Positions 1-64,000 of a DNA stretch of 64,000 nt are shown piece by piece. Both the position numbers and the translations under genes were made by a program. The stretch spans positions 1-64,000 of the forward strand of contig CAMHSB010000004.1 in NCBI GenBank assembly GCA_946187695.1. The letters are read 5' to 3'. The notes beneath the pieces are model-generated. The model was not told where the DNA came from. It was given only the letters and a program-made list of their open reading frames with translations, and did no database searches. How positions within the stretch are numbered: position 1 is the first letter of the stretch; every line of letters begins with the position of its first letter. Origin of the DNA: an uncultured Bacteroidales bacterium. GTDB taxonomy: Bacteria > Bacteroidota > Bacteroidia > Bacteroidales > Paludibacteraceae.

Positions 1-902
1 CAGCGAACCTGCAGATATCGCTGGATAAGACCACCTATGCTGCTACGGCCAATGCGATCTACAGCGGCGGTTCGATGTTCCAGAAAGTCTATGTGCGCGC
101 CAATTATAGTACCGGCGGCGAACAACTCGATACGATCTATGCTACCTCGGGCGAACATGTGATGGCTATCCCCGTCCACGCTACGGCTGTGTCGCTGGAC
201 GGCGGTGCAGCGGTCAGTGCCACCTGGGAGATTCATGCCAAACCCGTTCCGGCGGCAGTAGTCGAAGGACCGATCAGTGCAGTTTTCTCGCTGAGTTATA
301 TGGTTGCGACGGACACCAAGAACGATGTCTCCATCAACGGCGAGACCGGTGCTACGGTGGTGCGTATCCACAATGCGAATGCCGGCGGAACGAAAACGGA
401 TTGGCCTACCGGAGAGATCGATGAGAACGCCGACCGGTATGTCGATTTTGCCGTTACGGCTCCTGCGACGATGGATGTGCGGATCACAAAGATAAGCATG
501 TATATCGGTGCGTACTCCACGGGATTCATGAAATGTCATATCAACACCGGTTTCGGCGATGGTTTCACCGATGTGCATACGATCTACGAAGCGGCCCAGA
601 CAGCGCTGCCCAACAAAGAGATGCGTGCCATCGAGATGACGCCGACGCTCACGATCCCTGCCGGCGAGACGCTGCACGTACGTGTGCTGCCCTGGCATGA
701 GCATACCAGCGGTAGCGGCAAGTATATCCTGCTGCGCGATGTGACCATCGAAGGCCAGGCTTTTGAAGCTGGAGGAACGGATGTGAAAACGATTCGTGAT
801 GAGCGATTACCGATTAGCGGTCAGAAGATGCTCCGCAACGGACAACTGCTCATCCTCCGCGGAGAGGAGATCTATACGCTCCAGGGACAAAAAGTCCGTT
901 GA
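1..902 (+). CDS. secreted protein, 3' fragment with short C-terminal tail
   Basis: The frame is open from base 3, so the ATG at 75 is internal and the gene begins outside the window. About 300 residues are visible, rich in Thr, Ala and Gly and beta-like, as in the repeat regions of secreted Bacteroidota proteins. No catalytic domain can be recognised. The last ~25 residues (starting KMLRNGQLLILRGEEIY) match the ends of four other secreted proteins in this window (genes at 6888, 43677, 53296 and 54786), which suggests a shared envelope-sorting tag. The function is unknown. A stop at 918-920 separates it from the next gene. Confidence 0.7.
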   Translation, partial: ANLQISLDKTTYAATANAIYSGGSMFQKVYVRANYSTGGEQLDTIYATSGEHVMAIPVHATAVSLDGGAAVSATWEIHAKPVPAAVVEGPISAVFSLSYMVATDTKNDVSINGETGATVVRIHNANAGGTKTDWPTGEIDENADRYVDFAVTAPATMDVRITKISMYIGAYSTGFMKCHINTGFGDGFTDVHTIYEAAQTALPNKEMRAIEMTPTLTIPAGETLHVRVLPWHEHTSGSGKYILLRDVTIEGQAFEAGGTDVKTIRDERLPISGQKMLRNGQLLILRGEEIYTLQGQKVR

Positions 903-926
903 TATCAGACCTCAAAATAGATACCT

Positions 927-1952
927 ATGTTTAGTCGTTTGTATGGCATATTGTTGCCGTTCTTTGTAAGTTTTCTGCTGGCGTGGTTGCTGGACCCGTT
1001 AGTGAGTTTCATCCAACATAAATGCCGCGTTAAGTTCCGTATTCTGTCGGTGGCGATTACGCTCATTCTGTTTGTGGGGCTGATGACCTTGGGTGTTTAT
1101 CTGCTCATTCCTGCCGTAGAACGGGAAGTGAAGAAATCGGCTGTGGCGGTAGAGCAGTACTTCGATAATTTCGATGCAAGCAGGTATCTCACGGACGAGC
1201 AGCAAGCGAAGGTGCAGGAGACCTTGGACGGACTCAACTTGCGGTCGGTGCTCTCCTATCCGGAAGTGCGAGACGGCATCAAGAGTTTTCTCCCTAAGAT
1301 AGGCGGCTGGATCACCGGTGGTCTGAGTTGGTTAAGTGAGTTGCTCGTGATCTTCATCGGCTTGCTGTACCTCATTTTCCTGCTGATCTCCTTCCCCTCC
1401 ATACGTGCCAACTGGCGAAGTTATATCCCCAAGAAACATCTGTCGGCCGTATCGACGATCGTCCATGAGTTGAGCGTGAACATGAACGCTTATTTCCGCG
1501 GACAAGGGTTGATCGCGCTGTGTGTCGGTATCCTTTTTGCGATCGGCTTCACGCTTATCGGAATGCCGATGGGTTTTGTGATGGGTTTGATCATCGGTGT
1601 GCTCAACCTCGTTCCGTACATGCAGGCTTTGGGTATCCCGCCGTGTATCATCCTGTGTCTGGTACAATCGGCGCAGACCGGTCAACCGGTGTGGCTGACT
1701 TTGCTGCTGATGGCGATCGTGTTCATTGTGGTACAGACGTTCCAGGACATGGTGCTTACGCCCAAGATCATGGGTAAGGTAACAGGCCTCGGTCCGGCGG
1801 CTATCCTGCTCAGCCTCAGTTTCTGGGGCGCATTGATGGGGGTGGTCGGAATGATCATCGCCTTGCCGCTCACCTCGCTCGGTATCTCCTGCTACAAACA
1901 TTACGTTCTGGGCGAACCATTTGTATCTGAACGTGAAATGGGAAGAACTTAA
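927..1952 (+). CDS. AI-2E family transporter (PerM/YdiK-like)
   Basis: This 341-residue integral membrane protein has the layout of the AI-2E transporter family: an N-terminal helix pair beginning LLPFFVSFLLAWLLDPLV, a soluble middle part (about residues 60-130), and a cluster of C-terminal helices containing GVLNLVPYMQ and the late P-x-I-M-G-K stretch. Members are proposed exporters of small molecules, but substrates are rarely known and the AI-2 link should not be assumed. The start is fixed by an in-frame TAG at 918-920. It follows the previous gene by 24 bases, so it may be cotranscribed. Confidence 0.88.
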   Translation: MFSRLYGILLPFFVSFLLAWLLDPLVSFIQHKCRVKFRILSVAITLILFVGLMTLGVYLLIPAVEREVKKSAVAVEQYFDNFDASRYLTDEQQAKVQETLDGLNLRSVLSYPEVRDGIKSFLPKIGGWITGGLSWLSELLVIFIGLLYLIFLLISFPSIRANWRSYIPKKHLSAVSTIVHELSVNMNAYFRGQGLIALCVGILFAIGFTLIGMPMGFVMGLIIGVLNLVPYMQALGIPPCIILCLVQSAQTGQPVWLTLLLMAIVFIVVQTFQDMVLTPKIMGKVTGLGPAAILLSLSFWGALMGVVGMIIALPLTSLGISCYKHYVLGEPFVSEREMGRT

Positions 1953-1984
1953 GTAATCCGATAGTTAATTTTTACCGTTAAACC

Positions 1985-2016
1985 CTTGTATATTTCAAAT
2001 ATTTGTTGTACCTTTG
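1985..2016 (+). promoter_or_regulatory. promoter of DUF2130 gene
   Basis: CTTG (1985-1988), a 20-base spacer and TACCTTTG (2009-2016) fit the Bacteroidota primary sigma consensus. It lies over the ORF-track start at 2003, so translation must begin downstream, at 2039. Confidence 0.8.
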
Positions 2017-2038
2017 CAGCGGATTTTGTGATTTTATT

Positions 2039-3190
2039 ATGAAAGAACTGAAATGTCCGCATTGCGGGAATGTGTTTACGGTTGACGAGAATGACTATGC
2101 AGCTTTGCTCAATCAAGTAAAGAACTCGGAGTTTGAACGCGAGTTGGCGCGTCGTATCCATGAGTTGGAGCAGAACCAACAGACCCAACGCACGGCGGAT
2201 CAGGCTCGGTGGCAGGCAGAGCAAGCGAAGCAGCAGGCAGAATTGCAGTTGCAGCTCCAGACGCTGCAATCGCAACTTCAACAGGCTGATCAGCAGAAGC
2301 AGTTAGCGGTGGCGCAGGTGCGTCAGCAGGCCACTGAAGCGTACATGAAGAAAGAGCAGGAGTTGGCGGAGGCGAAGACCAAATGGGCGGAGCAACTGAA
2401 GGCTGCGCAAGAGCAGGTGGCGTACTACAAGGATCTGAAGTTGCGCCAATCGACCAAGATGGTGGGTGAGACGCTGGAGATCCATTGCTCGACGCTCTTC
2501 AATCAGTTGATACGGCCGCTGATGCCAAACGCCTATTTCGAGAAAGACAACGAGGTGGTCGAGGGCACAAAAGGCGATTTTGTCTTCCGCGACAAGAGCG
2601 ATGACGGGGTAGAGTATATCTCGATCATGTTCGAGATGAAGAACGAGAACGACGAGACGGCGACGAAGCATAAGAACGAAGATTTCCTGGCCAAGTTAGA
2701 CGCTGACCGCAAGAAGAAAAACTGCGAGTATGCAGTGCTGGTGTCGATGCTCGAACCGGATAGCGAACTGTACAACGGCGGTATCGTGGATATGAGTCAC
2801 CGTTTCGAGAAGATGTACGTCATCCGTCCGCAGTTCTTCATTCCCATCATCACGCTCCTCTGCCAGACGAGCAAGAAGAGCCTGGACGCGAAGCGTGAGT
2901 TGGCGCTGGTCAAGGCGCAGCAGGTGGATGTGACGAATTTCGAAGAGAAGCTGATGACCTTCAAGGACGGTTTCTCGCGGAACGTGCGCTTGGCCAACGA
3001 GCGTTTCTCCGATGCGATCGACGAGATAGACAAGACGATAGCACACCTGACCAAAGTGCGGGAGAACCTCGTCAAGTCCGGCGATAACCTCAATGCGGCG
3101 GATAAGAAGCTGCAGGACGTGACGATCAAGCGTCTGACCTACGGCAATCCGACCATGAAAGCCAAGTTCGACGAAGCCGGAAAAGAATAA
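2039..3190 (+). CDS. DUF2130 family protein
   Basis: The start is moved from 2003 to the ATG at 2039, because the promoter -7 box covers 2009-2016 and MKELKCPHCGN is a natural N-terminus. The protein (383 aa) has an N-terminal CPHCG half zinc-finger-like motif, a Gln/Ala/Glu-rich coiled coil at about residues 35-125, and a conserved C-terminal domain (from about residue 130, GETLEIHCSTLFNQL) containing FEMKNE, which resembles nuclease-fold core residues. This order is typical of DUF2130. The function is not established; a DNA-linked role is only inferred from the fold-like motif. The next gene starts 43 bases on. Confidence 0.85.
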   Translation: MKELKCPHCGNVFTVDENDYAALLNQVKNSEFERELARRIHELEQNQQTQRTADQARWQAEQAKQQAELQLQLQTLQSQLQQADQQKQLAVAQVRQQATEAYMKKEQELAEAKTKWAEQLKAAQEQVAYYKDLKLRQSTKMVGETLEIHCSTLFNQLIRPLMPNAYFEKDNEVVEGTKGDFVFRDKSDDGVEYISIMFEMKNENDETATKHKNEDFLAKLDADRKKKNCEYAVLVSMLEPDSELYNGGIVDMSHRFEKMYVIRPQFFIPIITLLCQTSKKSLDAKRELALVKAQQVDVTNFEEKLMTFKDGFSRNVRLANERFSDAIDEIDKTIAHLTKVRENLVKSGDNLNAADKKLQDVTIKRLTYGNPTMKAKFDEAGKE

Positions 3191-3233
3191 AAAAACAGAC
3201 AAACCTGCTTGTACATTATAAATACATCATACA

Positions 3234-4136
3234 ATGAAACCGACATTATTTGTTCTTGCTGCCGGCATGGGCAGCCGTTACGGAGGTCTCAAACAGTTGG
3301 ACGGGCTTGGCCCCCACGGCGAGACCATCATGGATTACAGCATCTATGATGCTATTCAAGCCGGCTTTGGCAAGGTGGTCTTTGTCATCCGCCGCGTCTT
3401 TGAGCAGGATTTCCGGGAGAAGATCGTTTCCAAGTATATCGACCGTATCCCGGTGGAGCTGGTGTTCCAGGACCTCGATAACCTGCCCGCAGGCTTCAGC
3501 GTTCCGGAAGGACGCGAGAAACCCTGGGGTACGAACCATGCCGTGTTAATGGGTAAAGGTGTGATTAACGAGCCTTTTGCCGTCATCAATGCCGACGATT
3601 ACTACGGCCGCGAGAGTTTCAAAGTGCTGGCCGATTACCTCTGCTCCATCGAGGGCACGGAAGGGCAGTACGCGATGGTGGGATACCGCGTAGCGAACAC
3701 CCTGTCCGAGTCCGGAACGGTAGCACGCGGTGTGTGCGAAACGGACGATAAGGGCTTCTTGACCAAGGTCACCGAGCGCACGAAGATCCTGCGCGAAGAG
3801 GACGGTGTGATCCGTTATATCGAAGAAGACGGCAAGACCGCCGTAGCGGACAACACCCCGGTGTCGATGAACATGTGGGCCTTCACGCCGGACTATTTCA
3901 AGTATTCGGAAGCCGCGTTCGTAGACTTCCTCAAGGAGCACGGACAGGAACTGAAATCGGAGTACTATATCCCCAAGATGGTGGACGATCTGATTCATGC
4001 CGGCAAGGCCACCTGCCGCGTACTTGATACGCCGTCCAAGTGGTTCGGTGTCACCTACGCGACCGACCGTCCGCAGGTAGTAGCGAAATTTGCAGAACTG
4101 GTAGAAAAAGGTATCTATCCCTCTCCTTTGTTCTAA
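3234..4136 (+). CDS. sugar nucleotidyltransferase
   Basis: This 300-residue protein is a sugar-1-phosphate nucleotidyltransferase of the NTP_transferase class. It begins FVLAAGMGSRYGGLKQL, the glycine-rich NTP-binding loop with the catalytic Arg and the Lys of the signature. The metal-binding region is FAVINADDYYG at about residue 118. The substrate cannot be read from sequence. Bacteroidota homologues are usually annotated simply as nucleotidyltransferase, and UTP-glucose-1-phosphate uridylyltransferase is one possibility. No promoter is seen in the 43-base gap, so it is probably cotranscribed with the DUF2130 gene. The following gene starts three bases after its stop. Confidence 0.88.
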   Translation: MKPTLFVLAAGMGSRYGGLKQLDGLGPHGETIMDYSIYDAIQAGFGKVVFVIRRVFEQDFREKIVSKYIDRIPVELVFQDLDNLPAGFSVPEGREKPWGTNHAVLMGKGVINEPFAVINADDYYGRESFKVLADYLCSIEGTEGQYAMVGYRVANTLSESGTVARGVCETDDKGFLTKVTERTKILREEDGVIRYIEEDGKTAVADNTPVSMNMWAFTPDYFKYSEAAFVDFLKEHGQELKSEYYIPKMVDDLIHAGKATCRVLDTPSKWFGVTYATDRPQVVAKFAELVEKGIYPSPLF

Positions 4137-4139
4137 GGC

Positions 4140-5354
4140 ATGTCCAAACGGCTATGGATAGGGGTGCTCCTGCTGCTGGCATGCAGTATGGGGGCAACGG
4201 AGAATAAGCAGCCGACTAAAGGGCTGCTCTTCTTCTATCGTTCCGGCAACTGGGTGGACCACTATCTGATGCGGGACGTGGATACGGCATATATCCGTTT
4301 GCCGGAACATAGCTGGCGTGCGGCGTTCACTTCGGGTACGTCGGGTGTCAATTATACCATCCATTCAACCTCTACCATTGACGGATTGCCGGGTCCGATA
4401 ACCTTGAGTCTGTATAACCGCACACCGCTCAGTGTTGATCTGGGATTCAACGTCGGCTATCGCGGCTTCGGTTTCGGTTATTCGTGGGACGTGTTGAACG
4501 CTTATGCCCGACGAATCAGTTTCTCCTTCGGTTCGAAGTTCCTCGGCTTGGATTTCTCGCACCAGACGAGCACGAATGCCCGCACGGATGTGGGGCTCAA
4601 CGGCACCTTGCTGCCCTCTTTCTCGAACGACAACAAGACCAGTATCACGAACACCAAACTCGATGTGTGGTATGCCCTCAATGCGGCGCATTATTCGCAT
4701 AACGCGGCGGTAAAACAATCCTTCATCCAATGCAAGACGGCGGGTTCGCTGCTGCTGCATCTGTCGTACTTGGCGAGTCAGATCGCTTTTGGGGACACGG
4801 TGCTTATCAAGGAGACAGAGATGCCTACGCTGCAGGCCCTGATGTCGGGCGTGAGCAGTATGACGACGCGTCAAGTGGCGGTTGGAATAGGGTACGGCAT
4901 TAACTACACGCCCAACCACGGCAAGGTCTTGCTGCACGCATCGGCATCGGCGATGCTGGTCTGCTATTCGGTTAATCATATCGGCTATTATATACCGGAT
5001 AGTACCCGGGCTGATTACCCGGGTGAACCGATCTATGTGTTGCGCTCGGCGAAGCCGGTACATGTGACGGGTAATGTGCGGGCAGCAGTGAGTTGGGAGA
5101 TCAACCGCTGGGTGCATCTGTCGGCTTGGGCGATAGGCGATAACATCCGTTTCCGCTCGGAGAAGACGGCGACGAATAACGAGCTTTATCTGTCGGATTG
5201 GAACTGGAAAGTGCAACTCACGGTAGGCGTGCGTTTGGGCGCCGGTCGGGACCGTGTACAGCAGGCTTTGAACGATACCAAACCGCTCTCCGGCCATCAT
5301 CCGCACGATCATCTGCCGCTCTGGCTGACGGACTTCTTCTGGAGTCCGAAATGA
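4140..5354 (+). CDS. DUF4421 family outer-membrane protein
   Basis: This 404-residue protein has a signal peptide (MSKRLWIGVLLLLACSMGA) followed by an N-terminal segment with the DWDT-like pattern DVDTAYIRLPEHSW. The rest is a run of alternating amphipathic strands (LGFNVGYRGFGFGYSW, ISFSFGSKFLGLDF, VGIGYGINYTP), as expected for an outer-membrane barrel of the Bacteroidota DUF4421 family. Its role is unknown. It lies three bases after the nucleotidyltransferase stop, so the two are translationally close. The extreme C-terminus (LTDFFWSPK) does not carry the short tail seen on other secreted proteins here. Confidence 0.75.
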   Translation: MSKRLWIGVLLLLACSMGATENKQPTKGLLFFYRSGNWVDHYLMRDVDTAYIRLPEHSWRAAFTSGTSGVNYTIHSTSTIDGLPGPITLSLYNRTPLSVDLGFNVGYRGFGFGYSWDVLNAYARRISFSFGSKFLGLDFSHQTSTNARTDVGLNGTLLPSFSNDNKTSITNTKLDVWYALNAAHYSHNAAVKQSFIQCKTAGSLLLHLSYLASQIAFGDTVLIKETEMPTLQALMSGVSSMTTRQVAVGIGYGINYTPNHGKVLLHASASAMLVCYSVNHIGYYIPDSTRADYPGEPIYVLRSAKPVHVTGNVRAAVSWEINRWVHLSAWAIGDNIRFRSEKTATNNELYLSDWNWKVQLTVGVRLGAGRDRVQQALNDTKPLSGHHPHDHLPLWLTDFFWSPK

Positions 5355-5417
5355 CCCTGCCAAAATAGCCTGAAAATCAACGATTTTGATGACAAAATGA
5401 AAATAAGTGCAAAATAA

Positions 5418-5449
5418 TTTGGAAATGTCAAAGTTATTTTGTACCTTTG
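5418..5449 (+). promoter_or_regulatory. promoter of the toxin-antitoxin region
   Basis: TTTG (5418-5421), 20 bases, TACCTTTG (5442-5449). It is the only good promoter upstream of the 5607 module. It may originally have served the 6888 gene, whose leader motif recurs just downstream. Confidence 0.75.
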
Positions 5450-5469
5450 CAGCGTGAATAGAAAAACAA

Positions 5470-5591
5470 CAATAAATACCTTTTGTTTAACGCAATAATT
5501 TTGGCAGGGTCGCGTTAACTCCGATCCGTTTCCGATCCAAACCCGATCCGTTTCCGATAGATAACAACCAATAAATTACTTTTTGTTTAAC
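5470..5591 (+). repeat. 122-bp direct repeat, copy A
   Basis: It is nearly identical to copy B at 6171-6292, and the two flank the first toxin-antitoxin module. Each copy begins and ends with the same AT-rich motif (core AATAAATAACTTTTTGTTTA; here at 5470-5491 and 5569-5591). The interior holds a GTTTAACGC/GCGTTAAC inverted repeat (5484-5519) and two direct copies of CCGATCCGTTTCCGAT. Confidence 0.9.
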
Positions 5592-5606
5592 TAAATTTAA
5601 TATATT

Positions 5607-5837
5607 ATGGCAACATACGCAATGACAATAGATGAACGTTCTACTCAAGGAAGAGCCTTGTTGACGTATTTGGGAACGCTGAATATTAAGTTGCAACCTT
5701 TAACGCGCGTTGTTGCTCCGTGTCAATTCTCTAAAGAGGAGATGCGTAATATGTTGGCTGAGTCAACGGCTGAGGCTCGCAGAGGTATGGGTACTTCTCA
5801 TGAGGACTTTAAGCGGGAGATGGCATCATGGCTCTAA
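5607..5837 (+). CDS. antitoxin of RelE/ParE-type module 1
   Basis: This 76-residue protein ends GTSHEDFKREMASWL, a tail common in antitoxins paired with RelE/ParE toxins. The N-terminal half (MATYAMTIDERSTQGRALL) probably forms the DNA-binding and dimerisation part, but I cannot name the fold. Its 3' end overlaps the toxin start by 10 bases, the usual coupling for such pairs. It would neutralise the toxin and autorepress the promoter at 5418-5449; that is family knowledge and was not seen here. The assignment rests on context plus the C-terminal motif. Confidence 0.75.
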   Translation: MATYAMTIDERSTQGRALLTYLGTLNIKLQPLTRVVAPCQFSKEEMRNMLAESTAEARRGMGTSHEDFKREMASWL

Positions 5838-6166
5838 TTCGATGGCAAACAAATGCCAAACGGCATTTTAAGAGTCTTTTTGACTATTATCGAGAGCATG
5901 CTTCTGAAATTGTAGCGTTGGGTTTACGTAATACAATAACGGACGATGTGGAGAAGTTGAAAGACTTTCCGAATATGGGAATTAAAGATGATGAGTTCTC
6001 CTCACCTGACACGCAATATTACTTCTTGATAATTAAATGGAGCAAACGCACCTATAGAATATATTACTTGTATGAAAACGACATCTGCTCCATTCACGCC
6101 ATTTGGGATTGTAGTATGAATCCTGCCAAACGCAGAAGTGTGGTTAGACCATTGAGAAGGAAATAG
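5828..6166 (+). CDS. RelE/ParE family toxin, module 1
   Basis: This 112-residue basic protein has the RelE/ParE layout: an N-terminal WQTNAKRHFKSLFDYY helix, a central DVEKLKDFPNMG segment, and C-terminal strands RTYRIYYLYENDICSIHAIWD followed by C-x-x-NP, equivalent to the WD-x-R-x-NP ending of many Bacteroidota members. Toxins of this family act as ribosome-dependent mRNases or gyrase poisons; which applies here cannot be told. It overlaps the antitoxin by 10 bases and ends with TAG four bases before repeat copy B. Confidence 0.85.
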   Translation: MALIRWQTNAKRHFKSLFDYYREHASEIVALGLRNTITDDVEKLKDFPNMGIKDDEFSSPDTQYYFLIIKWSKRTYRIYYLYENDICSIHAIWDCSMNPAKRRSVVRPLRRK

Positions 6167-6170
6167 AAAT

Positions 6171-6292
6171 CAATAAATAACTTTTTGTTTAACGCAATAA
6201 TTTTGGCAGGGTCGCGTTAACTCCGATCCGTTTCCGATCCAAACCCGATCCGTTTCCGATAGATAACAACCAATAAATAACTTTTTGTTAAC
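6171..6292 (+). repeat. 122-bp direct repeat, copy B
   Basis: It matches copy A (5470-5591) apart from single-base length changes in T runs. Its terminal motifs lie at 6171-6193 and 6271-6292. A fifth isolated motif copy lies at 6848-6870, just before the 6888 gene. Confidence 0.9.
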
Positions 6293-6301
6293 GCCCGCCC
6301 A

Positions 6302-6329
6302 CCTGTTTGCTGATGGCAGTCCTCAGCAT
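6302..6329 (+). pseudogene. 28-bp relic of the 6888 signal-peptide coding sequence
   Basis: These 28 bases (starting CCTGTTTGCTGATGGCAGTC) are identical to 6913-6940 inside the signal-peptide region of the large surface protein. The shared leader sits just upstream in both places, but here the stretch holding the ATG is missing. It is a remnant of a duplicated 5' end. Confidence 0.85.
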
Positions 6330-6376
6330 AGGATGAAGATGGTTTGAGAAACTCATAAAAATCAACACGCAATAAT

Positions 6377-6511
6377 ATGGTACAAAAGCAGACAATAACA
6401 AAAGCAGAAATCGCGGAACATTTTGTGTCCGTGGAACAACTGCAAGAGGACTTGACGACACTGGTTCATGAGCACTATGCTCACCCTCACGCTCAGCGAG
6501 TTGCGGTATGA
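6377..6511 (+). CDS. short antitoxin of RelE/ParE module 2 (44 aa)
   Basis: This ORF is too short for the track. It begins MVQKQTITKAEIAEHF and ends AHPHAQRVAV. Its TGA overlaps the ATG of the toxin gene (ATGA), which is strong evidence for translational coupling and an antitoxin role. At 44 residues it is shorter than the usual 70-90. It may be a truncated antitoxin that keeps only the toxin-binding helix. No DNA-binding motif can be recognised. Confidence 0.65.
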   Translation: MVQKQTITKAEIAEHFVSVEQLQEDLTTLVHEHYAHPHAQRVAV

Positions 6512-6819
6512 AAGTAATTATTGAGGAGCAAGTCCATCAGGCGATATTGGAATTCTATGCTATTTCCATGAAGTTGCATCCATCTTTGGATGAAGAAACA
6601 GTAATGGGAAAAGTAAATCGTCTTATTGGCGCGATGTATGACTTGGGGAAGCATCCGGGCATATACGCAGAAGCTCGCCTCAAGAAGAGTTGGATAGCAG
6701 CTGGGTATAGAGAAACGATAGTTGAAGATTTTCATATTGCCTATCGAGTTGAAACAGATGAGGATGGGGAACAATATGTGGCGATATATGATGCTGTTCA
6801 CTCAAAGTTGTATTATTAA
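6508..6819 (+). CDS. RelE/ParE family toxin, module 2
   Basis: This 103-residue protein has the RelE/ParE pattern: N-terminal helices ending in LIGAMYDLGKHPGIY, then the strand core SWIAAGYRETIVEDFHIAYRV and YVAIYDAVHSKLYY. It is not closely similar to the module 1 toxin by eye. It starts inside the stop of the 44-aa ORF. Both modules point the same way and lie between repeats in front of the large surface protein. Activity against mRNA or gyrase is family inference only. Confidence 0.82.
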   Translation: MKVIIEEQVHQAILEFYAISMKLHPSLDEETVMGKVNRLIGAMYDLGKHPGIYAEARLKKSWIAAGYRETIVEDFHIAYRVETDEDGEQYVAIYDAVHSKLYY

Positions 6820-6847
6820 CGGTATAAGTTGAATAAATCAAAACAAC

Positions 6848-6870
6848 CAATAAATAACTTTTTGTTTAAC
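6848..6870 (+). repeat. fifth copy of the AT-rich leader motif
   Basis: This single copy of the motif (core AATAAATAACTTTTTGTTTA) lies 17 bases before the start of the 6888 gene. The copy at 5569-5591 is 15 bases before the 5607 antitoxin start. It therefore behaves as a shared 5'-leader element. Confidence 0.85.
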
Positions 6871-6887
6871 TAAAAATCTCAAACATT

Positions 6888-9800
6888 ATGAAAAAATTAA
6901 AACTTTTTTTCGCCTGTTTGCTGATGGCAGTCCTCAGCATCGGGCAAGTGTGGGGAGCTGATCCCGCTCCCGTAGGAACAACGCTGTTTAGCGAGGACTT
7001 TAGTGGTTATGCTAAAGATGCTGTTCCTAGTGGAGAAGTAACAACAGCTACAGGACGTGTGGTTTATGGCGGTGCTAATGTTACGTACTCTGTAACAAAC
7101 GGAAGTGGTACTACTAAAATTTATACAGAGAATACTGCTGGAGGAACTTCTCCTGAAATATTAGTGGGTAAAAGTAATGGTACTCTTACGATAGCTGGTA
7201 TTCCTTCTGGAGGAGCAAAGGCAATTACTGTTTCGTACAAACAGAACAAGCAGAAACTAAAAGTTGAATCTACAACAACAGGTTATTCGGGTTCGAAAGA
7301 CGAAAAACCGAGTAGCGTAGGCGCAAATTCAGTTGATATTACCATAGCTGATGGCTCGGCAGAGACTTTTACTTTAGTGTTTACGGGTTCTGGTACATCT
7401 AATGTCCGCGTAGATGACATTTTGGTAACTGTAAAAACCGCAGGTGAAGGTGCAGGTACTCCGACTTGCGCGACTCCGACATTTGATCCGGCAGAGGGTA
7501 CGTTCTATGGCTCGCAGGAGATTGCTATTGCAACAGGTACAGAAGGTGCTTCGATTTATTACACCACGGACGGAACGACTCCGAGTAGTACTAATGGAAC
7601 ACTGTATGAAGATCCGTTTGAGATCACAGCAACGACTACTATCAAAGCTATTGCTGTAAAAGATGGCGCAAATAATAGTGAAGTTGTAAGTGCCACCTAT
7701 ACCGCAGGTGAAGTAGTAACATCTTATTCCATTGATTTTGAGACGAACAATTTAGCTGCATATGTAAACTGGAATTTCGAAAATATTGTTTGTGCATCAA
7801 CAGCAATTACTGCTCATGGAGGTACATACTATGGAAATACAAATGCTAAGTCAACAGCATCTATTACTACTAAAGCGAAATATGCGAATCCTGGAATGTT
7901 GACATTCTATATCTCTAAAGAGTCTGGAAATACATCTGCGTCTTCTTGGTATGCACAAGTGTCTGAAGATGGAGAAGAATGGACGAATGTGGAAACCTTT
8001 GATGCAAAGGGAATGGGCAAAGGTGAATGGAATGAATGTACAGCTGATTTAAGCTCTTATTCTAATGTATATGTTCGTATTTCTTATGGTTCAAGTACTG
8101 CTATTCGTGCAATAGATGACATTGAGTTGGCTGCTGCTTCTGCGACTCCCAAGGCTGCGAAACCGACCTTTGAAACTGGTGATGATTTCGTTACATCGAC
8201 CAGCGTAACTTTGGCCTGCGCAACTGAAGGTGCTTCGATTTATTATACCACTAATGGCGATGTGCCGACTAGCGGTAGCACACTTTATGAGGGCGCTATT
8301 CCTGTAAGCACAACAACAACTATTAAAGCAATTGCAATAGCTGATGGTTATGATGCTAGTCCTGTTGCAGAGAAAACATTTACGAAAGTTGAAGCGTTAG
8401 AGTCTTTGGCAGCATTGTTAGAGGCAACCACTTCTACCGAAACTGCATTTAATGTTGTCATTTCGAATTGGGTTGTAACAGGTGTTAACGGCACACGCGC
8501 ATGGATTGCAGATGCTGCTAATGAGAAGGGAATTCTGCTCTATAAGTCCGGTCACAATTTTGTAGCAGGCAACAAACTGAATGGAGTAGTTATAGGCACT
8601 AAGACCAAACTCTATCAAGGTTATCCGGAGTTGACCTCTTTGGTTTCTACAGATGTTACTGTTACTACCGCAGAGACAGTTACTCCGCGTACTACTACTA
8701 TTGCTGCTTTAACGAGCGGACATCCGAATGAGCAAGGTACGGTTGTTAAACTGGAAGGTGTAACATATGAGTCTTCTGCCCTTTCGGATGGTGTTAACTC
8801 GATTGCTGCTGATAACAAATTATTCAGTTCATTGGCATTGGTTGATGGAACAACTTACGATATTACCGGTGTAGTAGAGTATCTCAATGAAGGCGTAGTT
8901 AAGATTATGCCGCGTTCAGCTGATGACGTTGAAGCTAAATCTGCTGTGGTTGTTCCAACAGCCGCTAACTTGGCTGCATTGAAGGCCGCAGAGAGAGGCA
9001 CATATATCTTGACGCTCACCAATGCCGTTGTTACCTATGTAAATGGCAACAACGCGTTCATTGAGGATGCAACCGGTGGCGCACTGATTTACTTCGCAAG
9101 TCACGGCTATAGCGCTGGTGATTGCCTGAATGGTGATTATCAAGTTGTTACTACCGATTACCAAGGTAAGTTTGAGATTACGGCTATGGAGCCGCAAGCA
9201 GGTGCAGCAACCACAACGGCTGAGATTCCTTTGACAACAGTTACGATCGCTACTCTGAATGCAAGTTTCTCTTCTTACGAGAGCCGCCGCGTTAAGATTG
9301 TAGGCGCAAACGTAACAGATGCTATTAGTGGTGGCGACCGCAACGGTGCTATTAACGATGGTGCAGCTTTGGCAGTTTATGCAGCAGTTGCAAGTACTAT
9401 CACGCTGACCGCTGATGATAATGTAGATATTATCGGTTATCCTGGCTTCCACAACACCGATCAGCAATTGACTGTTTGGGCACAGGCTGATATTACCGTT
9501 AATGAGAAAGAAGATCCGGAATTGGCTTACGATCCTGTTTCCGAGACGATTGAGCAAGGTGCTTCTTGGAGTGCACCGACTTTGACTAACCCGCATAGTT
9601 TAACTATTTCGTCGTACGCATCCAACAATGAGTCCGTAGCAACGGTTTCTGACGAAGGTGTTATTGCACTCGCAGGAGGACTTGGAACGGCTGTGATTAC
9701 AGCACATACTGACGGCGATGCAACTTATGCTGCAGGAAATGCAACTTATACTATTACGGTTAATGAGGCTGGCGTATATTCTATGTCGTTCGACATGACC

Positions 9801-12548
9801 CGTGCAAGTTATGACGCAGCTGCTGATGCACAAGTTGTATGGAACAGTAGCGTAGTAACGATGACTGTTGACAAGGGTACATCTTCTACTAAGGCCAATA
9901 ACTATATTGGAGGAGGATATAATGGAACAACTCTTTGTGCGGATAGCCGATTCTATCCGGGTTCTATCATTACATTCGCTCCGGCAAGTGGTGTGACGAT
10001 TACCAAGGTAGAGTGGACTGCAACTTCCAACTCATATGCAAGTAACTTTGTAAGTGCTGAATGGACTAACGCGACAGCTGCGGCTGAAGGTTCAGTTGTA
10101 ACAATCACTCCTGTTGCTGCTGGTGATTTCTCGGCTACTATAGCGGCAAGCAAACAAGCCCGTGCAACTGGTATCACAGTTTACTACACCGCTGAGTCTG
10201 AGAAAGCAAAACTGGTAGGTTCCATTTCTATTGACAACATTAATACGGCTGTAGGTGAAGATGATATCGTACTGTTAGATATCGCTGCGACTTCCAACCC
10301 GAACAAGAATGCTATTTCTTATGCGATTGAAAGTGGTAGCGAATATGTGAGCATTGTCGGTGAAGGAAAGGCTGCTGCATTCCATGCAATTGCAGAGGGT
10401 ACAGCAACCATTAGTGCAACTATTCCGAATGATTTGGGTAACTATACCGGTGCTTCAACTACATTCAATATTGTTGTAGCTGCTGCTCCTGCAACATTGG
10501 AGAGCATTGCTATCTCCGGTGAGGCATCCGTATTGGAATACACCGCTGGTCAACACTTTAATCCTGCCGGTCTTGTTGTTACCGGAACCTATTCAGATGC
10601 TTCAACTGCTCCGATTACCGAAGGCATCGATTGGACATTTGCTCCGGATCCTCTTACTGAGGGAACAACATCCGTATCCGTAACCGCTACAGTAAGTGAG
10701 ATTAGCAGTTCTGCATTCGTAGTTAACGGCTTGACCGTTAGCGCTGCTGCCGCTCCGACCGTAGATAATGTGGTAATCTTGGCTGTTTACGACACCAAGT
10801 ACTACGCAATGTCCACGACTAATGCGAATAACGGCTTTACCGCTATCGCTGTTGAGTACGATGGTACGCAAGTTACCGTAGAGAGCGAAGCTGAAAAGAC
10901 GGCTATCCAATGGACCAGAACGACCACAGGAGACAATACCACCTTCCAAGATGCTGATAGCAAGTATATGAAGAGTGCAGATGGCGCTTCCATGTCGCTT
11001 GAAACGAGTGTTTGCAACTGGTTATGGGATGCAACAGAAGCATATTATAAGATTTCCGGAACATCGCGTACATTCTTCTTCCAGAACACAAGTGGTGGTA
11101 TCTTCAAGAACTATGCAGTGTCTAACATCGGTGGTACTGGTTACTCTGGCAAGGCACAAGTAATTGTAATCGATCCGGCTAACATCGTTGTTACTTCGAA
11201 GGTAGATCCGGCATTGGCTTATACTCCGGCATCGGATGAAATCACTGTAGGTGACGCTTGGTCAGCTCCGGTTCTCGGCTACGTAGAAGGCTTCGACGGA
11301 TTAGCGGCTATTACTTACGAGTCAAACAATGAGGCTGTTGCTACTGTTACTGACGCTGGTGTTATTGCACTTGCAGGTGGAACTGGAACCGCTACTATTA
11401 CTGCTACGTTCGCAGGTAATGCATCTTATCTTGCAGGTTCGGCTACCTATACCGTTAAGGTAAACGAGCCGGCAGAAGATTGCGATGGTTCCGATGACTT
11501 TAGTACTGCAACTAACACAAGTGCTTCTTCATATAACGTAGAGCGTACAACGACTAATGGCTGGAGTTCTGTTAATTCTGCATTAACTACTATTAACTCG
11601 GAGGCTCGTTGGCTGACCATGCTTGGTAAGACTTCTCAAGTAGGCGTAATTACTTCACCGACTTTGAACGATGGTATCGCTTCATTGAAGATTCGTTACG
11701 CAAACACATTCAATGAGTCAAATGGCGTAAGCTTCAGAGTTGATATCAAGCAAGGTGAAGATATCGTTAAAACCTATACTATCACAAAAGAAAATAGTGA
11801 GGTGGAGAAAGGTACTGTTTACACTGAGATTATTGAGAATATCAATGTAGCAGGTGATTTCCAAATGATATTTACAAACCTCTGTCCTTCAAATGCAGAT
11901 AGCAACAAAGACCGCGTATCGATTGGTAAACTTTGCTGGAAAGGTTATGCAGCTCCTGAACCGCCGACTCCGGTTTATGAGACTGTTCGTTCAGGTCTGA
12001 CCGCTGGTAACTACTACACCGTTTGCTGGCCGAAGAAAATGAAAGATATCAAGGGTGGTACGTTGTGGTCGTTCGCAGGAAAAGATGCAGCCATGGCATA
12101 TCTCATCCAAGAAGACGCTCCGTTCGTTGCAGGTCGTCCGTACATCATCTATGCAACGGCTGACAAACTCGAAGCTGTTGTAGAAGGCGACGATGCAGTT
12201 GCAGGTTCGAACAACGGTCTCCATGGAACGTTAGTTGATATGACAAATTCAGAGCTTCTTGCAGCAGGTGCTACCTACATGCTGAAGGGTAATGCACTTC
12301 GTCCGGTTGGAGGTGGTCACCTCGATGCAAACCGTGCTTATGTGATTTTGGAAGAAATCACCGATGGCGCTCCGGCGGCCAATGTTCCTGCTCATAAGGT
12401 ACGTAAGATGCCGTTGCAAGATCAGACAACTACCGACTGCGAGTTCATCAACGCAGCTGAGGCTCCTGCTAAGATGATGATCAACGGTCAACTCTTCATC
12501 CTCCGCGGAGAGAAGATGTATGACGCAACAGGTCGTCTGGTAAAGTAA
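6888..12548 (+). CDS. giant modular surface protein (1,886 aa)
   Basis: A signal peptide (MKKLKLFFACLLMAVLSIG...) precedes many extracellular modules. Two chitobiase-like repeats (about residues 194-275 and 421-503) share EGASIYYTT and TTTIKAIA. Around the second lie jelly-roll-like anchor domains. Two OB-like/DUF5689-like domains (505-681 and 686-875) contain V-x-G-V-N-G/V-x-Y-V-N-G. Big-type Ig repeats occupy about 876-962, 1106-1285 and 1440-1527, with ESNNEAVATV and GTGTATITA. It ends with the short tail starting MMINGQLFILRGEKMY. No catalytic module is recognised, so adhesion or glycan binding is the best inference. The gene is visibly AT-richer than the core genes. No promoter is seen in the 68 bases upstream. 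Confidence 0.85.
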   Translation: MKKLKLFFACLLMAVLSIGQVWGADPAPVGTTLFSEDFSGYAKDAVPSGEVTTATGRVVYGGANVTYSVTNGSGTTKIYTENTAGGTSPEILVGKSNGTLTIAGIPSGGAKAITVSYKQNKQKLKVESTTTGYSGSKDEKPSSVGANSVDITIADGSAETFTLVFTGSGTSNVRVDDILVTVKTAGEGAGTPTCATPTFDPAEGTFYGSQEIAIATGTEGASIYYTTDGTTPSSTNGTLYEDPFEITATTTIKAIAVKDGANNSEVVSATYTAGEVVTSYSIDFETNNLAAYVNWNFENIVCASTAITAHGGTYYGNTNAKSTASITTKAKYANPGMLTFYISKESGNTSASSWYAQVSEDGEEWTNVETFDAKGMGKGEWNECTADLSSYSNVYVRISYGSSTAIRAIDDIELAAASATPKAAKPTFETGDDFVTSTSVTLACATEGASIYYTTNGDVPTSGSTLYEGAIPVSTTTTIKAIAIADGYDASPVAEKTFTKVEALESLAALLEATTSTETAFNVVISNWVVTGVNGTRAWIADAANEKGILLYKSGHNFVAGNKLNGVVIGTKTKLYQGYPELTSLVSTDVTVTTAETVTPRTTTIAALTSGHPNEQGTVVKLEGVTYESSALSDGVNSIAADNKLFSSLALVDGTTYDITGVVEYLNEGVVKIMPRSADDVEAKSAVVVPTAANLAALKAAERGTYILTLTNAVVTYVNGNNAFIEDATGGALIYFASHGYSAGDCLNGDYQVVTTDYQGKFEITAMEPQAGAATTTAEIPLTTVTIATLNASFSSYESRRVKIVGANVTDAISGGDRNGAINDGAALAVYAAVASTITLTADDNVDIIGYPGFHNTDQQLTVWAQADITVNEKEDPELAYDPVSETIEQGASWSAPTLTNPHSLTISSYASNNESVATVSDEGVIALAGGLGTAVITAHTDGDATYAAGNATYTITVNEAGVYSMSFDMTRASYDAAADAQVVWNSSVVTMTVDKGTSSTKANNYIGGGYNGTTLCADSRFYPGSIITFAPASGVTITKVEWTATSNSYASNFVSAEWTNATAAAEGSVVTITPVAAGDFSATIAASKQARATGITVYYTAESEKAKLVGSISIDNINTAVGEDDIVLLDIAATSNPNKNAISYAIESGSEYVSIVGEGKAAAFHAIAEGTATISATIPNDLGNYTGASTTFNIVVAAAPATLESIAISGEASVLEYTAGQHFNPAGLVVTGTYSDASTAPITEGIDWTFAPDPLTEGTTSVSVTATVSEISSSAFVVNGLTVSAAAAPTVDNVVILAVYDTKYYAMSTTNANNGFTAIAVEYDGTQVTVESEAEKTAIQWTRTTTGDNTTFQDADSKYMKSADGASMSLETSVCNWLWDATEAYYKISGTSRTFFFQNTSGGIFKNYAVSNIGGTGYSGKAQVIVIDPANIVVTSKVDPALAYTPASDEITVGDAWSAPVLGYVEGFDGLAAITYESNNEAVATVTDAGVIALAGGTGTATITATFAGNASYLAGSATYTVKVNEPAEDCDGSDDFSTATNTSASSYNVERTTTNGWSSVNSALTTINSEARWLTMLGKTSQVGVITSPTLNDGIASLKIRYANTFNESNGVSFRVDIKQGEDIVKTYTITKENSEVEKGTVYTEIIENINVAGDFQMIFTNLCPSNADSNKDRVSIGKLCWKGYAAPEPPTPVYETVRSGLTAGNYYTVCWPKKMKDIKGGTLWSFAGKDAAMAYLIQEDAPFVAGRPYIIYATADKLEAVVEGDDAVAGSNNGLHGTLVDMTNSELLAAGATYMLKGNALRPVGGGHLDANRAYVILEEITDGAPAANVPAHKVRKMPLQDQTTTDCEFINAAEAPAKMMINGQLFILRGEKMYDATGRLVK

Positions 12549-12576
12549 GATAAAATGGCACAAAGTTGCGGCAAAA

Positions 12577-12608
12577 TTTGCATATGTCAAAAATTTGCCG
12601 TAACTTTG
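12577..12608 (+). promoter_or_regulatory. promoter of the VapD locus
   Basis: TTTG (12577-12580), 20 bases, TAACTTTG (12601-12608). The spacer begins CATATG, as in the palindromic promoters elsewhere in the window. Confidence 0.8.
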
Positions 12609-12632
12609 CAGCCGAATTAAAAAGGTTAAGTT

Positions 12633-12806
12633 ATGAGTAAAGGTCAGTATGCAGTAGTAAGCCCTGAACTCACAGGACTTGCAGAAGGTGTCAAAGGCGA
12701 GGTGATTAATGTTCGCCAAAATCCGTTCCTCGGGCAGGAAATAGCTGTTCGAGATGCAAATGGTCGTATCTATTTCGGAGAATCTAAGTATTTTACTGCA
12801 ATTTGA
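12633..12806 (+). CDS. 57-aa protein encoded before VapD, possible antitoxin
   Basis: This ORF is below the track cut-off. It begins MSKGQYAVVSPELTGL and ends FGESKYFTAI, with a compact run of strands (GEVINVRQNPF, EIAVRDANGRIYFG) resembling a small SH3-like barrel. It follows a good promoter and ends six bases before the vapD-like gene, in the place taken by the antitoxin in VapXD-type loci. I do not recognise its family, so the antitoxin role is inferred from position only. Confidence 0.6.
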   Translation: MSKGQYAVVSPELTGLAEGVKGEVINVRQNPFLGQEIAVRDANGRIYFGESKYFTAI

Positions 12807-12812
12807 TAAGAC

Positions 12813-13091
12813 ATGTTTGCAATAGCCTTCGATATGGTTGTAAAGGACTTAAAGACCTATTATGGTGAGCCCTATAACAATGCTTATTATGATATTAGTG
12901 TCATAATGGAGCAGTTTGGATTTTATCGTACTCAAGGTAGTGTTTATCTTACGGAGAATACGGATTTTTCCAATCTGGTGCGTGCATTGAACGCCCTGAA
13001 AGCTACGCCATGGTTTACGGCTTCTGTACGAGATATTCGTGCATTCCGTGTTGAGAACTGGTCTGACTTTACTCAATTTATGAAAGAATAA
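12813..13091 (+). CDS. vapD: VapD-like endoribonuclease
   Basis: This 92-residue protein matches VapD throughout: MFAIAFDMVVKDLKTYY at the N-terminus (Cas2-like first strand with the Asp), then YDISVIMEQFGFYRTQGSVY, and WFTASVRDIRAFRVENWSDFT at the C-terminus. VapD proteins are Cas2-fold ribonucleases known from Helicobacter and Haemophilus, where they act as toxins. It forms a two-gene unit with the 57-aa ORF. Together with the two RelE/ParE modules it gives three toxin-type genes within about 7.5 kb. Confidence 0.85.
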   Translation: MFAIAFDMVVKDLKTYYGEPYNNAYYDISVIMEQFGFYRTQGSVYLTENTDFSNLVRALNALKATPWFTASVRDIRAFRVENWSDFTQFMKE

Positions 13092-13103
13092 ACCCAAGCA
13101 ATT

Positions 13104-13229
13104 ATGAAAAAGAATTATATTCAACCCAGCGTAGAGAACGCGCTGTTGACGATGGGCTCCAATGTAATGGCCTGCAGCCAGGGCGTGACGATTAGCACAA
13201 CTCCTATTGAAGGAGAAGGTGGCGATTAA
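13104..13229 (+). CDS. 41-aa MKKxYxxP-type small peptide
   Basis: This small ORF (MKKNYIQPSVENALLTMG..., ending PIEGEGGD) resembles the many short Bacteroidales peptides that begin MKK-x-Y-x-x-P and end in a Gly/Ser/Asp-rich, often Cys-containing tail; here MACSQG is central. It follows vapD by 12 bases and is followed by a strong terminator, so it is probably transcribed with vapD. The function is unknown. A ribosomally made peptide precursor or a small envelope peptide is speculation. Confidence 0.55.
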   Translation: MKKNYIQPSVENALLTMGSNVMACSQGVTISTTPIEGEGGD

Positions 13230-13276
13230 TCCGCACACCCCATCAAAACATTCGCCATCAAGGCGACAAGACATCA

Positions 13277-13307
13277 AGGGCAGCTTCGGCTGCCTTTGGT
13301 GTTTTTT
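13277..13307 (+). terminator. rho-independent terminator after the 41-aa ORF
   Basis: The stem GGCAGC/GCTGCC around a TTCG tetraloop is extended by wobble pairs and followed after a short gap by six T residues. Confidence 0.85.
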
Positions 13308-13667
13308 GATGCGGGTAAAGTGACTAGTAGAACAGGACCATCACGGGATCATCTCCCGAGGACCTTACTTTCAGAACAAAAGAACAAGCACCCCTCTCTG
13401 CCCAAAATTTCCCAAAAATGAGACAAAAAAGAGGAATAATCACTGAAATATTTGCAAATATCAAATATTTGTTGTACCGTCGGCACGCCCCTTCCCTAAA
13501 TAAATTTAGGGTGGGTTCCCTCCGAAGTTACAGTCGCACAGTTGTGCGAATAACAATCTTTTAGCCATAAAAATTAAAATAAATTTTATTTTTACGTCCA
13601 AAATCTTGTACATTCCAAATATTTGTTGTAATTTTGCGGACAAAATTGACGAGAAAGGAAAACAACT
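13308..13667. other. gene-free stretch with palindromes and a decayed promoter
   Basis: No convincing gene is seen. It holds the perfect palindromes CCCTAAATAAATTTAGGG (13494-13511) and CGCACAGTTGTGCG (13531-13544). The stretch at 13449-13480 copies the promoter-like CAAATATTTGTTGTA but then runs into CCG instead of TTTG. A working promoter follows at 13605-13636. Confidence 0.7.
13605..13636 (+). promoter_or_regulatory. promoter of the 43-aa ORF
   Basis: CTTG (13605-13608), 20 bases, TAATTTTG (13629-13636), ending 31 bases before the ATG. Confidence 0.75.
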
Positions 13668-13799
13668 ATGGAAGCAGTTATTTACAAAACTGAGGAGGAA
13701 CGCTTGGAAGCACTCCGTAAGATGGTTGGCATGAGGAAAATTTTTGAGGCTCGCGCCAGAGAGATTTATGAAAAAAAATACGGAGTAAATCAGGGATAA
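13668..13799 (+). CDS. 43-aa hypothetical protein
   Basis: A short charged helical ORF: MEAVIYKTEEERLEALRKMV at the start, then GMRKIFEARAREIYEKKYG. It has its own well-formed promoter and a strong hairpin terminator about 85 bases downstream, so the unit is a complete small transcript. I do not recognise the family. A lone antitoxin fragment or a small regulatory protein are possibilities, with no direct support. Confidence 0.5.
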   Translation: MEAVIYKTEEERLEALRKMVGMRKIFEARAREIYEKKYGVNQG

Positions 13800-13882
13800 A
13801 GACCCATCTATGACGTCCGTAATGCAAACGAGATGCGTTCGAGAGTACCCACAAAAACAAATCATTGTACGATTAATCCAAC

Positions 13883-13914
13883 AAAAAAGCGGTTCATTCG
13901 AGAACCGCTTTTTT
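13883..13914. terminator. bidirectional terminator
   Basis: AAAAAAGCGGTTC, a six-base loop, then GAACCGCTTTTTT. It serves the 43-aa ORF on + and the alkaline phosphatase on -, whose TGA lies inside the hairpin (13894-13896). Confidence 0.9.
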
Positions 13915-15303
13915 GATGAGAGGAACGATGTCCGTGTTATCGTGCCAACCGGAGAAAACGGCGGCGTTGGGACCGATAGCAAAGATAGGAATAGCGTGCG
14001 CAGAGTGCGCGTGAGTCGTCCATCCGATATGCGCCTTCTTGTTAAGCAGCGCAATACCTGCCTCGCCTAAAGCGTTCACCGATTTATACATGTTCTTCGT
14101 ATCTTTCGCCTTTCCCTTGCGAGCTTTCTTATAGAGCGCCTTGAGCTCTTTTTCTTCGTCTGCCGTGATCTCTACCTGCTCCCAGAAACCGAGGTTCTCG
14201 CGATAGAGATTTTGTACTTCAGCCCAAGACGGTTTCTTCTTATCTTTGAAGAGCTGGGTAAACTTATCGCTCAATATCCAAGATGAACATTTCTGGTTTT
14301 GGAGCACGTCCAAATGGAGCGTATAATCGCTGTTGCCGAGCGCGAGTCCACCGGTCTCATGATCGGCGGTAACGACGATCAGCGTCTCGTCCGGATGCTG
14401 CTCGTAGAACTTATATGCCACCTGCATCGCCTCGTCCATATCCCATACCTCACCGATAGCCGTGGCGGCATCGTCCCCGTGGCAGGCATAGTCGATCATA
14501 CCGCCCTCTACCATCATAAAGAACCGCTCGTGCCGAGCCTCCAAGAACGGAATAGCCGTAGAGACGATCTGAGCGAGAGTCAAGTCGCCGGGCTTGCGGT
14601 CGATGGCGTACGACAGATTGGAGCCGTGCTTCGCACCCTCGTCGTCGGTCTTCTGGACGAGAATGAGTTTATCCGCCATGCTTGGCGGATTCATTAGGAG
14701 TTTTTGCGCTTCTTCTACGCCATGCGCAATCGTATAGCCGGCTTCTTCGGCATTGCGGTAGAGGTTCATCTTCTTGTCGTCGTGCTTGCCCTGCGGGTGA
14801 TGGAAGCCGGCACCGCCGAAGAAATCGAAATCGGAAGAGGCAAGTTGTTGACCTATCTTATAATATTTATCGCGATCGGGCACGTGCGCGTAGAAAGCAG
14901 CAGGGGTGGCATGGTCAATGGCGACGGTGGTCATGATGCCGATGCCCCAGCCTTGCGCCTTCAGCTCCTCGGCGATAGTGGTCAGCTTTGCGCTGTCCTG
15001 ATCCATCCCGAGCATGCCGTTGCGGGTCTTGGTGCCTGTTGCCAGACACGTACCTGCTGCGGCGGAGTCCGTGATACCGTTGGTCTTGGAATACGAGGAT
15101 GCGTGACCGGAATAAGGGAACGTGGTCATGAGCGTCTGCACGCGTCCGAGAGGTTCGCCCTGAATGGCGGAACGGTACATCTCCGCTGCAAGGACCTGGT
15201 TGGCTCCCATGCCGTCACCGATGAAATAGAAGACGTATTTAACTTCCGCGTTTGCGACGAGCGCTACTATTAGCAGCATCGCCAGTAGAATTCTTTTTCT
15301 CAT
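13894..15303 (-). CDS. alkaline phosphatase (secreted)
   Basis: This 469-residue enzyme of the alkaline phosphatase superfamily starts with a signal peptide (MRKRILLAMLLIVALVANA). Metal and catalytic motifs are present: FYFIGDGMG, the nucleophile Ser in ITDSAAAGT, IDHATPAAFYAHV, and TADHETGGLALG near the C-terminus, then HSAHAIPIFA. It would release phosphate from monoesters in the periplasm. The start is firm because it opens a signal peptide, yet it lies 65 bases inside the upstream exonuclease gene. The stop sits within a bidirectional terminator. Transcription probably comes from the exonuclease promoter. Confidence 0.93.
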   Translation of the reverse strand: MRKRILLAMLLIVALVANAEVKYVFYFIGDGMGANQVLAAEMYRSAIQGEPLGRVQTLMTTFPYSGHASSYSKTNGITDSAAAGTCLATGTKTRNGMLGMDQDSAKLTTIAEELKAQGWGIGIMTTVAIDHATPAAFYAHVPDRDKYYKIGQQLASSDFDFFGGAGFHHPQGKHDDKKMNLYRNAEEAGYTIAHGVEEAQKLLMNPPSMADKLILVQKTDDEGAKHGSNLSYAIDRKPGDLTLAQIVSTAIPFLEARHERFFMMVEGGMIDYACHGDDAATAIGEVWDMDEAMQVAYKFYEQHPDETLIVVTADHETGGLALGNSDYTLHLDVLQNQKCSSWILSDKFTQLFKDKKKPSWAEVQNLYRENLGFWEQVEITADEEKELKALYKKARKGKAKDTKNMYKSVNALGEAGIALLNKKAHIGWTTHAHSAHAIPIFAIGPNAAVFSGWHDNTDIVPLIKKAVLE

Positions 15304-16090
15304 TATCTCTTATTTTTTTGTTCTGTCTTTTTCTCTTGCGGGCCTCGCGGCGTTTGGCTTTCTGATGCGCCTCGCGCTCCTCGGGCGTGAGGTGCGGCGG
15401 CGGCTCAATGCCTTGTTCGCGGAGTCGTTGGTCCTGTACCTCCTGCTGATGCTCGATCATCCGCTCCTTCTCTTCGCGCTGCAGATCCGCTACTTCCTGC
15501 GGGCTGAGCGGCTCGTGGGCAAGCAGGTCCTCGTAGATAAGCAGGGTCGCCCAGGCATCCGTGGAAGCGTAACGTGCCTGCTCGGGCGTGAGGCGGGTGT
15601 TCTCCCAGTTGGTGAGTTGCTGCGCCTTGGAGATCTTGCGCCCGAAGCAGATAGCGAACAGTTTCTGCAGACCGAGGTCCAGCAAGCCGTACTGAACCAC
15701 CATCTTCTGGATGTCAATGCAGTTGGCGGGCGTGAAATTGCGTCTGCGGCGCAGGCCGTTGATATCATCTTTGAAGGCTAAACCGACCTTGCAAACCTCC
15801 GGGTCTGCGAAGAAATCCGCCAACTCCTGCGGCATACCGACATGCGTGAGACGGAAGAGGTAACAGCGCTCATGCGAAGCAATCTGCACCAGGGCGGTGG
15901 GGTAGTGAATACCCCGCTGAAAACTGGGGCGGGACTCGGTGTCCACCCCGACGGTCTGCTGGGCGCGGAGGTATTGCACGGCGTCTGCCACCTGCTCGGG
16001 TTGATCCACCACAATAACCTCCCCCTCAAAAGCCTGAACCGGCATCCACTGCAATAAATCTTTACTGATATGATGTATCGGATATCTCAT
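15239..16090 (-). CDS. 3'-5' exonuclease domain protein (RNase D-like)
   Basis: This is a DEDD-family exonuclease of 283 residues. Exo I is VGVDTESRPSF, Exo II lies around GLAFKDDINGL, and Exo III is YASTDAWATLLIY (Y-x3-D). A basic, charged C-terminus follows (REARKRKRQNKK). The start is moved from 16183 to 16090 because the minus-strand promoter at 16129-16160 lies between the two. Substrate, RNA or DNA, cannot be decided. The last 65 bases overlap the phosphatase gene in another frame. Confidence 0.87.
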   Translation of the reverse strand: MRYPIHHISKDLLQWMPVQAFEGEVIVVDQPEQVADAVQYLRAQQTVGVDTESRPSFQRGIHYPTALVQIASHERCYLFRLTHVGMPQELADFFADPEVCKVGLAFKDDINGLRRRRNFTPANCIDIQKMVVQYGLLDLGLQKLFAICFGRKISKAQQLTNWENTRLTPEQARYASTDAWATLLIYEDLLAHEPLSPQEVADLQREEKERMIEHQQEVQDQRLREQGIEPPPHLTPEEREAHQKAKRREARKRKRQNKKIRDNEKKNSTGDAANSSARRKRGS

Positions 16091-16128
16091 CTGCTGCGCA
16101 GTTTCATAAAAAACTCTCAAAAATCGTG

Positions 16129-16160
16129 CAAAAGTAGTAAAAATTTTGCATATATGCAAA
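16129..16160 (-). promoter_or_regulatory. promoter of the exonuclease gene
   Basis: On the minus strand TTTG (16160-16157), 20 bases, TACTTTTG (16136-16129). Its -33 box is the right arm of TTTGCATATATGCAAA (16145-16160). Confidence 0.85.
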
Positions 16161-16176
16161 TAATTTTGTATCTTTG
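16145..16176 (+). promoter_or_regulatory. promoter of the 16219 gene
   Basis: TTTG (16145-16148), 20 bases, TATCTTTG (16169-16176). Its -33 box is the left arm of the same palindrome used by the opposing promoter. Confidence 0.85.
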
Positions 16177-16218
16177 CAGCCAATTTGATAAATAAACTAA
16201 TTTAAATTCACAAAAGAT

Positions 16219-16860
16219 ATGAGAAAGTTCTTTTTGATGGCCTTTGCGGCATTGAGTGTGAGCGCTATGGCGCAGTCCGTTCATCCGATTACGATTGAAT
16301 TAGCTGAGTTCAAAGTAGATTCGCTGCGTGCGTTATACATGTCGGAGCCGATCATGTACCGTGCAGCTCTGGACAATGTGTCCAAGTCCCTTGCCCGTAA
16401 TGCAGATGAGCTGAAAGCCGTCAAGGCAGAGTTCAAAGTGGAGCAGGCTCACTCCAAAGAGATGGCGAAAGGGTTGAAAGAGGCCGGTAAACTGGCGACT
16501 TCCCTGAAAAAACTGTACAGCAAAGAGGAGGGCGAACTCAAGAGCATGCAGAAGACAATTGAGAACCAGCAGAAGACCCTCAACAAACAGCAGGCTCTGA
16601 GTCAGGACACTCGCGAGACCTATCTCGTGTTCTTGGAACAACAGCAGAAAGAGTTGGGCTATGCCATCCGCGAGGTTGCAGAACGCCTGCGCTCGATTTC
16701 CGAGATGGAGACCCAGATTCAGGATCATAAGACCGATCTGCAGTCCTATGAGCAACAGGTTTCTCAGAAAGCTGCTGAGATCGCGCAGTTGGAGTCGAAT
16801 CTGAAGGCGCGTCAGAGCAGTGTAAAAGCAGAACAGAAAGCCGCTAAATCCATGCAATAA
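16219..16860 (+). CDS. secreted coiled-coil protein of unknown function
   Basis: A signal peptide (MRKFFLMAFAALSVSAMAQ) precedes about 190 residues that are almost wholly helical and rich in Lys, Glu and Gln, with heptad-like spacing from about residue 60 to the end (KTIENQQKTLNKQQALSQ and similar). It is most likely a periplasmic coiled coil. I do not recognise a family and see no domain beyond the coil. Its TAA overlaps the ATG of upp (TAATG), so the two form one operon under the 16145 promoter; a link to uracil salvage is not evident. Confidence 0.8.
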   Translation: MRKFFLMAFAALSVSAMAQSVHPITIELAEFKVDSLRALYMSEPIMYRAALDNVSKSLARNADELKAVKAEFKVEQAHSKEMAKGLKEAGKLATSLKKLYSKEEGELKSMQKTIENQQKTLNKQQALSQDTRETYLVFLEQQQKELGYAIREVAERLRSISEMETQIQDHKTDLQSYEQQVSQKAAEIAQLESNLKARQSSVKAEQKAAKSMQ

Positions 16861-17534
16861 TGAAAGTTATCAACCTCTCGGAGCACAACAGCGTGCTCAA
16901 CATGTACCTGCGCGAGATCCGCGATGTGGAGATTCAGAAAGACAGCCTCCGTTTCCGTCATAACATCGAGCGTATCGGTGAGGTGATGGCCATCGAAGTG
17001 AGCAAAGCGCTCCACTACGAGCAGACGAACGTGCAGACACCGCTCGGTGTGGCACCGGTGAATACCATTTCCGATAATATCGTGCTGGCTACCATCCTTC
17101 GCGCCGGCCTGCCGCTCCATCAGGGATTCCTGAATATCTTCGACCATGCGGAGAACGCTTTCCTTAGCGCCTATCGTCGCGTGAATGATAAAGGCGAATT
17201 GGAGATCGTGGCAGAGTATATGGCCGCTCCTTCGATTGATGGAAAGACGCTGATTGTAGCCGATCCGATGCTGGCTACCGGTATGTCGATGGAAGTGGGT
17301 TATCAGGCGCTGCTGCGTCATGGCAAACCCAACCACACGCACCTCTGCTGCACGATCGCGACGCCGAAGGCTATCGATTGTCTGCGCGAGTCGCTCAACG
17401 ACAGCCCGGATGTAACGGTTTGGTGTGCAGCGATAGACCCGGTTCTGAACGAAAAGAAATATATCGTTCCCGGTCTGGGCGATGCCGGCGATCTGTGTTA
17501 CGGAATTAAGATACACCTCTCCGATCGTAGCTAA
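16860..17534 (+). CDS. upp: uracil phosphoribosyltransferase
   Basis: The enzyme (224 aa) converts uracil and PRPP to UMP in pyrimidine salvage. The PRPP-binding loop is LIVADPMLATGMSM. The LRAGLPL segment and the C-terminal YIVPGLGDAGDLCYG uracil-binding stretch are typical of Upp. The start overlaps the stop of the coiled-coil gene, and dprA begins two bases after its stop, so the three genes are likely cotranscribed. Confidence 0.96.
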   Translation: MKVINLSEHNSVLNMYLREIRDVEIQKDSLRFRHNIERIGEVMAIEVSKALHYEQTNVQTPLGVAPVNTISDNIVLATILRAGLPLHQGFLNIFDHAENAFLSAYRRVNDKGELEIVAEYMAAPSIDGKTLIVADPMLATGMSMEVGYQALLRHGKPNHTHLCCTIATPKAIDCLRESLNDSPDVTVWCAAIDPVLNEKKYIVPGLGDAGDLCYGIKIHLSDRS

Positions 17535-17536
17535 TC

Positions 17537-18439
17537 ATGAGCCATCCCCTCCGCGTGTGGACACCGGACGATGCGGATTATCCGTACCGTTTGAAACAGT
17601 GCCCGGATAAGCCGAATCCGCTCTACGTAAGGGGGAATGTGCCTCCTGAGGGCGAGCATGTGGTGGCTATCGTGGGTACACGGCGACCGACCGAACGCGG
17701 GAAGGAATTAACCGAGACGCTTGTGCGCGAGTTGCACGAGCGTCTCGATCATGTTATTATTGTCTCCGGTGGGGCGTACGGAATCGACATCGCGGCGCAT
17801 CGCGCGGCCTTGAAATACGGCGTGCCGACCATCATGGTGCTGGCGCATGGGCTGGACCGGATATACCCCTCGCAGCATCGGCCCGAAGCCGAGGCAGCGA
17901 TGGAGAACGGAGGCTTGATGTCCGAGTACGATTTGGGTACCGAACCTTTTGGTCCCAATTTTCTGCAACGCAACCGCATCATTGCCGGCCTGGCGGATGC
18001 AGTAGTGATCGTGGAGAGCCGCGAGAAAGGCGGCAGCCTGAATACCGCACGTCGGGCCTTTGAATACGACAGGGCCTTGTTCGCTTTCCCCGGACGACCG
18101 AACGATGTCTCTTCGCGCGGTTGCAACGACTTGATCCGCAGGGGCTATGCCCAACTGATAGACAGCGCGGATGACCTGATCCGGGCGATGGGATGGAAGA
18201 CGAAGCAGGAGAAACTCGGCGGCGTGCAGACGAGTCTGATCGGCTTGATGGATAACCTCAGTGATACGCAGCAGTTGCTGCTGACGAAACTGGAAACGGC
18301 GGAGGAAGGCCTGCATATCAATGTGCTCGTGCAGGAGACCGGAAAAGACTACGGCGAAGTGTCCTCCGAGCTGACAATGTTGGAGTTAGACGGCCTGGTA
18401 CGGTCCCTTCCGGGCGGAATTTATCGTTTTGTGCGATAA
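17537..18439 (+). CDS. dprA: DNA-processing protein DprA
   Basis: This 300-residue DprA/Smf protein carries the Rossmann-like core: VAIVGTRRPTERG, VSGGAYGIDIAAHRAAL, VLAHGLDRIYP, FLQRNRIIAGLADAVVIVES and GSLNTARRA. A C-terminal winged-helix-like part follows (from about residue 230, LLLTKLETAEEGLHINVLVQ). DprA loads RecA on incoming single-stranded DNA in transformation. It is shorter than many homologues because it lacks the N-terminal SAM/HhH extension, which is common in Bacteroidota. It lies two bases after upp. Confidence 0.94.
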   Translation: MSHPLRVWTPDDADYPYRLKQCPDKPNPLYVRGNVPPEGEHVVAIVGTRRPTERGKELTETLVRELHERLDHVIIVSGGAYGIDIAAHRAALKYGVPTIMVLAHGLDRIYPSQHRPEAEAAMENGGLMSEYDLGTEPFGPNFLQRNRIIAGLADAVVIVESREKGGSLNTARRAFEYDRALFAFPGRPNDVSSRGCNDLIRRGYAQLIDSADDLIRAMGWKTKQEKLGGVQTSLIGLMDNLSDTQQLLLTKLETAEEGLHINVLVQETGKDYGEVSSELTMLELDGLVRSLPGGIYRFVR

Positions 18440-18453
18440 AAAAACATTTTATG

Positions 18454-18485
18454 CTTGCATATTTCAAAAAAAAGCAGTAAATTTG
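18454..18485 (+). promoter_or_regulatory. promoter of the parC operon
   Basis: CTTG (18454-18457), 20 bases, TAAATTTG (18478-18485). It begins 15 bases after the dprA stop. Confidence 0.8.
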
Positions 18486-18513
18486 CAGCGCAAATTAATT
18501 ATCGACTAAGAAA

Positions 18514-18678
18514 ATGAGTAATGTAAGGAAGTATTTTGGAGTAATCCTCCTTCTTTTGGGTTTTATCTGCCTGACGATATACAAGTGGGCATTGCAGGAT
18601 AACGTATTGTTAGTGGTAGCGATGCTTCTGGAGTTAGCAGGTATTATCGTATATATTCGAATCAACAAGAAAGGCTAA
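18514..18678 (+). CDS. 54-aa small membrane protein
   Basis: This ORF falls below the track cut-off. It has a short basic start (MSNVRKYFG), a first transmembrane helix (VILLLLGFICLTIYKW), a short acidic loop (ALQDN), a second helix (VLLVVAMLLELAGIIVYI) and a basic end (RINKKG). It lies just after a good promoter and six bases before parC, so it is probably the first gene of that operon. Similar two-helix proteins occur in Bacteroidota, but I know no function. Confidence 0.7.
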   Translation: MSNVRKYFGVILLLLGFICLTIYKWALQDNVLLVVAMLLELAGIIVYIRINKKG

Positions 18679-18684
18679 TCACGG

Positions 18685-21321
18685 ATGGCTTCCCAGGGAG
18701 GTTTCAATGATGCTGTGAAGTATCATCTTACCGGCATGTACCAGGATTGGTTCCTGGACTATGCTTCGTATGTGATATTGGAACGTGCTGTGCCGGCTAT
18801 AGAGGATGGACTCAAGCCTGTACAACGTCGTATATTGCATGCGATGAAGACGGTGGATGACGGCAAGTACAACAAGGTGGCGAACATCGTCGGTCAGACG
18901 ATGCAGTACCACCCGCACGGCGATGCGTCTATTGGTGACGCACTCGTGCAGTTGGGCCAGAAAGATCTGCTCATTGATTGCCAGGGAAACTGGGGAAACA
19001 TCCTGACCGGTGACGGCGCTGCCGCTCCGCGTTATATTGAGGCGCGCTTGAGTAAGTTTGCCTTGGAAACGGTGTTCAACGCCAAGACCACCGAGTGGAT
19101 GAAATCCTATGACGGCCGTAAGAACGAGCCGATTCATCTGCCGGTGAAATTCCCCTTGCTGCTCGCGCAAGGCGTGGAGGGTATTGCGGTCGGTCTGAAC
19201 TCTAAGATCCTACCCCATAACTTCAACGAGCTGTGCGATGCCTCGCTGGCCTATCTGCGCGGCGAGGAGTTCCAACTCTATCCGGATTTCCCGACGGGTG
19301 GCGTGATCGACGTTACGAAATACAACGACGGCGAGCGCGGCGGATCGGTCAAGATCCGTGCACGTATCACCAAAGCTGATGACAACAAGACACTGATTAT
19401 CACCGAGATCCCGTACGGCACCACGACCAGTAAGATCATCGAGACCATCCTCAAAGCCAACCAGAAAGGCAAGATCAAGATCAAGAAGATCGATGACTTC
19501 ACCGCCGATCAGGCACGTATCGTCGTGCAACTGGCTCCGGGTTCGTCGTCCGACAAGGCCATCGACGCCCTCTATGCCTTTACGGACTGCGAGGTCAATA
19601 TCAGCCCGAACTGCTGCGTGGTGGAGAACAAGAAACCGATCTTTACCAACGTAAGCAACCTGCTCAAACTGTCCTGCGACAACACGAAGGCACTCCTTAA
19701 GTGGGAGCTCGAGATCGAGAAGGGCGAGCTGGAGGAGAAATATTTCTACACCTCCTTGGAAAAAATCTTCATCGAGAACCGTATCTATAAGGAGAAAGGC
19801 TATGAGGACGCACCGAACAAAGAGAAACTGATCGAGTTCGTGGATAACGCCCTCACGCCGTTCAAAGCACAACTGATCCGCGAGGTGCGCACCGAAGATA
19901 TCGAGCGCTTGTTCGAGATCAAGATGCTGCGTATCACCAAGTTCGATAGCAAGAAAGCGGATGAGTTGATGAAGGATCTGGAGAAGAAGATCAAGGCTTG
20001 CATCAAGAACCTCAACCACCTCACGGACTATACGATTGCGTGGTTCGAGATGCTCAAATCCAAATACGGCGAGGCGTATCCGCGTCGGACAGAGGTGCGT
20101 AACTTCGGCGCGATCAACGTGAAGGCCGTCGTAGAAAACAACGAGAAACTGTATATCAACCGCGAAGAAGGCTTCGTGGGCACGGGCCTCAAGAAAGACG
20201 AGTTCCTCTTCAACTGCTCGGATATCGACGATATCATCGTCTTCCATAAGGACGGTAAATACAAGGTGATGAAGGTGGCGGAGAAATTGTTCGTCGGTAC
20301 CGACATCCTGCATATCGCCGTCTTCCAGCGCGGCGACGAGCGTACGGTCTATAATGTCGTTTATCGTGACGGCAAGAAAGGCACGTACTTCATGAAGCGC
20401 TTCAATGTCACGGGGGTAGCGAAAGACAAGGAATACGACCTCACGCAAGGTAAACCCGGATCGAAGATCGTCTATTTCACGGCCAACCCGAACGGTGAGG
20501 CGGAGGTGATTCGTGTGACGCTCAAACCGCAGTTGCACCTCAAGAAACTGGAGGTCTGCAAGGACTTGAGCGAACTGGCGGTCAAGTCCCGTACGGCGCG
20601 AGGCAATGTGCTCACAAAATTCGAAGTCAAGTCCATCACCCTCAAGCATAAAGGTCACTCGACCCTCGGCGGACGTAAGGTATGGTTCGATGCCGATGTG
20701 CTGCGCGTCAACTACGATGAGCACGGCATGTATCTGGGTGAGTTCTACGACGAGGATCGAATCCTTGTACTGACCACCGACGGAACGTATTACATCACCA
20801 ATTTTGACCTCACTGCGCATTTCGAAGACAACATCCTCCGCATTGAGAAATGGGATCCGGAGAAAGTATGGAGCCTCATCCAGTGGAACGGAGAACTGAA
20901 ATATTACTACGGTAAACGCTTCAAGTTGGACGACGCGCAAGCGAAAGTACAATCCTTCTTGGGCGAAGATGCCGACTCCCGCATAGCAGTGCTGTCCGAT
21001 CGGGAAGAGGCTACATTCCGCATTACTTTTGCCGATGAGAACAAGCCGGCGTTAGAGATCCTGATGGCGGAGTTTATTGACGAGAAGTCTGCGAAAGCGA
21101 AAGGTAAACGCGTAACAACCCTGGAGGTGGCGAAGATAGAAGATGTTACTCCCGAACCGGAGCCCGAAGCTGAGGTGTCTCCCGGTGAGACGGAGGAAAA
21201 ACCTGTCGAGATACCGGAATCCCGCGATACCGAGACACCGGAAGAACCCGAAGCCATCGAAGTGGAAGGCGTTAAGATGACGTTTGAGAAACCACAGGAT
21301 ACCCAACTCGATTTATTCTAA
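18685..21321 (+). CDS. parC: DNA topoisomerase IV / gyrase-type subunit A
   Basis: This 878-residue type IIA topoisomerase A subunit shows the usual features: an N-terminal AVPAIEDGLKPVQRRIL, YHPHGDASIGDALV, and the catalytic Tyr in GAAAPRYIEARLS. The tower and coiled-coil region holds about residues 310-470, followed by a C-terminal DNA-wrapping domain. The acidic, Pro-rich tail (from about residue 815) ends QDTQLDLF. Length and the absence of a clear gyrase box favour ParC over GyrA. The maf start overlaps its stop (TAATG). Confidence 0.9.
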   Translation: MASQGGFNDAVKYHLTGMYQDWFLDYASYVILERAVPAIEDGLKPVQRRILHAMKTVDDGKYNKVANIVGQTMQYHPHGDASIGDALVQLGQKDLLIDCQGNWGNILTGDGAAAPRYIEARLSKFALETVFNAKTTEWMKSYDGRKNEPIHLPVKFPLLLAQGVEGIAVGLNSKILPHNFNELCDASLAYLRGEEFQLYPDFPTGGVIDVTKYNDGERGGSVKIRARITKADDNKTLIITEIPYGTTTSKIIETILKANQKGKIKIKKIDDFTADQARIVVQLAPGSSSDKAIDALYAFTDCEVNISPNCCVVENKKPIFTNVSNLLKLSCDNTKALLKWELEIEKGELEEKYFYTSLEKIFIENRIYKEKGYEDAPNKEKLIEFVDNALTPFKAQLIREVRTEDIERLFEIKMLRITKFDSKKADELMKDLEKKIKACIKNLNHLTDYTIAWFEMLKSKYGEAYPRRTEVRNFGAINVKAVVENNEKLYINREEGFVGTGLKKDEFLFNCSDIDDIIVFHKDGKYKVMKVAEKLFVGTDILHIAVFQRGDERTVYNVVYRDGKKGTYFMKRFNVTGVAKDKEYDLTQGKPGSKIVYFTANPNGEAEVIRVTLKPQLHLKKLEVCKDLSELAVKSRTARGNVLTKFEVKSITLKHKGHSTLGGRKVWFDADVLRVNYDEHGMYLGEFYDEDRILVLTTDGTYYITNFDLTAHFEDNILRIEKWDPEKVWSLIQWNGELKYYYGKRFKLDDAQAKVQSFLGEDADSRIAVLSDREEATFRITFADENKPALEILMAEFIDEKSAKAKGKRVTTLEVAKIEDVTPEPEPEAEVSPGETEEKPVEIPESRDTETPEEPEAIEVEGVKMTFEKPQDTQLDLF

Positions 21322-21884
21322 TGGAGATTATTCTTGGAAGTCAGAGCCCTCGGAGGCGTGAGTTAATGGCAGGTTTAGACCTGCCGTTTACGGCTATTAC
21401 TATTGATGCCGACGAGCATTATCCCGCGGACTTGAAAGGCGGGGATATTCCTTATTATATCTCGCGCGCGAAAGCGCGTGCGTACGAGGCGCAACTGAAA
21501 GATGGCCAACTGCTGATCACGGCCGATACGATTGTCTGGTTAGAGGGGCGCATGCTCGGTAAACCCAAAGATGAGGCGGAGGCAGTAGCGATGCTGCAGG
21601 CGTTGCGAAACAAGACCCATCAGGTCTATACAGCCGTTACGTTTGCCCGCAAAGGACAGGATCTGGTGACCATCGTGGATGAGACGGATGTGACCTTCGG
21701 CGACCTGACGGACGAGGAGATTGCGCATTATGTACAAAAATACCGGCCCTTGGATAAGGCCGGCGCTTATGGTGTACAGGAGTGGATCGGATATGTTGCC
21801 TGTACCGAGATGCGGGGTTCGTATTTCAACGTGATGGGATTCCCCGTTCACCAAGTTTACAAGGTTCTCAAGCAGATGCTGTAA
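21321..21884 (+). CDS. maf: Maf-like nucleotide pyrophosphatase
   Basis: This 187-residue protein has the Maf signature ILGSQSPRRRELM, the YISRAKARAYE helix, ADTIVWLEGRMLGKP and the C-terminal YGVQEWIG and GSYFNVMGFP. Family members hydrolyse dTTP, UTP or modified nucleotides and are thought to clean the nucleotide pool. It is translationally coupled to parC. Its last 28 bases overlap the 3' end of the convergent ubiA-family gene. Confidence 0.94.
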   Translation: MEIILGSQSPRRRELMAGLDLPFTAITIDADEHYPADLKGGDIPYYISRAKARAYEAQLKDGQLLITADTIVWLEGRMLGKPKDEAEAVAMLQALRNKTHQVYTAVTFARKGQDLVTIVDETDVTFGDLTDEEIAHYVQKYRPLDKAGAYGVQEWIGYVACTEMRGSYFNVMGFPVHQVYKVLKQML

Positions 21885-22813
21885 AGCATGCCGAGCAGCA
21901 TCGTGAACTTAACCAGTTGCTGGCAGTTCTTGTAATCCGACGGTATCTTCGCTGCCCACAATAATCCCAATACACCCAACAGCGGTGTTACTATTCCCAA
22001 TACGATATAGCGCGTGCTGAGGCTGTCCCATCCGATCGGGAAGGGGAGTATACGGTACCATAGATGCCCGATGACAGCGAGGGTGAAGACGATTAGACCG
22101 GTGACAAAAATCTTGGTCCACGTCTCTCCCCATACTACCGGCATCGAATGGCACTCCAGTTCGCGGTCGCCCATCTGGTCCTGCATGTCTTTGACGATCT
22201 CCCGTATCCACGTCAACAAGAAAGCAAAGAGTGCGAATCCGCCGATCCATGCATACAGATCATGCTCGAGCGGGGTGTAGGGCAGGATAGCGGCATAGAG
22301 CAACTTGAGTTGCGCTACGTTCGCCATCGCCACCAGCATTGGTGTCAAGCCGGCAAGCAGGGCGATGATGAGGTTGCCGATCATAAAGAGCCGTTTGTAA
22401 CTGGACGAATAGAACCAGAGCAAACCGGGCACAATAACAAAGAGAATACCGAGCGTCAGGCTGCGCAACAGGATGGCCGCCATTAGACCGCAAACGATGC
22501 CGATACCGCTCAACCAAAGGCTGAGGCGCATGGCGGCGGGTTTGGTGATCGTGCGGGTGACAATCACCTCGTCGGGACGGTTGATACGGTCTATCTTGAC
22601 GTCGAAATAGTCATTGATGACGTACCCGCCGGCAGCGATAAAAACGGTTGCCAACAGGATGAGCAACAGCACGTACCAGGGCAACTGCTCGCCAAAGGCG
22701 AGTTTGTTCAGGATCGGCACGGCGACCCATTTCTCCATCAGCCAAATAAGCGCCGCGAGGAAGAGCAGATTGCTCCACCTCACGAGACGCATTATGTCTT
22801 TGAAAAATTCCAT
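21857..22813 (-). CDS. UbiA-family prenyltransferase (possibly geranylgeranylglycerol-phosphate geranylgeranyltransferase)
   Basis: This 318-residue polytopic membrane enzyme has the first Asp-rich motif as NDYFDVKIDRINRP. The second lies in EIVKDMQDQMGDRE, with about nine helices in between. It belongs to the UbiA superfamily, and the Bacteroidota orthologue is usually annotated as a geranylgeranylglycerol-phosphate geranylgeranyltransferase-type enzyme, but the acceptor cannot be read from sequence. The ATG directly follows the TAA of the amylase gene with no gap. The 3' end overlaps maf by 28 bases. Confidence 0.88.
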   Translation of the reverse strand: MEFFKDIMRLVRWSNLLFLAALIWLMEKWVAVPILNKLAFGEQLPWYVLLLILLATVFIAAGGYVINDYFDVKIDRINRPDEVIVTRTITKPAAMRLSLWLSGIGIVCGLMAAILLRSLTLGILFVIVPGLLWFYSSSYKRLFMIGNLIIALLAGLTPMLVAMANVAQLKLLYAAILPYTPLEHDLYAWIGGFALFAFLLTWIREIVKDMQDQMGDRELECHSMPVVWGETWTKIFVTGLIVFTLAVIGHLWYRILPFPIGWDSLSTRYIVLGIVTPLLGVLGLLWAAKIPSDYKNCQQLVKFTMLLGMLYSICLRTL

Positions 22814-24454
22814 TTACTTAATTTTTAGAACCACGCCTTTCCATGCGGGCAGCACGATGTCGAAGATGTTATCGGGCGTAAAAGAGATGGCGCTCTTGCC
22901 GCCGCGGAGCAAGTCTGTTGCGGTAGCTTTAGGCTTCTCTTCGAGTCCCAGATAGACGAACGCATCGTTGGGGATGCGCACTTTGATGCGCTCTTCGCGG
23001 TCATGGAAATTGACGATCACAAGCAGGGTCTCGCCCTTGATGTGGCGCAAGAAAGCATAGTGCTGTGCTCTATCGAATCCTTCGCCCTGGGCATAGGCAA
23101 TATCGTACATCATGCCACGTTGAATGGCTTTGTTATCCCGCGTGAGGGTCAACAGACGCTGGTAGAACGCACGTAACTCGCGCTGCTCTTCGCTCAGTTT
23201 AGCGCCATCGAATTTCCCTTTGTTCGCCCAAGCTTGGAGGCTCTTGATACCCCAGTAATCGAAGATGGTTGAGCGACCATCGATGCCGGAGAAACCTTCG
23301 AGGTCCATGCCCCGTTCGCCCAGTTCCTGACCGGAATAGATCATCACCGGACATTGGTTCAGCGTAGCCGCCACGATCATAGCGGGTTCGGCACAACGAC
23401 CGGAACCGCAGAAGAAACCACTGGCAATACGTTGCTCGTCATGGTTCTCGAGGAAATAGAGCATGTGTTGGAGGCGCGCATCGCCGTGTTGCATCCATTG
23501 GTTGGTGATGCCGTAAGCAGGCCATCCCTTACTCGTTACCCCACGCAGATAATCGTACATACCGACTTTGTCGTAGAGGTAATCGAAACCGGCGGAAAGG
23601 TAAGCGTCGTATCGGTTGGGATCGTAGCATTCGCCGATGAAGAGGAATTTCTTGTATTTCTTTTTCACCTGCGCGATGGCCCATGCGAAGAACTCTACAG
23701 GCACCATCTCTGCCATATCTACCCGTACGCCGTCAATGCCTTTGGAGGCCCAGAAGAGCAGGATATCGCGCATCTTGACCCAGGTGGACGGGATGGGGAA
23801 GAACTGTTTCTCGCCGCCGCCCTGATAGAAGACACCGTAATTGAGTTTGACGGTCTCATACCAATCGTTCTCGGAGGGGTGCGAGGTGAAGCAATCGTTA
23901 CCGGTGACCTTCGCGGGATACTCCTCATAGCCCATTAGGTCCTTGTCCATCGTGAAACGCTGACCGGGGATGTAGTAGAAATTATTGAGCGGAGAGAAGG
24001 CCCACTCGGGGTGGTCGTTCTCGCCCAGGTCTTCCACACCCGCGGGCTTGCACACACTCTTGTACTGCCGCGCTACATGGTTGGGCACGAAGTCGATGAA
24101 GACACCCAGCCCTGCATCGTGGGTGCGTTGAACGAGCGCTTCGAACTCCTGCATACGCTTGGCTTCGTTCTTTGCCAGATCGGGATCGACATCGTAGTAG
24201 TCGGTGATGGCATAAGGTGAGCCGGCTTTGCCTTTGGTGATGGCGGGGGTGTTATATTGGGCGGTTGCGTGACGAATAATGCCGGTATACCAAACGTGCG
24301 TAACACCCAGGTCCGCAATAGCCTGGAGTGCTCGCTCGTTGATATCGACAAATCGACCGCATCCGTTCTCTTCCTTGGTGCCGTTATGTTTGCGCGTCTC
24401 GTTGTAGTTCGCGAAATAACGCGGGAAGAGTTGGTAAATAATCGGTTTGTTCAT
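22814..24454 (-). CDS. GH13 alpha-amylase family enzyme, cytoplasmic
   Basis: This 546-residue glycoside hydrolase of family 13 has no signal peptide (MNKPIIYQLFPRYFANYN). The conserved regions are present: FIDFVPNHV, GVRVDMAEM with the nucleophile Asp, FIGECYDPNRYD with the acid/base Glu, and FLENHDEQR with the third carboxylate. A beta-sandwich C-terminus ends IVLPAWKGVVLKIK. It probably trims internalised maltodextrin or stored glycogen. It stands 38 bases downstream of ackA and abuts the ubiA-family gene, so a pta-ackA-amylase-ubiA transcript is possible. Confidence 0.92.
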   Translation of the reverse strand: MNKPIIYQLFPRYFANYNETRKHNGTKEENGCGRFVDINERALQAIADLGVTHVWYTGIIRHATAQYNTPAITKGKAGSPYAITDYYDVDPDLAKNEAKRMQEFEALVQRTHDAGLGVFIDFVPNHVARQYKSVCKPAGVEDLGENDHPEWAFSPLNNFYYIPGQRFTMDKDLMGYEEYPAKVTGNDCFTSHPSENDWYETVKLNYGVFYQGGGEKQFFPIPSTWVKMRDILLFWASKGIDGVRVDMAEMVPVEFFAWAIAQVKKKYKKFLFIGECYDPNRYDAYLSAGFDYLYDKVGMYDYLRGVTSKGWPAYGITNQWMQHGDARLQHMLYFLENHDEQRIASGFFCGSGRCAEPAMIVAATLNQCPVMIYSGQELGERGMDLEGFSGIDGRSTIFDYWGIKSLQAWANKGKFDGAKLSEEQRELRAFYQRLLTLTRDNKAIQRGMMYDIAYAQGEGFDRAQHYAFLRHIKGETLLVIVNFHDREERIKVRIPNDAFVYLGLEEKPKATATDLLRGGKSAISFTPDNIFDIVLPAWKGVVLKIK

Positions 24455-24492
24455 TCTGTTTTTCAGATCTCTTGGTTAAGTAGTCAGTGTTT

Positions 24493-25683
24493 TTATACCA
24501 ATGCAGCGGTATCGGATGCGATCATCAACTCTTCGTCGGTCGGGATGAGGCAAACGGTTACTTTCGAACCCGGTTTGGAGATGATACGCTCTTCGCCACG
24601 TACGTTGTTGGCTTGCTCGTCCAGCTCGATACCGAGGAAGCTCAGACCCTTCATGATCTCTGCGCGGATATACGGATCGTTCTCGCCAATGCCGGCGGTG
24701 AAGACGAGGATGTCAATACCGTTCATAGCTGCGGCATATGCACCGATATATTTCTTTACGCGATAGATGAACATCTTGCGCGCCAGGTCGGCACGTTTGT
24801 TACCTTCCTTGATGGCCGCCTCGATATCGCGGCAATCACTCGATACACCCGATACGCCGAGCAGACCGGATTTCTTGTTCACCAGGTTGTTGAACGCTGC
24901 GGTGTCGAGATGCTCCTTATCCATGATGAAGGTTGCTGCACCGAGGTCGAGGTCGCCGGAACGGGTACCCATTACCAGACCTTCAACCGGAGTCAGACCC
25001 ATCGAGGTATCTACACTCTTGCCGTCCATAACAGCCGTACAGCTGCCGCCGCCGCCGATGTGGGCGGTAACGATCTTCTTGCCCTTCAGATCCACACCGA
25101 GGAACTCGCATACGCGTGCCGATACATAGCGGTGGCTGGTGCCGTGGAAACCGTAACGACGGATCGCGTATTTTTCATATAACTCATAAGGAAGCGCGTA
25201 CATGTACGCGTAATCAGGCATCGTCTGATGGAAAGCGGTGTCGAACACAGCTACCTGCGGAACGCCCGGGAGGATCTTCTCAATAGCATCGATACCCTTC
25301 AGGTTAGCAGGGTTGTGTAGCGGAGCCAACTCAACGCACTTAATGATCATCTCTTTCACCTCAGGGGTGATCAATACCGACTTGTTGAATTTCTCACCGC
25401 CATGGACAACGCGGTGACCAACGGCGTTGATTTCTTTGAGGTCCTTGATGCAACCGATCTCCGGGTCCACCAGTTTCTCAAGAATAAGCTCGATACCTAC
25501 GGTATGTTCCGGCATCGATTTCTCGAACTTCACTTTCTCGCCGTTCGGCAGTTTGACCAAAAGGAAAGAGTCGGGCAGACCGATCTTCTCGATACCGCCT
25601 TGTGCCATTACAGACTTGCTCTCCATCTCAAAGAGCTTGTATTTGATACTGCTACTTCCGCAGTTCAATACTAATATCTTCAT
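24493..25683 (-). CDS. ackA: acetate kinase
   Basis: This 396-residue acetate kinase makes ATP and acetate from acetyl phosphate. It starts MKILVLNCGSSSIKYKLFE and contains AVGHRVVHGGEKF, VFDTAFHQTMPDYAYMYALP, YGFHGTSHRYVS, AHIGGGGSC and the late VFTAGIGEND. It lies 62 bases after pta, in the classic fermentative acetate pair. The short gap carries several copies of AAATG-type repeats but no promoter that I can see. Confidence 0.97.
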   Translation of the reverse strand: MKILVLNCGSSSIKYKLFEMESKSVMAQGGIEKIGLPDSFLLVKLPNGEKVKFEKSMPEHTVGIELILEKLVDPEIGCIKDLKEINAVGHRVVHGGEKFNKSVLITPEVKEMIIKCVELAPLHNPANLKGIDAIEKILPGVPQVAVFDTAFHQTMPDYAYMYALPYELYEKYAIRRYGFHGTSHRYVSARVCEFLGVDLKGKKIVTAHIGGGGSCTAVMDGKSVDTSMGLTPVEGLVMGTRSGDLDLGAATFIMDKEHLDTAAFNNLVNKKSGLLGVSGVSSDCRDIEAAIKEGNKRADLARKMFIYRVKKYIGAYAAAMNGIDILVFTAGIGENDPYIRAEIMKGLSFLGIELDEQANNVRGEERIISKPGSKVTVCLIPTDEELMIASDTAALV

Positions 25684-25745
25684 AAATGTCTAAATGCTTT
25701 AAATGATTCAATAAATGACCAAATGGTAAATGCCCAAATGGTAAA

Positions 25746-26744
25746 TTACTTTATCGCTTGGTTGGCTGTGATTACTACCATTTGCACGATGTCTTGTACC
25801 TTGCATCCGCGGCTCAGGTCGTTCACCGGAGCGGCGATACCTTGAAGGATCGGACCTACGGCATCTGCGCCGCTGAAACGCTCTACAAGCTTGTAACCGA
25901 TGTTACCTGCTTGGAGATCCGGGAAAACGAGCACGTTCGCTTTGCCGGCTACCGGACTACCCGGAGCCTTGGTCTTTGCAACGCTCTCTACCAATGCCGC
26001 ATCGGCCTGGAGTTCACCGTCCAACTGCAGCTCCGGAGCCATCTCTTTCGCCAGCTTGGTGGCCTCTGCTACCTTGTCTACCAGTTCGTGTTTGGCACTG
26101 CCCTTGGTCGAGAAGGAGAGCATCGCTACGCGCGGCTCGATACCGGCAATAGCGCGTGCTGTCTCGGCGGTGGAGATAGCGATCTCAGCGAGTTGCTTAG
26201 CGTCCGGGTTGGGGTTCACGGCGCAGTCTGCAAACAGCAGGAAACCGTTCTCACCGAGGTGCTTGGCCGGCGTGAACATAAGGAACGCACCGCTGACGAT
26301 TGAGCATCCGGGTTTGGTCTTCAGTATCTGGAAAGCCGGACGAATGGTGTCAGCCGTCGTACCACGTGCACCTGCCAACTCGCCGTCTGCATCGCCTGCC
26401 TTGATCATCAGGCATCCGAGGTAGAGCGGGTCTTGCGCCTTCTTGGCGGCTTCCTCTTCGGTCATACCCTTCGCTTTGCGAAGCTCAAAGAGCAGGTTGG
26501 CATACTCGGGCATCTTCGGATCGTGGATCGGATCAACGATCTTAGCCTCCTTGATGTACTCATAACCATTCTCGGCTGCCATGGAACGGATCTTGTCCGG
26601 GTCACCAATCAAAATAAGCTGCGCAATCTTGTCTTTGAGCAAGAGGTTAGCAGCTTCCAGGGTACGCGGTTCATCGCCTTCCGGCAATACAATGCGCTGC
26701 GGGTTTGCCTTCGCACGCGCGATCATTTGTTGTAAAATGTCCAT
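25746..26744 (-). CDS. pta: phosphate acetyltransferase
   Basis: This 332-residue short-form Pta converts acetyl-CoA and phosphate to acetyl phosphate. Recognisable stretches are IVLPEGDEPRTLEAA, the ADGELAGARGTTADTIRPA region, GENGFLLFADCAVNPNP, and VLVFPDLQAGNIGYKLVER at the C-terminus. It is the first gene of the leftward pta-ackA unit. Its promoter at 26784-26815 stands back to back with that of the OmpA gene. Confidence 0.97.
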   Translation of the reverse strand: MDILQQMIARAKANPQRIVLPEGDEPRTLEAANLLLKDKIAQLILIGDPDKIRSMAAENGYEYIKEAKIVDPIHDPKMPEYANLLFELRKAKGMTEEEAAKKAQDPLYLGCLMIKAGDADGELAGARGTTADTIRPAFQILKTKPGCSIVSGAFLMFTPAKHLGENGFLLFADCAVNPNPDAKQLAEIAISTAETARAIAGIEPRVAMLSFSTKGSAKHELVDKVAEATKLAKEMAPELQLDGELQADAALVESVAKTKAPGSPVAGKANVLVFPDLQAGNIGYKLVERFSGADAVGPILQGIAAPVNDLSRGCKVQDIVQMVVITANQAIK

Positions 26745-26783
26745 ACTATATTAGAATTTAATTATGTGCTTTCAAATCGGGTA

Positions 26784-26815
26784 CAAAGATACAAAATAAT
26801 TTCCATATATGCAAC
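26784..26815 (-). promoter_or_regulatory. promoter of pta
   Basis: Minus-strand GTTG (26815-26812), 20 bases, TATCTTTG (26791-26784). The spacer begins CATATATG. Confidence 0.8.
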
Positions 26816-26850
26816 AGATAGAATAAAAAAGATATTTTTTTTCAAAAAAA

Positions 26851-26882
26851 TTTGGCTATATCAAAAAAAAGTAGTATCTTTG
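26851..26882 (+). promoter_or_regulatory. promoter of the OmpA/LysM gene
   Basis: TTTG (26851-26854), 20 bases, TATCTTTG (26875-26882), 20 bases before the ATG. Confidence 0.85.
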
Positions 26883-26902
26883 CACGCTGATTTTTTGAGA
26901 AT

Positions 26903-28549
26903 ATGAAGAAAAGTCTATTTGTACTGTCAGTTCTGTGCTTCTCTGCGACCCTTATGGCGCAGGAGTATTTGGAGTTGCCTGCCTATTCGTCTAATACGGA
27001 TAATCAGGAGCAATCGGAGGATCTTAAGGGTATTCACCCGTACAAACCGACGAGTGACGACGTATCCTTGCGTTATGCGCACTGGTCGATTATCCCGCAT
27101 GTGGGATTCAATGTGTTCGACGGTGATTTCCGTTCGGAGATGAAGCATGCCATCTCGTATCCCACCGCGGGTCTCGCGTTTGAGTATTCTTTTACGCCGG
27201 AATGGAGCATAGGCTTGCAGTATATGTTCGATTGGTACCGTGTTACCGGTAAACCGGGCGGCAGAAACGCGGAATACTTGCTCGATGGTATGATGCATAA
27301 GGCAGGTGTGTATTTGTCGCTGGACCTGATCAACCTTTTCTTCCCCAGATGGGAGCACAAGCTGGTCGGTATTCAGCCTATACTCGGCGGTGGATACTCG
27401 TGGTATAAAAACAGCACGATGTTCTATGATGCGGACCGTCCGAACACCGCGGATGCAACGCCGAAGTCGATGGACAAATATGCGGGCGTGATGTACTTCA
27501 ATGCCGGTATCAATCTGGAGTTCAACCTCAACCGTACGCTCGCGTTGGGCCTCCGCGCAACTTATGACTATTTCATCAACGATTATATCGATGGCCGTGG
27601 TTATGCTACGGAGAGAGCTTTGGCTTCAAAGAATAATGATGGTATGGTGGATGTGACGCTCAACCTGCGTATCAAACTGCAGGCAGTGCCCGAGTCGCAC
27701 GTGCGTAACTTCAATAATGAGCAGGAGTTTGAGAAACGTTACGGCGAACCGATGTGTGTTCATGATACGGTTATTATCCGTCATGATTCGATCATCATCC
27801 GTGAGGAGCATAGCGTAGAGAAGATGGTCGAGCGCCAGCTGCAAGTCAAGGAGCAAGATCGAATATACTACATCTATTTCGCAAACAACAAGTCCAATTT
27901 GGATGAGAAGGCTTTGATCACCATCCAACAGGTGGCTGACCGCTTGACAGAGGATACGACGCTCTATGCTGTAGTAACCGGTTATTGCGACAATACGGGT
28001 TCGGCATCGCTCAACTACGCTTTGGGTGACAAACGTGCTGAAAACGTAATCGACGAATTGGCTGCAGAGCACGCTATCGATACGGCGCATATGTATGCGA
28101 TGGGTATGGGTAAGCTGGTGGGTCACCGCAGCCAGGCTGCATACGGACCGAACCGCCGTGCCGCTATCCGTCTGGTCGACAAGGCTACGTTCGAGCGCAT
28201 GAAGGGTAACCTGCAGGAGAGCAAAGAGAACCGCGTTATCGACGAGCCGGTAAAGACCGTTCCGTTAGAGGAGAGTGCTCGTCCGCAGAAGGTGAACCAG
28301 TATAAGCAGCGTGCAGGCGAAACGGTAGTTGTCGATAAATCGACTACGCTGTCCAAGTTGGCCCGTAAGTATTATAACAACACCTATTGCTGGGTATATA
28401 TCTACATCGCTAATAAGGAAAAGATCTCGAATCCGAATGCTTTGGTTGCCGGTACGAAACTGGCTATCCCGGAATTGACGCAGAAAGAGATGCAGATTAC
28501 CAAAGACCAGAGTCTGGTGCTTTTCAGCAACGCGCGTCAAGGTAAATAA
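26903..28549 (+). CDS. OmpA-family outer-membrane protein with LysM domain
   Basis: This 548-residue protein has a signal peptide (MKKSLFVLSVLCFSATLMAQ). Residues about 50-260 form an N-terminal barrel of amphipathic strands (AFEYSFTPEWSIGLQYMFDWY, LALGLRATYDYF). The OmpA peptidoglycan-binding domain covers about 315-435 (IYYIYFANNKSNLDEKA, VVTGYCDNTGSASLNYALGDKRAENV, YGPNRRAAIRLV). A C-terminal LysM domain follows at about 475-535 (STTLSKLARKYYNN). It would tie the outer membrane to the cell wall with two peptidoglycan contacts. It has its own strong promoter, and a tRNA lies just downstream. Confidence 0.9.
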   Translation: MKKSLFVLSVLCFSATLMAQEYLELPAYSSNTDNQEQSEDLKGIHPYKPTSDDVSLRYAHWSIIPHVGFNVFDGDFRSEMKHAISYPTAGLAFEYSFTPEWSIGLQYMFDWYRVTGKPGGRNAEYLLDGMMHKAGVYLSLDLINLFFPRWEHKLVGIQPILGGGYSWYKNSTMFYDADRPNTADATPKSMDKYAGVMYFNAGINLEFNLNRTLALGLRATYDYFINDYIDGRGYATERALASKNNDGMVDVTLNLRIKLQAVPESHVRNFNNEQEFEKRYGEPMCVHDTVIIRHDSIIIREEHSVEKMVERQLQVKEQDRIYYIYFANNKSNLDEKALITIQQVADRLTEDTTLYAVVTGYCDNTGSASLNYALGDKRAENVIDELAAEHAIDTAHMYAMGMGKLVGHRSQAAYGPNRRAAIRLVDKATFERMKGNLQESKENRVIDEPVKTVPLEESARPQKVNQYKQRAGETVVVDKSTTLSKLARKYYNNTYCWVYIYIANKEKISNPNALVAGTKLAIPELTQKEMQITKDQSLVLFSNARQGK

Positions 28550-28558
28550 CAAAAAGAT

Positions 28559-28633
28559 GGTCCTATAGCTCAGTTGGTTAGTAGCACCTGACTCATAATC
28601 AGGGGGTCCTTGGTTCAAGCCCAAGTGGGACCA
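28559..28633 (+). tRNA. tRNA with CAU anticodon (Met or Ile2)
   Basis: The acceptor stem GGTCCTA/TGGGACC is fully paired (one G-U). The anticodon stem CCTGA/TCAGG encloses CTCATAA, and the T stem CTTGG/CCAAG encloses TTCAAGC. CCA is not encoded. The D arm reads GCTC...GTAGC, one base longer than the usual GAGC, so one T is bulged or the stem is only three pairs. Elongator Met and lysidine-modified Ile2 cannot be separated by eye. Confidence 0.93.
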
Positions 28634-28636
28634 CAT

Positions 28637-28674
28637 ACAGGAGGATAGTCCCGCGACTGTTCTCCTGTGTTTTT
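28637..28674 (+). terminator. terminator after the tRNA
   Basis: ACAGGAG/CTCCTGT stem with an inner AGTC/GACT pairing, followed by GTTTTT. It ends six bases before the next ATG. Confidence 0.75.
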
Positions 28675-28679
28675 AAAGA

Positions 28680-29705
28680 ATGAAACGCTTTTGGTACATA
28701 TTGCTTTTATTGGTTTTCGTGGCGGGCGAAATGGGTTGTTATGCCATGACGCCGGCGCAGAAACGTGCGAAGGCGAAAGCCAAGATGGAGCGCAAGAAAG
28801 AAGCGCAACGGCGGAAGGCTAAACGCAAACGTATCAAAGAAGGAAAGCCCTTGCTCTATGTTTATTCGTTTGATTTGCGCTCGGGCGAACCACTCCCGGC
28901 TACGCACATCACCGTGCAGGATGTCAATGCCCGCCCGACGAAGAAACCGAAAGTGAGCAAGCCGACCGATATGAAAAAAGCACGCGTGCAACGCAGCTTG
29001 CCCCATGGGCAATACTGGGCGGCTGCTGCCAAGACCGGTTATTTCGCATCAGATACCGTTCGGTTTAATCACAAGGAAGATGAGGATACCGTGAAGTTGT
29101 ATCTCTATCCGGAGACGCGATTGACCTTCACGGTGACCGACTCCCTGACCGGACGCGCGGTAGCCGCTAATGTGATTGTTCGCAATCATGAGAAAAAGCG
29201 GGTCATGCAGACTACTTCAGACAGTTTGCATGCCGTATTGGCCGTCTTGTTGGATGACCGCATTCCGTTCTATACCATCGATGCAACTTCTCCGCATTAT
29301 TTCCCGTTCCGCGATACGATCAGTGACCCGACGCAGTTCGCAGGAGTGATCATGTCGCCGCGCGAGGTGAAGTCTTTCGTGCTTCGTAATATCTATTTTG
29401 CTACCGGCAAGACCCGTATTCTGGATTCGTCCGAACCGGCTTTGAACGAGTTGTATCAGTTCCTGGTTTCCCGTCCCAGCCAGCGTATCCGGATTGTCGG
29501 ACATACGGATGATATCGGCTCCGACCGGTCTAATCAAGTCTTGTCGGAAGGTCGCTGCAAAGAGGTGAAACAGGCGATGGCGGATCGCGGAGTGGATCCG
29601 AAGCGGATTGAGATTGAGGGACGTGGGGAGCGCGATCCGATTGTTCCGAATGACGATGAAGCGCATCGGCAGATGAACCGACGCGTGGAAATCGTCTTAC
29701 TCTAA
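28680..29705 (+). CDS. OmpA-family envelope protein
   Basis: This 341-residue protein has a hydrophobic N-terminus (MKRFWYILLLLVFVAGEMG) and a Cys that does not form a standard lipobox. Next comes a very basic Lys/Arg/Ala stretch (about residues 23-60), two carboxypeptidase-regulatory-like beta domains (about 60-110 and 138-200), and a C-terminal OmpA domain (LRNIYFATGKTRILDSSEPAL, RIVGHTDDIGSDRSNQVLSEGR, NRRVEIVLL). It likely binds peptidoglycan at the outer membrane. It follows the tRNA terminator closely and I see no promoter of its own, so readthrough may supply it. Confidence 0.85.
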   Translation: MKRFWYILLLLVFVAGEMGCYAMTPAQKRAKAKAKMERKKEAQRRKAKRKRIKEGKPLLYVYSFDLRSGEPLPATHITVQDVNARPTKKPKVSKPTDMKKARVQRSLPHGQYWAAAAKTGYFASDTVRFNHKEDEDTVKLYLYPETRLTFTVTDSLTGRAVAANVIVRNHEKKRVMQTTSDSLHAVLAVLLDDRIPFYTIDATSPHYFPFRDTISDPTQFAGVIMSPREVKSFVLRNIYFATGKTRILDSSEPALNELYQFLVSRPSQRIRIVGHTDDIGSDRSNQVLSEGRCKEVKQAMADRGVDPKRIEIEGRGERDPIVPNDDEAHRQMNRRVEIVLL

Positions 29706-29721
29706 TGGGAAAACAAAACGG

Positions 29722-30216
29722 TTACCATTTGGCAACCGTGTCGTTGTAGATATTCTCCGCAATTTCCGTAATGATAATGTTACACAGCTCGTCCTGCACA
29801 TCTGTCAGCAGGCGGCTGGCATCGAAGGTTTGATAGGCCGTATAGACCTTGTCAAACGACTCTTCCGGATTGACGTTATTGGTGAAATGAACTTGCACGC
29901 GAATGGTCAGTTTGCTCTCTGAAGCATAACTGTTGGCGGCAATAGCACCTTGCGTAATATCGTATCCGATAATCTCTCCTTCCAACTCGAGGTCACCGCC
30001 TTTACGCAGAATCTGTAGTCTTGTCTGCCGCTGGTACAGCTCGCGAATCTGTTCGGTGAGCGCGTTGCTCAGCGTGGGGTTAACCATGGCGGCGTTGTTC
30101 GGAAAGTCCGCTACGGAGATGGAGTGCGTGGTCTGGTAGTTGATGTTGGCACCGTTGAACTTAAAACTGATGGAGCAACCGCTCAACATAATACAGATGA
30201 GAAGCAAGCAACTCAA
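29722..30216 (-). other. lptE: LptE-like lipoprotein module, possible internal start
   Basis: This is the C-terminal 164 codons of the fused ORF. From the TTG at 30216 it would read LSCLLLICIMLSGCSISFKF, with a lipobox and a mature domain (SISFKFNGANINY...) like Bacteroidota LptE, the outer-membrane lipoprotein that plugs LptD and inserts LPS. The preceding RKIKEYG would supply the positive N-region if initiation were further upstream. No ATG is available in frame before the lipobox except the Met within it. Separate translation is an inference. Confidence 0.65.
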
Positions 30217-31380
30217 TCCATATTCTTTGATTTTGCGGTAAAGTGTTCGTTCGGACAGCCCGACCTTCTCAGCGGCTACTTTACGGTTGCCTTGCGACAA
30301 CTCGAGGGCACGCTTGATCCGTTCTTTTTCTCCTTCATCGATACGGAGCGAATCCTCTTCGAGAGGCAGGATCTCTTCTAGATCACGCTTCGGGATTTCG
30401 ATAGCGGGCGCTTTTTCGAGATCACGTGATGACGTGATGACGTGATCACGATTAGTTTCCATAAGTGCCTTCAGTTCCTCCAGCTCCTTGCGATTCTGCA
30501 TCACCATGTTGTAGAGGATGCCGATCTCGTGCGAGTAGTCTTTTCCTGACTCTTTCGAAGGGTTGCGAAGAACAATCTCCTGTCGGTTTTCTTCTGCGGG
30601 CAGGTATTTGCGGAGCGTCTCGGCATTGATCTGGTGGTCCAGTTCAATGATAGAAATCTGCTCGGCGAGATTCTTGAGCTGACGTATGTTGCCGCGCCAG
30701 TATGAGTTCTGCAGCAACTGGATCGCTTCTTCGTTGAGTGAGAGCGGCGGCATCTGGTAGCGGTTGCAGAAATCCACGGCGAACTTACGGAACAGCAGAG
30801 GGATATCTTCTTTGCGCTCCCGCAGTGCGGGGACGCGTATCTCTACCGTATTGAGACGATAATAGAGGTCTTCTCGGAAACGTCCGTCATCGATGGCCTG
30901 CCGCATATTGAGGTTGGTGGCGGCCACCACGCGTACGTTCGTCTTGCGCACTTGACTCGAACCCATACGCAGGTACTCACCCGTTTCCAACACGCGCAGC
31001 AGACGCACCTGCGTCTGAAGCGGCAGTTCACCTACTTCATCCAGGAAGAGTGTACCGCCATCGGCGATCTCGAAATAGCCTTTGTGCTCCGATTTGGCGT
31101 CCGTAAAGGCTCCTTTCTCATGACCGAAAAGTTCGGAATCGATGGTCCCTTCAGGGATAGCACCGCAGTTGACGGCGAAATACGGACCGTGCTTGCGGGC
31201 CGAGTATGCGTGGATGATTTTCGGGAAATGCTCCTTGCCCACACCGGATTCTCCGGTGATGAGCACGCTAAGGTCGGTGCGCGCCACCTGCACCGCTACC
31301 TCGATATTTCTGTTGAGCAGCGGACACTGACCGATGATGCCAAAGCGCTGCTTGATGGCTAATAATTCCTGTTGTGTCAT
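29722..31380 (-). CDS. sigma-54 enhancer-binding protein read in frame into LptE
   Basis: Residues 1-250 are an AAA+ sigma-54 activator with no receiver domain: Walker A GESGVGKE (43-50), GAFTDA at 90-95 in place of GAFTGA, Walker B GGTLFLDEVGE (108-118), and the arginine region FREDLYYRLN. A Fis-type helix-turn-helix lies at about 358-387 (NRKVAAEKVGLSERTLYRKIKEYG). Without any stop the frame then runs into a lipoprotein signal (LLLICIMLSGC, lipobox at 399-402) and an LptE domain. These are normally two adjacent genes in Bacteroidota. Here they form one ORF of 552 codons. Confidence 0.9.
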   Translation of the reverse strand: MTQQELLAIKQRFGIIGQCPLLNRNIEVAVQVARTDLSVLITGESGVGKEHFPKIIHAYSARKHGPYFAVNCGAIPEGTIDSELFGHEKGAFTDAKSEHKGYFEIADGGTLFLDEVGELPLQTQVRLLRVLETGEYLRMGSSQVRKTNVRVVAATNLNMRQAIDDGRFREDLYYRLNTVEIRVPALRERKEDIPLLFRKFAVDFCNRYQMPPLSLNEEAIQLLQNSYWRGNIRQLKNLAEQISIIELDHQINAETLRKYLPAEENRQEIVLRNPSKESGKDYSHEIGILYNMVMQNRKELEELKALMETNRDHVITSSRDLEKAPAIEIPKRDLEEILPLEEDSLRIDEGEKERIKRALELSQGNRKVAAEKVGLSERTLYRKIKEYGLSCLLLICIMLSGCSISFKFNGANINYQTTHSISVADFPNNAAMVNPTLSNALTEQIRELYQRQTRLQILRKGGDLELEGEIIGYDITQGAIAANSYASESKLTIRVQVHFTNNVNPEESFDKVYTAYQTFDASRLLTDVQDELCNIIITEIAENIYNDTVAKW

Positions 31381-31403
31381 ACAAAACCTGACAAAATGTT
31401 ATG

Positions 31404-31435
31404 CAAAAGTACTACAAAATTTGCATATATGCAAA
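31404..31435 (-). promoter_or_regulatory. promoter of the sigma-54 activator/lptE gene
   Basis: Minus-strand TTTG (31435-31432), 20 bases, TACTTTTG (31411-31404). The -33 box is one arm of TTTGCATATATGCAAA (31420-31435), as at 16145. Confidence 0.85.
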
Positions 31436-31460
31436 TAAATTGATAAAAAAAGTGTATTAT

Positions 31461-31492
31461 CTTGCGTATGTCAAATATTTTTCGTAATTTTG
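31461..31492 (+). promoter_or_regulatory. promoter of the polysaccharide export operon
   Basis: CTTG (31461-31464), 20 bases, TAATTTTG (31485-31492), 31 bases before the ATG. Confidence 0.8.
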
Positions 31493-31523
31493 CACGCTAT
31501 TTTGGATATAAAGGACTAAAGCT

Positions 31524-32324
31524 ATGCATAAATCAATTAGAATCTTTGCGTTGATACTGGTTGCCTTTTCGGCAGCAAGTTGTGTGACGCAGAAGAAGAT
31601 GACGTATCTGCAAGATGCCCAACCGTCGAAGGAAGATTCGATTAACGCGCACTTTGAGGCGCAGAGTGAAACGGTCATCCGTTGCGGTGACGCATTGACG
31701 ATTTTTGTCTCTGCGTTGGACAAAGAGGCAGTAGCACCGTATAACCTGCCGGCTGTGGCTTTCACGGCTCCGGGTTCGACGCAAGTGCAGACGACGCCGA
31801 TGTTGCAGTATTTTATTGTGGACGATAAGGGAGATGTGGAGTTACCGGTGTTGGGGCAAGTACATGTGGCAGGTCTCAGACGTCCGGAAGTGGAGCAGAA
31901 AGTGAAAGAGTTATTGTCCGAGCAGGTGCTTAATCCGATTGTTCAGGTCAACCTGATAGGTGCCAAAGTGTCCATCATGGGTGAGGTCAATCACCCCATG
32001 CAGGTGTCGCTGGGACGTGGTCGTCTGACGATTCTGGAGGCATTGGCAGCTGCCGGTGATCTGACGCCTTACGGCCGCCGCGACAACGTGCTCATCACCC
32101 GCGAGGTGGAGGGTAAGATACAAATGGCGCGTGTGGATCTGCGTAGTGCAGACTTGATTACCTCGCCCTATTATTTCCTTCAACAGAACGATGTGGTGTA
32201 CGTCTCGCCGAACCAGGTGCGCGTAGTGAACAGTGCCAATACGGGCCTGTGGTTGAGTACGGTATCGACGCTCGCCAGCGCTGCGACCGTTATTGTGACA
32301 GTAATTAATGCAACGAGAAAATAA
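31524..32324 (+). CDS. polysaccharide export lipoprotein (Wza-like)
   Basis: This 266-residue protein starts with a lipoprotein signal (LILVAFSAASCVTQKK). The polysaccharide biosynthesis/export domain follows (YFIVDDKGDVELPVLGQVHVAGL), then an SLBB-type domain (VSIMGEVNHPMQVSLGRGRLTILEALAAAGDL) and a C-terminal hydrophobic helix (LWLSTVSTLASAATVIVTVINAT). Wza-type proteins form the outer-membrane channel for capsule or exopolysaccharide. It lies five bases before the Wzc-like gene and shares a promoter with it. No glycosyltransferases are nearby, so the pair stands apart from any biosynthesis cluster in this window. Confidence 0.92.
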   Translation: MHKSIRIFALILVAFSAASCVTQKKMTYLQDAQPSKEDSINAHFEAQSETVIRCGDALTIFVSALDKEAVAPYNLPAVAFTAPGSTQVQTTPMLQYFIVDDKGDVELPVLGQVHVAGLRRPEVEQKVKELLSEQVLNPIVQVNLIGAKVSIMGEVNHPMQVSLGRGRLTILEALAAAGDLTPYGRRDNVLITREVEGKIQMARVDLRSADLITSPYYFLQQNDVVYVSPNQVRVVNSANTGLWLSTVSTLASAATVIVTVINATRK

Positions 32325-32329
32325 TTATC

Positions 32330-34597
32330 ATGGAAAATACTTCAACTGAATTGGATGTACGCAAGATAGTGCGTGTGACATTGGAGCATTGGTGGTGGTT
32401 TATCATCAGTGGTGCGATTTGCTTGTCGATGGGTATCTTCTATTTCCTGAGAGTGACGCCTACCTGGGAAACGGATACCAGCATTATTCTGCGACTTCAA
32501 GATCTGACAGGTAACCGCGTGGACGCGATGTCGATTTTAGGTATGGCCGCTAGTCCTGCTGCGGATGATGAAGAACGAGTGATCGCTTCCCGTGGTCTGA
32601 TGGCGCAATCGATGGATGCCTTGAACTTGTGGGAGCCGACGTTCGTGAAAGATGGTATGCGATGGGTAGAGGAGTATCCGGCTCATGCGATCTCTGTGGA
32701 GTGCATAAACTTAAAGCCCGAAATGAAGAAAGCGACCTTTGCTGTCATTGTCAAACCTACTCGTTCGGGATACAAAGTGAAGGCTAAATCCGGGTATTTC
32801 CGTCGTTCCTGCGTTCGCGTCAAATCATTGGACGAACCGATTGATATCTTTGCGGGAACGATACGTGTTCATGCAAACCGCCCGCTGAGTCCGGACTCGG
32901 CTTATCGGGCTCATGTGGTCAATCGCGATGTGTTAGTGACCACCTACGGACATCGGATGGCAGTGGGACATCAGCGCAGTGAGTCGAATATTCTCACCCT
33001 CACTATGCGTTCCTCTTCGCCCGCACGTGACAAAGCTTTGTTGGCTAAGTTGATCGAGCAGTACAATATGAATGCCATCGTGGATAAGAACATGATCGCA
33101 TCCAGTACCACGGCTTTCATCAATGAGCGCATGAACAACATTGAGCTGGAACTCGTGGAGTCGGAGAAGACTTTGGCAGAGTACAAAGAAAAGCATCATA
33201 TCGCCAATATAGACATGCAATCTCGCTTGTTTATTGAGGCGGGTAACATGGAGCAAAGAGCGATTACCGAGATTGAGACCCAGTTGAGCCTGATCGATTA
33301 TGTGGATGGTTTTGTGCGTGATGAAACCAATCGAACAAACCTTATCCCGGCTAACCTCGGCATCAAAGATGCGGCTTTGGAGACCAGCCTGTCCGAGTAT
33401 AATGCGATTTTGTTACAACGCATGCGTTTGCAACGAACTGCAACGGACAGTAACCCCGTGTTGGAGCAGATGGACCAACAGTTGGCTTCCATGCGTCAGC
33501 ATATTATTGCGACAATCGCCTCTGTCAGGGGGAGTCTCAACATCCGCTTGAATAGCATGAAGGCGCAGGATTCCAAATACAACCGCCAGATCAAGGATGC
33601 ACCTGAGCGCGAGCGTGAGTATGTGCGCGTGGTACGCGACCAGAAAATCAAGGAGCAGTTGTATCTCTACCTCTATCAGAAGCGCGAGGAAAATGCCCTT
33701 ATGTTGGCAGCTACGTCTATGCCTGCGAAGATTCTGGATGCCCCGCAACAGGTCGTTTATAGCCACGAACCTCGGTTGATGCACGTCTTGCTGATTTGCT
33801 TAATCTTGGCCTTCCTTTTCCCTGCAGCTTGGCTCTATGCAACCATCTTCATCAACAAGAAGGTGGACGATGAGAAAGAGTTTGAGCAACATATCAAAGC
33901 GCCGTTCCTCGGGCATGTGGCGGAGACGGACGATCGGAAGTTTATTGCGGTGCATGAGGGACAATCGACGCTTTCGGATGAGCAGTTCCGCTCTATTCGT
34001 ACGAACTTGCGATTTGTATTACCGTCCGATGTGAAGTCGCCGGTTATACTCGTCAGCTCGTATATCAACAGTGATGGAAAAACCTACGTGGCGATGAACA
34101 TGGCCCTTTCCTTGGCGCTCTTGGGTAAGAAAGTAGCCTTGGTGGAAATGAATCTCCGTCGGCCGATGTTGGCTTCCTATCTCGGATTGCCGAACAAGGG
34201 CTGTTTGACCGATTACCTGGCAGAAACGGGGATCAAACTCGAGGATGTCATTATCCCGAGCAGAGAGCATAAGAATCTGGATCTGATTCCGTGCGGTACC
34301 GTACCGCCGAACCCCGCTGAACTACTGCAAACCGATCGGGCAGAGGACTTGTTCGCCGACTTGCGCAAACGCTACGACTATATCCTGGTGGATACTGCGC
34401 CTTTGGCTTTGGCCAGCGATGCATTCTTGCTGGATCGCATTGCGGATCTGACCATTATCGTGAGTCGTTTCAAATATACGCCGTATGAGATGATTGAGTA
34501 CGTCAATCGGGCGATTGAGCAGAAACGTCTGCATAATGTGGTATGCCTGCTGAACGGCGTGAAGGGACTTAAAACAGGATACGAATACGGACAGTAA
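32330..34597 (+). CDS. Wzz/Wzc-like chain-length regulator with divergent tyrosine-kinase domain
   Basis: This 755-residue inner-membrane protein has a first helix at about residues 22-42, a long Wzz/coiled-coil periplasmic part (to about 480), a second helix (HVLLICLILAFLFPAAWLYATIF), and a cytoplasmic BY-kinase domain. The P-loop reads SSYINSDGKT, Walker A' reads VALVEMNLRRP where LIDADLRRP is typical, and Walker B is YILVDTAPL. Thus the usual A' aspartates are replaced by Glu and Asn. The C-terminal Tyr cluster is minimal (TGYEYGQ). It probably controls chain length; kinase activity is doubtful. The stop overlaps topB. Confidence 0.88.
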   Translation: MENTSTELDVRKIVRVTLEHWWWFIISGAICLSMGIFYFLRVTPTWETDTSIILRLQDLTGNRVDAMSILGMAASPAADDEERVIASRGLMAQSMDALNLWEPTFVKDGMRWVEEYPAHAISVECINLKPEMKKATFAVIVKPTRSGYKVKAKSGYFRRSCVRVKSLDEPIDIFAGTIRVHANRPLSPDSAYRAHVVNRDVLVTTYGHRMAVGHQRSESNILTLTMRSSSPARDKALLAKLIEQYNMNAIVDKNMIASSTTAFINERMNNIELELVESEKTLAEYKEKHHIANIDMQSRLFIEAGNMEQRAITEIETQLSLIDYVDGFVRDETNRTNLIPANLGIKDAALETSLSEYNAILLQRMRLQRTATDSNPVLEQMDQQLASMRQHIIATIASVRGSLNIRLNSMKAQDSKYNRQIKDAPEREREYVRVVRDQKIKEQLYLYLYQKREENALMLAATSMPAKILDAPQQVVYSHEPRLMHVLLICLILAFLFPAAWLYATIFINKKVDDEKEFEQHIKAPFLGHVAETDDRKFIAVHEGQSTLSDEQFRSIRTNLRFVLPSDVKSPVILVSSYINSDGKTYVAMNMALSLALLGKKVALVEMNLRRPMLASYLGLPNKGCLTDYLAETGIKLEDVIIPSREHKNLDLIPCGTVPPNPAELLQTDRAEDLFADLRKRYDYILVDTAPLALASDAFLLDRIADLTIIVSRFKYTPYEMIEYVNRAIEQKRLHNVVCLLNGVKGLKTGYEYGQ

Positions 34598-36516
34598 TGA
34601 TTGTTTGTGTAGCGGAGAAACCTTCTGTAGGCGCATATATTGCCAACGTCCTGGGTGCTAAACAGAAGCACGACGGCTATTTTGAGGGCAATGGGTATCA
34701 GGTGACTTGGACTTTCGGTCACCTGTGCGCATTATTGGACCCGCAGGAATATACGGAGCAATGGAAGGGCTGGAACTTGAGTTCGCTGCCGATGATTCCC
34801 CCGCGTTTCTCCATCAAGGTGTCCGGTGATGCGGGTGTACACAAACAATTCAATGTGATAAAAAATCTGATCGAGCAGGCCGACGAGGTGATTAACTGCG
34901 GTGATGCCGGTCAGGAAGGAGAGTTGATCCAGCGCTGGGTCTATCAGCAGGCAGGATGTAAGTGTCCGGTCAAACGTCTGTGGGTCAACTCGTTGACCGA
35001 AGAGGCTATTCGCGACGGTTTTCAGAAACTCAAAGATCAATCGGAGTACCAGCATCTGTATGAAGCCGGTATGATGCGCGCCATTGGCGATTGGTTGCTC
35101 GGCATGAACGCCACGCGCGCGTATACTATAAGGTACGCACGCGGGAGCGGGCGCGACAGGCAGGTCTTGTCCGTCGGACGTGTGCAGACACCGACCCTCG
35201 CGCTGGTAGTCAAACGGCAGGCAGAGATAGAGAACTTTGTGCCGCGCACTTACTGGGAACTCAAAACCAATTACCGCGATACGCTCTTTAGCGCCCAGAT
35301 TCCGGTGGAGGAAGGAGAGTATGCGATCACGAGCGAGGAGCAGGGACAGGCTTTGGTCGATAGTATCAAGGACCTGCCGCTGACCATCACCAGCGTGGAG
35401 AAGAAGAAGGGTATCGAGAATGCGCCGAAACTGTATGACCTCACTTCCTTGCAGGTTGATTGCAACAAGAAATACGGCTTCTCCGCCGAGCAGACACTCC
35501 AGCTGATACAATCGCTCTATGAAAAACGACTCACGACTTATCCGCGTGTGGATACAACCTATCTGAGCGATGATATCTATCCCAAAGTGCCGGGTACCTT
35601 GAATGGCATCAAGGATTATTTTCCGCAGGTAGCACCCTTAATCGGGGCGAAACTGCCGAAATCCAAGAAGGTGTTCGACAACAAAAAGGTCACCGACCAC
35701 CATGCTATTATCCCCACCGGACAGCGTCCCGATAACATGTCCGCGGACGAGAAGAAGGTCTATGATCTGGTGGCGCTGCATTTCATCGCGGTCTTCTATC
35801 CCGAGTGCGAAGTGAGCAATACGACCGTGCTTGCCAAAGCCGGCGAGATGGACTTCAAGGTGACGGGTAGGGAAGTGCTCAAACCCGGTTGGCGCGTGGT
35901 GTTCGGAGCCGAAGAATCTGATGCTTCAGATAATGCTGAGAATTCTGAGAATTCTGAGAATTCCAAATCCCTTCCGTCTTTCGAAAAGGGTGAATCCGGA
36001 CCTCATGAACCGGTGCTCAAGGAGAAGACCACCACGCCACCCAAGTACTACACGGAGGCAACGCTCTTGCGGGCGATGGAAACAGCCGGTAAGACGGTAG
36101 AGAACGATGAGTTGCGTGAGGCAATGAAGGAGAACGGTATCGGTCGTCCTTCCACGCGTGCGGCCATCATCGAGAAACTCTATCAGCGTAAGTATATCGT
36201 CAAACAAGGAAAGTCCCTTCGGGCCACCGAGACGGGTATCAATCTGATTCATACCATTATTTCCCCTCTGCTCAAGTCCGCGGAGTTGACCGGATTATGG
36301 GAGAAGAAACTGCGGGAGATAGAGCGTGGCGAGTATGCGGCGCAGAATTTCCTGGCAGAACTCAAAGAGATGACAACGGGCGTGGTGCGTGATGTGAAGA
36401 GCAATAAGGCCGGCATGCTCTGTCCGGTCTGTCGTCAGGGGCTGGTAATACGCGGCAATACCCGCTACGGTTGTTCCCGTTGGAGAGAAGGTTGTACGTA
36501 CGCAGAGCCATTTTGA
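34597..36516 (+). CDS. topB: DNA topoisomerase III
   Basis: This 639-residue type IA topoisomerase has a TOPRIM domain (MIVCVAEKPSVGAYIA, INCGDAGQEGELI), the catalytic Tyr in KRLTTYPRVDTTYLSDD, and LRAMETAGKT-type type IA motifs (ENGIGRPSTRAAII). A C-terminal zinc ribbon follows (MLCPVCRQGLVIRG...YGCSRWREGC). It decatenates DNA and resolves recombination intermediates. Its start overlaps the wzc stop, which is an odd but tight arrangement. A Ser/Glu/Asn tandem repeat (about residues 446-457) breaks the middle of the protein and looks like a recent insertion. Confidence 0.95.
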   Translation: MIVCVAEKPSVGAYIANVLGAKQKHDGYFEGNGYQVTWTFGHLCALLDPQEYTEQWKGWNLSSLPMIPPRFSIKVSGDAGVHKQFNVIKNLIEQADEVINCGDAGQEGELIQRWVYQQAGCKCPVKRLWVNSLTEEAIRDGFQKLKDQSEYQHLYEAGMMRAIGDWLLGMNATRAYTIRYARGSGRDRQVLSVGRVQTPTLALVVKRQAEIENFVPRTYWELKTNYRDTLFSAQIPVEEGEYAITSEEQGQALVDSIKDLPLTITSVEKKKGIENAPKLYDLTSLQVDCNKKYGFSAEQTLQLIQSLYEKRLTTYPRVDTTYLSDDIYPKVPGTLNGIKDYFPQVAPLIGAKLPKSKKVFDNKKVTDHHAIIPTGQRPDNMSADEKKVYDLVALHFIAVFYPECEVSNTTVLAKAGEMDFKVTGREVLKPGWRVVFGAEESDASDNAENSENSENSKSLPSFEKGESGPHEPVLKEKTTTPPKYYTEATLLRAMETAGKTVENDELREAMKENGIGRPSTRAAIIEKLYQRKYIVKQGKSLRATETGINLIHTIISPLLKSAELTGLWEKKLREIERGEYAAQNFLAELKEMTTGVVRDVKSNKAGMLCPVCRQGLVIRGNTRYGCSRWREGCTYAEPF

Positions 36517-36567
36517 CAAGTCTATTTGGCAAAAATATGCATATGTGCACTTTTTTCGTCAAAAAAT

Positions 36568-36591
36568 ACACACTTAGGTGTGTTTTTTTTT
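36568..36591 (+). terminator. terminator after topB
   Basis: ACACAC, a TTAG loop, GTGTGT and then eight T residues. It occupies the spot where the -33 element of the next promoter should be. Confidence 0.85.
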
Positions 36592-36592
36592 G

Positions 36593-36600
36593 TAATTTTG
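36593..36600 (+). promoter_or_regulatory. -7 box of the susC promoter
   Basis: TAATTTTG directly after the terminator T-run. No TTTG is found 20 bases upstream; that place is the terminator stem. The leader to the ATG at 36680 is about 70 bases. Confidence 0.65.
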
Positions 36601-36679
36601 CACCCGATTTATCGAGCGCTTATATAATAAGTTAGGAAAATAACAAATAAAATTTAATATCAACAAATCAAATCTCTTT

Positions 36680-39600
36680 ATGAAATTGAACTTTAGAGTG
36701 TTCCGTACCATGATCTTCACCGCTATGCTTTTAACTGGCATGGCAGTGGAGGCACGTGTGATTACCGGAACAGTTAAGGACCCGACAGGCGAGACAATCA
36801 TCTCCGCTTCTGTAGTGGTGAAGGGTACCACCCTTGGTACGGTAACAGATTTCGACGGTAATTATACCCTCGAAGTTCCCGATGACGCCAAAGTGCTTAT
36901 TTTCTCCTACATCGGTATGAAGACGCAGGAGCTGAATATCACCGGCGACGTGATGAACGTAGTGCTGAGTGAGAACAGCGAAGTGCTCGAAGAAGTGGTA
37001 GTTACCGGTTACGGTACAACCAAGAAGCGCGATGTCGTTACAGCTGTCGCTTCGGTAGGTGCAGATCAGTTGAAGGATATCCCTGTGGCTAGTGCATCGG
37101 AAGCCCTGCAGGGTAAGTTGGCGGGTGTGTCGGTTACTACTCCGGAAGGTAGCCCGGACGCTGATGTGAAGATTCGTGTGCGTGGTGGTACTTCATTAAC
37201 GCAGAGTAATGATCCTCTCTATATTGTGGATGGTATGCCGGTATCCAGCATTTCGGATATTGCTCCGGGTGACATCGCTTCAATGGACGTATTGAAGGAT
37301 GCGGCTGCTACCGCTATCTATGGTGCGCAAGGTGCAAATGGTGTTATTATCATCACCACTAAGGATTCGGATACCGATTCGGATAAAATGACTTTCCATG
37401 TGGATTATAGCGGTTACATCGGTTGGAAGAAGATCGCTAAGAAATATGAAGTAATGGATGGTAAAGAGTTTGCTTTGGCTCAGTGGGAGTATGCTTATCT
37501 CAATGCCATGAATGGAAAGTTGGACAACTCGGCATTGCGCAGTAATTACAATGCGTATTTCGATGCGCTTTACAATGCCACCAAGTATAACTCGGATGAA
37601 TCGACGGTTAAGGTAACGCCGATTAAGGATTTGATCGCAGAGTATTCGGATAACTCGAAACATCCGTTCACGGATTGGCAGGAAGAGGCATTCGGTCGTA
37701 CCGGTTTCAATTCGAACCAATCGGTTAGTGTAACTGGTGGTAACAAATATGCCAACTTCGCGTTGTCTTATGGTCGTATTGATGACAAGGCCATTATGGA
37801 GCAGTCCAATTACGCACGTAACAATATTTCTGCGAAAGCAAAGTTCAAACCGTTTAAAGATTTCACGATTGGTTTCACGACTCGTTTCTCTAATACAAAT
37901 GTGTTAGGTGCCGGTTCCAATGCAATCAAAGATAACGGTACCAGCTCGGAGTCTCGTTTGCGTAACTGCGTTGTGTATACGCCGGTTACCTTGTTGGCAA
38001 AAGGAGATGCTTCGGACGATGAGGAAGAAACGTTTGGTAACTTGTATGACCCGATTACCACCATCCGCGACAATTATAAGTATAAGGTGGACAATAAATG
38101 GAATCTTCAGGGTTATGCAAGCTACAAGTTCCTCAAATACTTTACGCTCCGTACTGAGATCGGTTACGAAAGCCGTCGCGTTTTGACGAATCGTTATTAT
38201 GGACCGACAACGTACTATGCACGCAATACCGGTAGACCGGGTGTGGCTGGTGGTACATCGCAAATCCAAATTGATGATGAGCATTCGTCCATCCTGCGTA
38301 ATGCCAATACGTTCGAGTGGAAGCAGAGTTTTGTGAACAAAGACCACAATGTGAGCGTTTTGGTAGGTGAAGAGACGGTGATCCGTAAAGCGCATACCAA
38401 TACCCAAAGAGGTTTTGGCTACAATGGTCAATACGACGTGCTGAATGGTGAGATCTTCAATTATTTGGCGCAAGCAAGTTACATGGAGATTTCCAATCGT
38501 ATCAACCCGCGTGATAATCAATTATCTTTCTTCGCGCGTGCTAATTATGATTATAGAGGACGTTATTATGCTACCTTTACTTTCCGTGCTGACTGTTCTA
38601 CCCGTTTTGAAAAGGGCAACCAATGGGGCTACTTCCCGTCCGCAGCAGTTGCTTGGCGTATGTCGGATGAAGAATGGATGAAGGGTGCTTCGAGTTGGTT
38701 GAGTAACTTGAAATTCCGTTTGTCTTATGGTATGGCAGGAAACAACAATGTGGATTTAGGTTATTTGCATAATGATCTTTGGTCATCCACAATGACCTAT
38801 ATCTCCATTGATGGAACGAATAACGTTAGCAATATGTTGGTGCTCGGTGGTAGTGATAAGATTGCGGCTAACCCGCACCTGAAATGGGAGACAACTACCA
38901 CGCGTGACTTCGGTATTGATTATGGCTTCTTCAACGAGCGTTTGAGCGGAGCTATTGACTTGTATTGGAATACAACCCGTGATCTGATTATTCTTCAGAC
39001 CCTTCCGATGCGTTATGCAGCACAATATCAAAATATCGGTTCTACAGATAGCAAGGGTGTTGAGTTCTCTGTTAAGGGCGTTATTTTAGACAGACAGTCT
39101 AAGAATTTAAGTTATAACTTAACCCTTGATGCGAATATCACCTATTCGAAACTGAAAGTAATCGATCTCGGTGGTGTAGATACCTTGTATGCGCAAACAA
39201 CATGCTTTGGCTCTAGCGAGAACTTAACTCCTGCTGAGTTCTTGTTGACTGTAGGTGGTACAGTGGGTGATATTTATGGCTATATGACCGACGGTTATTA
39301 TAAGGCTTCTGATTTCAATGCGTATATCCCGGGTTCTGACAAGTGGAATTTAAAAGAGGGAGTACCTGTCTATAGTGACGGTAGTGCCGGTGATGGCGGT
39401 GGTGCTTTCTTGACGAACGCGATTCGTCCGGGTTCGATTAAGTTCAAAGATATTTCCGGACCTAAGGGTGTGCCCGATGGAAAAATTGATGCGTATGATA
39501 AGGTTGTACTGGGTAATACCGTTCCTAAATTGACCGGTGGTTTTAACTTGAATTTCTATATCGGTGGAGACAAGTGGGGCCGCGTTGATTTGGCTGCTAA

Positions 39601-40141
39601 CTTTACCTATTCGATTGGTAATCAGATACTCAACCTCAATAGAATGGAGTACACTACGATTACCGAGAAATCGAAAATGCGTAACTTGATTACTGCAATT
39701 AACTACAGTGAGCGTTATTCCTTGTTCACAGAGGATGGAGTTTACATTCCGGCTCAACAATCCAAACCGCTTACCGGTGAGAAATATGTAGCATTTGCTA
39801 ACCGTCTGGATAACGAAGTGAACGCAGGTAAAACGATGGCTAATCCCGGAATGTCGCATTATGTAATCACCGATCAGTGCGTGGAGGATGGTAGCTTCCT
39901 GCGTCTCAATCAATTGACCATTGGGTATTCCTTCCCGAAGGATTGGATGGTAAAGACAAAAGTGATCAACAATATCCGTGTATATGTACAGGGTACGAAT
40001 ATCTTCTGTGCAACCAAATATTCGGGTATGGATCCTGAGGTGGATACGCGTTCCAGCAAGAACCCGTTGACTCCGGGTGTGGATTTCTCTGCATATCCGA
40101 AGAGCCGCGGTATTAATGTGGGTTTGAATATTAAGTTCTAA
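36680..40141 (+). CDS. SusC/RagA-type TonB-linked outer-membrane transporter
   Basis: This 1,153-residue protein has a signal peptide (MKLNFRVFRTMIFTAMLL) and a carboxypeptidase-like domain (GTVKDPTGETIISASVVVKG, about residues 29-105). A TonB-box-like EEVVVTGYGTTKKRDV comes next, then the plug (ALQGKLAGVSVTT, IRVRGGTSLTQSNDPLYIVDGMP, DAAATAIYGAQGANGVIIITTK), and a 22-strand barrel ending GINVGLNIKF. With SusD it imports oligosaccharides. The neighbouring pectate lyase and GH28 polygalacturonase suggest pectin or polygalacturonate fragments. susD begins 19 bases later. Confidence 0.97.
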   Translation: MKLNFRVFRTMIFTAMLLTGMAVEARVITGTVKDPTGETIISASVVVKGTTLGTVTDFDGNYTLEVPDDAKVLIFSYIGMKTQELNITGDVMNVVLSENSEVLEEVVVTGYGTTKKRDVVTAVASVGADQLKDIPVASASEALQGKLAGVSVTTPEGSPDADVKIRVRGGTSLTQSNDPLYIVDGMPVSSISDIAPGDIASMDVLKDAAATAIYGAQGANGVIIITTKDSDTDSDKMTFHVDYSGYIGWKKIAKKYEVMDGKEFALAQWEYAYLNAMNGKLDNSALRSNYNAYFDALYNATKYNSDESTVKVTPIKDLIAEYSDNSKHPFTDWQEEAFGRTGFNSNQSVSVTGGNKYANFALSYGRIDDKAIMEQSNYARNNISAKAKFKPFKDFTIGFTTRFSNTNVLGAGSNAIKDNGTSSESRLRNCVVYTPVTLLAKGDASDDEEETFGNLYDPITTIRDNYKYKVDNKWNLQGYASYKFLKYFTLRTEIGYESRRVLTNRYYGPTTYYARNTGRPGVAGGTSQIQIDDEHSSILRNANTFEWKQSFVNKDHNVSVLVGEETVIRKAHTNTQRGFGYNGQYDVLNGEIFNYLAQASYMEISNRINPRDNQLSFFARANYDYRGRYYATFTFRADCSTRFEKGNQWGYFPSAAVAWRMSDEEWMKGASSWLSNLKFRLSYGMAGNNNVDLGYLHNDLWSSTMTYISIDGTNNVSNMLVLGGSDKIAANPHLKWETTTTRDFGIDYGFFNERLSGAIDLYWNTTRDLIILQTLPMRYAAQYQNIGSTDSKGVEFSVKGVILDRQSKNLSYNLTLDANITYSKLKVIDLGGVDTLYAQTTCFGSSENLTPAEFLLTVGGTVGDIYGYMTDGYYKASDFNAYIPGSDKWNLKEGVPVYSDGSAGDGGGAFLTNAIRPGSIKFKDISGPKGVPDGKIDAYDKVVLGNTVPKLTGGFNLNFYIGGDKWGRVDLAANFTYSIGNQILNLNRMEYTTITEKSKMRNLITAINYSERYSLFTEDGVYIPAQQSKPLTGEKYVAFANRLDNEVNAGKTMANPGMSHYVITDQCVEDGSFLRLNQLTIGYSFPKDWMVKTKVINNIRVYVQGTNIFCATKYSGMDPEVDTRSSKNPLTPGVDFSAYPKSRGINVGLNIKF

Positions 40142-40160
40142 TCTCGAAAATTATAGTCTT

Positions 40161-42125
40161 ATGAAAGCAAAATATTTTATTTTAGGTGCTTTAGCACTCA
40201 CATTGGTTGCTTGCGAGAAGAATTTCTTCGAGCCCGAATCACCATCGGCAACCGGAACTTCCTCTTTCAAATCGGCGTTGACTACCGAGCAGGCAATTGC
40301 CGGAATCTATAATGTCTTTGGTGAAGATAAGTCATTCCGCAATCGTTTATGTGGTGGTTATTCCGGTTTGAATACGGATATCGAGTATATAAACAAAAGT
40401 TCGGGACAGGGGTATACATCTGCTATCTATACCTTGGATAAAGGTCAAGGTGACCTCTCCAACCAAGGAGGTAAGGACCCGTGGGGGTACTTAACTACGG
40501 CTATTGAGCGTGCCAGTACCGTTGTGGAAGGTATTCGTCAATACGGTGATACGACCAATGCGCAGTTCCGATATTTATTAGGCGAGGCTTTGAGCTTGCG
40601 AGCATTCTGCTACTTGGAAATGATCAAGTTGTGGGGTGACGTGCCCGATATGTTTGAGCCGTTTACGGGCGATGATATCAATAGTCTGTTCAAGGAGAAA
40701 GTAGATCGTAACATCCTTTTTGACAAGCTTCGTGTTGATCTGCAGGAAGCAGCTCGCTTGATGCCGTGGTCTGCTGCTTGCCCGGGTTCGGCTGCCAATT
40801 ATGTAGGCCGTCCGAGTAAGGCGTTTGCCTTGGCTTTGCTGGCACGAGTAGATATGATGTACGCTGGTTTGGCAATGCGCCCGGACGTATTCACCAAGGG
40901 TGGAACAAGTGCATGTAATGTGCAGTACAACATTAAGGATGCAAGCAAACGTCGAGCTTTATACGCTGAGGTCGTTGAGGTCTGCGCGCAGATCATCAAG
41001 AATGAGTGTGACCTGAATACATTTGATACGAGATACCCGTTTGAGCAAGTATGGCGTGACCTTTGCTCGGATGTAACCGATTACTCCAAAATGGAGTTCA
41101 TCTGGGTCATTCCGTTTATGGATGCTACGCGTGGTCAGGTATTGTGTATCAATGGATTGAAGATGGATCCGAGCTGTGCTGGTGTGATGATTAATACCGA
41201 AGATGGTGACACCAAAACAGTACAAACCAAGGTACAAGGTATGGTACGTATCGTACCGACGTTCCTCTGGGACTTCGAGGATGGCGACCTTCGCCGCGAT
41301 GTAACGGTTTGCCCATTTTCTTGGATGTATGACAATGGTCAAAGCGGTGCCGGTAAAGATCCGTCTATCTTCCCGTATGATGAACTGGCAGATAAGAAAC
41401 TGTATCAGAAACTGGCTACGGCGCAGCAGATGAACTTGGGTAAGTATCGTGTAGAGTGGATGAAACATAAATACAACCTGAACGAGGATGGTGTAGATAT
41501 GCCGGTTATCCGTTATGCAGATGTACTTCTGATGTTTGCTGAGGCTACGATTGGTTCGAAAGAAGGTAATGTGCCCAAGAACGAAACCGGTATCTCCGGT
41601 CAGGATGCATTCAATGCCGTTCGTAAACGTGCTGGTTTACCGGCTAAGTCACTGGACTTTGATGCCATCGTGGCTGAACGTGCGTTTGAGTTCTGCGGTG
41701 AGAATATCCGTAAGTATGACTTGATGCGCTGGGGTATGCTCGGTAGCCAGTTGAAAAAGACCATGGATCGTTTGGCTAACATGCAAGCTGGAACGGGTGA
41801 GTTTGCGGGACGTCTGGATTCCGTTTACTTCAAGTACAAACTTTCTCCGGAAGTAATCTCGCAATTCCCGGATTCTATCCATGCGTATGTATTCGATACA
41901 ATCGTAGGTATTCAGAAGGGCGCCGTTCGTCCTGCGACATATGATAAATCCAAAGGTTGGGTGGCAAAGTCCCTGTATACCAAAGATGAAGAGCAATATT
42001 TGGATCCTGCTAAGTACTTCCTCTATAGCCCGACAACCAATGTGGATCGTCATCAGTATTGGCCGATATTCCAAGTGAATATTGATGCATCGAAGGGTGC
42101 TTTGTGGAACGATTATGACTATTAA
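40161..42125 (+). CDS. SusD/RagB-family nutrient-binding lipoprotein
   Basis: This 654-residue surface lipoprotein (signal LGALALTLVACEKNF) has SusD features: an N-terminal TTEQAIAGIYNVFG, the GEALSLRAFCYLEMIKLWGDVP helix (TPR-like), ADVLLMFAEA and the late RAFEFCGENIRKYDLMRWGM. It forms the lid of the SusC transporter and binds the glycan. It is somewhat longer than average. The 3' end overlaps the start of the pectate lyase gene by 11 bases, so the three genes are one operon. Confidence 0.96.
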   Translation: MKAKYFILGALALTLVACEKNFFEPESPSATGTSSFKSALTTEQAIAGIYNVFGEDKSFRNRLCGGYSGLNTDIEYINKSSGQGYTSAIYTLDKGQGDLSNQGGKDPWGYLTTAIERASTVVEGIRQYGDTTNAQFRYLLGEALSLRAFCYLEMIKLWGDVPDMFEPFTGDDINSLFKEKVDRNILFDKLRVDLQEAARLMPWSAACPGSAANYVGRPSKAFALALLARVDMMYAGLAMRPDVFTKGGTSACNVQYNIKDASKRRALYAEVVEVCAQIIKNECDLNTFDTRYPFEQVWRDLCSDVTDYSKMEFIWVIPFMDATRGQVLCINGLKMDPSCAGVMINTEDGDTKTVQTKVQGMVRIVPTFLWDFEDGDLRRDVTVCPFSWMYDNGQSGAGKDPSIFPYDELADKKLYQKLATAQQMNLGKYRVEWMKHKYNLNEDGVDMPVIRYADVLLMFAEATIGSKEGNVPKNETGISGQDAFNAVRKRAGLPAKSLDFDAIVAERAFEFCGENIRKYDLMRWGMLGSQLKKTMDRLANMQAGTGEFAGRLDSVYFKYKLSPEVISQFPDSIHAYVFDTIVGIQKGAVRPATYDKSKGWVAKSLYTKDEEQYLDPAKYFLYSPTTNVDRHQYWPIFQVNIDASKGALWNDYDY

Positions 42126-43548
42126 ACAATTTATATGTTCTCTCTTGGTCCTTTCTCTCTGCCTTGTTTCTTGTAAAAATGGCGGAGAGAATGAACCGGA
42201 AGTTAAGCCTACGGATGTGGCTGCCTTTCCCGGGGCTCAAGGAGGCGGTATGTTTGCTAAAGGGGGGCGTGGAGGCGAAGTCTTTTATGTTTCTTCTTTG
42301 GAAGATAAGACAGTGCCCGGAACACTGCGTTATGCTATTACCCAACCCGGAGCAAAGATCATTGTTTTCAATGTGTCCGGAACAATATACCTCTCGCGTG
42401 AATTGGAGATAACCGAAGGTGCATTAACTATTGCGGGTCAGACTGCTCCGGGGGATGGTATTTGTATTGCCGGATATCCGGTGAAAGTCAAGGCAGATGA
42501 TGTGATTATTCGTTTCTTGCGTTTCCGTATGGGGGATATCAATGAGGTGGAAGGTGATGCATTGACGATTAACGATTGCAAAAATGTGATTGTCGATCAT
42601 TGCTCTTTCTCTTGGAGTACGGATGAGTGCGTGAGTTGCTATGGCAATACCGATTTTACACTCCAGTATTGTTTCATTACGGAGTCGCTACGCAATTCGG
42701 TGCATGGCAAGGGTAAACATGGATACGGTGGCATCTGGGGCGGAACCAATGCAACCTTCCATCATAACTTGTTAGCACACCACGACAGTCGTAATCCGCG
42801 TTTCGACCACGATTATGTCAACTCCCTTTGTGCCGGCCCGATTGACTATGTGAATAATGTAGTATACAACTGGGGCAAGAACTCTTCTTATGGCGGAGAG
42901 GGTTCATCCAAAGGTGCGGGTGGCAGACATATCAATATGGTCAATAACTACTACAAGTCTGGTGAAGCTACCAAAGCCAAGAATCGTTTGGTGGATCCGA
43001 CCGTAGCATGCGATAGTTTCTGTATCAAGTATGTTGGTGGAACTATCGATCCGGGTAAATTCTATCTTTCTGGTAACTATATGTATGGTTATGATGAAGT
43101 GACCAATGATAACTGGAAAGGCGCTACCACAAATGACAAGTCCGTCAAAGCAACAACGCGTTGGACCGATGGGCTGACTAAACTAGAGAAAGAACAAACG
43201 GCTAAAGAGGCTTTCGAAACCGTTTTGGCAAAAGCAGGTTGTTCGCATAAACGCGATGCAATAGATACGCGTATAGTGGAGGAGGTACGGCAAGGTAAAT
43301 ATACCTATAAAGGCTCCAATGGATCAACTGGTGGCTTGATAGATACCCAGAAGGATGTTGGAGGATGGCCTGAACTCAAAGAGACAGAAGCGCTAACCGA
43401 TACCGATGAAGACGGCATGCCGGATTCCTGGGAGAAAGAAAAGGGATTGGATCCTATGAAATATAGTGATTGTAAAGAGTATACATTGTCCAAATCATAT
43501 ACCAATTTAGAAGTATATCTCAATTCATTTGTAGAAAATTTATATTAA
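42115..43548 (+). CDS. pectate lyase, PL1-like, lipoprotein
   Basis: The start is moved from 42082 to the ATG at 42115, which opens a lipoprotein signal (IKQFICSLLVLSLCLVSC). The 477-residue product has a right-handed beta-helix with PL1 traits: FPGAQGGGMFAKGGRGGEVFYV, NVSGTIYLS, ITIAGQTAPGDGI-like ALTIAGQTAPGDG, VIVDHCSFSWSTDE, and the RNPRF near HHNLLAHHDS. A late DTDEDGMPDSWE segment resembles a calcium-binding thrombospondin-3-type repeat. It cleaves polygalacturonate by beta-elimination at the cell surface. Its ATG lies within the susD end. Confidence 0.92.
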   Translation: MTIKQFICSLLVLSLCLVSCKNGGENEPEVKPTDVAAFPGAQGGGMFAKGGRGGEVFYVSSLEDKTVPGTLRYAITQPGAKIIVFNVSGTIYLSRELEITEGALTIAGQTAPGDGICIAGYPVKVKADDVIIRFLRFRMGDINEVEGDALTINDCKNVIVDHCSFSWSTDECVSCYGNTDFTLQYCFITESLRNSVHGKGKHGYGGIWGGTNATFHHNLLAHHDSRNPRFDHDYVNSLCAGPIDYVNNVVYNWGKNSSYGGEGSSKGAGGRHINMVNNYYKSGEATKAKNRLVDPTVACDSFCIKYVGGTIDPGKFYLSGNYMYGYDEVTNDNWKGATTNDKSVKATTRWTDGLTKLEKEQTAKEAFETVLAKAGCSHKRDAIDTRIVEEVRQGKYTYKGSNGSTGGLIDTQKDVGGWPELKETEALTDTDEDGMPDSWEKEKGLDPMKYSDCKEYTLSKSYTNLEVYLNSFVENLY

Positions 43549-43583
43549 AAAGCAAAAAAATCTACATTTTTTGATAGAATATA

Positions 43584-43615
43584 CTTGTTTATATCCGAAA
43601 AATGTAGTAATTTTG
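43584..43615 (+). promoter_or_regulatory. promoter of the 43677 gene
   Basis: CTTG (43584-43587), 20 bases, TAATTTTG (43608-43615). The leader to the ATG is about 55 bases and AT-rich. Confidence 0.8.
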
Positions 43616-43676
43616 CGGCGTATTTGTAAAAGTTTTTACAATTAACAAAAATATTAACTTTAAAAACTCAACAATT

Positions 43677-44387
43677 ATGAAGAAAATTTTCCTCTTCGCA
43701 GCTGCTGCAATTGCAGCGTTGACAGTTAACGCAAAAGTTATTGATTTTGCTACTGTTGGAACGTCGATTGACGATTGGAACATTGGTGACCAAGCAACGC
43801 TGAACACCGCTAACTCGGATGTGGAAGCTGGTAAGTATGTGTACGACATCCCCGGTGGTGAGGATCCGAACATTACTACGCTTAAAGCTGAGCCGGGTAT
43901 CGAATTCCAAACGAAAAACGGTGCTAAAAAAGAGAAAGCATTCTCGATTTATCCGGGTAAGTGCTTCGAGTTTGGTGGTAAGAATGGTATTCTTAAGATA
44001 GTAGGTACTAAAGAAGGTGACAAAATCCTTTTGACGGTTGCTGCTAAGGGTGATAGTAAAGATTCTGATTTTACAGATGGTACTGGAGCCTTCCCGAAGA
44101 ATGCTTTTGCTGTTACCGAAGATCTCGTTCTTCCGAAAAAAGGTAGCGAAGGCGGTGATGAGCAAGGTTATGTTTGGCGTGTAATTGAGTTCGAGTCCCT
44201 CGGAGGCGATGTAGAGATTAAGGAGTTTATTAATGGCTACCGTATTAAGGCGCTTCAGATTGGTGCAGAAGAGCATGCTGTTAACAACGTAAACGCTGCT
44301 GTTAAAGCTGAGAAGTTCTATCGCAATGGTCAACTCGTTATCCGCCGCAATGGTGTAGAGTTCAACGCACTGGGTGTTAAGTTCTAA
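43677..44387 (+). CDS. small secreted protein with short C-terminal tail
   Basis: This 236-residue protein has a signal peptide (MKKIFLFAAAAIAALTVNA) and one beta-rich domain (about residues 21-205) with no recognised family. It ends with the tail seen on four other proteins here (FYRNGQLVIRRNGVEFNALG). It follows the pectate lyase but has its own promoter and terminator, so it is a separate transcript and may be strongly expressed. A carbohydrate-binding or surface role is possible from position only. Confidence 0.8.
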   Translation: MKKIFLFAAAAIAALTVNAKVIDFATVGTSIDDWNIGDQATLNTANSDVEAGKYVYDIPGGEDPNITTLKAEPGIEFQTKNGAKKEKAFSIYPGKCFEFGGKNGILKIVGTKEGDKILLTVAAKGDSKDSDFTDGTGAFPKNAFAVTEDLVLPKKGSEGGDEQGYVWRVIEFESLGGDVEIKEFINGYRIKALQIGAEEHAVNNVNAAVKAEKFYRNGQLVIRRNGVEFNALGVKF

Positions 44388-44410
44388 TTAATTCCCTTTT
44401 AAATACTTAA

Positions 44411-44439
44411 ACAGGCTCGCCATCGCGAGCCTGTTTTTT
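44411..44439 (+). terminator. terminator of the 43677 gene
   Basis: ACAGGCTCGC, a CATC loop, GCGAGCCTGT and a run of T residues. Confidence 0.92.
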
Positions 44440-44457
44440 GCTTCTATTTGCCTTCAA

Positions 44458-44645
44458 ATCGTTAGTTATTCGTTAGTTATTTGTTTGCTATCCGTTAGTT
44501 ATTCGTTCGTTATTACCCTTCCATCTACCTCACGTCCAACCTCCCTCATTTGCATCTTTCTCGCAGTTTTTTTTCGTGACGGTTTGACGGTTTGACGGTT
44601 TGACGGTTTTAATTTTTGTCGTGAGACTCTGAGACTCTGAGACAC
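44458..44645. repeat. short tandem repeats between convergent genes
   Basis: Three families sit in series: irregular GTTAGTTATTCG-like units (about 44461-44513), GACGGTTT four times (44578-44609), and GAGACTCT two and a half times (44623-44643). No gene is seen. Confidence 0.9.
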
Positions 44646-44649
44646 TTTT

Positions 44650-46146
44650 TTACTCCATCGGATTACCGTTCCAAATCAGATCTTTGCTATGCTTGATCGT
44701 GTTCTCCTTCTGCGGCGTAATGGTGCAATTCCGGAAAGTAACCTTCTCCGCGTAGTCAATACTCATTCCTTCGCGTGTACCGTACCAGCTCACACCATCG
44801 AAAAGGATGTCATGTACCGGCAGACCTTTCAGACCGCATATATCTACTGCCTTCTGCGCATTGACGCAAGTGATATTGCGGAAGGTGAAATTGCTCCACT
44901 CTGGGATGAACTTACTCTTGTCGTCCGTATCCGTCGCACCGCGGCCTCCTGCCGAACGATCGGCATAACCCGATTGGAAGAGTACAGCTGCTTCGCGGAT
45001 GTCCTTCATCGTGATGTTATAGCAGTAGATATCTTCGCACCAACCGCCACGACCCGGAGCCGATTTGAAACGGCAACCGATATCCGTACCGTCGAACATA
45101 CAATCCTTTACGATCAGACGCTGCATACCGCCGCAGAACTCGGAACCGATTACAAACCCGCCATGTGCACGATAAACGGTGTCGTTCGTGATCAGGAAAT
45201 CGCGTTGCGGACCTGCCTCTACACCTTTCTGACCTACGCCGCCTTTCATACAGATTCCGTCGTCACCCGCGCTTACATGACAACCGGCAATCAGCGCTAC
45301 TTGTACATTACCCGGGTCCATCGCGTCGCCGTTCTGTGCCCACCACGGACAATCGATCGTCACGTTCTCAATAATCAAATTCTGAATACGTGTCGGAACC
45401 AAGTGGAACTTCGGACTGTTGCGCAACGTCACACCCTCTACAATCACGTTCTTCGAATCCGTGATATTCACTAAGTGCGGACGCATTTTCTCTTGAATCT
45501 CCGCCGTAGCGGCGATATTCGGGATACCGAGCTCCTTATTCAAGTTAAACGGATACCAGAGACGATAGGTCTTATCGTCTTGTTTGAGGGTACCGCCGAG
45601 CGCCAAAGCCTCTTCCCAAACCTCAGGCAACTTGCCGTCGCGTACCACTTTCTTCTCCTTAATCGGACGCCAGATAAAGCCCTGGCCATCGATCACGCCC
45701 TTACCGGTAATACCGATGTTCTCGCATTTGGACGCACGAATGAGCGCGTAGCATTTCTTGTTACCGTCGCGCAGACTGTCGTCTTTCTGAACATACAACT
45801 CTTTGTTCTCGCTGAACAGCAGAGTTGCGCCTTTACTTAAATGCAGGTCAATGTTACTGCGTAACTGAATAGGACCTGTTTTCCACACGCCGCGCGGCAC
45901 GATCACATGACCGCCGCCTTGCTTGCTCAACTCTTTGATGGCTTTGTTAATCGCCTCGCCGCAGTCTGTCTTACCGTCAGGTACTGCGCCATATTGCGCG
46001 ATATTAACCGACGTAACAGGGAACTTCACTTCCTGTACGTGCTCGATCTCGATAGGCAGACCCTCATAATAATGGTCGTACTTACTTTGTGCGCTTACCA
46101 TCAGCGCCGCGCCCAATAGTAGGGCAGAGAAAAGGACTCTTTTCAT
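44650..46146 (-). CDS. GH28 polygalacturonase
   Basis: This 498-residue beta-helix enzyme has a signal peptide (MKRVLFSALLLGAALMVSAQ). GH28 motifs are present: NIAQYGAVPDGKTDCGEAINKAI at the front, NGDAMDPGN (the NTD equivalent), SAGDDGICMKGG with the catalytic Asp pair, and GGFVIGSEFCGGMQ (the G-H-G equivalent, with Glu-Phe in place of His). It hydrolyses galacturonan in the periplasm or at the surface. It faces the SusC/SusD/pectate lyase operon and completes a pectin-degradation locus. No promoter is seen in the 44-base gap upstream. Confidence 0.9.
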   Translation of the reverse strand: MKRVLFSALLLGAALMVSAQSKYDHYYEGLPIEIEHVQEVKFPVTSVNIAQYGAVPDGKTDCGEAINKAIKELSKQGGGHVIVPRGVWKTGPIQLRSNIDLHLSKGATLLFSENKELYVQKDDSLRDGNKKCYALIRASKCENIGITGKGVIDGQGFIWRPIKEKKVVRDGKLPEVWEEALALGGTLKQDDKTYRLWYPFNLNKELGIPNIAATAEIQEKMRPHLVNITDSKNVIVEGVTLRNSPKFHLVPTRIQNLIIENVTIDCPWWAQNGDAMDPGNVQVALIAGCHVSAGDDGICMKGGVGQKGVEAGPQRDFLITNDTVYRAHGGFVIGSEFCGGMQRLIVKDCMFDGTDIGCRFKSAPGRGGWCEDIYCYNITMKDIREAAVLFQSGYADRSAGGRGATDTDDKSKFIPEWSNFTFRNITCVNAQKAVDICGLKGLPVHDILFDGVSWYGTREGMSIDYAEKVTFRNCTITPQKENTIKHSKDLIWNGNPME

Positions 46147-46190
46147 GATAATATAATTTTGAATTCTTAATTCTTAATTTTTAATTACAA

Positions 46191-47696
46191 CTATTGTGCC
46201 AAGTCAGCGATTTTGAGTGCCGCATTGATACCGTCCAATGCAGAACTGGTGATGCCTCCGGCATAACCTGCACCTTCGCCGCAGGGGTAGAGCAGCGGCG
46301 TGCTCACCGATTGCAGCGTTTCCGGATCGCGCGGAATACGTACCGCACTACTGCTCCGACTCTCTACACCTACTATCACGGCATCGTTCGTCAAGAAGCC
46401 ATGGTATTTCTTATTGAAATCGCGAAAACCTTGTTGCAACCGTTTCCCTATATGCGCCGGTAACCATTCATCCAATCGACTCGGCACGATTCCAGGCAAG
46501 TAACTGCACGCCGGCAGATCCTTACTGGCTTTGCCTTCCACAAAATCTTTTAACCGTTGTGCGGGCGCTTGGGCTTGCGGACCACCGTGCTCAAAAGCAA
46601 GCCGCTCCAGTTCCTCTTGGAACTCCAATCCACGCAACGGATCATCGCCGGGTATATCCTCCGAATTAATCTGCACGACCATACCGCTGTTGGCGTACGG
46701 CGAGTTGCGATGACTCGCACTCATCCCGTTTACCACGCAACTGCCTGCTTCACTTCCTGCCGGCACGATATGTCCGCCCGGACACATACAGAACGAATAC
46801 ACCCCGCGTCCATCGACCTGCGTCACCAAACTATAGGAGGCATTACCCACATAGTTGATAATTTCGAGTTCTCGAGTTCTCGAAGTGTCGAGATGATACA
46901 TTAATTTATTGATGAGTGCCTGCGGATGTTCTGCCCGCACACCCATCGCAAAACCCTTCGTCTCCAACTTCACTCCTTCTTTCGCCAGCATCCGATACGT
47001 GTCGTGTGCCGAATGACCGATCGCTAATATAATAGGAGTTTTCCAATTTCCAATCTCCAATTTCCAATCTTTGAGACTTGTGATGCAAGTTTCAAAATGT
47101 ATCTCTCCGCCTTTTTCAAGAATCGTCTCGCGCATCTTCTTAATAATCCCCGGCAGTTTGTCGCTGCCAATATGCGCGTGGGCTTCATACAACACTGTAT
47201 CCGGAGCACCGAAATAATGGAACAACTCCATTACGCGCTGCATATTACCCCTTTTCTTCGAACGCGAGAACAACTTCCCGTCGCTAAATGTACCCGCTCC
47301 GCCTTCGCCGAAACAATAATTCGACTCCGGATTCAAACCCTCATTCCTATTGAGCAACGCGATGTCCTTCTTCCGCTCACTCACCTCCTTGCCGCGTTCG
47401 TAGATAATAGGCTTGATGCCGTGCTCCAGCAATGTCAATGCTGCAAACAGCCCTGCCGGACCTGCACCGATAATAACCACCGACCGTTTCGCGTTATGGA
47501 CATCTTGGAATACCGGCGGCTCATACAAGGGAATAGGAGCGTCCTTCGGAACAGGCTTGCCTTTGTCGTCCGTAAGTATAGTAAGATGCACGCGCAACTC
47601 GCGTTGCCGTGCATCTACTGAACGTTTCACTACCCGCCATTGTTGTTCGGCGATATACGCCTCCCGCGGGCTTAGAATATACTGGACGCTATCCAT
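46191..47696 (-). CDS. FAD-dependent oxidoreductase
   Basis: The start is moved from 47804 to 47696 because the longer frame runs into recA and MDSVQYILSPREAYIAE is the natural beginning. The 501-residue protein has the FAD-binding SVVIIGAGPAGLFAALTLLEHGI, then NYCFGEGGAGTFSDGKL, FAMGVRAEHPQ, SFCMCPGGHIV and the final LYPCGEGAGYAGGITSSALDGI. It belongs to the uncharacterised NAD(FAD)-utilising dehydrogenase group. Two parts are encoded by short repeats (47041-47069 and 46864-46892), and the first replaces the usual loop before ILAIGHSAHDT. It starts 26 bases after recA. Confidence 0.9.
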   Translation of the reverse strand: MDSVQYILSPREAYIAEQQWRVVKRSVDARQRELRVHLTILTDDKGKPVPKDAPIPLYEPPVFQDVHNAKRSVVIIGAGPAGLFAALTLLEHGIKPIIYERGKEVSERKKDIALLNRNEGLNPESNYCFGEGGAGTFSDGKLFSRSKKRGNMQRVMELFHYFGAPDTVLYEAHAHIGSDKLPGIIKKMRETILEKGGEIHFETCITSLKDWKLEIGNWKTPIILAIGHSAHDTYRMLAKEGVKLETKGFAMGVRAEHPQALINKLMYHLDTSRTRELEIINYVGNASYSLVTQVDGRGVYSFCMCPGGHIVPAGSEAGSCVVNGMSASHRNSPYANSGMVVQINSEDIPGDDPLRGLEFQEELERLAFEHGGPQAQAPAQRLKDFVEGKASKDLPACSYLPGIVPSRLDEWLPAHIGKRLQQGFRDFNKKYHGFLTNDAVIVGVESRSSSAVRIPRDPETLQSVSTPLLYPCGEGAGYAGGITSSALDGINAALKIADLAQ

Positions 47697-47722
47697 GAAT
47701 ATCCGGGTGTCGAGCCTCTCGA

Positions 47723-48763
47723 CTATTTTCCAATCTTTGCCAAAACAGTTTCGAGACCGAGCTCTTTTACTTTCTCGCCGATCTTTGCTTCCAACTCTTC
47801 GCACAGATCTGGATTCTCAACCAGCACTTCTTTCACTTTGTCGCGACCCTGACCCAGTTTGGTGTCTCCGTATGAGAAGAACGAACCGCTCTTCTTGATC
47901 ACTTCGGTAGCTACTGCGAAATCGAGAATCTCACCGATACGCGAGATACCCTCGTTGAACATCAAGTCAAACTCAGCCTTCTTGAACGGAGGAGCGACTT
48001 TGTTCTTCACCACCTTCACGCGCACTTGGTTACCCTTGATCTGCTCGCCGTCTTTGATCTGACCCGTACGACGGATATCGAGGCGCACCGAAGCATAGAA
48101 CTTCAACGCGTTACCACCGGTCGTGGTCTCCGGATTACCGAACATCACGCCGATCTTCTCGCGGAGCTGGTTAATGAAAATAACGGTTGTACCGGTCTTA
48201 TTCACCGAAGCCGTCATCTTACGAAGTGCCTGACTCATCAGACGTGCCTGCAGACCCACTTTATTATCGCCCATCTCACCGGCGATCTCTGCCTTCGGCG
48301 TCAGCGCGGCTACAGAGTCAATAACAATCAGATCCACCGCTGCCGAGCGAATCAACTCATCGGCGATATCGAGTGCTTGCTCACCGCTATCCGGTTGCGC
48401 AATCAGTAACTCGGCAATGTTCACACCGAGTTTCTCGGCATAGAAACGGTCGAAAGCGTGCTCCGCATCAATAATAGCTGCGATACCACCTGCTTTCTGC
48501 ACCTCCGCCATTGCGTGGATCGCCAGCGTCGTCTTACCGGACGACTCCGGACCGTAAATCTCGATGATACGTCCTTTCGGATAACCGCCTACACCCAGCG
48601 CGTAGTTCAAACCGATACTGCCGGTCGGGATAACGGGTACGTTCTCTATGTTCTCATCGCCCAGACGCATGATTGCGCCCTTACCATAATCTTTGTCAAT
48701 CTTTGCCATCGCAGCCTGCAATGCTTTCAGCTTGTCTGCCGATGGTCCTTGTTTCTCTGCCAT
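47723..48763 (-). CDS. recA: recombinase RecA
   Basis: The start is moved from 48832 to 48763: the promoter at 48790-48821 lies between the two, and [15 protein letters not shown] is a normal RecA start. The 346-residue ATPase has Walker [20 protein letters not shown], the L2 region [35 protein letters not shown], and a C-terminal domain ending [14 protein letters not shown]. It drives homologous recombination and the SOS response. No SOS box can be claimed by eye. Confidence 0.98.
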
Positions 48764-48789
48764 AATAGTAATAATTTCAATTTTGCTTG

Positions 48790-48821
48790 CAAAATTACTA
48801 AAAAAAAAGCACATACGCAAG
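48790..48821 (-). promoter_or_regulatory. promoter of recA
   Basis: Minus-strand CTTG (48821-48818), 20 bases, TAATTTTG (48797-48790). The -33 box is in the loop and arm of the nth terminator hairpin. Confidence 0.85.
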
Positions 48822-48828
48822 TATGTGC
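48800..48828 (-). terminator. terminator of nth
   Basis: GCACATAC, a four-base loop, GTATGTGC, then nine T residues on the minus strand. It begins at the base next to the nth stop codon. Confidence 0.92.
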
Positions 48829-49464
48829 TCACTTTTTGTTAAAAAATCGACAAAATTGTGCTAATCCGCATCGCTCGCATTGCGGTTTGCGTGCCTGGCA
48901 AACATACCGTCCATGAAGCAAGAGCCAGTGATGCGCCTTGGGAATAATATCCGCGGGAATGTATTGGACGAGCGCTTTCTCTGTCTGCAACGGGTTCTTG
49001 CTGTTGGTCGTCAAGCCCAAGCGTTCGCTCACGCGGAAAATATGCGTATCAACCGCCATCGTCGGTTGGTTCCATATAACGGCACACACCACGTTTGCCG
49101 TCTTTCTTCCAACTCCTTGCAGCGTTTGCAGGTCGTCAATATTATCGGGAACAATACCATCGTACACCTCCACGAGCCTTTGCGCCATCTGCACCAGATG
49201 TTCCGCTTTACTCCGTGGGTAACTGACCGACTTCACGTATTCAAACACCTCATCACTCGTCGCCTTTGCCAGAGCCTCCGGAGTCGGGTAGGCCTCAAAC
49301 AAAGCCGGTGTCACCATATTCACCCGCTTGTCCGTACATTGGGCGGAGAGCATCACGGCCACCAAGCATTGGAAGGGGCTCGTAAAAACGAGCTCACTCT
49401 CTGCTACCGGCATGTTGGTCTCAAACCACGCGAGAATATGTTCAAACCGCTGTTGCTTGTTCAT
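48829..49464 (-). CDS. nth: endonuclease III
   Basis: This 211-residue DNA glycosylase/AP lyase of base-excision repair removes oxidised pyrimidines. It shows the helix-hairpin-helix [12 protein letters not shown] with the catalytic Lys, the Asp in [16 protein letters not shown], and a 4Fe-4S cluster motif C-x6-C-x2-C-x5-C ([18 protein letters not shown]). It overlaps the DUF4924 gene by 23 bases. A terminator follows its stop at once. Confidence 0.97.
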
Positions 49465-49909
49465 AATAGGTGCGACTCAAAAATTGGAGCAGCATAGTTG
49501 CTTGTTTCTGTACATCGGCTGTCTGCTTGGAGATCTCTTTCTTTTGCAAACGCAGCATCATGATCTGGTAGAGTAGCGTCAGGCATGCCTCGATATCCGA
49601 CATCGTCGGGCGGTCGGTCTTGGCCTTGAGCAAATTGAGCGAAGGCTGCAACTGCATGATCGCGGCGCGGTAGAGCGCTTCCTCGTTGAGAATTTCCATG
49701 TGCAGGTCTTCCATCTCCTCCAGAGCATTGTTAGCCAACGCCAGATGACCGCCATCCATAATACCTTCACGATGCATCATCTCGTTGATCTCTTGCAACT
49801 CAGGAGTCGCATTCGCGTGCTCGGGGAACGCGCGCAAATAGTCCTCCATTTGCCATAAGTACAAAATGTACTCCGCTATATTTTCTTTCTTACTCCTCAT
49901 CGTCGTCAA
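49442..49909 (-). CDS. DUF4924 family protein
   Basis: This 155-residue helical protein begins KKENIAEYILYLWQMEDYLRA, followed by HREGIMDGGHL and LNLLKAKT, as in the Bacteroidota family DUF4924. The function is unknown. The start may be the second Met (49900), since the first lies 20 bases inside the S4 gene. It overlaps nth by 23 bases, which places it in the rplY-pth-S4-DUF4924-nth run. Confidence 0.8.
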   Translation of the reverse strand: MTTMRSKKENIAEYILYLWQMEDYLRAFPEHANATPELQEINEMMHREGIMDGGHLALANNALEEMEDLHMEILNEEALYRAAIMQLQPSLNLLKAKTDRPTMSDIEACLTLLYQIMMLRLQKKEISKQTADVQKQATMLLQFLSRTYYEQATAV

Positions 49910-50303
49910 AATCGATTTCGTCTAAGTAGTTGTCGGACATGAATACCTCTATATCGCGGCGGTCCTTTTTCGTCGGACGACCCATACCTCTGTCTCGTCC
50001 TCCATTCCCTGCCAAACGTGCGAGCTCGAGAATCTCGAGTTGTTCGGGTGTCGTACAATCGCGCAGGTACTCGGGCACTAATTTGGCACCCAAACGGTTC
50101 TCCGTCAGTTGCAGAACACGGTAAGTATATGTGATCGGACCCTTGCGTACGGTGAACGTATCGCCTACTTTGAACGTCCTACTTGGCTTCAACTGCACGC
50201 CGTTCATCGCAATGCGCCCGTTCTTACAAGCGTCCGCAGCAATGCTCCGCGTCTTGTAGATCCGCATCGCCCAGAGGTATTTATCAACTCTAACCTCAGA
50301 CAT
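49890..50303 (-). CDS. S4 RNA-binding domain protein (Hsp15-like)
   Basis: This 137-residue protein has an N-terminal S4 domain, VRVDKYLWAMRIYKTRSIAADACKNGRIAMNGVQ, as in Hsp15, which binds stalled 50S-nascent-chain complexes. A small beta domain (DTFTVRKGPITYTYRVLQL) and an Arg/Lys stretch follow (GRDRGMGRPTKKDRRD), then a very acidic end (DEIDFDDDEE). The spacer upstream holds ACCAATT-type repeats. Confidence 0.9.
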   Translation of the reverse strand: MSEVRVDKYLWAMRIYKTRSIAADACKNGRIAMNGVQLKPSRTFKVGDTFTVRKGPITYTYRVLQLTENRLGAKLVPEYLRDCTTPEQLEILELARLAGNGGRDRGMGRPTKKDRRDIEVFMSDNYLDEIDFDDDEE

Positions 50304-50341
50304 AAATCACCAATTACCAATTACAAATTACCAATTACCAA
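50304..50341. repeat. ACCAATT tandem repeats between pth and the S4 gene
   Basis: Several near-identical CCAATTA/CAAATTA units follow one another. The same kind of unit is found inside the FAD oxidoreductase gene (47041-47069). Confidence 0.85.
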
Positions 50342-50908
50342 TTATTTATTGTTATATTGGTTCATCGTGCGGTCAATACCCTGCAAGCAGAAACTCGGAA
50401 TAATCTCCGTCGTTACCTTCAACCGCTCGTCAATCTGTTTCTTCTCCTCCTCGGTCCATTCGCCCAGCACGAAGTTGATCTGTGTCCCGCGCGTATACTC
50501 GTTCCCTATACCGAAACGCACACGTGCATAGTTCTCCGTACCCAACACCGATTGAATGTTTCCGAGTCCGTTGTGACCGCCGTTCGAGCCTTGTTTGCGA
50601 ATACGAATCGTACCGAAAGGCAGGTTGAGATCATCCACCAGCACCAGCATGTTCTCCACCGGAATCTTCTCTTCCTTCAACCAATACCGTACGGCATTGC
50701 CGCTGAGGTTCATATACGTGGAAGGTTTAAGCAGTACGAGTTCGGCATTTTTAACCCTACATTTTGCTACGAACCCGTACCGCTTGTCCTCCCACTTCAC
50801 CTCTTTCGACGCAGCAAACGCATCGATCATCATAAAACCGATGTTATGCCGCGTACCTGCGTACTCGTCACCTATATTACCAAGTCCAACTATGAGATAT
50901 TTTGCCAT
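50342..50908 (-). CDS. pth: peptidyl-tRNA hydrolase
   Basis: This 188-residue Pth recycles peptidyl-tRNA. It starts [23 protein letters not shown] with the catalytic His, and contains [51 protein letters not shown] and RVRFGIGNE. The product ends TMNQYNNK. It sits in the usual Bacteroidota order next to rplY, 68 bases downstream of it. Confidence 0.97.
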
Positions 50909-50976
50909 TTTTCTTAAAATTTAGGGGCAAAGCATACGCCCTACCCCTAATCACTAAGCCCTAATCCTTAATCGGA

Positions 50977-51534
50977 TTAAGCAGCTTTGCTCTGGCGTGT
51001 TGCCTTCACCTCAGCTACGCAAGCGTCAGCCGGGTTAACGAACTTCAAGCCTTCTACCTTCACGTCAGCAACGGCGATCTTCTTACCAAGACCAAGCTCG
51101 GTAACGTCGATGTTGATACGATCAGGGAATGCGGTGTAGATACCACATGCTTTGAGCTTGCGCATGTTCTGAACCAACTTACCACCGGCTTTAACACCTT
51201 CAGCAAGACCGTTGAGCTGGATAGGAATCTCAACTACTACCGGCTTCTTCTCATCTACTGCGAGGAAGTCGATATGCAGCGTCTTACCGTCAATCGGGTG
51301 GAACTGCAACTCTTTAACGATAGCTTTGGTCTTGGTGTCACCAACCGTCAGGTCAACAATCTGAGTGTCCGGGCTGTAAATGAGCTTACGAACGTCAGCG
51401 GCTGCTACTGTGAAGGTGCAGTTCAGACCGCAACCGTAAATGTTGCAAGGAATCAATTCCTCTGCGCGAAGAGCCTTAACTGCTTTCTTTCCGTACTCGC
51501 TACGCGGAGTACCTACTAATGCGAATTCTTTCAT
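50977..51534 (-). CDS. rplY: ribosomal protein bL25 (CTC form)
   Basis: This 185-residue L25/Ctc protein binds 5S rRNA. The N-terminal L25 domain (FALVGTPRSEYGKKAVKALRAEELIPCNIYG) and the C-terminal TL5-like beta domain (from about residue 95, VVVEIPIQLNGLAEGVKAGGKL) are both present. It lies about 130 bases after tRNA-Gln and may use the same promoter, since none is seen between them. Confidence 0.96.
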   Translation of the reverse strand: MKEFALVGTPRSEYGKKAVKALRAEELIPCNIYGCGLNCTFTVAAADVRKLIYSPDTQIVDLTVGDTKTKAIVKELQFHPIDGKTLHIDFLAVDEKKPVVVEIPIQLNGLAEGVKAGGKLVQNMRKLKACGIYTAFPDRINIDVTELGLGKKIAVADVKVEGLKFVNPADACVAEVKATRQSKAA

Positions 51535-51623
51535 TTTTAATTATGTGTTACTCAATAATGGGGCAGTTATTTCTGTTGTGACGCTGCCCGTATCCCATCA
51601 CACTTGCCTCTTTTCATAATTCA

Positions 51624-51643
51624 CCCCTCCTTATAGGGAGGGG
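51624..51643. repeat. REP-like GC-rich hairpin
   Basis: CCCCTCC, a six-base loop, GGAGGGG, followed by CTTGGGGTAGG. A related element lies at 62132-62150. Confidence 0.75.
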
Positions 51644-51664
51644 CTTGGGGTAGGCTTCCCTTTG

Positions 51665-51735
51665 TTGTCCACCGAGGAGTCGAACCTCGCTTCTCGGAAC
51701 CAAAATCCGGTGTAATACCGATATACGAGTGGACA
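51665..51735 (-). tRNA. tRNA-Gln (TTG anticodon)
   Basis: On the minus strand the acceptor TGTCCAC/GTGGACA pairs fully. The anticodon loop TTTTGGT reads TTG, and the T arm CGAGG/CCTCG encloses TTCGACT. The first anticodon-stem pair is C-A and looks unpaired. CCA is not encoded. Confidence 0.95.
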
Positions 51736-51757
51736 GCACTTTTTTCAAAAGCGGGTG

Positions 51758-51789
51758 CAAAGGTACAACAAATTTTTGAATTGACCAAA
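51758..51789 (-). promoter_or_regulatory. promoter of tRNA-Gln/rplY
   Basis: Minus-strand TTTG (51789-51786), 20 bases, TACCTTTG (51765-51758). Confidence 0.85.
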
Positions 51790-51817
51790 TTTTGTTGTAC
51801 TTTTTTGCACTTTTTTT

Positions 51818-53116
51818 TTATTTTGCTATCACGAGATAGTAATTTTTCTTTCCTTTTTGGAAAAGTAAGTACTTCCCGTTCAGCAGATGAGCATCCGTCA
51901 ACGGAGTAGCCGGGTCGGTCAGTTTCTCTTTATTCAAACTAAAACCGTTGGCCTGAATCATCTTACGCGCCTCGCCCTTACTCGGGAAGATATTCGTCTT
52001 CTCGGCCAGCAAATCCAACGGACCGATACCTGCCTTCAACTCCTCCATCGGAATCTCATAGCGCTCTACGCCTTCAAAAACCTGCAGGAACGTCTCCTCG
52101 TCCAATGCGCGCAGCGCGTCCGCGGTCGCGTTTCCGAATAATATATTACTTGCCTCTACAGCCGCATTGTAATCTTCCTCGCTATGAACCATACACGTCA
52201 CCTCTTTCGCCAACCGTTTCTGCAACACGCGCAGGTGCGGTGCCTCTTCATGCTCCTTAATCAAGGCCTCGATCTCCTCTTTCGTCAGACTCGTGAAGAT
52301 TTTGATATAGCGCTTTGCATCGTCGTCGCTCACGTTCATCCAGAACTGGAAGAACTTATACGGACTCGTATATTTGCGGCTCAACCATACATTACCGCTC
52401 TCGGTCTTACCGAACTTACCACCGTCCGCTTTGGTGATCAGAGGGCAGGTGAGAGCAAAGGCCGTCTTGCCGTTCATCTTACGCATCAGCTCAATACCGG
52501 TGGTGATATTTCCCCACTGATCCGAACCTCCCATCTGCATGAGGCAGTTCTTATGCTCGTTCAGATAAACGAAATCATAACCTTGCAGCAACTGATACGT
52601 GAACTCCGTGAACGACATACCTTGACTAAACTCACCGTTGAAACGCTTCTTAACGGAGTCTTTCGCCATCATATAGTTGACGGTAATCAGTTTACCGATG
52701 TCGCGCGTGAAATTAATAAAGGTGTAGTCCTTCATCCAATCGTAGTTGTTTACCAACTCGGCAGCATTGGGTGCATCGCTGTTGAAATCAAGGAAATGCT
52801 CCAACTGCTCGCGGATACAAGCTACGTTATGACTCAGAATCTCTTCGGTCAGCAGGTTACGCTCAGCACTCTTACCGCTCGGATCACCGATCATACCGGT
52901 GGCACCGCCGATGAGAGCGATCGGCTTATGTCCGCAGGCCTGCAGGTGACGCAGCATCATAATTCCGCACAAGTGACCGATATGCAGACTGTCCGCCGTG
53001 GGGTCAATACCCACATATGCGGTGGTCATTTCTTTCATCAACTGTTCCTCCGTTCCGGGCATAATATCCTGTAACATCCCTCTCCAACGGAGCTCTTCTA
53101 CAAAATTTTTTGTCAT
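51818..53116 (-). CDS. tyrS: tyrosyl-tRNA synthetase
   Basis: This 432-residue class I synthetase has [22 protein letters not shown] (HIGH motif), [17 protein letters not shown], and [32 protein letters not shown] is the KMSKS equivalent. A C-terminal S4-like domain ends [12 protein letters not shown]. It charges tRNA-Tyr. Its promoter lies at 53136-53167. Confidence 0.97.
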
Positions 53117-53135
53117 AGTTTTTCGAATTAGCGTG

Positions 53136-53167
53136 CAAAGATACTACAAAAATTGCATATATGCAAG
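53136..53167 (-). promoter_or_regulatory. promoter of tyrS
   Basis: Minus-strand CTTG (53167-53164), 20 bases, TATCTTTG (53143-53136). The spacer starts with CATATATGCAA. Confidence 0.85.
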
Positions 53168-53225
53168 TTTTTGCGCATTTTTTAACCGTGGCGGAATAAA
53201 ATTCCGCGATTAAGGACTGCCTTAT

Positions 53226-53253
53226 AAAAACTGCACCTCGGTGGGAGGTGCAG
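53226..53253 (-). terminator. terminator of the 53296 gene
   Basis: CTGCACCTC/GAGGTGCAG stem with a five-base loop, then TTTTTAT on the minus strand. A further hairpin GCGGAAT/ATTCCGC lies at 53191-53207. Confidence 0.88.
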
Positions 53254-53295
53254 CCAAAAGTGAGATTGTTTGTATGGTGGATTTATAGGAAATCG

Positions 53296-54762
53296 TTATT
53301 TTACTAACTGTCCTTGGATGGTGTATATGTGGTTAGCGCGGAGGATGAGGATCTGACCGTTATGGAGGACTTTCTGTGCTTTGTCAACCACAGGGAGGTT
53401 CTCCAAAGCTTGTTTGTCCTTCGGACCGATCTCTACATGCAGGGCCGTAAGGCCGTCTGATTGTACGAATGTGCCGTCCGCTACATGAACACCTTCGGTC
53501 AAGATAGCGGTATGCTCACCCAGTTCCAGGTCTCCTAACAGCACAGCCATCGCACCCCATTGTCTCGGATCTTCACCCGGAGCTGCTTCAATCTCCAGTT
53601 TTACGTCCAAATAGCTGTTATCTTGCACGGCAAGCGTTTCACACGCCATAAGCGGGTGGGGCGTATCACCTGTGACATACACTTTGGTGCCATCAATGGT
53701 GATCTTGCTCTCTGCATTTAACTGCGGGAAACGACCATCCAAGGTTAGGCTGCTGTTTGCATCGCCGGTGAGATAGAGCTCCCATCCGCCGAAGATACCG
53801 GCAGAGTTGTTCTTAATGGCGCAGTTACCGATTACTTTGATATTCAAAGGCAGCGGGCCGCTATAGTAGTCCAACCAATCCATCCAACCCATCGAATTGT
53901 CTTCTTCCTCAGTAAAGATCTTTTGGAAGTTGTTCATCGTAAGGGTGCGGGTTGCAATATCGAAGGATAACTTGCCGTCTCCGAGGATATCGTTGCAGTT
54001 CTCGGATGTCACTTTGACCATATCGAAGCCGAGATACGTGCCGCCGCCTCCCCAAGGATGTTCGGTGCGTTCCAAAGCCATCACTTCCATAGCGAAATAA
54101 TCACCCTCTTTAACTACCAGTTTCCAAGATGCGCTCAGCGAGTCGATACCCAGTTTCTTATCACCGGGATAAGTAGCGGTGATCATAGATTCTCCTTTAC
54201 CGACCACAGTAATGAATCCACGCTTGTCCACAGTACCTACTTTTTCATTGGAAGAGGAGTACGTCAGGGGTACTTGGAGCGGGTTATAGGCTTCCAATAT
54301 TCTGTACGGCCGACCTGCATACGCAGTATAGGAAGTGTCAACTTCCATATTGAAAGACAGGAAGATTGTTCCTTCATAGTAGAAATGCAAGGTCTTAACG
54401 GTGTCATTAGGCGCTACTTCGTTAAGATTCCAATAAACACTCCAACGGACATTCTTGTACTCGTCTGAGCTTAGACGAGTTGTGTCTTTGCTGAGCGCTA
54501 CATGGTTCTCAAAGTGCATACGAGCAATCGTGTCGTAACTGGAACTATTGCTATACCAACGGTCTGCTACCACGTCCAACTTACCGGCGTAAGCAGCAGC
54601 CTCCGCATCTATTACCATACGTAGCATGGTTGTGTTGACAGAGGAGCGAAGAACGCCATCCAACTCGTATCCGTTTCCAGAATCGATATACTTCGGATAC
54701 TCATTTTGAGCCATCAGCGGAAGTGCTACCATTGCGATGGCAAAAAGGAAAAACTTTTTCAT
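53296..54762 (-). CDS. secreted beta-rich protein with short C-terminal tail
   Basis: This 488-residue protein has a signal peptide (MKKFFLFAIAMVALPLMAQ). A Big-type Ig-like repeat lies at about residues 160-215 (VPLTYSSSNEKVGTVDKRGFITVVGKGESMITATYPG). A beta-helix-like C-terminal part follows (LTMNNFQKIF, LTGDANSSLTLDGRFP), with the tail VLHNGQILILRANHIYTIQG at the end. No catalytic domain is recognised. It lies 23 bases after the 54786 gene, so the two tail-bearing proteins form one transcript that ends at the 53226 terminator. Confidence 0.82.
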   Translation of the reverse strand: MKKFFLFAIAMVALPLMAQNEYPKYIDSGNGYELDGVLRSSVNTTMLRMVIDAEAAAYAGKLDVVADRWYSNSSSYDTIARMHFENHVALSKDTTRLSSDEYKNVRWSVYWNLNEVAPNDTVKTLHFYYEGTIFLSFNMEVDTSYTAYAGRPYRILEAYNPLQVPLTYSSSNEKVGTVDKRGFITVVGKGESMITATYPGDKKLGIDSLSASWKLVVKEGDYFAMEVMALERTEHPWGGGGTYLGFDMVKVTSENCNDILGDGKLSFDIATRTLTMNNFQKIFTEEEDNSMGWMDWLDYYSGPLPLNIKVIGNCAIKNNSAGIFGGWELYLTGDANSSLTLDGRFPQLNAESKITIDGTKVYVTGDTPHPLMACETLAVQDNSYLDVKLEIEAAPGEDPRQWGAMAVLLGDLELGEHTAILTEGVHVADGTFVQSDGLTALHVEIGPKDKQALENLPVVDKAQKVLHNGQILILRANHIYTIQGQLVK

Positions 54763-54785
54763 ATAAATAAATTAACATTGATATT

Positions 54786-55868
54786 TTATTTTAACTCTGT
54801 GCCGAGGGCATTGAAGGTGCGACCGTCGCGGAGAATGAAGAGTTGGCCGTCACGAACAGTCTTATAAGCTTTTTGTGCGGGCTGCACATGCTCGAATCCT
54901 TCAGTCTCGCCTTCTTCGAGGATAGTGAACTTACTCCATTCCGGGTCGGCTTGATAGAGAGCCTTGGTGCCCTTTGGTACACGCAGTTTGGGGAGCGGCA
55001 AAGAAGTCTCGGTATCCCAATCGTACGCACCCTCGATTCCTTCTTCTTCCAGAACGCCGGCCGGCTCCATGATAAGGGAGGTGATTTCTTCTGCAACAAT
55101 ACCTCTAAAAGCACGTGCTTGAATATTCTTGAGGCTTGCAGGGAAAGTTACTTCCTCAAGCGGCGCCTCGGTGAATGCACCAAAAGCGATGGTGTCCAGT
55201 TTGGACGGGAAGTTGATATGTGCGAGTGAGTCGCAGGCAGAGAAAGCGCCGATGTCGATCTTACGTACCGACTCCGGAAGTGTGACACTCTTCAGTCGCT
55301 CGCAGTTGAAGAAGATTCGCTCCGGAATGACGGTGACGTCCTCGTCAAAGGTAACGTGCTGCATGTTGAAACAACCTTGGTAGAGCGACATGCCCCATTC
55401 GGCCATTTTTGCCGAAACATGTGCAGAATTCAGGCCGGTACTGTTAAATGCAGATTCTCCAATATACTCCACCGATTCCGGTATGTTGATGCTGGTAAGC
55501 GAACTATCGCCGGCAAACGCCCAACCGCCAATAGATTTGATAGTGTTCGGCAGGGTAATGGATTGGATGGACGGTGAGTTATAAAGGGCATTGTGATCGA
55601 TCGCTACAACCGTCAGACCTCCTGCCATAGCAGGTACATTGATGACCGGATCGGTATAAACATATTCCGTCCATGTAATCCACGAAGGATCCGAAGAGGA
55701 ATCATAATATGGCAGCACGAGCATCGCGCCACCTTCGCAATTCTTGTAGTAGAGAGTGACGCCTTCGCCATTATCGGCAGAAAAATCATAGGACTCTCTA
55801 ATCATTCCTCCCGCAAAAGCGGAAATGTTCATCATCAGGAGCAGGGTTGCAAAAAATGTTTTTCTCAT
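54786..55868 (-). CDS. BspA-type leucine-rich repeat surface protein with short C-terminal tail
   Basis: The start is moved from 55901 to 55868, since the upstream part is a promoter -7 box and MRKTFFATLLLMMNISAFA is a signal peptide. The 360-residue product carries about six LRR_5 repeats (ITLPNTIKSIGGWAFAG, INIPESVEYIGESAF, VTLPESVRKIDIGAF and so on) at about residues 90-265. These are typical of BspA-like surface proteins that bind host or bacterial ligands. It ends with the tail TVRDGQLFILRDGRTFNALG. Confidence 0.88.
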   Translation of the reverse strand: MRKTFFATLLLMMNISAFAGGMIRESYDFSADNGEGVTLYYKNCEGGAMLVLPYYDSSSDPSWITWTEYVYTDPVINVPAMAGGLTVVAIDHNALYNSPSIQSITLPNTIKSIGGWAFAGDSSLTSINIPESVEYIGESAFNSTGLNSAHVSAKMAEWGMSLYQGCFNMQHVTFDEDVTVIPERIFFNCERLKSVTLPESVRKIDIGAFSACDSLAHINFPSKLDTIAFGAFTEAPLEEVTFPASLKNIQARAFRGIVAEEITSLIMEPAGVLEEEGIEGAYDWDTETSLPLPKLRVPKGTKALYQADPEWSKFTILEEGETEGFEHVQPAQKAYKTVRDGQLFILRDGRTFNALGTELK

Positions 55869-55900
55869 AATAAACGTTGGTTTTGATTCAAATTTGCGCA

Positions 55901-55908
55901 CAAAAGTA
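55901..55908 (-). promoter_or_regulatory. -7 box upstream of the LRR gene
   Basis: Minus-strand TACTTTTG. No good -33 element is found 20 bases further up, so the promoter is weak or needs an activator. Confidence 0.6.
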
Positions 55909-55969
55909 CTGCTTTTTTCTCAAAAAGCATTCGCAGATAGTACAAATCGACTCTCAAATCGTACAAAAG

Positions 55970-57028
55970 TTAATTTTGTCGGTTTTGTTGCCGATATTGG
56001 AGGGGAGTAAGACCGGTGAGGTCCTTGAAAACGCGGTAGAAGGTCTGGTCGGAAGAGAATCCGCTGAGGGCGATAGCATCGGCGATGGCATCGTGGTCAG
56101 AGGTATATTTGGGATCGCGGAGCAGTTGTTGTGCATGCTCCACGCGGTAACGGGCTACAAACTGGGAGAAACTGAAACCGGTGCAGCGGTTGATACAGTT
56201 GGAGACGTAGGTGCGGTTGGAGCCGACAGCGGTCGCAAGGTCTTGAATAGTGAGATGAGGATTGGTGAAGAGTTGCTGCTCGCGCAGGGTGGTTCCAATC
56301 TTATACATCAGGGCATCGGTCTCTTCGGTGGTCGCTTTGTCTTCCTGCGGCTCTTCGAGCGCAACGGTCTCTTTCGGCAGGATCGTGTGGGCTGCGACGT
56401 AACCGAGGCTGAAGAGCAGCACGGACATCAGGATGGCCGGAATGAAAACCAGCAGGCTGCCTTCAAACGTATCGCGTCCGAGGATATTGAGTAATGTGGA
56501 TACAACGGCGGTGATACCGATGAGAATAAGCAGCGTGTGGGTCGGCTGGAGAATGAAACTACGGTTGTCGGCGTAGGTATTGTCCAAGCGTTGTTGCGTG
56601 TTGCGTATCAGACGGTATCCGCGAATCAGTACCCAGATGACTTGTGCTGCAAAGCATATACGTGCTGCCAAATGAATAGGTACGTTGAACGGGAAGAGGA
56701 TTGTTACTAGTACCGCAGGAAGGAGAAGAAGCAGGACTTCGTAATCGATCTACGTGCGCGTGAGTGCGCGCAGGTACGCATAGTATAAAGGATATACGCA
56801 CAGGTTGACGATCAGGTAACTCCATTCGCCGATGAAACTCGGACAGTCGGAGAAATAGAGCCAGTGATCGGTGTAGAGAATGGTGGTAGCGATGTAGAAA
56901 AGCAGAATCGTGCCCGTGACGCGCGGCTCGTCATTGCCGCGGAACAAACGGATGGCGAAGAAGATGGTCCAGAAGAGACACACCATCATCGGAAGCGATA
57001 TAATCCAGTTGTATAACAAGTTTGGCAC
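55970..57028 (-). pseudogene. AraC-type membrane-anchored regulator with one in-frame amber stop
   Basis: The two ORFs at 57028-56750 and 56671-55970 are in the same frame, split only by TAG at 56752-56750. Without it the product is about 352 residues. The N-terminal part has several hydrophobic helices (MPNLLYNWIISLPMMVCLFW, GTILLFYIATTILY), and the C-terminal AraC domain reads LTIQDLATAVGSNRTYVSNCINRCTGFSFSQFVARYRVEHA and FSSDQTFYRVFKDLTGLTPLQYRQQ. The rest looks intact, so this is a young nonsense mutation, a sequencing error or a readthrough site. Confidence 0.85.
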
Positions 57029-57063
57029 GGTATTTGTAAGTAGATTAGTAGAAATTCAAAAGA

Positions 57064-57078
57064 CACTAATCATTAGTG
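57064..57078. promoter_or_regulatory. palindrome upstream of the AraC-type gene
   Basis: CACTAAT, one base, ATTAGTG, perfect, 36 bases before the regulator start. It could be an operator; no direct evidence. Confidence 0.4.
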
Positions 57079-57104
57079 GAACATAGAGATTGTTTGTTAT
57101 GAGG

Positions 57105-57132
57105 AGTAAGGCTGTCGGGAGACAGCCTTACT
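57105..57132. terminator. strong hairpin after the five-gene operon
   Basis: AGTAAGGCTGTC and GACAGCCTTACT form a perfect 12-bp stem with a GGGA loop (TCCC on the minus strand). No T-run follows on either strand, so intrinsic termination is uncertain; it may protect the mRNA end. Confidence 0.6.
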
Positions 57133-57136
57133 TGCT

Positions 57137-58456
57137 TTATTCGGTTACTTTGCGGTATTTGCCTTCGATAAGGAGCATACCGGGGAGAATCTCGCCGCCG
57201 GCAGTCTTGACGAAAGTCGTGTAGGGCAGAGTAGCGCCATCAGCCTCTTCGAGCACGGCGTTGTAGCGGTTGTCCCAGATCTGACCTTTCTTGGGCTTGA
57301 CGGTCGCTACGTATTTGTATTTCGTCTTACCGGTCTCGGGATCTTGGAGACGTTGTACCACCTGGAACTTGGAACTCTCGTTAATACCTTCCTTCATGCC
57401 GATCTTCGCAGCGTAGCCTTCGAGTTTGCCTTTCTCGTTGGTGAGAATGGAATAGACGGGAGTCTTGACCTTGAAGTCCTCGTATTGCTTGGCGAGCGCC
57501 ACGATGTTCTTATCCATCGAGCGGGCACAGATCGTACGAACGAGTTCGGTACGCGAGTACTTACCCTTGAGCACGGATTTCTTATCGAACTCGTACTCGT
57601 GCGCCACATACTTGAGGCGGTAGGTGGTTTCGTCGTTGAGGAAAGCTTTGATCTTCTCGGGATTCGGCGTTCCGGTATAATGGAACTGGTAGAAGATTGC
57701 AGCAATCGAGTCGTTCCACTCCAGCTGGTAGAGATACGAGTGTGTCTTGACCTTAAAGCCCGTGAAACTGTCAGCTATCTGTCCCGCTGCTTTGGCGAGG
57801 TCTCGTCCGCCGCTTCCCCCGGTGATGCCATCCAATATACCTCCGATGATACCCATTGCGGCCTTGGCGGCTGCGGCTTCCTGCTCGGCGGTGATATAGG
57901 TGATATCGTTGACAAGCACGAAGGTGTTATGCAGCAACTCTTCGCCGGCATCGGAGAGGGACGCAAGTCCGCGGGTGGTCTGCAGTGCAAGGGCCACATC
58001 CACATCGTTAGCGTTGTATTGGCCGCGCGTTTGGATGAGCTTGGTGTTGAACGTTGCTTCATCTACCGTACTACCCGTGAGCCCGAACCATTTGGCAACC
58101 ATGTATTTCGCCATCTGTTTCTCGTTGAGCAGATTTTCAGTGTGTTGCGCGTTCTTCTGCAACTCCTGCGCGGTCAGTTGGTGACCGTAAGTCGCTTTGA
58201 AATAACCCGAGTCACGACGTTGGAGCCCCCAGATGTGACGGTTGTTAATGACCCGCATACCGGCGATCGTGTGATCGTCGTACTTGTCTGGGATGGGCAG
58301 GGAGTCGAAGGCCTTGTAGATCTCGCCTCCGAACTCATCCTCGGGGTGATAAACCAACATCGTCGCCAGCGAGTTGCGGCGATAACTTAATTGCTCCTGC
58401 GCTTGTGCGGCAATCACCGCACAAACACAGAGCAATGTGATTAGGGTTTGTTTCAT
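57137..58456 (-). CDS. secreted protein of unknown function (fifth gene of operon)
   Basis: This 439-residue protein has a signal peptide (MKQTLITLLCVCAVIAAQAQ). An alpha-beta N-terminal region is followed by a Gly/Ala-rich stretch (AAMGIIGGILDGITGGSGG, about residues 205-223) and a C-terminal beta region with GQIWDNRYNAVLEE and LPGMLLIEGKYRKVTE. I do not recognise a family. It overlaps the preceding gene by four bases (ATGA), so it is the last member of a tightly coupled five-gene operon. All five products carry export signals, so a joint envelope function is likely. Confidence 0.75.
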   Translation of the reverse strand: MKQTLITLLCVCAVIAAQAQEQLSYRRNSLATMLVYHPEDEFGGEIYKAFDSLPIPDKYDDHTIAGMRVINNRHIWGLQRRDSGYFKATYGHQLTAQELQKNAQHTENLLNEKQMAKYMVAKWFGLTGSTVDEATFNTKLIQTRGQYNANDVDVALALQTTRGLASLSDAGEELLHNTFVLVNDITYITAEQEAAAAKAAMGIIGGILDGITGGSGGRDLAKAAGQIADSFTGFKVKTHSYLYQLEWNDSIAAIFYQFHYTGTPNPEKIKAFLNDETTYRLKYVAHEYEFDKKSVLKGKYSRTELVRTICARSMDKNIVALAKQYEDFKVKTPVYSILTNEKGKLEGYAAKIGMKEGINESSKFQVVQRLQDPETGKTKYKYVATVKPKKGQIWDNRYNAVLEEADGATLPYTTFVKTAGGEILPGMLLIEGKYRKVTE

Positions 58457-59391
58457 AACAACGTTCTAAGGAACTCGATATTGACTTCTTTGTTCGGCTG
58501 GTGGTTACCGTAAGCGACACCGATCTGACGAGCTGCATCGATCTGCAGTTTCTGGAGGTCAATGCCGTCCTGATATTGCTTCATCTCGAACTTCCAATCG
58601 TCAAGAACCTTACCCTTGATCTCTTTGTAGAGCGTCATCGCATCGCCATAGCACTTGGCATCAGGCATGATGTTGGCTAAATATTCACCGGCTGCTGCTG
58701 CACCGACTGCGTTCTGCTCTGCAGCCCAGGCTTGACGTGCTTTGCCGAGGTTGATATAGCACTGGTTGTCGATGTAAGCCTGATAGATCTCTTGACCGGC
58801 AGCAAGAGCAGCATCGTAGTGCTTGGACTGCTGCGGGATGAGCGATACCCAGTACATCGCTTCCTCGTAGTTCTTCTGTGCGGCGAGGAAATGGGCCTTC
58901 TTGATCAGCGCTTCGCCTTCGTGGTCGTAGTACTCAATAATCTTGGTCTTACCTTCGTCCACGAACTTCGCGATAGCCGGCGATTGAAGAGGCATATGGC
59001 TGATGGCGTTCAGGTAGCACTTATTCTCCGTCTCACCCAGACCGTTGACAGTCATGGAGGTGGAAGAGAAAATGGTCTTTGCGTACGCGTCCACGATATA
59101 GAGGTTCATCTCCATTTTCTCGCGAATCTTCATAGGAGGTCCGGGGATGACATCTTTGTCGATCGGGGTGGTGGTGACGGTGAGGATGAACTGGCCCATA
59201 TAATCCAGACCGGCAATACCGTTGCGGGTCAGCAGTTGGGTCAGTTTGTTCTCGATCATGGCTTTAGCGCCTTGCGGGAACGACTCTTGGTCATCCATAG
59301 CGTACACGGAGATAGGCAGATATTGCGTCTCTGCGGCGAACATAGTAGCACTCATGAGCGCGGCCATGCATATGGAAAAAATCTTTTTCAT
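58453..59391 (-). CDS. secreted protein of unknown function (fourth gene of operon)
   Basis: This 312-residue protein has a signal peptide (MKKIFSICMAALMSATMFA). A domain at about residues 25-135 begins LPISVYAMDDQESFPQGAKAMIENKLTQLLTRNG. That layout recalls the nucleotide-free alpha/beta domain of CsgG/LpoB-type periplasmic proteins, but the resemblance is weak. The C-terminal half is helical and TPR-like (LIKKAHFLAAQKNYEEAMYWVSLIPQQ). The function is unknown. It starts one base after the upstream stop. Confidence 0.75.
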   Translation of the reverse strand: MKKIFSICMAALMSATMFAAETQYLPISVYAMDDQESFPQGAKAMIENKLTQLLTRNGIAGLDYMGQFILTVTTTPIDKDVIPGPPMKIREKMEMNLYIVDAYAKTIFSSTSMTVNGLGETENKCYLNAISHMPLQSPAIAKFVDEGKTKIIEYYDHEGEALIKKAHFLAAQKNYEEAMYWVSLIPQQSKHYDAALAAGQEIYQAYIDNQCYINLGKARQAWAAEQNAVGAAAAGEYLANIMPDAKCYGDAMTLYKEIKGKVLDDWKFEMKQYQDGIDLQKLQIDAARQIGVAYGNHQPNKEVNIEFLRTLL

Positions 59392-59392
59392 A

Positions 59393-60343
59393 TTATTTCT
59401 CTCCTAAAATGATCACAGCACGGCCAAGACCTTTAACTAGGACTTTGGACGGGATGTTATACGGTTCTTTCTTGAGCATTTTCGCGAGCCCTTTGGCAAA
59501 AGCGTTCGCATCGATAGCACGTCCGCGCTCGTCATAAACCGGAATACGTACCTGCGTGAAGTTCGCTACGTTCTCCGAAGCGTACGGCATCGAGAAACGA
59601 CCTTGCACGGTGTTGAGTTGGAGCCAGTTATTGATGACGTCGATCAACTCATCGTCGCCAAACTCGGTCTCAAGGTCCACACCGGCTGCGTTGTTAGCAA
59701 ACACTTTGACGTCCATGCTGATCTCACGACCAATCTGCTGCATCTCTTCGAAATGTGCCTGCAAACGGTTGTTGAAATTATCCATGTTGGCTACGATCGC
59801 CTCTTCGAGCAGTACGTCCACGTCTGCCGAAAAAGAGGGAGCACCCGTACCGGCAGCAGAGCCGATGGACTTGGCGGTATAGGCATCGCGGCCTTCGAGA
59901 ATGTAAGAGAGGGAGTGTTTCGGTCCCATATCTTTGACATCCCAAGTGAGCTCAAGGATGATGTCACATTTCGCAGTACGAGCTACCTCATCCAGCGGTG
60001 ACTCGGACAGTTCATTACCGGCCTTGCTGGTCGTGAGGTTGTCTTCCATACGACGTTGCTCGAGGTTCTTGAGCTCTTGCTCAAGGCTCTTGAGCGGGAA
60101 CTGACGCTCGGCCATGAGATCGTTGATCTTGGCAATAGCCAGTTTGAGACCCATATTCTCCTGAAGTGCCTGTTTGTAGTTCGGCACTTTGGCGGTTGTA
60201 CCCATGTTCTCAACCTCGGTGTAGTAACCGTTATTGATACACCAAACGTCAGACGGGATAACCATCAACTCGGGTTTCTTGATCTGTGCACTCGCCATCA
60301 GCGCTACCAGCGCGAGAGCGAGGGTGAATAGTGACTTTTTCAT
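59393..60343 (-). CDS. DUF6175-like secreted protein (third gene of operon)
   Basis: This 316-residue protein has a signal peptide (MKKSLFTLALALVALMASAQ). The opening IKKPELMVIPSDVWCINNGY and the EQELKNLEQRRMEDN / ELSESPLDEVARTAKCDIILELTW stretches match my memory of the Bacteroidota family DUF6175. Its C-terminal half holds an alpha/beta domain ending VLVKGLGRAVIILGEK. No function is known. Only one base separates it from each neighbour. Confidence 0.72.
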   Translation of the reverse strand: MKKSLFTLALALVALMASAQIKKPELMVIPSDVWCINNGYYTEVENMGTTAKVPNYKQALQENMGLKLAIAKINDLMAERQFPLKSLEQELKNLEQRRMEDNLTTSKAGNELSESPLDEVARTAKCDIILELTWDVKDMGPKHSLSYILEGRDAYTAKSIGSAAGTGAPSFSADVDVLLEEAIVANMDNFNNRLQAHFEEMQQIGREISMDVKVFANNAAGVDLETEFGDDELIDVINNWLQLNTVQGRFSMPYASENVANFTQVRIPVYDERGRAIDANAFAKGLAKMLKKEPYNIPSKVLVKGLGRAVIILGEK

Positions 60344-60344
60344 A

Positions 60345-60836
60345 TTAATATCTTCCTTCCATAGGGATTATACCATCCATTCTTAATCTTTGTTGCAGAC
60401 CTGCGCGATCCACGGTCACGGTCACAGACTCCACCATCTGACGACCGTCGCGTTGATAACGGGTAGAACCGACACGTTTGTCTTTGAGGTTGGCATATTG
60501 AGTCCATGCACCACCGTCTGCGAAGAAAGCGTTGAAGTAGTCCTCATGTTTCTCGCGTGCGTTCATGTCGAAACATAGCGGTTTGAGGTCCGAGATGCCG
60601 TTACTACCGGCTTTGACACCATTGAAGATCACTTCCTGAACGGCTTTGCGTTGGCCGTCTGTGAAAGCAAGCACCGCATCTTTGGCGCGTACTTGTACGC
60701 GGATGACATAACTGCCGTCGTAGTTGGCGCTGAGCACCACACTCGGTTTCTCGTAGTAGGCCTGCGAGCGCTTGGTGCCGCACGATGCGAGAAGAATCAT
60801 CGCAAAAGCGGCAATGAATATACTTAACTTTTTCAT
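60345..60836 (-). CDS. lipoprotein of unknown function (second gene of operon)
   Basis: This 163-residue lipoprotein (lipobox in MILLASCGTKRSQ) is a distant paralogue of the first gene of the operon. Both share an RKAV-x-x-VIF-x-G segment, then E-x-YF-x-x-FFADGG-x-x-x-x-YA, and end with a strand and helix (VTVDRAGLQQRLRMDG). One is a lipoprotein and the other is a soluble periplasmic form, so they may make a membrane-bound and free pair. The family is not recognised. Confidence 0.78.
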   Translation of the reverse strand: MKKLSIFIAAFAMILLASCGTKRSQAYYEKPSVVLSANYDGSYVIRVQVRAKDAVLAFTDGQRKAVQEVIFNGVKAGSNGISDLKPLCFDMNAREKHEDYFNAFFADGGAWTQYANLKDKRVGSTRYQRDGRQMVESVTVTVDRAGLQQRLRMDGIIPMEGRY

Positions 60837-60850
60837 AATGGTCTATCTGT

Positions 60851-61348
60851 TTAGAATCCTGAATTGAGTCCACGAATCACGCCGGCAGCTTCGAGTGCTT
60901 TGCGCAGATCGTCTTTGCGCACACTGACCACGCAGCCGACTTTGTATTCTTTACCTACCTTCACGGTTTCGGTAGTACCGCCCATGATAGAAGCATATTT
61001 CTGGAACTCGCCGCCGTCTGCGAAGAAGCTCTTGAAATACTCCTCAAACTGGGTCTCTACTCCGGGAGAACTGGCCATCGGACGTTGCGAAACGCAACCC
61101 TGACCACCGCCGTAACCCTTGAAGATCACACCGTGTACGGCGTTCTTACGGCATTGGTTCTCTGCCACCGATGCTTTCTTGGAATAGGTCCACACTTTTA
61201 CGAGATAGGTGCCTTGAATAGCATTGCCGGCACACTCGATCTCATAGCGGAACTGATCCGTATCTTTGTTCGCCTGTTTCTGGCGAAGACCTGCGCTCGC
61301 CGGCAGACATAATGCCATAACGAGCAATGAAAGAAGAATTTTTTTCAT
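60851..61348 (-). CDS. secreted protein of unknown function (first gene of operon)
   Basis: This 165-residue protein has a signal peptide (MKKILLSLLVMALCLPASAG). The mature domain shares RKNAVHGVIFKGYGG and EEYFKSFFADGGEFQKYA with the lipoprotein encoded 14 bases downstream. Two extra Cys residues (ECAGN, QCRKN) and a third at GCVSQ hint at disulfides. It is the promoter-proximal gene of the five-gene operon. The function is unknown. Confidence 0.78.
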   Translation of the reverse strand: MKKILLSLLVMALCLPASAGLRQKQANKDTDQFRYEIECAGNAIQGTYLVKVWTYSKKASVAENQCRKNAVHGVIFKGYGGGQGCVSQRPMASSPGVETQFEEYFKSFFADGGEFQKYASIMGGTTETVKVGKEYKVGCVVSVRKDDLRKALEAAGVIRGLNSGF

Positions 61349-61399
61349 ATAATAATAGATTTAATTTGTGTTTCGTAGATTTAATATCAGTTTCGGCGG

Positions 61400-61431
61400 C
61401 AAAGATACGAAATCTTTTGCATACATGCAAA
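61400..61431 (-). promoter_or_regulatory. promoter of the five-gene secreted operon
   Basis: Minus-strand TTTG (61431-61428), 20 bases, TATCTTTG (61407-61400). The spacer begins CATGTATGCAAA, a near match to the palindrome. Confidence 0.85.
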
Positions 61432-61461
61432 TTTATTTTTCCTTTTTGCCTAAAAAGGTAC

Positions 61462-61493
61462 AAAAAAAACGCACATCTCCGAAGAAATATGCG
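61462..61493 (-). terminator. terminator of the 61538 gene
   Basis: CGCATATTTC, a TTCG loop, GAGATGTGCG (two wobble pairs) and eight T residues on the minus strand. Confidence 0.85.
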
Positions 61494-61537
61494 CTTTTTC
61501 GTAAAATAATGTTACTAACTCGTAATCGAACGACCGA

Positions 61538-62032
61538 TTAGAATTTGTAACGAACGCCCAACTGGATACCACCCCAGAGACCACGGTGGTTAAACTCAAT
61601 ACCGTTGTTACCGGCGATACCGATTGACGGACGCCAATCCAAGGAGAGTTGGAACGGGAACCAGAAGTCATACTCGATACCGATATGACCGGCTACACCT
61701 GCGTACCACCAACCTTTAACATCACTCGTCGGGAAGACGAAACCGCCCGAACCACCGACACCCATGTACCAGTGCCACTCACCCTTGTTGTTCCAAGGAA
61801 CGGGAGCGTTGAACGGATCGATCCAATCGTAGGTTACATGACCACCGACACCCACACCGCTGTTAATCGGCAGGATGACGTTAGCAGCAACGTCTAACAT
61901 GTTGCTCTCGCCAAAACCATGCTGATAAGAGAACGACGACCATGCACCGAGGTTAACACCGACAGCACGAGGTTGTGCATAAGCTGCCAAGCTGGCTACA
62001 GCCAAGACAGCTACAAAAAGATATTTTTTCAT
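61538..62032 (-). CDS. small outer-membrane beta-barrel protein
   Basis: This 164-residue protein has a signal peptide (MKKYLFVAVLAVASLAAYA). About eight alternating strands follow (AVGVNLGAWSSFSYQ, VGVGGHVTYDWIDP, WWYAGVAGHIGIEYDF, GGIQLGVRYKF), ending in an aromatic residue, as in outer-membrane barrels. The barrel is small and resembles the outer-membrane beta-barrel domain of OmpW/OmpX-like proteins. The role is unknown. No promoter is found upstream in the 130-base gap. Confidence 0.8.
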   Translation of the reverse strand: MKKYLFVAVLAVASLAAYAQPRAVGVNLGAWSSFSYQHGFGESNMLDVAANVILPINSGVGVGGHVTYDWIDPFNAPVPWNNKGEWHWYMGVGGSGGFVFPTSDVKGWWYAGVAGHIGIEYDFWFPFQLSLDWRPSIGIAGNNGIEFNHRGLWGGIQLGVRYKF

Positions 62033-62068
62033 TTTGTTGTTAAATTAAATTGGTTAATATTCCACCAT

Positions 62069-62094
62069 GAAAGGCTACCATTTAGCAGCCTTTC
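62069..62094. other. hairpin between the barrel gene and the GGGtGRT gene
   Basis: GAAAGGCT and AGCCTTTC form a stem around a 10-base loop. No clear T-run follows; a weak terminator or processing site. Confidence 0.5.
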
Positions 62095-62131
62095 TTGGTG
62101 TTAATAATTTGTCGTTATCACGTCCCTTCCT

Positions 62132-62150
62132 CCCTCTCCTTGGGAGAGGG
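62132..62150. repeat. REP-like GC-rich hairpin
   Basis: CCCTCTCC, a three-base loop, GGAGAGGG, followed by TCGGGGAGAGG. It is related in layout to 51624-51643. Confidence 0.75.
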
Positions 62151-62165
62151 TCGGGGAGAGGTGTT

Positions 62166-63176
62166 TTACTTATTCAGTGCGAGCGCTACATTCACCGCGC
62201 AAGCTACGGTACATCCTACCATCGGGTTGTTACCGATACCCAGGAAGCCCATCATCTCTACGTGAGCCGGAACGGAGCTCGAACCTGCGAACTGAGCGTC
62301 GCTGTGCATACGACCCAGCGTATCCGTCATTCCGTAGGAAGCAGGACCTGCAGCCATATTGTCCGGGTGCAAGGTACGACCGGTACCACCGCCGGAAGCA
62401 ACGCTGAAGTACGGCTTGCCGGCCAGGATACGCTCTTTCTTATACGTACCTGCTACCGGGTGTTGGAAACGCGTCGGGTTCGTCGAGTTACCGGTAATGG
62501 AAACATCGACATTCTCATGCCAGAGGATAGCCACGCCTTCACGAACATCGTCTGCACCGTAGCAGTTAACCTTCGCACGCGGACCATCGCTGTACGCTTT
62601 CTTACGAACGATCTTCAGCTCGCCCGTGAAATAGTCGAACTCGGTCTGTACATAGGTGAAACCGTTGATACGGCTGATGATCATAGCAGCGTCTTTGCCT
62701 AGACCGTTGAGGATGCAGCGGAGCGGGTTCTTACGAACCTTGTTCGCCATCTCAGCAATCTTGATAGCGCCCTCAGCGGCTGCGAAACTCTCGTGACCTG
62801 CCAGGAAAGCAAAGCACTGAGTCTCCTCGCGCAGCAGACGAGCTGCCAGGTTACCGTGACCGATACCTACCTTGCGGTCGTCAGCTACGGAACCCGGGAT
62901 ACAGAAAGCCTGCAGACCGATACCGATAGCCTCGGCAGCGTCAGCAGCGTTCTTGCAACCTTTCTTCAAGGCAATTGCCGTACCTACTACATACGCCCAT
63001 TTGGCGTTCTCAAAACAAATACGTTGCGTCTCCTCGCATGTCAGATAAGGATCGAGGCCGTATTGTTCGCAAATCTGGTTTGCCTCCTCGATGGAAGCGA
63101 TACCGTTAGCGTTCAGAGCGGCGAGAATCTGTTTCTCGCGGCGGTCTTGCGACTCAAATTTTACTTCACGAATCAT
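62166..63176 (-). CDS. GGGtGRT family protein
   Basis: This 336-residue protein carries the defining SVASGGGTGRTLHPDN motif at about residue 260. It starts MIREVKFESQDRREKQIL, with conserved GIGHGNLAARLLREETQCFAFLAGHESFAAAEGAI and a Cys-containing end (MVGCTVACAVNVAL). The family is known from Bacteroidota and Firmicutes and lacks an experimental function. It lies 12 bases after the NifU-like gene and both share a promoter, so a joint role linked to an iron-sulfur or metal cofactor is likely. Confidence 0.87.
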   Translation of the reverse strand: MIREVKFESQDRREKQILAALNANGIASIEEANQICEQYGLDPYLTCEETQRICFENAKWAYVVGTAIALKKGCKNAADAAEAIGIGLQAFCIPGSVADDRKVGIGHGNLAARLLREETQCFAFLAGHESFAAAEGAIKIAEMANKVRKNPLRCILNGLGKDAAMIISRINGFTYVQTEFDYFTGELKIVRKKAYSDGPRAKVNCYGADDVREGVAILWHENVDVSITGNSTNPTRFQHPVAGTYKKERILAGKPYFSVASGGGTGRTLHPDNMAAGPASYGMTDTLGRMHSDAQFAGSSSVPAHVEMMGFLGIGNNPMVGCTVACAVNVALALNK

Positions 63177-63188
63177 AATCTCTCCTCC

Positions 63189-63890
63189 TTAGTTTTTGCG
63201 TGGATCAATCGATTTAACTGCACCTTGCTCTTTGGTCGTGCGGCCATACGTACCGGTTACGCTCTTCAGCGCTTCGTCTGCCGGAACACCCTTCTTGATG
63301 GCGTCCATGAACTTACCCATGTGTACGTACTCATATCCGCAAACCTCATTGTCCTCATCGAGGAACTCCTTGGTGATGTAACCTTCGGTTAACTGCAGGT
63401 AACGAACGCCTTTAGCCTTGGTCGAATACAACGTACCGCACTGGCTAACGAGACCCTTACCGAGGTCTTCCAGACCTGCACCGATGGTCAGACCGCCCTC
63501 CGAGAACGCACTCTGCGTACGTCCGTAAACGATCTGCAGGAACAACTCGCGCATTGCCGTGTTGATAGCGTCGCAAACGAGGTCTGTGTTCAGCGCCTCA
63601 AGAATCGTCTTGCCCGGCAGAATCTCTGCGGCCATAGCAGCCGAGTGGGTCATACCCGAACAACCGATGGTCTCAACGAGAGCCTCTTCGATGATACCGT
63701 CTTTTACATTCAAGCTGAGTTTGCAGCAACCTTGTTGCGGTGCACACCAGCCGATACCGTGCGTCATACCCGAGATGTCCTTGATCTCAGTAGCCTTCAC
63801 CCATTTGCCCTCTTCAGGAATCGGTGCGGGACCATGTTTCGGACCCTTCGCTACAACGCACATTTCTTGTACTTCTTTCGAATAAATCAT
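63189..63890 (-). CDS. NifU-like iron-sulfur scaffold domain protein
   Basis: This 233-residue protein resembles NifU/IscU N-terminal scaffolds: it has ETIGCSGMTHSAAMAAEILPGKTILEAL and other Cys positions in GIGWCAPQQGCCKLSLNV and LVCDAINTAMRELF. Some ligand positions differ from standard IscU, so the bound cofactor may not be a normal cluster. It is the first gene of the pair with the GGGtGRT protein. Confidence 0.85.
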   Translation of the reverse strand: MIYSKEVQEMCVVAKGPKHGPAPIPEEGKWVKATEIKDISGMTHGIGWCAPQQGCCKLSLNVKDGIIEEALVETIGCSGMTHSAAMAAEILPGKTILEALNTDLVCDAINTAMRELFLQIVYGRTQSAFSEGGLTIGAGLEDLGKGLVSQCGTLYSTKAKGVRYLQLTEGYITKEFLDEDNEVCGYEYVHMGKFMDAIKKGVPADEALKSVTGTYGRTTKEQGAVKSIDPRKN

Positions 63891-63943
63891 GTGTTTTGAA
63901 ATTGTTATTTGTTATTTCTTTTTTGCTATTTGCACATTTCTTG

Positions 63944-63959
63944 GCCCCGTATCCGGGGC
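63944..63959. other. GC-rich hairpin in the leader of the NifU-like gene
   Basis: GCCCCG, a four-base loop, CGGGGC. It lies about 55 bases before the start codon and within the leader expected from the promoter at 63990. Confidence 0.5.
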
Positions 63960-63989
63960 GCGATTATTAGCTTTGCACATTTTGCGCGG

Positions 63990-63997
63990 CAAAATTA
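63990..63997 (-). promoter_or_regulatory. -7 box of the NifU-like/GGGtGRT operon
   Basis: Minus-strand TAATTTTG. The -33 region lies beyond the window. Confidence 0.7.
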
Positions 63998-64000
63998 CTA

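Follow-up and report, generated by a model that had tools for sequence, protein, structure and literature searches.

What could five consecutive genes for apparently exported proteins be doing in an uncultured member of the Paludibacteraceae? The genes, which we call A to E, lie in the window (the whole stretch of 64,000 nucleotides that was analysed). A preliminary description had taken them for an operon of no known function and for an undescribed envelope system, perhaps an assembly or stress complex.

The operon and its products

The list of open reading frames places all five genes on the minus strand. The first four are separated by 14, 1 and 1 bases and the last two overlap by 4, which is the five-gene arrangement first described. 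The features needed below are these.

61400 to 61431, minus strand: Bacteroidota-type promoter, TTTG-N20-TATCTTTG (exact match), its -33 box overlapping the palindrome TTTGCATGTATGCAAA
60851 to 61348, minus strand: gene A, 165 aa, exported, non-lipoprotein, aligning to the N-terminal part of the modelled A-C fusion
60345 to 60836, minus strand: gene B, 163 aa, a lipoprotein and a paralogue of A
60780 to 60791, minus strand: lipobox LASC of B, with Cys19 as the lipidated residue
59393 to 60343, minus strand: gene C, 316 aa, DUF6175 (PF19672)
58453 to 59391, minus strand: gene D, 312 aa, exported, with TPR-like repeats following an N-terminal domain of unknown fold
58612 to 58944, minus strand: stretch of D that resembles TPR repeats, roughly residues 150-260
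57137 to 58456, minus strand: gene E, 439 aa, from a family with a predicted FlgT-like fold (subfamily E2, which has no barrel)
57755 to 57889, minus strand: Gly/Ala-rich insert of E, residues 190-234, a feature of E2
57104 to 57133, minus strand: stable hairpin immediately past the stop codon of E, lacking a minus-strand U-run

The promoter at 61431-61400 is as good as had been claimed, and its pattern is matched 10 times in the window against 0.68 expected. The hairpin past E is indeed strong, with 12 bp in the minus-strand RNA and -20.1 kcal/mol (z = -6.7), but its T-rich tail is on the plus-strand side and the minus-strand tail has no U-run. We considered whether the palindrome that overlaps the -33 box is an operator conserved with the operon and rejected the idea, since such a palindrome occurs in only 5 of the 57 upstream regions of relatives.

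Each of the five proteins starts with a hydrophobic stretch resembling a signal peptide, and in none of them is this stretch followed by a strong segment resembling a transmembrane helix. The only lipobox in the operon is that of B. This agrees with the export signals and the single lipobox noted earlier. Among 60 loci with two copies of the A/B type, the second copy scores a lipobox at 51 and the first copy at 8. A and B are 28% identical (BLASTP E=1e-19) and are paralogues, as had been proposed.

Pfam names C alone, as DUF6175. The match (E=6e-106, residues 22-314) reaches 354 bits where the Pfam cut-off is 23, so that what had been called DUF6175-like is a clear member; the family itself is of unknown function, and no paper naming it was found in the literature searched. 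NCBIfam gave nothing above cut-off for A to E. Profiles of the five proteins found no significant homologue among PDB sequences; the best matches for D were of TPR type (E about 0.02), and those of E to complement C7 (E about 0.5-1.3) are weak and were taken as chance.

Median dN/dS is 0.06-0.11 for all five genes (up to 28 relatives, with dS close to saturation and some pairs unscorable), which indicates purifying selection. Together with the operon structure, the export signals and the DUF6175 match, this makes A to E real, conserved genes.

Conservation of the gene set

Is the arrangement peculiar to this organism? We sampled 159 Bacteroidales genomes, incomplete MAGs included, and found C in 38 of them. 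A, C and D share one same-strand cluster in 29 of these 38 genomes; in 23 the cluster also includes E. The order A-B-C-D-E is usual within the genus, while E-A-(B)-C-D is the commonest one outside it. A and C are fused at four loci (L037, L039, L258 and L264). The named close relatives with the operon are mainly rumen and gut Bacteroidales and MAGs of Paludibacteraceae. In a sample of the whole phylum, C was found in 11 of 248 genomes, other classes included. The versions in other classes are diverged; some are A-C fusions with an LPP20 protein after them, and D's place is taken there by LPP20 proteins. Gene order is thus kept across many families and into other classes, and its conservation extends beyond close strains. 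A conserved envelope system, undescribed so far, is well supported. Nothing in our results points to the stress role that had been suggested for it.

The number five holds for the window, but many relatives have more. Two genes, which we call W and P, recur downstream in them, W in many and often P as well, and profile comparison places both in the LPP20 family, to which Lpp20 of H. pylori belongs. W is strong in 22 of the 159 Bacteroidales genomes and all 22 have the system (hypergeometric P=1e-16). The genome from which the window comes has no match to LPP20, W or P.

Relationship to FlgT, CsgG and LPP20 proteins

The sequence models of FlgT (FlgT_N, FlgT_M and FlgT_C), FlgO and LPP20 have no significant match among A to E; that of CsgG has none there or elsewhere in the same genome, and no protein of the window combines a lipobox with a match to LpoB. 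Two relatives were modelled with AlphaFold2 as single chains in place of the window's own proteins: the natural A-C fusion L037 (pLDDT 90.7) and L040, a relative of E (pLDDT 92.1).

The PDB entries that Foldseek ranks best for the fusion model are 8z5n, the Vibrio LPHT ring (E=3.9e-5), and 3w1e, FlgT (E=4.9e-5). Both alignments cover about 430 columns, and the one to FlgT spans the whole length of the fusion. CsgG (E about 1e-3), GNA1162, PelC and LpoB follow. The model of L040 also finds FlgT 3w1e (E=8.1e-6, prob 1.00, 374 columns). Whole-chain TM-scores to FlgT are low for both models (0.15-0.17 by query, 0.21-0.22 by target), those to 8z5n are 0.17-0.26, and the rmsd of these matches is 14-25 A; the resemblance to FlgT would therefore be one of domain to domain. 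Two members of the A/C alignment match the FlgO model weakly (best E=0.0011), and one member of the E family matches FlgT_C weakly (0.031). The portion of the fusion model that corresponds to A has a strand-strand-helix unit, followed by an insert, strands and a helix. The SHS2 fold of FlgP is common to Lpp20 and FlgT (PMC12222027), and ring formation accompanies an insert after the SHS2 helix, which is a beta-hairpin in FlgP rings (PMC12222027). The insert after the long helix in our model is mostly helical.

The fifth gene had been called unknown. That no longer quite applies: the predicted structure of its relative aligns with FlgT at the E-value given above, if with a low whole-chain TM-score, and E in the window is 25% identical to this relative. 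The family has two subfamilies. In E1, to which L040 belongs (15 of the 51 aligned relatives), there is a C-terminal barrel, whose eight strands in the L040 model match OprF, Ail and similar small barrels of the outer membrane in Foldseek, and one hairpin has a shorter loop of 10-38 residues. In E2 (36 of the 51, the window's E included) there is no barrel, and that hairpin carries in its loop a mostly Gly/Ala-rich insert of 40-76 residues. The barrel was called at a tail of 100 residues, and one of the 36, L122, is just under this line with 98. A tree of the shared core needs only one change, a single deep split between E1 and E2. The two subfamilies are therefore old, and repeated loss and gain of the barrel was rejected. 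G344 has E1 and E2 side by side. The simplest reading is that the insert of E2 may serve as an alternative membrane anchor. A separate gene for an outer-membrane barrel lies upstream of the operon (61538-62032); as a split-off barrel of E it was rejected, the two being not homologous by profile comparison (0.3%), and a terminator-like hairpin stands between it and the operon.

Two loci, L261 and L262, have in E's position proteins that match LpoB (2e-8 and 5e-6) and CsgG (2e-6 and 3e-6), with weak matches to FlgT_M and FlgT_C as well. Together with L061, these loci have proteins at E's place that reach the Pfam cut-off for CsgG.

D had been described as weakly CsgG/LpoB-like with a helical repeat part. 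The repeats stand: the second half is TPR-like in relatives, 19 out of 51 of which match PF25058 (best 4e-7). The likeness to CsgG and LpoB does not. Profile comparison found no such link for the first half of D, its best match being the C-terminal part of LPP20 proteins (80% probability), and the CsgG/LpoB-like fold, as far as the predicted structures go, appears to belong to C and E instead. "No known function" is correct for DUF6175 as a family, but a system of FlgT/CsgG/LPP20-type parts is not one without relatives. We regard both the system and the kinship of its modules as well supported.

What might the operon make?

FlgH, the L-ring protein of the flagellum, was found in none of the 159 Bacteroidales genomes, that of the window included; the E. 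coli control was positive. Exported and partly anchored parts that resemble FlgT, CsgG/FlgO and LPP20, in organisms without FlgH, are best explained by a flagellum-independent ring or scaffold in the periplasm, associated with the outer membrane. We give this explanation an even chance. From the nature of the parts we infer how they might oligomerise, form a complex and function. In such a structure, FlgT-like E would hold the complex to the outer membrane, through its C-terminal eight-stranded barrel in E1 and perhaps through the Gly/Ala-rich insert in the E2 protein of the window. Lipoprotein B would be a lipid anchor. A, B and C would provide domains similar to the N-terminal part of FlgT and to CsgG/PelC, and these could oligomerise into a ring or disk beneath the outer membrane. 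D may dock a partner via its TPR-like repeats. The ring might then stabilise the outer membrane or act as a collar for another machine.

Other roles can be suggested. LpoB, a lipoprotein of the outer membrane, stretches through the peptidoglycan layer and activates a synthase. If C, or the CsgG/LpoB-type protein that replaces E in some relatives, acts in the same way, the operon would encode a regulator of cell wall synthesis. Two points speak for this: the E-place proteins in L261 and L262 match LpoB, and LpoB is one of the structures that the A-C fusion model resembles. However, that fold match ranks under FlgT, CsgG and PelC, and C in the window is a soluble exported protein, the lipoprotein being B, a paralogue of A. 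Reading the neighbours of the clusters by eye, and not systematically, we saw no gene for a penicillin-binding protein, and a set of five genes exceeds what an Lpo needs. We consider such a regulator unlikely.

The five proteins might also be accessory to the machine for type IX secretion or gliding; they could, for instance, form a collar that encircles the PorK/N ring. With no flagellar L-ring gene found in the order, this would be the obvious ring-bearing machine for such parts, and the gene for its motor protein GldL is present in the genome of the window and in 147 of the 159 Bacteroidales genomes. With GldL so nearly universal, its co-occurrence with the operon is uninformative; C is found in 38 of the 159, and the two are not tied. 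Moreover, G364 and G408 carry the operon and have no match to GldL. This makes an accessory of that machine quite unlikely.

Least probable of all is a CsgG-like export channel, in which C or E would oligomerise to form a pore in the outer membrane and secrete a substrate through it. In its favour, CsgG comes directly behind FlgT among the structures matched by the A-C fusion, some proteins at the position of E are CsgG members by the Pfam cut-off, and the E2 insert falls within the loop of a hairpin in the E model. Against it, no gene for a CsgA/E/F-like protein or a substrate was noticed by eye near the clusters, E1 has an eight-stranded barrel of its own, of a monomer type unfit for a CsgG-type pore, and C has no demonstrated pore-forming hairpins.

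DUF6175 and its operon partners thereby gain a structural identity that can be tested, in a phylum abundant in gut and rumen. Since Dysgonomonas macrotermitis DSM 27370 carries the set, this can be done in a cultured strain.

Comparison with known systems

The H ring, made up of FlgT, FlgO and FlgP, surrounds the flagellar L ring in Vibrio (PMC6375700, PMC7693769). A flagellum-independent ring built from A to E would be like it in several respects. The models of the A-C fusion and the E relative align with FlgT, if at low whole-chain TM-scores, there are the weak FlgO and FlgT_C matches, many relatives have the LPP20-type W and P, and the proteins are exported, E1 being directed to the outer membrane. 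In other respects it would be unlike the H ring. FlgH is missing from the order sample. FlgT-like parts are divided among A/B and C, E has a barrel or a Gly/Ala-rich insert, TPR-like D is extra, and the proteins of the window have no significant sequence similarity to the FlgT models.

The family of CsgG, PelC, LpoB and GNA1162 is another point of comparison. The C-containing model matches all four and the replacements of E in three relatives are above the CsgG cut-off, but C in the window is not a lipoprotein and its only Pfam call is DUF6175. A reading of the neighbours by eye turned up neither curli nor Pel genes.

The LPP20 lipoproteins and the FlgP basal disk of Campylobacter and Helicobacter resemble the system through the LPP20 proteins that stand at D's place elsewhere and through W and P. 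They differ from it in that the genome of the window has none of these proteins and in that the insert in the A part is mostly helical and not a beta-hairpin.

A broader suggestion can be made. Non-flagellated Bacteroidota may own a counterpart of the H ring or basal disk, a free-standing outer-membrane ring in which a beta-barrel of its own or a Gly/Ala-rich insert attaches the FlgT-like protein to the membrane. In Vibrio and Campylobacter, the rings of the flagellum would then represent a single application of a more ancient, general kit for outer-membrane rings. We find this possible, if on the doubtful side. If the ring reading is true, supposed flagellar accessories live without a flagellum in other bacteria. 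This would give the Bacteroidota a new outer-membrane structure and would bear on the origin of flagellar outer rings.

Surroundings of the operon

At several promoter matches, including that of the five-gene operon of exported proteins (A-E), the palindrome TTTGCATATATGCAAA, either exact or with one mismatch, overlaps the -33 box. The sites are:

16129-16176, palindrome at promoter match
31404-31435, palindrome at promoter match
61400-61431, palindrome at the promoter of A-E

When up to two mismatches are allowed, the palindrome is found 5 times in the window, against 0.03 occurrences expected.

Directly upstream of A lies a small outer-membrane-barrel gene (61538-62032, minus strand), with a terminator-like hairpin (61500-61463) between the two; of 80 related loci, 32 have such a gene close to the cluster. 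Where protein E is barrel-less, a separate barrel-like gene of 205-238 aa is sometimes present within or following the cluster (L346:6740-7456; also L339, L341, L343 and L347, after D). Profile comparison gave no homology between it and the barrel that other E proteins carry. One cluster, in genome G383, has A-C fusion genes in tandem (L258:4366-8394; 482 and 501 aa).

Two further minus-strand features were noted:

55970-57028, AraC-type regulator gene adjoining the operon
53296-55901, a pair of secreted proteins, of which one has leucine-rich-repeat-like sequence

The regulator gene is interrupted by an in-frame stop near 56750, which splits it into ORFs of 92 and 233 aa in the same frame; its counterpart in a relative (L043:6296-7378) is a single ORF of 361 aa. 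It is possibly a pseudogene or an assembly error. Both secreted proteins finish with a stretch resembling a type IX secretion sorting signal.
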